Origin: Gemmatimonadaceae bacterium
GTDB taxonomy: Bacteria > Gemmatimonadota > Gemmatimonadetes > Gemmatimonadales > Gemmatimonadaceae
Length of the DNA: 34,467 nucleotides
Reading direction: 5' to 3'
Assembly: GCA_017991005.1 (NCBI GenBank)
Contig: JAGNMU010000003.1
Coordinates: forward strand, 1-34,467
Shown piece after piece: positions 1 through 34,467 of the stretch (its first letter is position 1; each line of letters starts with the position of its first letter). Position numbers and translations under genes: made by a program. The notes below the pieces were generated by a model. It saw only the letters and a program-made list of their open reading frames with translations. It was not told the origin of the DNA and searched no databases.

Positions 1-722
1 GCGCTGGCCGCGGCATCACCAACGGCGAGACGCGCGATGTCGCTGGCCGCATCGAGATAGGCATCGAGCGTCGTGGCCGACGGCAGCTGCACATCCGCGA
101 TGTTGTCGAAATTGGCGCTCTTGGTATCGAGCGGTAGCCAGGAGTCCGCGTTGATGTCGATCGACAGCAACTCCCGGACCGAGCGAGTGTATTCCGCGCG
201 ATTGAGCCGCTGGAACGTCCGGTTGCCCGGATTCGGATTGCGAGCGGCCGACGCGTCCATGATGCGCTCGAGCGTCGTCATCAGCACGTCGAGCGTATCC
301 CCGCCCGGTTTCGCGCGCCCCGGCGGCGGCATCATCCCCGTGCGCAACTTGCCGATCATCTTCTCGGCAATGTCGGGCGAGGTGTTGGCCACCGTCAGCA
401 GGTCGAAATTGGCGAGCGACAGATTGCCAAGCTTGCGCTGTTCGCTATGGCAACCGGCGCACGTCTTCTTCACCACGCCCGTCAGCGCGTCGGGCGCGAT
501 CGTGGAGGCAAAAGGTGTTGGCGCCGGATGCGACGCAAAGGTTCGGCGTGCAACCGGCGGTGGCGTCAGCGGCGTGGCCGACAGTGCCGCGCGCGTCGGC
601 CGGTTGCCGGCAAACACCGCGGGGACGATCCGCGCCGCATTGAGCGACGTAGGACTGTCGAGGAGCACTAAGGCGGCCAACAGCAGCGCGAGGCTGCCGC
701 CGGCAGCGACGTGTGACTTCAT
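1..722 (-). CDS. DUF1587/DUF1592-type c-type cytochrome protein, N-terminal part (runs off the window)
   Basis: This reading frame is open from an ATG at 722 to the window edge, giving about 240 residues of a longer protein. It starts with a hydrophobic signal-like segment (residues 9-21), then a linker rich in Ala, Pro and Thr, then a heme c attachment motif CAGCH at residues 88-92. After a stretch containing MMPPPGRAKP comes a block of about residues 165-235 (RLNRAEYTRSVRELL, then FDNIADVQLPSATTLDAYLDAA) that matches my memory of DUF1587. That domain normally precedes DUF1592, DUF1588 and DUF1585 in large secreted cytochrome proteins of Planctomycetes, Acidobacteria and relatives. AGGA lies about 10 nt before the ATG. 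The role is probably periplasmic redox chemistry, but the substrate is unknown. Family confidence is good; the C-terminal domains cannot be seen. Confidence 0.85.
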   Translation of the reverse strand, partial: MKSHVAAGGSLALLLAALVLLDSPTSLNAARIVPAVFAGNRPTRAALSATPLTPPPVARRTFASHPAPTPFASTIAPDALTGVVKKTCAGCHSEQRKLGNLSLANFDLLTVANTSPDIAEKMIGKLRTGMMPPPGRAKPGGDTLDVLMTTLERIMDASAARNPNPGNRTFQRLNRAEYTRSVRELLSIDINADSWLPLDTKSANFDNIADVQLPSATTLDAYLDAASDIARLAVGDAAAS

Positions 723-1033
723 GCCCGGTCCTCAGGGTCAGCGCGGGGTCGGTGGGATACTGACCCCGAAAGGTGGGACGCGCGAGAAACAGCGACCGCT
801 GAAAGGTACTAAACCCCACAGCAGGGCGCATCTGCGAGCGATGCAAAGGAACCCGAGAAAACACCACGAACGCAGAGATCAACCACCCGGCCACTCCCTG
901 CGTATCCTGACGACGGCAACCGTACGCCTCCCGCCACGCGGAGGTGCACGGACAGCCGTCGTCTGACTACGGAGCACGAGGGTGCTCCGTTGGAAGCCCG
1001 ATTCGGGCTGCCCACCGCCAGGAGGATGGCCTC
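723..1033. other. Divergent intergenic region with two leader hairpins
   Basis: This 311-bp region separates the divergent cytochrome (-) and aldolase-like (+) genes. I see no convincing -35/-10 pair on either strand. Near the cytochrome start a GGGTCAG (735-741) / CTGACCC (760-766) inverted repeat is present. Just before the aldolase-like gene there are two consecutive hairpins (969-990 and 995-1009), followed by the ribosome binding site. No conserved riboswitch class was recognised. Confidence 0.5.
969..1009 (+). promoter_or_regulatory. Tandem hairpins in the 5' leader of the aldolase-like gene
   Basis: The first hairpin pairs ACGGAGCAC (969-977) with GTGCTCCGT (982-990) around a GAGG loop. 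The second pairs AGCCCG (995-1000) with CGGGCT (1004-1009) around ATT. Neither is followed by a T-run, so they do not look like terminators. GGAGGA, the likely ribosome binding site, starts at 1021, only 11 nt downstream. A role in mRNA stability or translational control is possible but is inference only. Confidence 0.45.
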
Positions 1034-2005
1034 GTGCGTATGCGCTGGATACTGACGGCTACAGCCGTGTCGGCGTTTCTCCAACCGAAGACGGCCTTCG
1101 GTCAGCAGCACCTCAACCCCGTCGTCGACCTCCTGTCGGCGCACAAGCCGGTCTTCGGACTCTATGCGCCGGCCAATCGCCGCGTACGACCCGGCCAGCC
1201 CGCGCCTCCGGCCGACTCGATGAAGTCGCAGGCACAGCTCGCCAAGGATGCCGTCGGCTATGCGCTTCAGGACTACATCTTCGACGGCAGCATGGAGGGC
1301 AACTTCGACGGCGGGTACGCGAATTTCTCCGAATTCGCCAAGGGCGCCGATGCCGCCGGCATGCGCAGCGGCAAACGCCTGACCCATCCACTCTTCGTCA
1401 AGACACCGGAAATTGCGCCGGACCAGGCAAAGGCCGGTGAGCGTATTGCCAAACAGCTCAACCTCGGCGTCAGCGGCATCGTGTTCGTCGATGTGCAGAG
1501 CGCCGACGAAGTGAAGGCCGGCCTCAACATGATGCGGTTCAAGTCCAAGGGCGGCACACGCCCCGACGACGTCGGCGATGCGCCCGCACGGTGGGGCATG
1601 AGCGAAAAGGACTACAAGGACAAAGCCGACCTGTGGCCGCTCAATCCGAAGGGCGAACTCGTGAACTTCACGATCGTCGAAAGCAAAGCGGGTCTGGCCA
1701 AAATCCGGGAAATCGCTGCCGTGAAAGGGATCGGTGTGCTCTTTCCGGGCGCCGGCACGCTGCGCGGCGTCTTTACGAGCCCGCCCGATGCCAACGGACA
1801 GCGCGTGTTCGACGAAAAGGGCTGGGAGAATGCCATTCAGCAGGTGCTCGCCGCCTGCAAGGAATTCAAGGCGTCGTGCGGCTATCCGGCCGGTGCGGCA
1901 GATATCGAGATGCGCATGAAGCAGGGCTTCGATGTGTTCGTGATCGGATGGGGTGAGCCCGGCTTCAAGGCCGTGGAGATCGGCCGCAAGGTCGGCAACC
2001 GATAA
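1034..2005 (+). CDS. Exported HpcH/HpaI aldolase/citrate-lyase-like protein
   Basis: This 323-residue protein begins with a Sec-type signal peptide that ends near FGQQ. GTG 1034 is preferred because GGAGGA sits 7 nt upstream; the ATG at 1040 is the alternative. The middle and C-terminal parts follow the HpaI barrel pattern. VSGIVFVDVQSADEV resembles the strand carrying the mid-barrel region, and FTIVES plus EIAAVKGIGVLFPGAG resembles QIET...GVDGVFIGPADLS of HpaI. By my alignment from memory the metal Glu is kept (VES). The Asp of GPADLS is replaced (GAGTLRG), and the catalytic His of DGEH is Met or Glu (DGSMEG). Classical pyruvate-aldolase chemistry is therefore doubtful. Long inserts, for example GGTRPDDVGDAPARWGMSEK, are not in HpaI. 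It stands alone on its strand and ends at a strong terminator. Confidence 0.75.
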   Translation: MRMRWILTATAVSAFLQPKTAFGQQHLNPVVDLLSAHKPVFGLYAPANRRVRPGQPAPPADSMKSQAQLAKDAVGYALQDYIFDGSMEGNFDGGYANFSEFAKGADAAGMRSGKRLTHPLFVKTPEIAPDQAKAGERIAKQLNLGVSGIVFVDVQSADEVKAGLNMMRFKSKGGTRPDDVGDAPARWGMSEKDYKDKADLWPLNPKGELVNFTIVESKAGLAKIREIAAVKGIGVLFPGAGTLRGVFTSPPDANGQRVFDEKGWENAIQQVLAACKEFKASCGYPAGAADIEMRMKQGFDVFVIGWGEPGFKAVEIGRKVGNR

Positions 2006-2014
2006 CGGCTAATC

Positions 2015-2066
2015 GTCACAAACAAAGCGGGCGGGCCAGTGATGGCCCGCCCGCTTTGTTTGTGAC
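2015..2066. terminator. Bidirectional terminator, perfect 24-bp stem
   Basis: Positions 2015-2038 and 2043-2066 are perfect inverted repeats around a 4-nt loop. The core is GC-rich and the outer arms are ACAAACAAA / TTTGTTTGT, so a U-rich tail is present whichever strand is transcribed. It lies 9 nt after the aldolase-like stop (+) and 11 nt after the susD stop (-), a convergent pair, which fits termination in both directions. Confidence 0.9.
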
Positions 2067-2077
2067 TCCGAGACGTG

Positions 2078-3448
2078 TTACGGGTTGCGGTTCAGGCAGC
2101 CCGTGAACAGCGGATTGTTCCGCTCCGGGAACGGAACGATGAAGTTCACGTCGGTTCCGTACGTGTCGCCGGGACGCAGCGACATCGCGCCCGTCGGAAA
2201 GACCGCGTTCTGTGCACGGCCGTACTGGCGCATCAGGCGACGCATGTCGCCAAGCCGATGACCAGTGAGCCACATCCAGAAGGCGCGTTCCTTGAACAGC
2301 ATGTCCACCGCATCGGCCTGCGTGGTTGGCGCAGCCGCGAGCGGCGTGATGGCCGTGGCCAATCCCGTCGCGCGAAGGGTGTTGAGCTGCGCAAACATCG
2401 CATCACGATCACCCTGTGATCCGCCAGCCGTTGCATTCAACCGTGCTTCGGCTTCGATCAGACGCGCCTCGACACCATCAGCAAGCGTGACCGTAGACCC
2501 CTGCGACGGATACTTCTGCTCAACCGGCAGATTGCGGCTGGTGCCGTCAAAACCCACGCGCGTGGATGGCGTCCACGGGACACGCGGATCAGCCGGTGTG
2601 GTGAGGTAGTTCAGGCCGTTGATCCCTTCACTGGTCCCCACCGTGTAACGCGAGCCAGACTGGAACGTCGCGTTGAACACGCCGTTCTGCTGACGACCCG
2701 TCGCCACTGAGTGAAACACCTGATACTTGAAGCTCGTCGGCACGGCCGATACAGCCGCCGCGGCCTGTGCAAACTGGCCGGAGTTGAGCAGCACGCGGCC
2801 TTTGCCGACAGCGGCCAGGCTCTTGTACGATGCCCCGGTGGCCAGCGTATTGGCCGTATCCAACGAACCGCCAGCCGCCGTCAACATCTGCACCGTGGTG
2901 AGCGGCGCGCTGTAGTTGAAGGTTCCGTCGTCGTTCACCGAGCTGAATGGCACGCCCGAGCAATACGCTTCCGCGAAGAACATCTCGGAGTAGCCACGGA
3001 TCGCGTACATCTCGCTCAGCGAATCCTTGACCGCTGCCACCGTCGCCGACTTGACGGCGGCCCACGCCTTGATAGCCGAGCCCATCCCTGCACGCGCCTG
3101 ATGCAGGTTGTTGTACATGGTGTTGGTGGCGCCACCCAGTACTTCCGTTTGTTTGCGTCCGTCCGTGAAGTACCGGTCGGCGAAGGTGTCGGACGTCTGG
3201 ATTTCATCCGACATGTTGCCGGTGGACACGAGGAAACCATCCTGCGTTCCGGAGAACGCGACGACGAAGTCCTGGAGCGCGCCGTTGCGGAGCGTAGTCG
3301 CACCGAGCGACCCGCCCAGCGCCGTCTTCGCCAACACGTCTGGCGTTTCAACGGCCAGAATACCTGTACTGCAACTCGCGAGTGTTGCCGCAGCGGCAAT
3401 GACGCCGACCGGACGAACTGCCCGACGAGCAGTGGAAAGAAAGCTCAT
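2078..3448 (-). CDS. RagB/SusD-family outer-membrane lipoprotein
   Basis: This protein has 456 residues from ATG 3448. The open frame extends further upstream, but the upstream part overlaps susC and lacks a signal. From 3448 the N-terminus is a lipoprotein signal peptide with lipobox LASC and Cys26 as the lipidation site. The rest is Ala/Thr-rich and helical, with SusD-like features such as YNNLHQARAGMGSAI and SEMYAIRGYSEMFFAEAYC. The C-terminal part LFKERAFWMWLTGHRLGDMR is typical of the family and is followed by YGTDVNFIVPFPERNNP. SusD proteins cap a SusC transporter on the cell surface and bind the ligand. It begins 11 nt after the susC stop with GAGG just upstream, so it is the second gene of that operon. 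No glycoside hydrolase lies nearby, so the ligand cannot be inferred. Confidence 0.92.
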   Translation of the reverse strand: MSFLSTARRAVRPVGVIAAAATLASCSTGILAVETPDVLAKTALGGSLGATTLRNGALQDFVVAFSGTQDGFLVSTGNMSDEIQTSDTFADRYFTDGRKQTEVLGGATNTMYNNLHQARAGMGSAIKAWAAVKSATVAAVKDSLSEMYAIRGYSEMFFAEAYCSGVPFSSVNDDGTFNYSAPLTTVQMLTAAGGSLDTANTLATGASYKSLAAVGKGRVLLNSGQFAQAAAAVSAVPTSFKYQVFHSVATGRQQNGVFNATFQSGSRYTVGTSEGINGLNYLTTPADPRVPWTPSTRVGFDGTSRNLPVEQKYPSQGSTVTLADGVEARLIEAEARLNATAGGSQGDRDAMFAQLNTLRATGLATAITPLAAAPTTQADAVDMLFKERAFWMWLTGHRLGDMRRLMRQYGRAQNAVFPTGAMSLRPGDTYGTDVNFIVPFPERNNPLFTGCLNRNP

Positions 3449-3459
3449 GGTTGCTCGCC

Positions 3460-6400
3460 TCAGAAGGAGAAGTTCATACGGAACGTGAAGTACCGCAGCG
3501 GCGGGGTTGCGAAATACTCTTCGCCGCCGCGCGTGTCGGTGTTCGAGGCCGACGCTTCGGGATCCACCCCTGAGTACTTGGTCGACACGCCGAGATTCCG
3601 TCCGGTGAGGATCATGCTCCAGCGCTCGGCGCGCAGCGCGTTCGCCCACTTCGTGGGCATTTCGTACGACACCGACGCTTCACGCCACCGCGTAAACGCT
3701 CCGTCTTCGAACATGCCGGTATACACCGACTGCGACGTCGCGAGCGCGGCGGCCTGCATTTCAAGCGAGGCCGTCTTATCGTAGCGACCACGGCACGACA
3801 CGCCGTTCATGCACTGGTGGCGCAGTGTGTTGTTGAACTTGAGGAAGCCCCACTTGCTGTCGATCTGCGACGAGAAACGCAGCTTGCGGTTGAACAGCTC
3901 GATGCTCGGGCTGAACGCGATTTCGCGCGTCGGGAACGTGCCGCCCTGGAACACGGCCGTGTCGGCAAACGTCGCGGACATTTCGCTCAGCACGATGATG
4001 CCGTCGCCGTTCGCGTCGGCGTACTTGAGGTTCTTGTCCCAGAGTCCGTACAGCGGATACCCCGGCAGATTGCGCTGCGTGTTGCGGTTACCCGAGGCAA
4101 TCGGCGAGACCCCTTCTCCCAGCTTCAGCATGCGGTTCTTGTTGGTCGAACCGGTCAGTGTAAAGTCGATGCCGATGTTCTGCTGGTCCAGAATCTTTTG
4201 GTTGTACGTCAGCTCGATACCGGTGTTCTGGATGTTGCCGATGTTCACGAACTGGTTCGTCAGGCCCGACAGCGACGGCGCGATGAGCCGGCTGATCAGG
4301 GCGTCCGTCGTCTTCTTGTTGTACGAGGTCACTTCGATGTTGGACCGGCCGGAGAATGCCGTCAGATCGAATCCATATTCGGTTTCCGCAGAGAACTCCG
4401 GCTTGAGTTCGGAGTTGCCCAGTGAACCCAGCGAGGCACCCGGCGTGTCGGTACCACCGGACAGCGTGGTCGGACCGGCGGAATAGAACAGTACCGCCGC
4501 CGTCGCGCCGGGGATCTGCCCCGACGCACCGTACGTGCCGCGCAGACGCAGCGAATTGATGAAGTCCGGCTTATGGAACCAATCGTACTCCGAAATCATC
4601 CACGATGCGCCGAACTTCGGATAGTACACCGCGTTCGTTTTCGTACCGAACGCGCTGGCCGCGTCACGCCGCACGCCACCGGTCAGGAACAGCTTGTCAT
4701 CGAGCGCGACCTGCTGCTCGATGAAGTAGCCGAGCGTGCGGTTCTCCGAACGCGTCTGCGTGCTGGAACGCGTCGCCGCCGCCGAGACCGTCACGCCGCC
4801 CGGTGGCAGGGCGATGCCTGTACCGGTCGTGTTGCTAACCGCCGTCCGGATGTACTGCATGCCGACCGACGTCTTCGAGTTGAGCCACGGCAACAGCTGG
4901 AACGTGCCCGTGCCGTTCACATCCACCGACTGCTGGTTGATGTCGGCGCGCGTGCTCGTGATGCTACCCGTCCGTGTCGTCCCCGTGTTCGGGCCTTCGC
5001 CGACCTTTGCAAGGAACAAGTCGTTGCGGTTGGTATAGTCCGAGCCCACCGAAGCGCGCGTCGCGAGCCAGGTGAACGGCGTGAACTGCGCCGACGCGCT
5101 GTTGATGAAGCGATTGATCGCCTGCGTCGTGGTCTGTGAGAGCACGTCGCCCATCATGAAGGAGCGATAACCCTTGAGCGAGTCGCCCTGCGCGTCGCGC
5201 AGGTCGCCGCGCCAGGCACCGCCAAGCGCGGCCACCATCAGGCCGTTGGCGTTGTCCTCGTTCTGCGGCAGGCGCAGATCGGAGTTCACGTAGGCCGAGG
5301 AGACCTGCAGGAACAGGTTCTTCGCCAACTGCGCCGACAGGTTGGCGCGCAGGCTGTTGCGGGCCAATGCGTTCGGACGCATCTGCGCGGACGGGAGCGA
5401 ACTCACACCGCGGCGCGTCTGGAGCCGGCTGATTTCGTTCTCCGGCATCTTGTAGACGCCCGTTTCCGTTTCAGTCTGCCCCGACACAAAGAACTGAACC
5501 TGATCGTTGCCACCCGACGCCTGCAGGTTGTATTGCTGGCGATCACCCTTGTCGATCGGCGTCAGGCCCGGCGTGTTGAGCACGTTGCCGTGCGACAGCG
5601 AGTCGACCGTGCAGGTATTGGCGGCGACGGCCGTCAGCAGACAGATGGAGGAGGCCGCCGTCGGTGACGTCTTGCCCCACAACGACCACAGGTCCGGGTA
5701 CTTGGAGGTGTTGTCGATCTGGCCGTTTTCGGCCGAGAACGTGTAGCGCGTCTTGCCGGCCTTGCCGCGCTTGGTCTTGATGACGATCACGCCGTTGGCC
5801 GCTTCTGTACCATAGAGCGTGGCGGCCGACGGGCCCTTGATGACTTCGATCGACTCGATTTCGGCCGGGTTGATGTCATCGAGACGCGACGGGCCTGAAC
5901 CACCAACGCCCAGCGCGTTGTTGGTGGTGGAGGTGGCGCGCACGCCATCAATTACGACGATCGGATCGTTGCTCAGCGAGAACGAGTTCTGGCCGCGAAT
6001 ACGGATGCGCGAGCCGGTGCCGGTGGCGCCGGTCTGCACGACCTGCACGCTCGACGCACGACCCGACAGCAGACCACCCATGTTGGTCACGGGAAGCTCG
6101 GCCAGCTTGTCGGCCACCGCGATCTGCGCGGTGCTGTTGGCCAGTTCGACCTTGCGCTGACTGCCGGTCACCGTGGTCACCACGGCGGCGAGCGAAAACG
6201 CGGCCTGCGTGATGGCGACGTCCGCGACAGCGGGAGCGTTGACCGTCACGGTGACCGTGAGCTTCTTCGGCTCGTAGCCGATGCGATTGACATCGAGCGA
6301 CACCGTCCCCGTGGGAACGTTCCGGAGCGTGTACCGGCCGTTTTCCGCCGTCAGCGTCCCGTTTTGCGTGCCCGACACCAGGACGCGCACCTGCGAAACA

Positions 6401-6534
6401 GGATTTCCCGTGGCGGCGTCCGTGACGCGCCCAGAGATGATGCCGCCGGTCGTACCCTGAGCGGCAAGTGGTGAAACGCCCAACGCCACCAGCGCCGCCA
6501 CCGCACTCAGCACACGAGCGGCTGACGACACCAT
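3460..6534 (-). CDS. SusC/RagA-family TonB-linked outer-membrane transporter
   Basis: This protein has 1024 residues and a Sec signal peptide ending at PLAAQG. Residues about 30-110 are a carboxypeptidase-regulatory-like beta domain (SGRVTDAATGNPVSQVRVLV). Then comes the plug: GLLSGRASSVQVVQ, RIRIRGQNSFSLSNDPIVVI, and IESIEVIKGPSAATLYGTEA with NGVIVIKTKRG. A large beta-barrel follows, ending in YFTFRMNFSF with the C-terminal Phe typical of outer-membrane barrels. SusC proteins import oligomeric substrates using TonB energy, with SusD as the lid. ATG 6534 is the only plausible start, because an in-frame stop lies upstream with no other start codon between. No strong ribosome binding site is seen. 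It is the first gene of a two-gene operon with the SusD homologue. Confidence 0.95.
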   Translation of the reverse strand: MVSSAARVLSAVAALVALGVSPLAAQGTTGGIISGRVTDAATGNPVSQVRVLVSGTQNGTLTAENGRYTLRNVPTGTVSLDVNRIGYEPKKLTVTVTVNAPAVADVAITQAAFSLAAVVTTVTGSQRKVELANSTAQIAVADKLAELPVTNMGGLLSGRASSVQVVQTGATGTGSRIRIRGQNSFSLSNDPIVVIDGVRATSTTNNALGVGGSGPSRLDDINPAEIESIEVIKGPSAATLYGTEAANGVIVIKTKRGKAGKTRYTFSAENGQIDNTSKYPDLWSLWGKTSPTAASSICLLTAVAANTCTVDSLSHGNVLNTPGLTPIDKGDRQQYNLQASGGNDQVQFFVSGQTETETGVYKMPENEISRLQTRRGVSSLPSAQMRPNALARNSLRANLSAQLAKNLFLQVSSAYVNSDLRLPQNEDNANGLMVAALGGAWRGDLRDAQGDSLKGYRSFMMGDVLSQTTTQAINRFINSASAQFTPFTWLATRASVGSDYTNRNDLFLAKVGEGPNTGTTRTGSITSTRADINQQSVDVNGTGTFQLLPWLNSKTSVGMQYIRTAVSNTTGTGIALPPGGVTVSAAATRSSTQTRSENRTLGYFIEQQVALDDKLFLTGGVRRDAASAFGTKTNAVYYPKFGASWMISEYDWFHKPDFINSLRLRGTYGASGQIPGATAAVLFYSAGPTTLSGGTDTPGASLGSLGNSELKPEFSAETEYGFDLTAFSGRSNIEVTSYNKKTTDALISRLIAPSLSGLTNQFVNIGNIQNTGIELTYNQKILDQQNIGIDFTLTGSTNKNRMLKLGEGVSPIASGNRNTQRNLPGYPLYGLWDKNLKYADANGDGIIVLSEMSATFADTAVFQGGTFPTREIAFSPSIELFNRKLRFSSQIDSKWGFLKFNNTLRHQCMNGVSCRGRYDKTASLEMQAAALATSQSVYTGMFEDGAFTRWREASVSYEMPTKWANALRAERWSMILTGRNLGVSTKYSGVDPEASASNTDTRGGEEYFATPPLRYFTFRMNFSF

Positions 6535-6843
6535 ACCAGACCACGGATGCGGACTGGTCGAGCGCTATCGCTCTCCCACCGACCCTCGAGCACGTTGAAA
6601 CACGCGCATGTCGCGTCTCCCTTGAGGAGGATACCGATCCGACCGCGGGAGTGCGATCGGTTGTGCTACCGCCCACGACCGAGCGCGCCTCGGGCGGAGG
6701 CGTGCTGCGGAATGACAGTGCATGTGGAGTGCACGGGCACATTGGCGCCCGTAGCGAGAAGCGACGGAGGGCCTGCGCTGAAAGGAACTCGCGCGCGAAG
6801 CCGTTACAAGGCGGGAAAGTCGGTGAAGCGAGACGTCGGGGCC

Positions 6844-6872
6844 ATCGTACGAATTCCGGACCGGACTGTCAA
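6844..6872 (-). promoter_or_regulatory. sigma70-type promoter for the susC-susD operon
   Basis: Read on the minus strand there is a perfect -35 box TTGACA (6872-6867), a 17-nt spacer and TACGAT (6849-6844), which matches four of six positions of TATAAT. The predicted transcript starts near 6837 and would have a 5' leader of about 300 nt before the susC ATG at 6534. This is the best promoter match I found in the window. Confidence 0.7.
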
Positions 6873-6959
6873 TAGATCGACAGCATCATCCCCGAAATCG
6901 GTTGCGTTATATGCGTATGTGCGAAATCAACTATGCACGCGGGCACACTCGATCCGCGC

Positions 6960-6980
6960 CGGTCGTCCGTCCGACGACCG
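6960..6980 (-). terminator. Weak hairpin downstream of the cytochrome c gene
   Basis: CGGTCGTC (6960-6967) pairs with GACGACCG (6973-6980) around a 5-nt loop, 18 nt beyond the cytochrome stop codon. No U-rich tail follows on the minus strand, so intrinsic termination is uncertain. Confidence 0.35.
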
Positions 6981-6997
6981 ACATTGCCGCTGTCCGG

Positions 6998-7561
6998 TCA
7001 GGGCGCCACTGGTGGCAACGCCAGCAGCGCGGCCTTCATCGCGATCGAATCCGGCATGATGGCCGTCGGACCGGCCGGCACGCCGTTGAGCTTGAGGATG
7101 TAGGCGAGCGTTCCCGCGTACTCATCGCGCGAGAGCGCCCCAGGATTGCTATCCGGCATCGTCGTGCGAATCAGCTCGTACAGCTCCAACAGCGCGCGCC
7201 CGTGCCACTTGGACCGAAAGTCCGCACTTGTCACGTCCTTCTTTTCGTGACATTCGGCACAGACCTTGGCAAACACCGCTTCGCCGGCCGTCGCCTGCTC
7301 CTCCGTGTACAACGGCGTCGAGTCGCGCGGCGTCACCGGATGCGTCACCGCATGCGTCATCGAGGCGCGGCCAGCCGATACGGCGGGTGTCGTTACGCGC
7401 GTACCATGGTAGGTCGACACGTGCTGAACTGCGCTGACCGATCGTTCGCCGTGGGATGACCCGTTGGCTCTGCCGCTGGCATTGCCGCTGGCATTGCCCC
7501 AGGCGCCCAACAGCACGGCGGTCGTCAAGATCAACGTCGGAATCGTGGTCGGAAGCGTCAT
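6998..7561 (-). CDS. Small exported c-type cytochrome
   Basis: This protein has 187 residues. The N-terminus is hydrophobic (LPTTIPTLILTTAVLLGAW) and acts as a signal peptide. A low-complexity linker with the short repeat GNASGNASGRANGS follows. The cytochrome domain covers about residues 85-170: TAGEAVFAKVCAECHEKKDV with the heme motif CAECH at 101-105, and TTMPDSNPGALS, in which Met135 is the likely distal heme ligand. EYAGTLAYILKLNGVPAG is the typical last helix of class I cytochromes associated with periplasmic dehydrogenases. It probably carries electrons from a periplasmic oxidoreductase. The FAD oxidoreductase encoded divergently next door is a possible partner, but that is inference. 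No clear ribosome binding site is seen before ATG 7561. Confidence 0.85.
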   Translation of the reverse strand: MTLPTTIPTLILTTAVLLGAWGNASGNASGRANGSSHGERSVSAVQHVSTYHGTRVTTPAVSAGRASMTHAVTHPVTPRDSTPLYTEEQATAGEAVFAKVCAECHEKKDVTSADFRSKWHGRALLELYELIRTTMPDSNPGALSRDEYAGTLAYILKLNGVPAGPTAIMPDSIAMKAALLALPPVAP

Positions 7562-7813
7562 GAGGGAGTGAACGTGGAGGCGATCGAAAACGCTGGCCGT
7601 ATCCTAATTGACCGGGACCATTTCTGCGGTGATTTGCTTCGGAGCGCACAGGTTGGCATCTTCGCGCATCACATCCGCCGCGGATGCTGCGGTCACCCTA
7701 ACCATCACGCCATGTCGGACGCCTTCGAAGCGGCTCTCGATCCTGCTCTCGATCCTGCCACAGTGCCGGCCTCTCTCGCAACCCCGACCGCGTCTGCCGA
7801 TGGGGTCGACGCG

Positions 7814-9211
7814 ATGCCACGCCGCGATTTTCTGCGCATGGCGGGAGTCGGTGCCGGTGCCCTCCTCGCAACCGGCTGTGCGTCTGGCAGTGCCTTCGCC
7901 AACGCGACGCCTGTCACGGGGCTGGACCGCAAGGGACCGCGGGATTCCGGGGTGGGGCACGTGGTGGTCATTGGCGCCGGGGCATGGGGCGGCTGGACGG
8001 CCTACCATCTGCGCGAACGCGGCGCGCGGGTGACCCTCATCGACGCGTACGGTCCCGGCAACTCGCGATCGACCAGCGGCGACGAAACGCGCGGCATCCG
8101 CTCGTCCTACGGCGATCGCGCCGTCGGCGATCTCTGGACGCCGTGGGCGCGAGCGGCGATCGAACGGTGGTCACTCTTCGAAAAAGAATGGGGTCCGGTG
8201 TTCAAGACCAAATTCTTCCATCAGACTGGCGACGTCATCATGCGCGCCACCGAAGAGCCCTTCATCAAGAAGACCGTCGAGTTGTGGAAGGCCAACAACG
8301 TGCCTCACGAGGTGATCACCGGCGACGAAGCGCGCAAGCGGTGGCCGGTCATCGACGCACGCGACATCACCGTTGCCATCACGGAGCCTGACGCGGGCGT
8401 CGTGCGCGCTCGCGCCGCGACACAAGCGGTCGCCGCAGTCGGGCAGCAGATGGGAGTCAAACTCCTGATTGGCCGCGTCCGTCTGGGCGAGATGCGCGGC
8501 AATCAACTCGACGGGGTCATCCTCGAGGACGGCACCGTCGTTCGGGGTGACTCGTACGTCTTCGCGTGTGGGCCGTGGCTGCGGAAGCTCTTCCCGTATC
8601 TCGACAACCGGATGCGCGTGCCGCTCGGCTACGTCTGCTACTTCGGTGTCCCCGTGGCAGACTCGCGCTTCACCTATCCCAACCTGCCGAGTTTCAACTT
8701 CCCCGGCGTAACCGGCTGGCCGGTGCTGCCGGTCGACAGCCGTGGCTTCCGTGTGCGAGGCGCGATCGCCGCGCCAAACCCGGCGGGCGCCGCCGCACCA
8801 GGCAACCCCACCGGCGCGGCCGGCCCGACACCGCCGCGCCCCGCGCCAGCGCCGGTCGATCCCGCGCAACAGGACCCCGACACCAGCTCGCGATGGGCGA
8901 CGCAGGATCGCATTGATGGATCGCGGCGCTTTCTGGCCGCGCGCTTCCCGTTGCTGGCCAACGCACCGTTGCTGGAAACGCGCGCCTGTCACTACGAATC
9001 CAGCATCAACGCCAATTTCATCGTCGACAATGTCCCGGGCACGACCAACGCCTGGATCGCAGGCGTCGGTCAGGCGGAAGGATTCAAGTTCGGGCCGGTA
9101 GTGGGCGAGTACGTCGCGCAGCGCGTGCTCGGAAACGCCGGTGACCCGAAACTCGTGAAGGCGTTCAAGCTCCCCACCGAGCAGTACGAAGCCATCACGC
9201 CGCCCCGATAA
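7814..9211 (+). CDS. Tat-exported FAD-dependent oxidoreductase (DAO family)
   Basis: This protein has 465 residues from ATG 7814. That start gives a compact twin-arginine signal (RRDFLRM, then GVGAGALLATGCASG). An in-frame ATG at 7712 would add 34 low-complexity residues; neither start has a convincing ribosome binding site. LATGC could also serve as a lipobox. GHVVVIGAGAWGGWTAYHL is the FAD dinucleotide-binding fold (GxGxxG), and the following residues through the conserved SSYGD region resemble monomeric sarcosine oxidase-type enzymes. The C-terminus has the expected FAD-contact region (GVGQAEGFKFGPVVGEYVA). About residues 318-350 form a Pro/Ala/Gly-rich insert not usual for the family. The likely role is oxidation of an amine or amino acid outside the cytoplasm. 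The stop codon lies in the loop of a terminator hairpin. Confidence 0.85.
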   Translation: MPRRDFLRMAGVGAGALLATGCASGSAFANATPVTGLDRKGPRDSGVGHVVVIGAGAWGGWTAYHLRERGARVTLIDAYGPGNSRSTSGDETRGIRSSYGDRAVGDLWTPWARAAIERWSLFEKEWGPVFKTKFFHQTGDVIMRATEEPFIKKTVELWKANNVPHEVITGDEARKRWPVIDARDITVAITEPDAGVVRARAATQAVAAVGQQMGVKLLIGRVRLGEMRGNQLDGVILEDGTVVRGDSYVFACGPWLRKLFPYLDNRMRVPLGYVCYFGVPVADSRFTYPNLPSFNFPGVTGWPVLPVDSRGFRVRGAIAAPNPAGAAAPGNPTGAAGPTPPRPAPAPVDPAQQDPDTSSRWATQDRIDGSRRFLAARFPLLANAPLLETRACHYESSINANFIVDNVPGTTNAWIAGVGQAEGFKFGPVVGEYVAQRVLGNAGDPKLVKAFKLPTEQYEAITPPR

Positions 9212-9225
9212 GGCGGCGTGATGGC
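9191..9225. terminator. Terminator hairpin overlapping the end of the FAD oxidoreductase gene
   Basis: GCCATCACGCCGCC (9191-9204) pairs perfectly with GGCGGCGTGATGGC (9212-9225). The 7-nt loop holds the TAA stop codon (9209-9211), so the left arm is also the last codons of the gene. The convergent tricorn-like gene ends at 9242. No T-run is present, so the strength as an intrinsic terminator is uncertain, but the placement between convergent genes supports the call. Confidence 0.6.
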
Positions 9226-9241
9226 TGGCGGCACTCGCTGC

Positions 9242-12200
9242 TTACCGCCCCCCGCGCTTGCCCCAGGTGGGCGGCGCGGGTTCGTTTTTCGCGCGATCGC
9301 CTGGCTTCTCTTTCAACAGGCGCATCGCCTCCGCTACGGCGCGTTCCAACTGCGCGTCGCGGCCCGCGACCACATCACGTGGCCAGTTCTCCACTTCGAT
9401 ATCGGGCGCCACCCCTTCGTTCTCGACAGCGAACTTCCCGTCGCGTGAGAAGAACCCAAAGCGTGGTGCAATCATCGATCCGCCATCGACAAACGGCGGC
9501 GTATCCGTCGTCGCCACCAGCCCGCCCCACGTCCGCATCCCCACCAGCGGACCGAGCTTGCGTCGCTTGAACATGAACGGCATGAGATCACCGCCCGAGC
9601 CCGCCATTTCGTTCACGATCATGACCTTGGGTCCCCAGATGCCGTTGGCGGGACTCGTGAACGGATAGCGCTCGCCGACCGGATTGTTGAAATACCCGTC
9701 GTAGTCGCGCCCCAGCAGATCGACGATGTAGTCCGCCGCCGAGCCACCACCGTTGTATCGCTCATCCACCACCACCCCCTGTCGATCCTGCTGTGCGAAG
9801 TAGTAGCGATTGAAACTGGTGTAGCCCGGTTGTCCGGTGTTGGGCAGATACACATAGGCGATCGTGCCGCGGGAGATCGAGTCTACAATGCGACGATTGC
9901 GCTCGACCCATGCCCGGGTGCGGAGTCCCTGTTCGTTGGCCACCGGGACGACGGTCACCTGACGGGCGCCTTGCACATCCGGTCGGCTGTTCACCGTCAA
10001 CACGGTTTGCCGATTCGCCGTGCCGTCCAGCAGCCGATACAGATTGTCGGGCGCGCGCAGCTCGACGCCGTTGATTGCCAGGATGTAGTCGCCCGTCGCC
10101 ACATTCACGCCGGGTGTCGCCAGCGGGGCGCGCAGTTCGGGGTTCCAGCTTTCGCCGTCGTAGATGCGCGCCACGCGATAGCGTCCGTTCTCCACGGCGA
10201 AATCGGCACCCAGTAGTCCGCCCGTATTGGTCGGGACATCGGGAAGATCGCCGCCACGCACATACGAGTGACCGATCGCAATCTCCGCACCCATGTTGTC
10301 CATCAGGTAGTTGAGATCGGCGCGATGCATCACGTACGGCAACAATGGCGCGTACATCTTTTTCATCGCCGGCCAATCGCTGCCGTGCGCATTTTGCACG
10401 TAGAGATTGTTGCGCTGGTTCCGCCACCCCTCGTTGAAGATCTGCGTGAACTCTTCCCGCGGATCGATGTAGGCGCGCAGCGTCGCATTCAGGCGACCAG
10501 CCCCGGCCGCCGGAATCGTGCGATCGGCATCCACGAGATACAACGCGCCCTGCGCGCCGCCCGTGCGATACAGCAGCTTCCGGCCGTCAGCGCTCACCAC
10601 GTATTGCGCCACGCCCTGCGCAAACACGGACGCCCGACGTGCGGTGAGTTGAAAGCGGTGCAACGTCCCACCACCCGCACCGCCGCCGGCCGTACCCGTG
10701 GCGGGAACCGGCTCGACAAAAAACACGGTCCCCGCTGGTCCGGCACGCAGTTGCGCATAGTCGCGCTCATTGACACCGGTCACGGCCACGATGCGTTGCT
10801 GCATGCCGTCAAATTCAATCACCACCGGGCGCGGCACCGACGGCGTCGCACCGGCGGCGAGTGCGGCGGAGGCCGGCGCTCGACTGCTGTCAGACGCAGT
10901 GCGTGCGCTGTCCCCCCGCACGCGACCGGACTCATCATCACTCTCCGGCAGCAACGGCGACGCCTCACCTTTCGACAGGATCGCGAGATACAAGGCGCGC
11001 GTCTCGGGTCGGTCGTACTTGGACATATCCAGCAGCGAGGAATTCAGCGCGAAGTTCGTCGACGCAAAGAACCAGAGGTATTTGCCGCCGGCATCCCACG
11101 CCGGTGAGGTGGCATCCGCCAGACCGTCGGTCATCTGCGTCACACGTCCGCCCTCGACGTCATACACGAAGATCGCGCGGAACAGCGACTTGAGCCGCTT
11201 CGGGTAGGCGAGCCACCGCGAGTCGGGACTCCAGACGGGCACGATCGAGCGGTCCGCCATGAAATACGGATCGGTGTCGGCCACCTTCGCCACACCACTC
11301 GCCACATCCATCACCCAGATACGGAAGTGCGTGTCTTGATACGCGATCTTTCGCCCGTTGGGCGACCATGCCGGTGCGTATGGCCGACTCGGCTCGGGCA
11401 GGGCAATCTCGCGCGGCGTGCCCATGCCATCCTGCGGCGCGATCACCAGGCGGTATTCGCCCGATTTGTCGCTGAAGTACGCGACGCTGCGACCATCGGG
11501 TGACCAGATCGGCAAAATTTCCGACGAGCCGCCCGCGTGCGTGAGATTCCGCACATCGCCCTTCTCCGCTGGGATCGTGAAGATCTCGCCGCGCGCTTCA
11601 ACTGCGGCACGCTTCCCCGTCGCCGACAGCGCAAGATTGGTGATGCGGGCCGACACATCCTTCCACTGTGGCATCATCCACGGAAAGTCACCCGACGCCG
11701 TGATCGGAATGATGCGTGCACGAGCCGTCTTGGGATCGTACTCATGCAGGTATCCCGCCTGCTCGAAGACCACCACGCCGGCACCGGCGTCGAGTGTCTT
11801 CACATCGAAGTCGGTGAACGTCGTCACCTGCGCGAGCTTCCGGGACCTGGTATCGAACGACCACACGTTCGACACGCCGTCGCGGTCCGACAGGAAATAC
11901 ACCACATCACCCACCCACGCCGGATCCATCTCCTTGCTCCCGGCGAACGGCGTCGTATCGACGGCCATCGTTTTCAGATCAAGGATCCAGATCGGTCGAT
12001 TCTGCCCGCCGCGATAGTTGCGGCGCTCCTCGTCCCACGATGTCGCCATGCGATACGCCACCCGACCGCCGTCGGGCGAAATCTTTCCCTGATTCGCGCG
12101 TGGCATCGGCATCGCCGTCTCCACACCGCCGGTCACCGGCACGGTCCAGAAGCGCGGCACGCCGTTCGCCGCCCACGTGGCACGTCCCGAATTGAAGACC

Positions 12201-12613
12201 ACGGCTTTGCCGTCGGGTGTCCATCCCTGGACGAGGTCCGCACCGGGATGCCACGTCAATCGTGTGGGTTGCCCCCCTTCGACCGGCACGACATACACAT
12301 CGGTGTTCCCGGCGTACTCGGCGCTGAATGCGATCTGTCGGCCGTCGGGCGACAACTTCGGGCTTTGCGTCTGCCCCTGAAAACTGGTCAGTCGTCGCGC
12401 CGCTCCGCCCGCACGCTCCACCACCCAGATGTTGTTGGCGTACGCGAAGGCCACATGCTGCGCGCTGACGGACGGCGAGCGCAACAGGCGCGTCCCCGTG
12501 GCACTCTGCGCGTCGGCAGTGAGCGGGGACACAACGGCCGTGACAAGGACGGAGGCGGCGATCGCGGCACACACACGCGACACGTCACGCGAGACCTGAG
12601 GGAACTGGCGCAT
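9242..12613 (-). CDS. Tricorn-like periplasmic protease (TolB propeller, PDZ, S41)
   Basis: This protein has 1123 residues from ATG 12613, where a Sec signal peptide begins (ending near TADAQ). The in-frame ATG at 12694 would add 27 residues without signal character. The first half has repeated beta-propeller motifs of TolB/WD40-like type (SPDGRQIAFSAEYAGNTDVY, WSPDGRSVAYFSD, WSPDSRWLAY). A less conserved linker follows, then a helical part with HADLN-like sequence and IAIGHSYV (the conserved His), a PDZ domain (GDYILAINGVELRAPDNLYR) and an S41 peptidase core. The likely nucleophile is the Ser of EMAGSGGD at about residue 1006. The order matches tricorn core protease homologues, which cut peptides. 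It lies 96 nt downstream of the phosphatase-superfamily gene on the same strand and may share its transcript. Confidence 0.92.
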   Translation of the reverse strand: MRQFPQVSRDVSRVCAAIAASVLVTAVVSPLTADAQSATGTRLLRSPSVSAQHVAFAYANNIWVVERAGGAARRLTSFQGQTQSPKLSPDGRQIAFSAEYAGNTDVYVVPVEGGQPTRLTWHPGADLVQGWTPDGKAVVFNSGRATWAANGVPRFWTVPVTGGVETAMPMPRANQGKISPDGGRVAYRMATSWDEERRNYRGGQNRPIWILDLKTMAVDTTPFAGSKEMDPAWVGDVVYFLSDRDGVSNVWSFDTRSRKLAQVTTFTDFDVKTLDAGAGVVVFEQAGYLHEYDPKTARARIIPITASGDFPWMMPQWKDVSARITNLALSATGKRAAVEARGEIFTIPAEKGDVRNLTHAGGSSEILPIWSPDGRSVAYFSDKSGEYRLVIAPQDGMGTPREIALPEPSRPYAPAWSPNGRKIAYQDTHFRIWVMDVASGVAKVADTDPYFMADRSIVPVWSPDSRWLAYPKRLKSLFRAIFVYDVEGGRVTQMTDGLADATSPAWDAGGKYLWFFASTNFALNSSLLDMSKYDRPETRALYLAILSKGEASPLLPESDDESGRVRGDSARTASDSSRAPASAALAAGATPSVPRPVVIEFDGMQQRIVAVTGVNERDYAQLRAGPAGTVFFVEPVPATGTAGGGAGGGTLHRFQLTARRASVFAQGVAQYVVSADGRKLLYRTGGAQGALYLVDADRTIPAAGAGRLNATLRAYIDPREEFTQIFNEGWRNQRNNLYVQNAHGSDWPAMKKMYAPLLPYVMHRADLNYLMDNMGAEIAIGHSYVRGGDLPDVPTNTGGLLGADFAVENGRYRVARIYDGESWNPELRAPLATPGVNVATGDYILAINGVELRAPDNLYRLLDGTANRQTVLTVNSRPDVQGARQVTVVPVANEQGLRTRAWVERNRRIVDSISRGTIAYVYLPNTGQPGYTSFNRYYFAQQDRQGVVVDERYNGGGSAADYIVDLLGRDYDGYFNNPVGERYPFTSPANGIWGPKVMIVNEMAGSGGDLMPFMFKRRKLGPLVGMRTWGGLVATTDTPPFVDGGSMIAPRFGFFSRDGKFAVENEGVAPDIEVENWPRDVVAGRDAQLERAVAEAMRLLKEKPGDRAKNEPAPPTWGKRGGR

Positions 12614-12709
12614 CGACTGGACCGGTGAACGAAGGTCGAGGAAGGGAGCGTGTCGGCACTGCCGCGGACGCGACGGGCACCGCACCGCTTCCATGCTACG
12701 CGTCCCGCG

Positions 12710-14599
12710 TCAGTACGGCCAGAGCTCGCCGCGCGCGTTGGTATGGAGCGTGAGATTGGCCAGTTCGCGCGTGGTCGATCGCGTATCGGATGGCCGGGTC
12801 GGTGCGCGATCGAGCATGATCCGCAGCTCGTAGACCGCGTTGGGAGACAGCGGCGCCGCCGCAAAGCGCGCAAAGGACAGCGTGAAATGGTGGCCGTCCG
12901 CCGAGCCGATCCAGCCGTCCTCCCGCGCTGGTGGCGCGGACATCGGACCGCGCGCCGCCAGCCCGTCGCGCTCCACTGTGGACGGCACAGCGCCCAGCTC
13001 GGTACGGCGCATCGGCAAATGACTGGTGGCCAGCAGCTTCGATCGCTGACCATTGGTCGGCCGCTCACGAAACTCGATGTAGAACGCTCCGCCCGTATCG
13101 GCCCAGCGGCGATCAGACTCCGTCAACCACACGTGCAGCGCGGCGGCCCGCGCCGCAATCGAAAGCGAATCGGGCTGACGATAGAACGGTCCCCGCTCGT
13201 CGCTGCCAAGGAGCGTCGCCGTGGTCACGCGAGCGCCCGATCGCGCATACCGCACAGGCCCAAGATCGAGAAACCCATCCAGCTGCCAACGCACGGATGA
13301 GGTCAGGTCATCACGGGTGTCGCGAAAGGTGGTCATGACCACGCCCAGGGCGTCGGAGAATCGCAGCGCGCCGTGCGTGCCACCCAAGGGCCGCATGCGA
13401 TTGGCAATCGACACCATGCCCAGGCCAACCCGATAGCCGTCGGCAACGGACACCAGAATGGGCGCCGGATTGAGTGTCACCACGGTGTGTCCGCGCACAA
13501 TGCGTTCAAGCGCCGCGGGATACGTCGCGCCGCCCGTATAGGCAATCCAGCTGCGGGAATCCGCAAACCCCTCGCGGTCAAGCACGCCATCCGCCCGCAT
13601 GCGCGCCAGGATGTCGCTATAGGCCAGCGGGTCTCCGTCGATGGGCACGTAGCGAAACCAATCGCTGGACGGACCAGGGCGACGGTCGATGGTGGCGCGC
13701 GTCCTGCCGCGTCGGACCACGAACCGATCCGACGTGATACGCGTACTCACGACGTCCACGCCCTCGGTGGCGATGAGCGCATCAGCTACGGCGGTCACGG
13801 AGTCGGGATCGCAGAAGACACCAAATCCGGTCGTCACGCCGTCCACCGAGAATGCGACGTCGGTCGGCTGCCGCAGCGCATCACTCGCACGAAAGCCACG
13901 CGTCTGCAGCGATTTCACCACCGGCAGAAACTGCGCGTCGACGCCCTTGTTGTGCCCGTGGTCGGAGAGCACCACGATCTCCAGTTCCCTGCCCGTACGT
14001 CGCCGATACTCCGCCATCAACTCACGCAGCTTGAGGTCCAGATGGTCGAGATACTTGGGCAGATCGCCGCGCGTGTGCTGCAGCGCATCAGGCCCGACGT
14101 TGTAGACGTACACCGTCGACCGTCCGGCGTACTTGAAGAAATCACGCACCGCGACGTCCACTTCCCGGCGCGCAATCGTATTCGAAATCAGATAGGCACC
14201 GAGGTGATGGAACTTGGCGCCGAACGCCATGTCCATGCGGTCCTCAAACTCGATGGGGCGAATCGCATCGAGTGGGGCGCCGATGACCGCATTCTGTCCG
14301 AGGCTGTAGAAGATCCGTTGGTACCCGCGCGGCGCCTGCACGCCGAAGATCTCATGCCACGCAATGTCGCTGATGGACGGAAAGGTCGAGATCAGCCGAC
14401 TGGGCTCGCGAAACGCCGAAAAGAGCCCCCGTTGCCGGGCCGCAACGATGTCACGGTAGTCGATGCCATCGAGTGCCAGCACCAGGCGCCGCGGCGGCGG
14501 CGCCTCCGGCGTGGGCGCATGGCGCGTCGGGAGGCAGGCAGAAATGAAGAGCGCCGGGAGCAGTACGGCCCAGGGCGTCAGTCGGCGGCGAACGGTCAT
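12710..14599 (-). CDS. Alkaline phosphatase-superfamily lipoprotein (phosphodiesterase-like)
   Basis: This protein has 629 residues from ATG 14599. That start gives a lipoprotein signal peptide with lipobox ISAC and Cys22; the longer in-frame start at 14665 buries the signal. RLVLALDGIDYRD gives a first metal ligand at about Asp44, and TFPSISDIAW probably holds the Ser nucleophile (residues 73-77). GPDALQH (169-175) and SDHGHN (212-217) supply the other metal ligands, and GGTHG lies further on. These are the landmarks of type I phosphodiesterases and related hydrolases of the superfamily. The C-terminal 200 residues are not recognised. The substrate is unknown. It precedes the tricorn-like gene on the same strand and is divergent from icd. 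Confidence 0.8.
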   Translation of the reverse strand: MTVRRRLTPWAVLLPALFISACLPTRHAPTPEAPPPRRLVLALDGIDYRDIVAARQRGLFSAFREPSRLISTFPSISDIAWHEIFGVQAPRGYQRIFYSLGQNAVIGAPLDAIRPIEFEDRMDMAFGAKFHHLGAYLISNTIARREVDVAVRDFFKYAGRSTVYVYNVGPDALQHTRGDLPKYLDHLDLKLRELMAEYRRRTGRELEIVVLSDHGHNKGVDAQFLPVVKSLQTRGFRASDALRQPTDVAFSVDGVTTGFGVFCDPDSVTAVADALIATEGVDVVSTRITSDRFVVRRGRTRATIDRRPGPSSDWFRYVPIDGDPLAYSDILARMRADGVLDREGFADSRSWIAYTGGATYPAALERIVRGHTVVTLNPAPILVSVADGYRVGLGMVSIANRMRPLGGTHGALRFSDALGVVMTTFRDTRDDLTSSVRWQLDGFLDLGPVRYARSGARVTTATLLGSDERGPFYRQPDSLSIAARAAALHVWLTESDRRWADTGGAFYIEFRERPTNGQRSKLLATSHLPMRRTELGAVPSTVERDGLAARGPMSAPPAREDGWIGSADGHHFTLSFARFAAAPLSPNAVYELRIMLDRAPTRPSDTRSTTRELANLTLHTNARGELWPY

Positions 14600-14686
14600 C
14601 ACGCAAACTAGTACGCGGTTCCGACGCGCTGGTTTCCGCATCGTCGCCTGGACGCCGGACGGCAAGGTGCATCGCTGCCGCCACGG

Positions 14687-14692
14687 TTATAT
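14687..14692 (+). promoter_or_regulatory. Possible -10 element for icd
   Basis: TTATAT (14687-14692; TATATC in the next register) lies about 90 nt before the icd start, in an otherwise GC-rich divergent region of 182 bp. No matching -35 box is seen at the usual spacing, so this is only a candidate. Confidence 0.3.
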
Positions 14693-14781
14693 CATTTCTG
14701 AACCAGTTCCAGCACTCCCCTCCCAGCCAGCTGCGCCCGGACGCCTTCGCGTTCGCGTGACGGGTGGCGCCACGCCGAGCC

Positions 14782-15999
14782 ATGGCCAAGATCAAGGTTG
14801 TGAACCCCGTCGTCGAAATGGACGGCGACGAGATGACGCGCATCATCTGGCAGTTCATCAAGGACAAGCTCATCCTGCCGTACGTGGATGTGCAGCTCGA
14901 TTACTACGACCTTGGGATCGAGCACCGCGATGCCACCGGCGACCAGGTGACCATCGATTCCGCTGAAGCCACCAAGAAGCACGGCGTCGCGGTCAAGTGC
15001 GCCACCATCACGCCCGACGAGGCGCGTGTGAAGGAGTTCGGGCTCAAGAAGATGTGGAAGAGCCCCAACGGCACCATCCGCAACATTCTGGGCGGCGTGA
15101 TTTTCCGCGAACCCATCATCATCTCCAACATCCCGCGATTGGTGCCGGGATGGACCAAGCCGATCGTGGTGGGCCGTCATGCGCACGGCGATCAGTACAA
15201 GGCCACCGATTTCAAGGTGCCGGGTGAAGGCACGGTGACCATCACGTACACGCCGGCCGATGGCAGCGCGCCCATGGAAATGCAGGTCGCCAAGTTCGGT
15301 GCGGATGGCGGCGTGGCGATGGGCATGTACAACTTCAACGATTCCATCCGAGACTTTGCGCGCGCCAGCCTGACGTACGGCTTGCAGCGCAATTACCCGG
15401 TCTATCTCAGCACCAAGAACACCATTCTCAAGGCGTACGACGGTGCGTTCAAGGACATCTTCGAGCAGGTGTTCGAGGACGAATTCAAAGCCGCGTTCGA
15501 TAAGCAAGGCCTGACCTACGAACACCGCCTGATCGACGACATGGTGGCGTCGGCGCTCAAGTGGGAAGGCGGCTATGTCTGGGCCTGCAAGAACTACGAT
15601 GGCGACGTGCAGTCGGATATCGTGGCGCAGGGCTTTGGCTCACTTGGCCTGATGACCAGTGTGCTCATGACCCCGGATGGCAAGACGATGGAAGCGGAAG
15701 CGGCGCATGGTACCGTGACCCGCCACTATCGCGAACATCAGAAGGGCAACAAGACGTCCACCAACCCGATCGCCTCCATCTTTGCCTGGACGCGCGGTTT
15801 GGCGCACCGTGGCAAGCTCGATGGGACACCAGCGGTGTCGGCCTTCGCCGATGCGCTTGAAGCGGTCTGCATCGAAGCGGTCGAGGCGGGCGAGATGACC
15901 AAGGACCTCGCGGTGCTCATCAGCAAGGATGCCCCGTATCTGCACACCGAAGCGTTCCTCGACGCGATCGACAAACGGCTGCAGGCCAAGATGGCCTAA
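14782..15999 (+). CDS. icd: NADP-dependent isocitrate dehydrogenase (eukaryote-like homodimeric type)
   Basis: This cytoplasmic enzyme has 405 residues and oxidatively decarboxylates isocitrate to 2-oxoglutarate in the TCA cycle. ATG 14782 gives the family-typical start [20 protein letters not shown]; the GTG at 14764 is less likely. Recognisable motifs are [14 protein letters not shown] for isocitrate binding, GRHAHGDQY with the substrate-binding Arg, and [20 protein letters not shown], the family signature with metal-binding Asp residues. [14 protein letters not shown] contains the Arg-His pair that selects NADP in human IDH1. The length and motifs match the eukaryotic cytosolic/mitochondrial type rather than the E. 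coli type. It stands alone on its strand. No strong Shine-Dalgarno is seen. Confidence 0.97.
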
Positions 16000-16016
16000 G
16001 CGCCACCGACACCGTG

Positions 16017-16886
16017 CTAGGACCGTGGCGCGGTGTCGATGGTGTGCGCCAGCAGCGACAGAAAATCCGACTCCGTACGAATCGCGGGTACATCTTCCAT
16101 TCGGATGGTGTACCCGTGTTGCGTGGCGATGGCGTCGTACAACGGTTCACGGTGCCGCACGAGCTGTTCAAAACCCCAGGCGGCAAATTCGTCGGGATCG
16201 ACCGCGTCATCGTCGGCGACGCGCATCAAGTCCTTGTAGCGCGCCCACGCCGCTTCCAGGAACTCGGGCTGATAGTACATGGGCTTGGGATGCCGGCGGA
16301 ATCGCGCCACAAGCTCGCGGGTGTGAGCCTCATTGCCCTTGATATGGACCAGCAGTGTCGTGCTCGCGAGACTCGACAACGCCGCATCGTGGGGATCGTG
16401 GACGTCCACCACTTCACACAGACTGCCGCCTGAATCACAGACGAAGTGGTGGTAGCCGTAGATGTCGTGGGCGCGTTCGATGAACTCCGCCACATCCAGC
16501 AGTGCGCGCGTCTCGGCCTGCCGATGTTGCGCCTGACGCCGCTTGTACTCCACAAACGGAATGCCGCCCTTGGACGGATCGCCCGGCTTGCCCAGGTACG
16601 TGGACAGCGGACTCAGATTCTCGAACGTGAGATTGGAGCGAATGTAGATGGAGTCCGACTTGAGCAACTGCCGCAGCAGCGGGACCTTTGCCGCTTCGCG
16701 CTTGAAATTGTCGACAATGTGCTCGTCCATATACCGCGTCCCGATGCGGTAGTCCACCGAGTACTGAAACCAGTCCTCTTTCTGCAGCAGACCCGCCAAC
16801 GTCGTCTTGCCGACCCCCGACATGCCAAACAGGGTCACGGCGTGTGACGTCTGCGCGAGGAATTCACGTCCGGAAGAAAAGCGCAT
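16017..16886 (-). CDS. Conserved P-loop ATPase of unknown role
   Basis: This protein has 289 residues from ATG 16886. A Walker A motif GMSGVGKT lies at residues 21-28, straight after a short N-terminal strand. The middle holds DYRIGTRYMDEHIVDNFKRE, SNLTFENLSPLSTYLGKPGD and FVCDSGGSLCEVVD. I recall the same blocks in uncharacterised ATPases of many Proteobacteria, but I know of no proven function. The size and P-loop position are like a small-molecule or protein kinase-type fold. It starts only 2 nt after the stop of the MFS transporter gene upstream, so the two are surely co-transcribed and probably translationally coupled. A role linked to the transported compound is inference. The C-terminus, about residues 190-289, has no catalytic motif I recognise. 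Confidence 0.8.
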   Translation of the reverse strand: MRFSSGREFLAQTSHAVTLFGMSGVGKTTLAGLLQKEDWFQYSVDYRIGTRYMDEHIVDNFKREAAKVPLLRQLLKSDSIYIRSNLTFENLSPLSTYLGKPGDPSKGGIPFVEYKRRQAQHRQAETRALLDVAEFIERAHDIYGYHHFVCDSGGSLCEVVDVHDPHDAALSSLASTTLLVHIKGNEAHTRELVARFRRHPKPMYYQPEFLEAAWARYKDLMRVADDDAVDPDEFAAWGFEQLVRHREPLYDAIATQHGYTIRMEDVPAIRTESDFLSLLAHTIDTAPRS

Positions 16887-16888
16887 CG

Positions 16889-18169
16889 TTATTCGAGTTC
16901 CTTGCCCTGCGTGTCGGGAATGCCGCTCCACGACATGGCGCTCAACAAGTACGCGGCGCCTGCCACCGCGAAGGCTACCTGGAACCCCATGCTGGTCGCC
17001 AGCTTTCCCACGGTAAATGGCGCGGCAGCGCTGGCAATACGCCCAATGTTGTACGTAAAGCCCTGCGCCGAGGCACGAATCGAGGTCGGATACAATTCGG
17101 CCGTCACGGCGCCGAACCCGCTGAAGAATCCCGTTCCAAAGAACGCCACAAACGGGCCGAGAATCAGCAGAATGGTGGGGTTCGTCATGGAGCCGTAGAG
17201 TGGCAGCAGCAGACTCGCCATCAGCAGGTAGGTGACATACACCTTCTTGCGGCTGATCACATCGGTGATGTACCCGAACGAGACGTAACCCAACCACATG
17301 CCGAGCTGCATGAACACCACCAGCGACGACATGACTTCGGTGCTGAGACCAATGCCTCCCTGCGCCACGGGCAACGACAGATACGCCGGCACCCAGCCGT
17401 TCAGTCCCCACCAGCCAAACAGTGCACAGGCGTTCATGAACGTCACGATCGCCGTGATGCCCAGCATCTTTCCGCGAAAGATGTCAAACACGCTGCCCAG
17501 CGCACGTTTGGCCGCGTCGCTGCCCGACTGTCGGACACGCTGCGTCGCCACCCACGATGGCGGCTCTTCGACACTCCGCCGCAGCCACAGCGTGAAGAAT
17601 GCCGGCAGGATGCCGACAAAGAACACGGCGCGCCATCCGTAGCGAGGCAACACAAACCCCACCACCGTCGCGGCCGCCGCAAAGCCGATGGCCCACGAGC
17701 TTTGCATGAACCCCAGCGCACGTCCGCGATGTTTCGCCGACCACGACTCGGAGACCAACGCGGCACCACTCGCCCACTCGCCGCCCATGCCCAACCCGAG
17801 CAATGCGCGAAAAAATGCAAACTGCCAGAACGTCTGTGACAACCCACAGGCAGCCGTGAACACCGAATAGAGCAGCACACTCGCCATCATCGCACGCGTT
17901 CGTCCATAGCGATCGGCGACATGCCCGAAGATCAACCCGCCCGCGGCCCCGCCAAGCAGGGTGATCGAACCCAGCGCGCCCGCCTGCGTCTTGGTCAGCC
18001 CCAGTTCGGCGATCACCGCCGACAAGGTCAGCGAAAAGAGCATGACGTCGAACGCATCAAGCGCCCAGCCGAGCGACGCCGCGATGAGTGCGCGGCGCGG
18101 CTGCGGCGCGGCGACACGCCACCAACCAAAGAGGCCGGCGTCGGAAACTGGAGCAACGGGTGAGGACAT
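16889..18169 (-). CDS. MFS transporter, aromatic acid:H+ symporter-like
   Basis: This protein has 426 residues with about 12 predicted membrane segments. TM1 carries GWALDAFDVMLFSLTL; the acidic DAFD motif is typical of the aromatic acid:H+ symporter and shikimate-type MFS families. The loop 2-3 signature is GHVADRYGRTRAM and the loop 8-9 counterpart is GYITDVISRKK. TM4-5 has RALLGLGMGGEWASGAALV, another mark of the group. It is likely an inner-membrane proton-coupled importer of an organic acid; the exact substrate cannot be told. It is followed after 2 nt by the P-loop ATPase gene and is divergent from the aminotransferase. AGG lies 9 nt before ATG 18169. Confidence 0.9.
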   Translation of the reverse strand: MSSPVAPVSDAGLFGWWRVAAPQPRRALIAASLGWALDAFDVMLFSLTLSAVIAELGLTKTQAGALGSITLLGGAAGGLIFGHVADRYGRTRAMMASVLLYSVFTAACGLSQTFWQFAFFRALLGLGMGGEWASGAALVSESWSAKHRGRALGFMQSSWAIGFAAAATVVGFVLPRYGWRAVFFVGILPAFFTLWLRRSVEEPPSWVATQRVRQSGSDAAKRALGSVFDIFRGKMLGITAIVTFMNACALFGWWGLNGWVPAYLSLPVAQGGIGLSTEVMSSLVVFMQLGMWLGYVSFGYITDVISRKKVYVTYLLMASLLLPLYGSMTNPTILLILGPFVAFFGTGFFSGFGAVTAELYPTSIRASAQGFTYNIGRIASAAAPFTVGKLATSMGFQVAFAVAGAAYLLSAMSWSGIPDTQGKELE

Positions 18170-18333
18170 CGCACGAACCTACACGCGGACACGGCAGCGG
18201 GAAGACACGGTACGCCGCCGCGTGGCCCCGCACCGGAGGCGTGTCCTTGACGCCTTCCACGCGAGCGCCCAATCTCTTCGCGGACATCGGCGCGCCCTCG
18301 CCGGACCGCTCGTGGCCTCCCATCCCTCCCGAC

Positions 18334-19584
18334 GTGCAGAAGCGTGAATTTCTCCGGGCGCTCGGTGGCGCCTCACTCGGACTGCTGGTCGCTCCCAGCC
18401 AGCTCGCCGCCTTGAGTGCCCTGTCCCCGAACGCATTGGCGGCACGCGATGATTTCTGGGAGACACTGCGGTCCCGCTATCGGCTGATACCCGCCTTCAT
18501 CAATCTTGAAAGCGGCTACTACTCGATGCAGGCCGAGCCGGTACTCAACCAATTCATCGGCCACGTGCGCGATGTGAACCTGCTGGCGGCCCGCTACATG
18601 CGAACCGTGCAGGGCGAGAACAAAGCCAGAGCGCAGGCGGAGGTGGCGCGACTTGCCGGCTGCGGCGCGGACGAGGTGATCATCACGCGCAATACCACCG
18701 AGTCGCTCGATACCGTCATATCGGGCATCGACTGGAAGGCCGGCGACGAAGCCGTGATGTCGGTGCACGATTACGGCGCCATGCTCGATCAGTTCACACT
18801 GATGGCCAAACGATGGGGCGTGCGGAACCAGCTCGTGACCGTGCCATTCGATCCGTCCTCCGATGACGACGTCGTGCAGGTCTACGCCAAGGCCATCACG
18901 CCGAAAACCCGGCTGCTGATGGTGTGCCACATGATCAACATCACGGGTCACGTCCTGCCAGTCCGAAAGATCTGCGACATGGCGCACGCCAAAGGCGTCG
19001 CCGTGATGGTGGACGGCGCGCATGCGTTTGCCCAACTCGATTTTCGTATTCCCGATCTCGACTGCGACTACTACGGCGCAAGCCTGCACAAGTGGCTGGG
19101 GGCCCCGCTCGGCACCGGGCTGTTGTACGTGCGCCGGGATCGCATCGCCTCACTCTGGCCGATGTACAATGACGAAGGCTTTCCGGCCACCGACATCCGC
19201 AAGCTGAATCATACCGGCACGCATCCGGTTCACACCGATCTGGCGCTGCTCGACGCCATCGCGTTTCACGACAGCATCGGCATCGCTCGCAAAGAAGCCC
19301 GGTTGCGTTGGCTGCAACAATACTGGACCCGCCAGGTGCGCGGACACCGCAATGTCGTGCTCTTCACGCCCAGCGACCCCGCACGCTCGGGCGCCATCGC
19401 CAATGTGGGCATCGCCGGTATGCCGCCGTCGCAGCTCGCCACGACGCTGTTTGATCGCTACAAGATCTTCACCGTTGCCATCGATTCGGCGGGCGTGCAA
19501 GGCGTGCGCATCACACCACAACTGTTCACCACGACGGCGGAGCTCGACACACTCGTGCGTGCGATCAAGGAGCTCGCCGCCTGA
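18334..19584 (+). CDS. Exported class V aminotransferase-fold PLP enzyme
   Basis: This protein has 416 residues from GTG 18334, which places a Tat-like signal at the very start (KREFLRALGGASLGLLVAP; KR replaces the usual RR). An alternative start is TTG 18247, which has GGAGG 8 nt upstream and would add 29 residues. The PLP fold is clear: ITRNTTESLDTVISG, VMVDGAHAF with Asp227 contacting the pyridine nitrogen, and DYYGASLHKWLGAPLG with Lys253 as the Schiff-base residue. It resembles isopenicillin-N-epimerase/cysteine-desulfurase-like enzymes of class V. Export of a PLP enzyme by Tat is plausible, since cofactor is loaded first. It converges with a FAD-dependent oxidase 13 nt away and neighbours a transporter. 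The reaction and substrate are unknown. Confidence 0.88.
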   Translation: MQKREFLRALGGASLGLLVAPSQLAALSALSPNALAARDDFWETLRSRYRLIPAFINLESGYYSMQAEPVLNQFIGHVRDVNLLAARYMRTVQGENKARAQAEVARLAGCGADEVIITRNTTESLDTVISGIDWKAGDEAVMSVHDYGAMLDQFTLMAKRWGVRNQLVTVPFDPSSDDDVVQVYAKAITPKTRLLMVCHMINITGHVLPVRKICDMAHAKGVAVMVDGAHAFAQLDFRIPDLDCDYYGASLHKWLGAPLGTGLLYVRRDRIASLWPMYNDEGFPATDIRKLNHTGTHPVHTDLALLDAIAFHDSIGIARKEARLRWLQQYWTRQVRGHRNVVLFTPSDPARSGAIANVGIAGMPPSQLATTLFDRYKIFTVAIDSAGVQGVRITPQLFTTTAELDTLVRAIKELAA

Positions 19585-19597
19585 CGTTGGCGCATCG

Positions 19598-20986
19598 TTA
19601 CAGCTGACCGGTGGATCCCCACGTGGCGACGCGCGCTCGATATTCGGGATCGTTGTACCGCTCAAGACGGAATGCGCGCTCATATGTGGGCAGGCTCGTG
19701 CCGAGAATGTGCGCGGCCAGCAGCTCACCGGCCGCCGGTGCCGCCATCAGTCCGTAGCCGGAAAACGCCGCGTTGATGTACGCCCCTTCCACAGGCGTCG
19801 GCCCAACGAGCGGACGATTCTCCGCGGTCTTCGTGTAGTAGCCGCCGTCGAGATACATGTGCGGCAACCGATCGACGTACGATGCAAGACCCGGCGCCAG
19901 CTGCACCATGCCTCGCATCACGACCTCCGGATAGAACGGATCCTCTGGCAGCGGCAGCACCGGCGCATCGAACTGTTCGGCGCTGTGATAGTCCCACAAC
20001 ATCAGCACCGTCTGACTCCCGCGGTATCCTTCGGGTCGCAGGTGAATGCCTGCCGGCATCGGCTGCGTCAACCATCGGGTGCTGTCGTCGCCCGCCAGCT
20101 CGGCACGTTCCTCGTCACTCCACGACAGCGACTGCGCATCGTCGAGAATCACCAGACCGGTGTTGCGGTCAACGACGCCGAGCGTGTCCTCGAACGCGAC
20201 CTTGAGATGCATCTCGGAAAACAGTGGTACATCCACGCCGAGCAACTGTCCGACCTGCTTGGCAAACGGCCCGGCACAATTCACAAACGTACGGGTCGCG
20301 ATCTCGTGTGTGACCCCGTCGGCACCGGCAACCGTCACGGCGGCCACCCGCCCCGACGTCACCTGCACACGCTGCACCTGTCCCGACAGCACGGTCACCC
20401 CGGCCGCGCGCGCCTCATCGAGCAGATACATCCCGAGTTGCTGCCCGCTCATCCAGCCGCAGCGACGCGCATGCAACACCGCCACGATGTCGTCCGCCAG
20501 CCACGGGAAGTGCGCCGCGATCACTGCACGATCGAGAAACAGATCGGCGCCCGTCGGATGCCCGTGAAACCCGACGTGTGCGCTGGGCTGGTACGCCGCG
20601 GCGTCCTGCACGTCACGATAAATGCGCACGTCACCCGCGCCCTGCAACGCGGCGACACGCGCGTCTTGCAAAAATCCGTCGGCGCGATTGTGTGAGGCAG
20701 TCGCGTAGAGATACCCGCGACGATTCAGCAAGAACCGGTTGCCGCTCGCGTCGGCCCACTGCTCCAGGAGATCAATACTGCGATTCATGAACCGCACCAT
20801 CGCATCATCCGGTCCGGGCCACCAGTTGCGGTAGGCTTCGGTCGACTTGTCGCTGGTCAGCGTGAGCGGCGGTCGCTCATCCACCAGCACAATGTTGCGC
20901 ACACCATGTGTGACGGCGAGTGCGTGCGCGGCCGCGATCCCGGCGATCCCGGCGCCGCAGATCACTACTTCAGAGGTCCCAGTCAT
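19598..20986 (-). CDS. FAD-dependent oxidoreductase (DAO family), cytoplasmic
   Basis: This protein has 462 residues from ATG 20986; the longer frame to 21046 precedes the FAD fold and has no signal. The N-terminus EVVICGAGIAGIAAAHAL is the GxGxxG dinucleotide-binding motif. STEAYRNWWPGPDD, the central GWMSGQQLGMYLLDEARAAG and the C-terminal FSGYGLMAAPAAGELLA fit D-amino-acid oxidase/sarcosine or dimethylglycine dehydrogenase-like enzymes. There is no signal peptide, so it probably works in the cytoplasm, unlike the Tat-exported FAD enzyme at about 8-9 kb. It converges with the class V aminotransferase with only 13 nt between stops and no hairpin there. The likely substrate is an N-methylated or D-amino acid; this is inference. 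Confidence 0.87.
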   Translation of the reverse strand: MTGTSEVVICGAGIAGIAAAHALAVTHGVRNIVLVDERPPLTLTSDKSTEAYRNWWPGPDDAMVRFMNRSIDLLEQWADASGNRFLLNRRGYLYATASHNRADGFLQDARVAALQGAGDVRIYRDVQDAAAYQPSAHVGFHGHPTGADLFLDRAVIAAHFPWLADDIVAVLHARRCGWMSGQQLGMYLLDEARAAGVTVLSGQVQRVQVTSGRVAAVTVAGADGVTHEIATRTFVNCAGPFAKQVGQLLGVDVPLFSEMHLKVAFEDTLGVVDRNTGLVILDDAQSLSWSDEERAELAGDDSTRWLTQPMPAGIHLRPEGYRGSQTVLMLWDYHSAEQFDAPVLPLPEDPFYPEVVMRGMVQLAPGLASYVDRLPHMYLDGGYYTKTAENRPLVGPTPVEGAYINAAFSGYGLMAAPAAGELLAAHILGTSLPTYERAFRLERYNDPEYRARVATWGSTGQL

Positions 20987-21075
20987 GGGCCAAAGATAGT
21001 CACCGGGAAACCCTCCGCCCGGCAGGCGTGACCAATCGCGCAACACCCCACATTCCCCTCCGCTGGAGTTCCCCG

Positions 21076-21558
21076 ATGACCATTCGCAGTCGTGTTGCTC
21101 TGTTGGTCGCTGGTCTCGCCATGACCAGTGTCATGACCAGTGTCGCCGCACATGCCCAGTCCACCTCACCCCTGATCGGCACGTGGGACATCGAGTATCA
21201 ACGAGGGCAGCGCATCGAAAACGGTGAAGTGACCGCCGTGATGGGAAAGGGCGTAATCATCATCGCCCAGTCTGGTGACTCACTCTTGGCCACGTTCAAG
21301 CAGCCCCCCCGCCCCGATGGCACGCCGGTACCGGATGCCATCATCGGCGGTCGTGGCTCCAATGGGAGCGCCGTGTTCGTGCAGAAGCTGTCGGCACAGA
21401 TGAACATGAACGGCGATGTACGCACCGTCGAAGGCAAAGCCACGTGGACGCTGCAGGCCACGGGTGACACCATGAGCGGCTCCGTGATTCGAGACATTCC
21501 GATGATGCCGGTCGCGGCCGAACCATCCCCCGTCAAAGGCACACGCGCCAAGTCCTGA
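21076..21558 (+). CDS. Small exported protein of unknown function
   Basis: This protein has 160 residues from ATG 21076, with GGAG 8 nt upstream. A Sec signal peptide ends at AHAQS. It contains a perfect 12-bp duplication (21121-21132 and 21133-21144), giving MTSVMTSV. The mature part (LIGTWDIEYQRG, VTAVMGKGVIIIAQSGDSLL, TWTLQATGDTMSGSVI) looks like a small beta-rich lipocalin/avidin-like barrel of the type seen in many secreted unknowns. No catalytic motif is visible. It is followed by a strong hairpin terminator. Confidence 0.8.
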   Translation: MTIRSRVALLVAGLAMTSVMTSVAAHAQSTSPLIGTWDIEYQRGQRIENGEVTAVMGKGVIIIAQSGDSLLATFKQPPRPDGTPVPDAIIGGRGSNGSAVFVQKLSAQMNMNGDVRTVEGKATWTLQATGDTMSGSVIRDIPMMPVAAEPSPVKGTRAKS

Positions 21559-21570
21559 CGGATCCCGCAC

Positions 21571-21615
21571 ACACAAACGCCGGCTGTCTCGTGACGAGAC
21601 AGCCGGCGTTTGTGT
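21571..21615. terminator. Bidirectional terminator, perfect 22-bp palindrome
   Basis: ACACAAACGCCGGCTGTCTCGT (21571-21592, described in two halves: ACACAAACGCC and GGCTGTCTCGT) is perfectly repeated inverted at 21594-21615 around a single G. The effective loop is a few bases wider. The outer arms end in AAAC/GTTT, so either strand gets a short U stretch. It sits between the convergent small exported protein (+) and the subtilisin (-). Confidence 0.88.
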
Positions 21616-21648
21616 AGCCTGACCCGTGATACGGTGCGGCGACCGCTT

Positions 21649-24600
21649 TTACTGCTGCTTGCGTGCGCTCACCACATACCGGCCCGCGCCGTAGCCACTC
21701 ATTCGCACCAGATAGTCACCAACAGGCAACGTCCCGGTGATGCGCGCGCAATAGTCTTTGTTGCCCACGTCGATGTCATCGTTGGTCGCCAGCTGCGTAC
21801 CTGAGGCGGTGTACAGCGTGATGATCGGATCGGCCTCGAGTGCCCAGCCGCAGGCGCCGACGTGCCCCGTCGCCTCGATCACATACGAGCCCGACGCGCG
21901 GACGCGCAGACGGAAGAAGTCGACGTCGTTGGTATTGGCGAACGTGCCGGTCTGATACCCATCCGGCAGCAGCTCATCGGCGTTCTCCGGCGTGTCGTTC
22001 GCTTCGAGTTCGCTGGCCATCGCGAGTGAGAAGTTGGCCGAGTAGAGCCCCGCCCCGTCCACCACCACGTTGGTCGGTACGGCGGCGTTGCCGAACGCGC
22101 CCCACGGCCGCATGGGCACACCAAAGCGTCCGTCCGCGAATTCGTCCACACCGGCGAATACCCAATACGCACCATCGGGTAGCCCCGTGAATCCGTAGGT
22201 ACCGCCGACGCCCGCCGTGACCGTTTGCACCGTCTCGCCCGTGCTGGCATTCACGAGCCGGACAAACAGCGTTCGCGGAGGAACACTCGAAGAGATGATC
22301 ATGTTGACCATGTTCACCAGCCCGGTACCAAAGAACTGATCGTAGCCCGGTGCACCAAGGTCGATGGTGTAGTTGATGATGCGCGCCTTGAGCTGCGCGG
22401 CCGTCAGCGTCGGCTCGCGCGCCAGCAGCAGCGCCGCCATTCCGGTGACGTGCGGCGTGGCCATTGACGTGCCCTGCCACGAATCCACGAACGGCGTGTT
22501 GTTCTGAAAATTCCAGGTGGTGGAGTACACCCCGAACGTTTCGCCGAACTGCACGTCACCGCCGGGAGCCGCCACGTCTACCGTGTTGCCGAACGACGAG
22601 TAGGACGCCTTGGCCAGCGACGGCGCGACGGCCGCCACAGACACCGGCTCGGGGTACGATGCCGGATAGTTCGGCGTGTTGTTGTTGTTGTTGCCCGACG
22701 ACGCGATGATGAGCGAGCCCGCAACGAATGCCTGTTGCACGGCATTGGCCATGACCACACTCGGACTGGATCCACCGAGACTCATGTTGATCACGCGGGC
22801 CGCACCGCCGGCGGCGGTCACCGTCCCACCAAGACCGTTGTCTGCTGGCAGGCCCGCCGCATACAGCACACCCTGCGCGATGTCGTAGTTGCTGCCGCTG
22901 CCACCGACACCCAGCACACGCACCGGACGAATGCGTGCCTGCCAGTTCACACCGACCACGCCACTGGAGTTGTTGCGGATCGCTCCGATGGTACCGGAGA
23001 CATGCAGGCCGTGGTTGCCGCTGGCCTTGACCCCTTGCAGGCACGTGCCGTTCCCGTTGGGATCCCGGTTGGACGGCTGCGTCGGGTTGTTGTCGTACCC
23101 GTCGCCGTCGCCCGACAAGTTGATCGAGCCGCCGGCGCACAACGCCATGTTGGCGAGCGATACAAAGTCGAACCCGTCGTTCGTGTACACGCCGGCCATG
23201 GCCGGGTGGTCAAACCGCACGCCGTCGTCCACCACGGCAATGAGAATGTTCGGGCTGCCCGTGGTGGCCGTCCACGCCAGCGGGAGACCAATGATGTTGT
23301 AGTGCCACGACTGGTCGGTGTACCGCGCATTGCCCGGATAGACGCCTCCGCCCGGATACGTGTCGACCATCGGCACCGACGCAAACGCCGCAGTGGCGAA
23401 CGGCGACGGCATGATGGCCTCGAGCGAATACGATGGCGCCCGCAGCCCCAATCCCTTCGCCTTGAACAGCTCCTGCATCGCCGTCGGAATCACGCGATGT
23501 GAGCGCATGATGTAGTTGCGCTCGACCGCCTGCACGCGGGAATCGCGTCGCAACTTGGTGACCAACTGGGTTTCCGTCACCGAGCTGTCGATGCGCACGC
23601 GCGCGGTCAACGTCGCCGGCGAAACCGACAGCAACTGCATGCTGCCCTCATCGACCAGCGGCGCGACGGCCTCCGCGATGGTGGTGCGCACCTGGGCCAT
23701 CACGTTGGCCTGGTGATACGCCTGCGCACCGATCGCTGGCGCGCCGATGCTGGCCGGGCGATACGTGACCAGGAATTCACCGGGCACGTAGGGATCGCTG
23801 CTCGGCGCCGGTGTCACCGGCGACTGATCGAGGGCCAGCGGTGCGCTCGCACGGGCCAGTTTGGCCCCTGCGCGCGGTGGCGCTGGCAGAATGCTGGGCA
23901 GTCCCGTGAGCCGGCGGCGCGCCGTAGGCGCCACCGCCCGGGCCACACGCGCCGAGGCAACGCTGCTCTGCGTGATGATCGGGGCGCCGGTGTTCGTGAT
24001 CGTCCCGCGAATCACGCCGTTCGGCGTACCGATCGAGGTGAATTGCGCCTGCGCCGATGGGACTTGGCTCGACGCCGCCGTCACCGTGCTATTGCCGGCG
24101 TATCGCGAGAGCGTGTGCACGGTGCTGGCGTTGCCGTTGCCGTCGGTCACCCCCTGCGCGGGGTTCACCGTACCGGTGCCCTGCGAGACCACAAAGTTCA
24201 CGTTGACGTTGGTCACCGGATTGCCATACGCATCGCGAACGCCGGCGACCAGCGGCTGCGGCAGCGCGCTGCCGGCGAGACCGCTCTGCCCGTTGCCGGA
24301 CGCCGTCACAACCGTTGAGGGATCACCGGCACTCAACTGAAACGCGGCGCTGCTCGCCGCCGACGTCGTCGTGGCCTGCAACTGCAGGACCTTGAGACCG
24401 ATCGATCCGCCGATGGCAAGATTCGTGAATGTGACCACACCACTGTTCGCGGTGACCGACGCGCCGGAAACGACGGTGCCACCACCGGACCCAACACTCG
24501 CCGTCACCACGCTCGAGTTGTCGGTGGTCACGCGATTGCCGCGCGCATCCAGCAACTCCGCCTGCGGCTGCACCGTCAGCACCACACCGGCGCGACCAGC

Positions 24601-25230
24601 GGATGGCTGTCGAATGAAGGCCAGTCGCGACGCCCGCTGGCGTACCTGAATCGTGCGTTCACCCTGCGCTGTTCCACTCGTACCGCGCACGATGGCCGAC
24701 CCTTCAGCGATCGCGGTCATCAACCCGTTGCCATCAACCGTGGCCACGGCGGGATTGGTGGAAAGCCACGTGACCGTGCCGCCCGCGATGGCGTTCCCGC
24801 GCGCATCGCGCGGCGTCGCCGAAGCCCGCAGGGTGTCCCCGATCGCGCGGATCGTATCCGACGCAAAGGTGACCGACACCTGGGTCGCCGTCTGCTGTAC
24901 GGTCACCTGCACCGTACCCGTCGCCGATCCCACCGCCGCGCTGATCGTCGTCGATCCATTTCCAACGGCCGTCACCTGCCCGTTCGACACCGACGCCACG
25001 GCGGGATTGGACGACGTCCACGTAAACGTCAGATCGCCGATCGCATTCCCCTTGCTGTTCTTCCCCGTGGCCGTCAGGGTCACGGTCTCGCCGATCGCCG
25101 ACAGCGCCTGCGGCGGCGCGGAGACGGTGATGGATGTGACAGCGGCCGGTCCTGTGGGTCCGTCACCGCCGCCTCCGCATGCCCCAAGTGCCACGAGTAT
25201 GGCGGGCACCAACAACACTCGGCGAAACAT
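21649..25230 (-). CDS. Large subtilisin-like (S8) lipoprotein with Ig-like repeats and PPC domain
   Basis: This protein has 1193 residues. ATG 25230 is firm: AAGGAGG lies 6 nt upstream and the lipobox LGAC gives Cys18. Residues about 30-115 and 115-200 are Big_2-type Ig-like domains (SSNPAVASVSNGQVTAVGNG). Two further Ig-like repeats reach about 400, the last like Big_1 (RDAYGNPVTNVNVNFVVS). A linker and a propeptide-like part (PYVPGEFLVTYRP) lead to the S8 domain. Its catalytic triad is Asp about 668 (VVDDGV), His about 740 (NHGLHVSG) and Ser about 922 (GTSMATPHVTG), with oxyanion Asn in SSGNNNNN. After a CNA-B-like module the C-terminus is a pre-peptidase C-terminal domain. It is a cell-envelope or surface protease for protein degradation. 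Confidence 0.94.
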   Translation of the reverse strand: MFRRVLLVPAILVALGACGGGGDGPTGPAAVTSITVSAPPQALSAIGETVTLTATGKNSKGNAIGDLTFTWTSSNPAVASVSNGQVTAVGNGSTTISAAVGSATGTVQVTVQQTATQVSVTFASDTIRAIGDTLRASATPRDARGNAIAGGTVTWLSTNPAVATVDGNGLMTAIAEGSAIVRGTSGTAQGERTIQVRQRASRLAFIRQPSAGRAGVVLTVQPQAELLDARGNRVTTDNSSVVTASVGSGGGTVVSGASVTANSGVVTFTNLAIGGSIGLKVLQLQATTTSAASSAAFQLSAGDPSTVVTASGNGQSGLAGSALPQPLVAGVRDAYGNPVTNVNVNFVVSQGTGTVNPAQGVTDGNGNASTVHTLSRYAGNSTVTAASSQVPSAQAQFTSIGTPNGVIRGTITNTGAPIITQSSVASARVARAVAPTARRRLTGLPSILPAPPRAGAKLARASAPLALDQSPVTPAPSSDPYVPGEFLVTYRPASIGAPAIGAQAYHQANVMAQVRTTIAEAVAPLVDEGSMQLLSVSPATLTARVRIDSSVTETQLVTKLRRDSRVQAVERNYIMRSHRVIPTAMQELFKAKGLGLRAPSYSLEAIMPSPFATAAFASVPMVDTYPGGGVYPGNARYTDQSWHYNIIGLPLAWTATTGSPNILIAVVDDGVRFDHPAMAGVYTNDGFDFVSLANMALCAGGSINLSGDGDGYDNNPTQPSNRDPNGNGTCLQGVKASGNHGLHVSGTIGAIRNNSSGVVGVNWQARIRPVRVLGVGGSGSNYDIAQGVLYAAGLPADNGLGGTVTAAGGAARVINMSLGGSSPSVVMANAVQQAFVAGSLIIASSGNNNNNTPNYPASYPEPVSVAAVAPSLAKASYSSFGNTVDVAAPGGDVQFGETFGVYSTTWNFQNNTPFVDSWQGTSMATPHVTGMAALLLAREPTLTAAQLKARIINYTIDLGAPGYDQFFGTGLVNMVNMIISSSVPPRTLFVRLVNASTGETVQTVTAGVGGTYGFTGLPDGAYWVFAGVDEFADGRFGVPMRPWGAFGNAAVPTNVVVDGAGLYSANFSLAMASELEANDTPENADELLPDGYQTGTFANTNDVDFFRLRVRASGSYVIEATGHVGACGWALEADPIITLYTASGTQLATNDDIDVGNKDYCARITGTLPVGDYLVRMSGYGAGRYVVSARKQQ

Positions 25231-25347
25231 GGACTGCCTCCTTACGGTGTGGTCCGCGTCCAGTCGCCCCAAACGGGGAGCTGAACAATCCTCTCACCGT
25301 AACGGGCGTAAAACCTCGCCAAAATGGATCATTCGACCCCAATTCTC

Positions 25348-26490
25348 CTAGCGGGGGACGCCTGACCCCTCCCCCAGACCGGCCCGCGCGCTCTTGTACG
25401 GCTGGAATCCGCGACCCCAGTCCACGCCGATAACCTCCAGCCACACGCGAGCGCCGTCCACGTGCACCACCACAAAGTGGTACGGGTTGTCACCCGGGTT
25501 CATCCCGGGGCGCACCAGATGCTCCACCCGAATCGAGTCAGCCGGCGCCATGCGCACATACGACCGCAGGTCCGGCTCGCCTTGATAGCTGTACAGCGGC
25601 GCCCCGCCGCCGCCCGTCACGATCTGATCGATGCGTCGGGCCGCGCCCGTGCTATCGCGGTACCGTTCCACCCAGTGCTCGTACAGATGCTCATGTCCTG
25701 TCAGGAGCAGTTCCACACCAAACGCCCGAAAGAGCGGCATGTAGCGCGCCCGCACGGCGGCAGTTGGCCCTTCGACGATCGCGCCGCCGTGCGGCCCTGA
25801 CGAAAACGCCGGGTGATGAAACACCGCAACGACATGTGCATATCGCTTGCGATCGAGGCCGGCCAGCTGCGCGCGGATCCACGCATATTGCGTTGAATCG
25901 GTCGCGATATTGGAATCGAACGCAATGACAAAGGTGTTGCCGTAGCCGAAGGCGTACGTCGGGTATCCGTTCAGCCGGCGCATGGTGCCATCCTGCGGAA
26001 TCAGGCCCGACACGGCCTGCAGATAGTTGCGCAGACCATCCTTGCGGCCAGGGGCGTCGAGATCGGCCGCGGCGGTGACATCGTGATTGCCTGGCGCCAG
26101 AAAGTACGGCACGCCACCCTCTGTCGTGAGCCGGTTGATCAGCCCCACAAAACTGACGTTCCACTGTTTGGCATCGCGCCCGTTCACGACCGCGTCCCCG
26201 CTCTGCAACACGAACTTCACCGGATCGGGACCGTTCTTGAGCTGCGCAATGGTGCGCAACATCTGATCGACCACGAGTGAATGTTCATACTGTGGCTCCG
26301 CGCCGTCGCGTCGTCCCCGTGTATCGCCGTAGACGATGTACGAGAACCGCGTCACCCCGGCACTCGCTCGCTCCGCTGGCAGCGGCTGCAGCGGCGCCTT
26401 GATCGCCACGACCGGTTCGGTGACGGGCGTTTGCGCCGACAGCAACGCAGGTGCGCTGACGAGCACACAGAGGAAGAGGCGTCGAAGCAT
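25348..26490 (-). CDS. Exported calcineurin-like metallophosphoesterase
   Basis: This protein has 380 residues from ATG 26490, which starts a Sec signal peptide (LRRLFLCVLVSAPALLSAQ). The longer frame to 26520 only adds ten residues before it. The dimetal site is complete: YGDTRG (Asp56), QSGDAVVNG, APGNHD, AVFHHPAFS and LTGHEHLYEHW. This is the order seen in purple-acid-phosphatase-like and related calcineurin-superfamily enzymes. The protein is probably periplasmic. It follows trmD on the same strand after 34 nt and may be read from the rpsP operon, and it precedes the subtilisin gene by 117 nt. The natural phosphoester is unknown. Confidence 0.9.
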   Translation of the reverse strand: MLRRLFLCVLVSAPALLSAQTPVTEPVVAIKAPLQPLPAERASAGVTRFSYIVYGDTRGRRDGAEPQYEHSLVVDQMLRTIAQLKNGPDPVKFVLQSGDAVVNGRDAKQWNVSFVGLINRLTTEGGVPYFLAPGNHDVTAAADLDAPGRKDGLRNYLQAVSGLIPQDGTMRRLNGYPTYAFGYGNTFVIAFDSNIATDSTQYAWIRAQLAGLDRKRYAHVVAVFHHPAFSSGPHGGAIVEGPTAAVRARYMPLFRAFGVELLLTGHEHLYEHWVERYRDSTGAARRIDQIVTGGGGAPLYSYQGEPDLRSYVRMAPADSIRVEHLVRPGMNPGDNPYHFVVVHVDGARVWLEVIGVDWGRGFQPYKSARAGLGEGSGVPR

Positions 26491-26524
26491 GATCGGGGAT
26501 GGGATAGGGGTGGCGTACATCGGT

Positions 26525-27298
26525 CTATCTCGGCTTCTTCTTGCGTTTCGCCGCCTTCGCGGCCTTCAGTCGCTCCGCTTCGCGCTCCGCCTCATCGCGC
26601 AGGGCGATCACCGCTTCTCGCGCCTGCCACTCTGCACGATCACGCGCTTCCGCGTCTTTGGTGCGCCGCAGTCCTTCCGCTTCGCGCCACGCCGCAATCT
26701 TCGCGTGGTCACCGCTCATCAGCACCGGAGGCACCACGTACTCGCCGTACTCGGCCGGCCGTGTATAACTCGGCGCACTGATGCCGCGATCGTAAAACGA
26801 GTCCGTGCGCGCACTCTCCAGATCGCTCATCGCGCCCGGCAGCAGACGTACCACGGCGTCGACAATCGCGAGCGCGGCGGGCTCTCCGCCGCTCAGCACA
26901 AAGTCGCCCAGTGAGAGCTCCTCGGTGGCGAGGTGCTGCGCGACGCGTTCGTCGACGTCTTTGTAGTGGCCGCAGAGCAGTGTGAGTTCGGTGCCGGCGG
27001 CAAATCGCATCGCGTCCGCATGCGAAAAGCGGCGGCCGCGCGGTGACAGCATCACGATCGGCGACGTGGCGCCCAATGAGGCCACCGCTTCAAAGAATGG
27101 CGCGGGTTTCATCACCATGCCCGGACCGCCGCCAAACGGATAATCATCGACCGTACGATGTCGGTCGTGCGTAAAATCGCGCAGGTCGGTGACGTGGTAC
27201 GACACACTGCCGGCCGCCGCCGCCTTGGACGGAATGCTGATGGACAGCGGGCCCGCGAAAAATTCCGGGAAGATCGTGACGACGTTGATGCGCAGCAT
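26525..27298 (-). CDS. trmD: tRNA (guanine37-N1)-methyltransferase TrmD
   Basis: This protein has 257 residues. It methylates G37 of tRNAs reading CUN, CCN and CGG codons, using S-adenosylmethionine, to prevent +1 frameshifts. Diagnostic blocks are VTIFPEFFAGPL, DDYPFGGGPGMVM, LSPRGRRFSH, LCGHYKDVDERV and LSLGDFVLSGGEPAALAIVDAVVRLLPG (quoted in parts, forming the trefoil-knot cofactor site). VLMSGDHAKIAAWR follows. The C-terminal 40 residues form a charged Lys/Arg/Glu/Ala-rich helix ending in KRKKKPR, longer and more basic than usual. It starts 11 nt after the rimM stop. Confidence 0.97.
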   Translation of the reverse strand: MLRINVVTIFPEFFAGPLSISIPSKAAAAGSVSYHVTDLRDFTHDRHRTVDDYPFGGGPGMVMKPAPFFEAVASLGATSPIVMLSPRGRRFSHADAMRFAAGTELTLLCGHYKDVDERVAQHLATEELSLGDFVLSGGEPAALAIVDAVVRLLPGAMSDLESARTDSFYDRGISAPSYTRPAEYGEYVVPPVLMSGDHAKIAAWREAEGLRRTKDAEARDRAEWQAREAVIALRDEAEREAERLKAAKAAKRKKKPR

Positions 27299-27309
27299 GT
27301 CGCCCTAAA

Positions 27310-27852
27310 CTAGCCCAACAACCCCTCGAGCGGTTTGAGCACGATCACGCGGGCCGCTTCGTCCACACGTTCGACGATACCGGGATGCCACGGCACCAGC
27401 GGGCGGCCTGTCGCCGTTTCCACTTCCAAGAGCAGCCCCTGCGGCGCCTCGTAGACATCGCGCACCTCACCCACCGGTCCCTGCCCGTCCACCTCCACGG
27501 TCATGCCGATCAGCGAGAATACGTACACCTCGTCCTCATCCGGCTCCGGAATGCGCGCCGTGTCCACCAGGAGATAGCGACCGCGCCACAAGTCGGCCTG
27601 ATCGCGGTCGGCCACTTCACGCACACGCACCAGCCATTCCTTGTTCATTTTGCGCCCGTCTTCAATTCGGAGCGCCACCGGCTTCGGCTTCTCCCCCGCC
27701 GACATACTGAGCGCGCCATTTCGGTCGCCGGCAAAAATGACAGCGCCGGACGCGAAGATCACGTCCGGCGCATCGGTCATCGGTTCGATGGCCCATGCGC
27801 CGCGCACGCCATGCGCGCGACGCACCCGGCCAACAACAGCGTATGCAGCCAG
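27310..27852 (-). CDS. rimM: Ribosome maturation factor RimM
   Basis: This protein has 180 residues if translation starts at CTG 27852, directly after the rpsP stop (1 nt between). It helps assemble the 30S subunit head by binding S19. The first conventional start is GTG 27825, which would remove YAVVGR, the first strand of the RimM N-terminal barrel; the conserved stretch is VVGRVRRAHGVRG. GAGG lies 6 nt before the CTG, within the end of rpsP, and nothing similar precedes the GTG. The C-terminal PRC-barrel part includes EVYVFSLIGMTVEV and VPWHPGIVERVD. The identity is certain; the start is inferred. Confidence 0.93.
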   Translation of the reverse strand: MAAYAVVGRVRRAHGVRGAWAIEPMTDAPDVIFASGAVIFAGDRNGALSMSAGEKPKPVALRIEDGRKMNKEWLVRVREVADRDQADLWRGRYLLVDTARIPEPDEDEVYVFSLIGMTVEVDGQGPVGEVRDVYEAPQGLLLEVETATGRPLVPWHPGIVERVDEAARVIVLKPLEGLLG

Positions 27853-27853
27853 C

Positions 27854-28171
27854 TTAGGCCTCGCTGTTGGGCATCGACACGGCGGCCGCCTGCAGCTTGG
27901 CCGCCAGACGCGCTTCGTGGCGGGACTTCATCACGCCGGCGCGGCGCAGCAACGAACGCACCGTGTCGCTCGGCAACGCGCCATGATCCATCCAGTGGTT
28001 CACGCGGTCAATTTTGAGGTTGATCGCGTTCTCACCACCGCCACGCGGCTGATACTGGCCGATGATTTCGATAAAGCGACCATCGCGCGGATCGGTCGAT
28101 TCGGCAACGACAATACGATACATCGGGGTCTTCTTGCGGCCTTCACGGCGCAAACGGATACGAACGGCCAT
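27854..28171 (-). CDS. rpsP: Small ribosomal subunit protein bS16
   Basis: This protein has 105 residues from ATG 28171 with AGGA 8 nt upstream. MAVRIRLRREGRKKTPMYRI, then VVAESTDPRDGRFIEIIGQY and the final SRHEARLAAKLQ are typical of S16. The frame is open further upstream, but the earlier ATG would add unrelated residues. It leads the rpsP-rimM-trmD group, which is usually preceded directly by ffh. Here a terminator hairpin, a DUF2911 remnant and a low-GC block lie in between, so rpsP probably needs its own promoter in 28172-28335. I could not identify a convincing one. Confidence 0.97.
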   Translation of the reverse strand: MAVRIRLRREGRKKTPMYRIVVAESTDPRDGRFIEIIGQYQPRGGGENAINLKIDRVNHWMDHGALPSDTVRSLLRRAGVMKSRHEARLAAKLQAAAVSMPNSEA

Positions 28172-28335
28172 CTCGACGTCCTGTGCGAATGGTTTCGGGC
28201 TGACGGGCGGTATACCGCTGTCACGCCACAACCTGAGCTCATCGCGACACCGGCGTTTCCGGGACGCACTCAGAGCCCGCGAGCCTGCGGGCGAGGTCGA
28301 TCCTGCCCCATTTGGGCGGCAGCCTTGGAAAATAG

Positions 28336-28379
28336 CGAAGGGCGGGTTCCGGGCGCTACTGCCAGGAACCCGCCCTTCG
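28336..28379. terminator. Terminator between the DUF2911 remnant and rpsP
   Basis: CGAAGGGCGGGTTCC (28336-28350) pairs perfectly with GGAACCCGCCCTTCG (28365-28379) around a 14-nt loop. On the minus strand the hairpin is followed by CTATTTTCC, a short U-rich tail, so it should end transcription coming from the DUF2911 side before rpsP. It is probably the original terminator of a DUF2911 gene. Confidence 0.8.
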
Positions 28380-28396
28380 TTGCCGGTCGCCTTTCC

Positions 28397-28781
28397 TTAC
28401 TTCGCCGTGAAGAAGGCCGTAGCCCGGGTCTTGTCCCACTGGACCGCCAGCTCGCCGCCCTTGCCGGACGGCGCGACCGTGATCTCCATCTTTTCGACCA
28501 CGGCCGGCAACGCCGTCACCGTCATGGGGATGTGCACGAGGTCCTGCTTGGCGTCATACGCCGTGCCCCACTGACCAGTCTGCTTGTTCACGATCAGCTC
28601 CCACTTGCCACCCTGATCGAGCTTGACCCACAACGTGTACGTGCCCGCCGGAACGGCGTGCATGCCGAACATCAGGTCCTTGGACGTGGTGAAGGACGTG
28701 GCTTCGTTGGCCCCCATGCGCCACACCATGCCCCACTTCATGTCGCCCAGACCGCCGAAGATCTCGCGACCACGCTTGGAC
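28397..28781 (-). pseudogene. 5'-truncated DUF2911 gene copy
   Basis: This frame has about 115 residues from the internal ATG 28741 and about 128 of recognisable family sequence up to 28781. It encodes only the C-terminal two thirds of a DUF2911 protein (FGGLGDMKWGMVWRMGANEA through GGELAVQWDKTRATAFFTAK). The signal peptide and first part are missing. Upstream of 28781 the homology stops abruptly, and a few codons later an in-frame stop appears with no start codon between. Positions 28497-28781 are identical to the intact copy except for one base. The last 100 bp differ at many positions but keep the reading frame (VEKMEITVAPSG against VEKMQISVTPAG). It may be untranslated or give a useless fragment. 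Confidence 0.85.
28497..28781. repeat. Direct repeat copy A (285 bp, within the truncated DUF2911 gene)
   Basis: The segment matches 31964-32248 at a constant offset of 3467 with a single mismatch (G at 28742, A at 32209). Both edges are sharp: homology is lost completely after 28781 and drops to moderate similarity below 28497. Confidence 0.95.
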
Positions 28782-28866
28782 TTGCCACTTGATCTCGGGA
28801 TATTCGTGCGTTGCTACCCGAACGTCCTTGTAAGTGGGGAGCTCAGTCTACTTTCGGCAGTTCGCC

Positions 28867-30513
28867 TCAGCGACTCGGCATCGAACGTGTGCAAAGGCTT
28901 TCCAGTCTCGCGACAAACGCCGAGCGAGGTTGAAGTTGTGCAGCGCGCCGCAAGTGAGGAGAGGCCAGATCACACCGGCCTGCGGTAACCAGAACGTACG
29001 AGAGCAGGCCTCTCGCCTCGACGTTGTTCGGCGCGATCGCCACGGCACGTGCCAAGTCTTGGGTTGAGTCAAATGAGTTGATGATGCGCATAGCGGCGAG
29101 ATCTTGCGAAGCGCTACGAGTCATCACCAACGAAAAGACAGCGCAGACAACAACTGCGGGCATCCATATGCGTCGCGCCGCGCAATCTTTTCGTCGCTTC
29201 GCACAATCGTATCTGCCCTCCCCGTCACCTAGTGCAACTCCGACTAGCAGGGCAATCAACATTGCCGACGGCGCCACACGAAGGACAGAATCGAACAAGC
29301 CGAGCATGGCGGCTGATGCCGAGACGCCCAAGACCATGAGACCTGCCTGTCTCGCTCGAGTGCTGCTGCTTCGAAGTAGCTTCCGCGTCCCACTGCCCAG
29401 AGTCGCCAATAGGGCAATCCCCATTCCGAAACCGACAACCCCCCATTCCGCAATCAGCGCCAGAATGTCATTTCGCGGAGTTTGCGGTCCCGGATAGAAT
29501 GCACCGAGAGAGACCGACGGGTCATCATTTCGCGCATAGTCTGGGTAGCGGACCGACCAATTGCCCGGAGCGACGCCTAGCAGCCACTCCCGTCGAATCA
29601 TCCGCCACGTGGTCTCGGCCTGAATCAACCTCCCTCGCCCGGTGCCGCTCTCAAATTCAAAAACTCGTCTGCCCGAGTTCGCAAAGTCTGAGGCGTTCCA
29701 TCCCATACGATTGGGAAGCAGAATTGCGGCAGCTGCGCCGATTGAGACGCCGAGCAACCACGTACGCGTGGCACTGCGCCATCGCAGTGAAACGTCTTTG
29801 GGCGCGAGCCACAACGCCGCCGTCGAGAGCACCATGATAACGAGAAGCGAAACGAGAAGTGCTCCTCGAGATCGCGACAGCACGATTGTCGCAGACAGCG
29901 CGGCCGTCATCGCCCAAAGCATCCAGAGAAACTTCGTGCGGTTTCTCGCGATTAGACGATCTAGAACGACCGGTAACGCACAACATGCGAGGCGAGCGGC
30001 CAGATTTCGATTTCCAAGTGTCGCGCCTGGACGGCGGCCCGGCGCCGAAAGAAATTGAAGGCCGCCGTACGCTTCCAGCAACACAACAATACACATGACG
30101 CTCACGACAATCGCAACCCCCCAGTAGATCGCGGCCCCCGCTCCCAGTCTTCCCAGCCGACGAGCCAGCAAGAAAACCAAGGTTGCCGCACCGAAATGAC
30201 CGACGGTGCGCCAAGCGGCAGGACCATTGACCGCCAAAGCTGCCGAGACGACTGCTCCCCAGCACACGAAAGCGAAGAGTAACAGCGCGATCCGGTCCGC
30301 CTCGACCGCACAGGCGCGTGGGATCAACAGCAGAGCTGCGAAGAGTCCCACAGAACCGATTGCGATCTCTTTTGGCAGGTCGTACTGCTCAAGCCGATAG
30401 GGCGGACCGTAGAGAAAACCAAGCACGACGACCGCGAAACCGATGAGCAGAATGCCATTTGCGACGGCAGCGAATAAACCTGAAAGCGAGCAGGTACGCG
30501 ACGTAACAGTCAC
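28867..30513 (-). CDS. O-antigen ligase-like polytopic membrane protein
   Basis: This protein has 548 residues from GTG 30513; an in-frame stop just upstream leaves no earlier start. About 12 hydrophobic segments are spread over residues 10-460. The pattern GATLGNRNLAARLACCALPV and the large periplasmic loop between membrane segments (SGTGRGRLIQAETTWRMIRR, then LLGVAPGNWSVRYPDY) fit the Wzy_C/O-antigen ligase superfamily, whose members transfer or polymerise glycans on the outer face of the inner membrane. The C-terminal 80 residues resemble a TPR pair (DLARAVAIAPNNVEARGLLS, then HLRRAAQLQP), as in some members. It is the last gene of the low-GC block. No glycosyltransferases lie nearby, so the glycan is unknown. 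Confidence 0.82.
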   Translation of the reverse strand: MTVTSRTCSLSGLFAAVANGILLIGFAVVVLGFLYGPPYRLEQYDLPKEIAIGSVGLFAALLLIPRACAVEADRIALLLFAFVCWGAVVSAALAVNGPAAWRTVGHFGAATLVFLLARRLGRLGAGAAIYWGVAIVVSVMCIVVLLEAYGGLQFLSAPGRRPGATLGNRNLAARLACCALPVVLDRLIARNRTKFLWMLWAMTAALSATIVLSRSRGALLVSLLVIMVLSTAALWLAPKDVSLRWRSATRTWLLGVSIGAAAAILLPNRMGWNASDFANSGRRVFEFESGTGRGRLIQAETTWRMIRREWLLGVAPGNWSVRYPDYARNDDPSVSLGAFYPGPQTPRNDILALIAEWGVVGFGMGIALLATLGSGTRKLLRSSSTRARQAGLMVLGVSASAAMLGLFDSVLRVAPSAMLIALLVGVALGDGEGRYDCAKRRKDCAARRIWMPAVVVCAVFSLVMTRSASQDLAAMRIINSFDSTQDLARAVAIAPNNVEARGLLSYVLVTAGRCDLASPHLRRAAQLQPRSAFVARLESLCTRSMPSR

Positions 30514-30551
30514 ACGAGCCGAAACAAAGTTTCAGTAACGCTCAGAGGAGA

Positions 30552-31088
30552 CTAGCTTCGCGACGTCAGGCCTGCTCGCACAAATTTCCAAGTACCCGAG
30601 CCGGATCGAGACAGGTGGACTTGTGTCGAAAACTGAGAGAGGAATGAGCGCGTGGGTAAAGAGGTCGCCCACGTGACGTGCAACCACACGACGGCGTCTG
30701 AGCCCGCTACAGACATGGGCTCGACATAGACGTACGTCGACTTTGCCAAACGCGCACACGACTTCGATCCCGCCTGATCACAGTCCGTCAAAAGCTCACT
30801 GTTGCCAGGAGACACTTGCGCGCGTAACGACAGGCCAATTGGGCCCCCTCGCTTCCCAGCGTACCCGAACGCTGTCATGGTACGTTCGAAGTCAAAGCGA
30901 ATCCCACGCTGCGCGACGGTGAACGTGGTCAGGGATAGCTCTGGCGTAAGCACCCCAAGAATAGCTGCATCAACGATCTCGGCGATTTCACGCGGCGAAT
31001 GCAGAGGTTGCTGAGCTTCCAGCGAGGTCGAGGTGACAAGCGCGAGTGCGAACATCGCTCTGAAACTCGTCGATTTGAGAAGCCTCAT
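30552..31088 (-). CDS. Exported protein of unknown function in the low-GC block
   Basis: This protein has 178 residues from ATG 31088 with GAGGAG 9-14 nt upstream. A signal peptide (FRAMFALALVTSTSLEAQ) is followed by a mature part with no motif I recognise (IAEIVDAAILGVLTPELSLT, then GIRFDFERTMTAFGYAGKRG). Two Cys residues (CDQAGSKSC) could form a disulfide. It starts 13 nt after the HExxH lipoprotein gene and ends 38 nt before the O-antigen-ligase-like gene, so the three are probably one operon. Confidence 0.75.
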   Translation of the reverse strand: MRLLKSTSFRAMFALALVTSTSLEAQQPLHSPREIAEIVDAAILGVLTPELSLTTFTVAQRGIRFDFERTMTAFGYAGKRGGPIGLSLRAQVSPGNSELLTDCDQAGSKSCARLAKSTYVYVEPMSVAGSDAVVWLHVTWATSLPTRSFLSQFSTQVHLSRSGSGTWKFVRAGLTSRS

Positions 31089-31101
31089 GGTTCTACGCTC
31101 C

Positions 31102-31596
31102 TCAGCCCTGTGAGTTTAGGCACGTGTTCTGCATCGCGACTCCGGAGTCCTCGTTCGCGCCTAGGTGATGTGCTTCTTCGTGCGCGATTAGACCTCCAGT
31201 AGACTGTGGGTTGGTGTTTCCAGAATTCCAGAACCGCGGATAAACGTTGGTATATTCATCCGCAGGAACCCAACTTCCAGGACCGACAGTGTACACACTC
31301 ATGTCCATGTCCCCATACTGGGGCTTATAGCGAAATCCTTCGCCACTCTCGGCATCATAACGCCCTTGTGCTGCGTATCCAGCCACCCTGCAGATCGCAT
31401 TGGCATGCTCCTTCAGGTATGTGATGCCGGCCTGGATGATCGCGCAATCGTCCGGAAACATCTCGCAGCTCGAAAAAATCTCGAACTTCGGTAGCTCCGG
31501 CAGATCCTGCTCGGGCGCAACCGGTGATTCTGAAATGCTGCATGCTCCTGCGAACGCGAGTAACACGCCCCCAAACACTAGTCTCAATAGTCGCAC
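31102..31596 (-). CDS. Lipoprotein with a metzincin-like HExxH zinc motif
   Basis: This protein has 164 residues from GTG 31596, chosen because GGGAG lies 5-6 nt upstream and a clean lipoprotein signal follows (VRLLRLVFGGVLLAFAGAC, Cys19). The longer frame to 31653 would bury the signal. The mature protein has four further Cys (44, 51, 69, 159), then near the C-terminus AHEEAHHLGANED. This reads HExxHxxGxxE with His139, Glu140, His143, Gly146 and Glu149. It is close to the metzincin pattern HExxHxxGxx(H/D), with Glu in the third ligand position. It is probably a small zinc metallopeptidase anchored to a membrane. No Met-turn is obvious, although Met155 lies shortly after. I do not recognise the family. 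Confidence 0.75.
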   Translation of the reverse strand: MRLLRLVFGGVLLAFAGACSISESPVAPEQDLPELPKFEIFSSCEMFPDDCAIIQAGITYLKEHANAICRVAGYAAQGRYDAESGEGFRYKPQYGDMDMSVYTVGPGSWVPADEYTNVYPRFWNSGNTNPQSTGGLIAHEEAHHLGANEDSGVAMQNTCLNSQG

Positions 31597-31671
31597 AGAA
31601 TCTCCCGTTAAGCGTCGCAACAGCAAAGGGCACTCGTACAGCATCCCAGACAATTGGGACGCTAACCCTGC

Positions 31672-31690
31672 GGGGGGGGGGGATTGTCAA
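31672..31690 (-). promoter_or_regulatory. Possible promoter with an 11-base C tract in the spacer
   Basis: On the minus strand a perfect -35 box TTGACA (31690-31685) is followed almost at once by an unbroken run of eleven C (G on the plus strand, 31672-31682). TAGCGT, a weak -10 candidate, lies 20 nt after the -35 box. The element points toward the HExxH lipoprotein operon, whose start is 31596. Changes in tract length would alter the spacer. This is a candidate only. Confidence 0.35.
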
Positions 31691-31863
31691 GGTTCGTCCC
31701 CAGCCGGCGGGAATGGCCCGGTACTCTCCGAAGGCCGCACGGGGTTCAAGCGACCTTCGGACTTCTCCATCGTCTTCAGAAACACCCTCCATGACTCGAC
31801 AGGGCGATTTCGCCCCGACAAACGCGCACCTGTGTTCCAGAGGATTTGCAGACGGCCGCAGGC

Positions 31864-32433
31864 TTACTTGACCGTAAACGTCGCCGCCGCGCGAGCCTTG
31901 TCCCACTCCACGGCAAGCTCACCGCCCTTTCCGGCCGGCGTCACGCTGATCTGCATCTTCTCCACCACGGCCGGCAACGCCGTCACCGTCATGGGGATGT
32001 GCACGAGGTCCTGCTTGGCGTCATACGCCGTGCCCCACTGACCAGTCTGCTTGTTCACGATCAGCTCCCACTTGCCACCCTGATCGAGCTTGACCCACAA
32101 CGTGTACGTGCCCGCCGGAACGGCGTGCATGCCGAACATCAGGTCCTTGGACGTGGTGAAGGACGTGGCTTCGTTGGCCCCCATGCGCCACACCATGCCC
32201 CACTTCATATCGCCCAGACCGCCGAAGATCTCGCGACCACGCTTGGACGGACGTCCGTAGTTGACCGAAATCTGCGCACCGCCGATGGTCGCCTTGAGCG
32301 AATCACGCGGTGAGGCGGGCGGCTGCTTCGAACCGGCGGCGGGCATCTGCATGCCGCCCTGCGCGAAGGCGGGGGCGGCGGACAACAGGGCGACCGACAG
32401 CGCGCCGAAAGAAAGACGACGGGAAAGTGTCAT
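31864..32433 (-). CDS. DUF2911 family exported protein (intact copy)
   Basis: This protein has 189 residues from ATG 32433. The signal peptide (LSRRLSFGALSVALLSAAPA) ends near FAQGG. The family core follows: QISVNYGRPSKRGREIFGGL, MKWGMVWRMGANEATSF, GMHAVPAGTYTLWVKL and WELIVNKQTGQWGTAYD, in the order usual for DUF2911. This family is common in Bacteroidota, Acidobacteria and Gemmatimonadota and has no established function. The protein is probably a periplasmic beta-sandwich. Its middle is duplicated in the truncated copy 3467 bp away. GAGAA lies before the ATG. Confidence 0.9.
   Translation of the reverse strand: MTLSRRLSFGALSVALLSAAPAFAQGGMQMPAAGSKQPPASPRDSLKATIGGAQISVNYGRPSKRGREIFGGLGDMKWGMVWRMGANEATSFTTSKDLMFGMHAVPAGTYTLWVKLDQGGKWELIVNKQTGQWGTAYDAKQDLVHIPMTVTALPAVVEKMQISVTPAGKGGELAVEWDKARAAATFTVK
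31964..32248. repeat. Direct repeat copy B (285 bp, within the intact DUF2911 gene)
   Basis: This is the partner of the repeat at 28497-28781, with one mismatch. Here the coding sequence continues on both sides into a complete gene, so this copy holds the original 5' end. Confidence 0.95.
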
Positions 32434-32528
32434 GGTTCTCGGAAGGATCTGAAAGGAGCGGGTCGCGTCGGCCGGCATGGCCACCAGACGCCACCACAGG
32501 GCGGGACAACACGGCGTGGCCGCAGAAA

Positions 32529-32534
32529 AGTATA
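32529..32534 (-). promoter_or_regulatory. Possible -10 box for the intact DUF2911 gene
   Basis: TATACT on the minus strand (five of six TATAAT positions) lies about 95 nt upstream of the DUF2911 ATG in a 155-bp divergent intergenic region. It is part of the palindrome GTATAC (32530-32535). No good -35 box is found at 16-18 nt. Confidence 0.4.
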
Positions 32535-32588
32535 CCGCCTCGGCGGACTGAAGGTTTCCGGCGCGGCGAAGTTGTTATCTTGCCCGCC

Positions 32589-33059
32589 ATGTCGAAATCC
32601 TCACTCTACCGCGCCCTCCCCGCGGACCGCCGCGTTTCGCTGGTCCTGCACGCGATCACCAACCACAAAGGCGCCCGCGCCCTCTACGCCACGCGACTGG
32701 TCGCCAAGGGTGGCGGCTTCCGCGCCGTGAAGTTGATGACCTGGCCCGCCGATAAGCTCGCGCGCGAGATCGTCCGTCTGAATGCGGAAACGCCGCAGGA
32801 TGAATTGGAGTTGCTGCAGCTCCTGTACGTGGACGTCGAGCCGGCCATCCAGATCACCTTTCTCGATGCCGCAGGCGTTGCCCACGACAAGGGTGTGATC
32901 CCGGAAGACCTCGAACTGCCGTACGCCTCCGCCGAAGCCGTGCAGAAAGGCGCCGCCGCCGTCCGCGCCGCCCACGGCGAAAGCGGTGAGCACTATTTGA
33001 AAGTCATCGGCCGCTACAACTCGGCCGCATGGCCCGGTCTGGCTGAAGAGTCCCACTGA
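32589..33059 (+). CDS. Hypothetical protein
   Basis: This protein has 156 residues from ATG 32589. There is no signal peptide or membrane segment, so it is probably cytoplasmic. The sequence (YRALPADRRVSLVLHAITNH, KLMTWPADKLAREIVRLNAE, DELELLQLLYVDVEPAIQIT) suggests an alpha/beta protein with acidic helices, but I recognise no family. No Shine-Dalgarno precedes the ATG. An extended -10-like TGTTATCTT (32573-32581) lies only 7 nt upstream, which would fit a leaderless mRNA, but this is weak. It is the only plus-strand gene in the interval between ffh and rpsP. Confidence 0.75.
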   Translation: MSKSSLYRALPADRRVSLVLHAITNHKGARALYATRLVAKGGGFRAVKLMTWPADKLAREIVRLNAETPQDELELLQLLYVDVEPAIQITFLDAAGVAHDKGVIPEDLELPYASAEAVQKGAAAVRAAHGESGEHYLKVIGRYNSAAWPGLAEESH

Positions 33060-33126
33060 CCACTGAACACTCGAACTGATCACCCATCACTCAGCAGTTG
33101 TCCGACCACTGACCACCGACAACTGC
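33053..33126. repeat. Degenerate CCACTGA repeats with a 10-bp hairpin between convergent genes
   Basis: CCACTGA and near copies recur around 33053-33118. Within them AGCAGTTGTC (33093-33102) pairs perfectly with GACAACTGCT (33118... 33117-33126 region) around a loop of about 15 nt. It lies between the stop of the hypothetical gene (+) and the stop of the XRE-cupin regulator (-), so it may act as a bidirectional terminator. Confidence 0.5.
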
Positions 33127-33136
33127 TTGGCTTTCA

Positions 33137-33823
33137 CTACGCCCCCTCCACCCGCTCGTCAAACCTCACCATCAGCACCCGCGTCGGCAGTGTCGATCCG
33201 ACGGCCGGCGCATAGGTGTGCGGCTCGGCGCTGCGAAACGCCATACTGTCGCCAGTGCCCAATGTGACGGTGGTATCACCGACGGTGATGTCCGCCGCGC
33301 CTTCCAGCACGTAAACGAACTCCTCGCCTGGATGCGCGCGTGACGCGCTGGTGCCGTAGAGCTCCACGATGTTCGACATCAGTTGGCCGTCGCGCAACCG
33401 CGAGCCAAGCACCACAATCGGCACCGACACACCCTGACGCGCGAACTCGGCGCGTTCGGTCGCGGTGAGCGGACGGTCCACACCGCCCAGCGCCCCCGCG
33501 CCAAAGTCCACCAGATCGTACCAGCGATCGTCGGTGACACGATGAACCGCGATCCGGTCATTGCCTGCCCCCTCTGGATCGCGCAGTCGCGCGACGTGCA
33601 GGCCGAGCGCGGCACACACTTTGACGATCGTCAGCGGATACGTGCCGCCGCCCTGCTCGAGGCGCACGATCGACGACTTGGAGAGCCCCGCCGCTTCGGC
33701 GAGATCGCGAATGGAGCGCCCTTGCCGCACGCGCGCGCGACGAAGACGGTCGCCCAGTTCTGCGGGCGACAGACTCGCCATCACGCTGGCCGCTTCCTGC
33801 TCCTGCTGCCGGATCGAACTCAT
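33137..33823 (-). CDS. XRE-family transcriptional regulator with cupin domain
   Basis: This protein has 228 residues from ATG 33823; ATG 33781 (MASLSPAELGDRLRRARVRQ) is an alternative. Residues about 22-75 are a helix-turn-helix of XRE type (RQGRSIRDLAEAAGLSKSSI with the recognition helix after AGLS). Residues about 150-225 are a cupin-2 barrel (SRAHPGEEFVYVLEGAADIT, then GDSMAFRSAEPHTYAP), which binds a small effector or metal. Such HTH-cupin proteins usually control uptake or catabolism of small organic compounds. It follows ffh by 27 nt on the same strand, so it may be read from the ffh transcript. Its target genes cannot be told. Confidence 0.88.
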   Translation of the reverse strand: MSSIRQQEQEAASVMASLSPAELGDRLRRARVRQGRSIRDLAEAAGLSKSSIVRLEQGGGTYPLTIVKVCAALGLHVARLRDPEGAGNDRIAVHRVTDDRWYDLVDFGAGALGGVDRPLTATERAEFARQGVSVPIVVLGSRLRDGQLMSNIVELYGTSASRAHPGEEFVYVLEGAADITVGDTTVTLGTGDSMAFRSAEPHTYAPAVGSTLPTRVLMVRFDERVEGA

Positions 33824-33850
33824 GTGCAGATCAGACGTCGGTGCCGGCGC

Positions 33851-34467
33851 TCAGCGCATGCCGAACATGCCGCCGCCGCCGAACGGCAGGCGCGGCATGC
33901 CGCCACCCTTTCCGCCGGCGCCGCCGCCAAACTTCTTCATCATCTTCTGCATCTCGCGGAACTGCTCCAGCAAGCGGTTGATCTCGCTCACCGGACGCCC
34001 GCACCCCTTCGCAATCCGTGCACGGCGCGAGCCATTGAGTATCTCCGGCTTCTTGCGCTCCTGCGGCGTCATCGACAACACGATCGCTTCGATGTGTTTG
34101 AGACGTTTCGGATCCATCTTCACGTCTTTGAGCATCTTGCTGTTCACGCCCGGCAACATCTTGAGCAGGTTTTCCATCGGCCCCAGCTTCTGCATCTGGC
34201 GCATCGCCGACAGGAAATCCTCCAGGTCCATGCCTTCCTTGCGGACCTTCTTTTCCAGCTTCTTCGCTTCAACGGCATCAAACGATTCCTGCGCCTTCTC
34301 CACCAACGACACGATGTCGCCCATCTGGAGAATGCGGCCAGCCATGCGCTCGGGGTGGAACTCCTCGAGCGCGTCCGGCTTTTCGCCGACACCGATGTAC
34401 TTGATCGGCTTCTTCAGTACGCCGTAGATCGACAACGCCGCGCCACCGCGCGCATCGCCATCGAGCT
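33851..34467 (-). CDS. ffh: Signal recognition particle protein Ffh, C-terminal part
   Basis: The gene enters from the window edge; about 205 C-terminal residues are visible. LDGDARGGAALSIYG is the end of the NG GTPase domain (G4/G5 region) and IKYIGVGEKPDALEEFHPER is its last strand and helix. The methionine-rich M domain follows (MRQMQKLGPMENLLKMLPGV, then SRRARIAKGCGRPVSEINRL), which binds 4.5S RNA and signal sequences. The Gly/Met-rich tail ends GGGGMFGMR. Ffh targets nascent membrane and secreted proteins to FtsY. It is usually followed directly by rpsP; here an XRE-cupin gene follows after 27 nt and rpsP is 5.7 kb away. Confidence 0.97.
   Translation of the reverse strand, partial: LDGDARGGAALSIYGVLKKPIKYIGVGEKPDALEEFHPERMAGRILQMGDIVSLVEKAQESFDAVEAKKLEKKVRKEGMDLEDFLSAMRQMQKLGPMENLLKMLPGVNSKMLKDVKMDPKRLKHIEAIVLSMTPQERKKPEILNGSRRARIAKGCGRPVSEINRLLEQFREMQKMMKKFGGGAGGKGGGMPRLPFGGGGMFGMR

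Follow-up and report, generated by a model that had tools for sequence, protein, structure and literature searches.

A foreign three-gene block inserted in a DUF2911 gene of a Gemmatimonas bacterium: probable anchoring by homology without an integrase

Overview

In the genome of an uncultured Gemmatimonadaceae bacterium, a block of three low-GC genes lies between two copies, one of them partial, of a gene for a DUF2911 protein. This insertion anchored in DUF2911 is real; the type of mechanism to which it points is already known, and the instance is new. That the block entered with no integrase, by means of homology to DUF2911, is probable when the two routes by which its second joint could have been made (on the chromosome or on a circle) are taken together. 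The more specific reading favoured here, in which linear foreign DNA underwent a homologous crossover near nucleotide (nt) 470 of the gene and end-joining at nt 186 on the chromosome, stands at about an even chance.

The DNA analysed (the window, 34,467 nucleotides) is one whole contig of a 633-contig MAG that is 79% complete with 4.5% contamination. The host genome (G000) was compared with its congeners, meaning the genus Gemmatimonas as delimited in the databases, in which the host is placed by its relatives; the nearest comparable DUF2911 among these relatives is no closer than about 80% DNA identity. What the locus offers is a natural, readable record of a few kilobases entering a chromosome without an integrase, together with a mosaic of core and tail that can tell whether the joint was formed on the chromosome or on a circle, a distinction beyond the reach of isogenic laboratory DNA. 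Three insertions of the same topology at one gene in one genus suggest, moreover, that the gene is used repeatedly as a landing site, in a phylum that has received little study.

The duplicated segment and the two DUF2911 copies

The initial annotation had drawn attention to a 285-bp near-perfect direct repeat, and direct alignment bears this out: positions 28497-28781 and 31964-32248 (both on the minus strand) show 1 mismatch in 285 at an offset of 3467 bp, the sole difference (GAC/GAT at 28742) being synonymous. These segments are the cores of the two DUF2911 copies, and the insert is thus flanked by direct repeats of the segment that the copies share; no further long repeats were found in the region 26-34 kb. 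Both copies belong to DUF2911 by their Pfam matches (PF11138; 121 bits for copy A and 148 bits for copy B, against a gathering cut-off of 27). Copy A (28397..28781, minus strand) matches profile positions 23-142 and is a remnant without the 5' third of the gene; as had been described, it is followed by a terminator-like element, a 15-bp perfect inverted repeat read from the sequence (28336..28379, minus strand; arms 28336-28350 and 28365-28379). It adjoins rpsP (27854..28231, minus strand), a position that suggests that copy A preserves the 3' end that the resident gene had originally. Copy B (31864..32433, minus strand; 189 aa) matches profile positions 1-142, is complete, and is the orthologue of the single DUF2911 that congeners carry upstream of rpsP; its core corresponds to gene nt 186-470.

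The different 3' end that the annotation had ascribed to copy B is equally evident. Towards the 3' ends of the genes, over 28396-28496, copies A and B are only 74% identical (26 of 101 positions differ), the fall from 99.6% occurring in copy B at about 31963/31964, and the disparity between core and tail (1/285 vs 26/101) is highly significant (Fisher p~1e-15). Of the 27 differences between the copies, 17 are at third codon positions, 7 at first and 3 at second, an excess implying that the divergence of the tails took place between functional alleles of separate lineages, and not after copy A became a fragment. At the other end, homology between the copies stops abruptly at 28781/28782, the illegitimate joint between cargo and DUF2911, which lies at gene nt 186 in codon 62. 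Beyond the repeat the flanks are at chance level (24% identical over 28782-28830 and 21% over 28330-28395). Compared with copy B, the joint shows no evident microhomology.

The inserted genes

Between the copies lie three co-oriented ORFs, all on the minus strand. The first, wzy (28867..30513), encodes a membrane protein of the Wzy_C/O-antigen-ligase type (PF04932, E 3.6e-11) with a repeat-like C-terminal region, its best relative being in G006 (contig C8, 46%). The second, g2 (30552..31088), encodes a putative secreted protein accompanying g3, with relatives in G006 and G045, while g3 (31102..31653) encodes a putative secreted lipoprotein with an invariant, metallopeptidase-like HExxH motif, with relatives in G006 (53%) and, weakly, in G004 and G007. 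Neither g2 nor g3 belongs to a Pfam family, and a fold search of the PDB with their AlphaFold models (pLDDT 68 and 58 respectively) gave no significant match.

The block is foreign to its host, as the annotation had proposed and as both composition and distribution indicate. Its GC content is 0.55-0.60 against about 0.65, and its GC3 values (wzy 0.61, g2 0.64, g3 0.59) lie below those of the complete neighbouring host genes (0.74-0.85). The complete g3-g2-wzy set occurs in just 1 of 29 congeners, G006, where it has the same order and 46-53% identity but a different locus, within a defence-type island containing an MmeI-type restriction enzyme, a pPIWI-associated nuclease and an NYN protein. 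Genes like g2 and g3 adjoin each other in G004 and G007 too. In G006 the wzy gene is interrupted by a transposase-like ORF.

No recombinase was found among the three cargo genes using Pfam and NCBIfam, which agrees with the earlier remark that no integrase is called for. Searches for plasmid relatives of the Wzy gene, and of viral contigs for DUF2911 and g3, found none. Such homologues of DUF2911 as are seen on plasmids are distant.

The locus in related genomes

The identification of DUF2911 as the landing site is upheld by comparison with congeners: those with an orthologue carry one DUF2911 upstream of rpsP-rimM-trmD, and no block. The exceptions are G045, with two copies in the same architecture as the window, and G014, with three full copies on separate contigs. 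In the usual layout a convergent gamma-glutamyltransferase (GGT) gene separates DUF2911 from rpsP, and TerB-like and VPS10-like genes (the names being readings of the sequences) lie on the other side of DUF2911. In the window the outer neighbours are right for the locus on both sides, namely the rpsP operon (identified by synteny, with rimM at 27310-27825 and trmD at 26525-27298 completing the conserved downstream anchor) and g32310 with ffh; the inner GGT, TerB-like and VPS10-like genes are absent from it, and a GGT orthologue (72%) is found elsewhere, on contig C125. The interval between DUF2911 and rpsP varies by species, containing a TonB receptor and LytS/LytR-like genes in G020 and G041, and a SulP-like transporter with a second gene in several other congeners.

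Two groups of candidates for the same architecture were set aside. Variable inserts between DUF2911 and GGT (in G020, G041, G013, G014 and G023) have no flanking DUF2911 duplication, while the DUF2911 pairs seen outside the genus (L169, L171, L187, L207 and L218) are diverged neighbouring paralogues within about 1.2 kb, which is a different arrangement. The literature on DUF2911 yielded nothing informative.

Comparison with relatives also bears on the origin of the two parts of copy B. The core is nearest to G013, G014 and G021, in agreement with the rpsP-rimM-trmD tree, and the tail (31864..31963, minus strand) is nearest to G012 and G004 (0.79 and 0.78), unlike the rest of the gene. This hints weakly that the tail may have come from a foreign donor, the signal amounting to 98 bp and the rank correlations between tails and the rest of the gene not being significant. 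Relatives with a tail identity of 0.70-0.77 have a core identity of 0.78-0.89.

A quite different history would be an older tandem pair of DUF2911 paralogues around the three genes, of which one was later truncated while the core was homogenised by gene conversion. A tail diverged by 26% beside a homogenised core is just what conversion would be expected to leave. However, no congener has a second complete copy adjoining the first (the annotation had proposed looking for such diverged pairs, and none is seen), copy A breaks off at an abrupt joint, the cargo is not seen at this locus in other genomes, and two parallel insertions exist with other cargo (see the following section); all told, such a history seems quite unlikely.

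Parallel insertions in the genus

In G045 a full DUF2911 is followed by genes for an ABC transporter ATPase and an ABC-2/M1-peptidase permease, and then by a 5'-truncated DUF2911 copy that is 98% identical over 389 bp and leads into the flank found there in relatives. The permease is full length by comparison with relatives, in which it sits elsewhere. As the G045 genome is complete, the architecture is real there. This matters when considering whether the window might be an assembly artefact, in which contigs or strain variants were misjoined through the shared 285-bp core, as could happen in a single contig of so fragmented a MAG, with its incompleteness and contamination, if the core exceeded the k-mers of short reads. 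With both outer flanks right, the assembler would have to have made two independent errors at the same locus, and the same architecture is present in a complete genome, so an artefact is thought unlikely.

A third cargo is found in G010, where the DUF2911 terminator is present twice, as exact 40-bp copies on either side of a 3.7-kb insert (GC 0.56). The native flank (94% to G014) adjoins the distal of these copies, and the joint is at the terminator, not in the gene. It might be imagined that the hairpin is a dispersed repeat serving as an anchor of homology, but in the 7 genomes searched it occurs only at DUF2911 loci, as the gene's own terminator. In the rpsP-rimM-trmD tree G000 lies beside, not inside, the G045 clade, and near relatives of G045 are without its insert, for which reason the events in G000 and G045 are best read as independent.

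Despite their different cargoes, G000 and G045 have joints only 5 bp apart (at gene nt 186 in the former and at the equivalent of nt 181 in the latter), a coincidence expected by chance in about 2-3% of cases. This might be taken to indicate site-specific integration, with an attachment site near codon 60 of DUF2911, an element that restores the 3' end of the gene, and a recombinase supplied in trans; phage-like islands in icd or in tRNA genes restore the 3' end of their target gene in this manner. Against this, there is no recombinase among the scanned cargo genes, the G010 joint is at the terminator rather than in the gene, and the length of the duplication varies across the three cases (40, 285 and about 450 bp), which have no constant attachment core in common. 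A search for a tRNA or Rfam RNA as attachment site found none. Site-specific integration is accordingly regarded as very unlikely.

What the three cases together look like is a recurrent landing spot at the 3' end of DUF2911 in this genus, used by ordinary recombination with no dedicated integration enzyme. A bolder proposal, to which rather little credence is given, would be that modules of cargo move joined to the 3' end or terminator of a DUF2911 gene and are exchanged through homology, preferentially breaking and joining near codons 59-62, making the locus an integrase-free landing site of the whole genus and the process a gene-anchored cassette exchange that dispenses with a dedicated recombinase.

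How the insertion may have arisen

The initial annotation had attributed the layout to single-crossover integration of a DNA circle. The topology of such an event, which duplicates part of the landing gene, does hold; what fails is the even divergence that it would produce. Plain Campbell-type integration of a diverged circle leaves copy A as donor then host and copy B as host then donor, and the copies should therefore differ to the same extent on both sides of the crossover. A core at 99.6% and a tail at 74% imply instead either that the far end was reattached to the chromosome, with duplication of host sequence, or that a circle integrated with an accompanying conversion tract.

In the favoured reading, the donor would be linear DNA from another Gemmatimonas-like bacterium, carrying its own DUF2911 3' end and then g3-g2-wzy. 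One end would recombine by homology near gene nt 470 (about 31963/31964 in the window), so that copy B is resident up to the crossover, takes its 3' tail from the donor and leads on into the donor cargo. The second end, for lack of a matching flank, would be joined illegitimately to the resident gene upstream of that crossover, at nt 186 (28781/28782), so duplicating resident nt 186-470 as the 285 bp that are 99.6% identical. The resident 3' end would thereby be pushed downstream as remnant A, leaving DUF2911 intact as copy B with the cargo between the copies. The linear form of the donor, its identity, the order of events and the route of uptake are what we infer from this arrangement; ComEC (PF03772) was not found in the 79% complete genome.

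In favour of this scheme, with the core resident in both copies and the tail alone from the donor, it yields the observed mosaic in one event. The parallel cases also favour it, since in G045 and G010 it is the distal copy that carries the flank of relatives. Against it, the scheme gives no reason for the 5-bp spacing of the G000 and G045 joints, the products described for homology-facilitated illegitimate recombination (HFIR) usually show a deletion whereas this is a duplication, and there is no evident microhomology at the joint; the failure to find ComEC and the shortness of the tail signal (98 bp) also count against it. Insertions anchored by homology at one end have been described experimentally (PMC3240628), and one-end-anchored insertion has been invoked for effector arrays of V. 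cholerae (PMC5361080).

The main alternative retains the circle. Here the incoming DNA would have been trimmed inside its DUF2911 fragment and closed into a circle, which is where the joint would arise; a single RecA crossover would then have integrated it, after which heteroduplex repair or later conversion homogenised the 285-bp core. It gives the same topology, likewise requires no integrase, and has a precedent in E. coli conjugation, where partial duplications (109-950 bp in the 14 sequenced) made up 56 of the 60 candidate clones and were ascribed to trimmed circles and a single crossover, and only 4 were apparent HFIR (PMC3240628). Its cost is an extra conversion tract that happens to stop at the tail, as otherwise core and tail would be equally divergent. 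It is considered possible but less likely than the favoured reading.

Comparison with known systems

In the case of e14 and phage 21 in icd, the gene receives a new 3' end from the inserted DNA while its old one is left downstream, and the same is true here; the present insertions differ in that they lack an integrase and that the three cases do not share a constant attachment core. Another parallel is provided by the T6SS effector-immunity arrays of V. cholerae (PMC5361080) and by Rhs orphan 3' ends, in which a conserved upstream part acts as anchor, a new 3' end arrives with cargo, and the old 3' part is displaced downstream. In those systems, however, the part moved downstream still functions and is presumably under selection, whereas the part displaced here is a DUF2911 remnant that has lost its 5' end and has no known use, and the product of the intact gene is retained.

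Campbell integration of trimmed, recircularised DNA in E. coli resembles the present case in that a partial duplication of the target gene (109-950 bp there) flanks the insert (PMC3240628). It is unlike it in that the segment duplicated here is a mosaic, with a core at 99.6% and a tail at 74%.

Like HFIR, the insertion has a homologous anchor at one end and an illegitimate joint opposite it, and adds foreign cargo without an integrase. The homologous joint is followed by what may be a donor allele beyond the crossover (the donor nature of this tail being weakly shown), and the non-homologous joint is present at 28781/28782. The differences are that in most of the HFIR products described resident DNA has been lost, and microhomology of 3-10 bp is frequent (PMC3240628), while here resident DNA is duplicated at the joint and no microhomology is evident against copy B. 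Because resident DNA has been duplicated and not deleted, the insertion is said to work like HFIR, and is not classed as HFIR.

Neighbouring genes in related genomes

The gamma-glutamyltransferase (GGT) gene, which in congeners lies between DUF2911 and rpsP, is found in the genome containing the window (G000) on a separate contig (G000:C125:7279-8895, locus L116), where a queuine tRNA-ribosyltransferase gene adjoins it; a homologue of the TerB-like neighbour was looked for in the same genome and not found. The assembly of the congener G014 has three full-length DUF2911 loci (L061, L062 and L063; contigs C138, C143 and C197), the neighbours of which differ among them, and these perhaps reflect a bin with mixed strains. 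The Wzy homologue of G006, on contig C8 (L049:7700-9500), lies in an island that also carries genes for MmeI-type restriction and for a pPIWI-associated nuclease, and its reading frame appears to be broken by an opposite-strand, transposase-like ORF.

The g3-g2 module

Genes g3 and g2 constitute a two-gene module that recurs in four Gemmatimonas genomes (window 30552-31653; L049:10829-11942; L044:1513-2599; L045:944-2040). Upstream of g3 is a run of 11 G (window 31672-31682), the only homopolymer of at least 8 within the window, which is possibly phase-variable or error-prone. Neither gene has a family in Pfam or NCBIfam; across the four genomes g3 is lipoprotein-like with an invariant HExxH, while two cysteines are invariant in g2, and the pair is possibly an undescribed secreted metallopeptidase with its partner.
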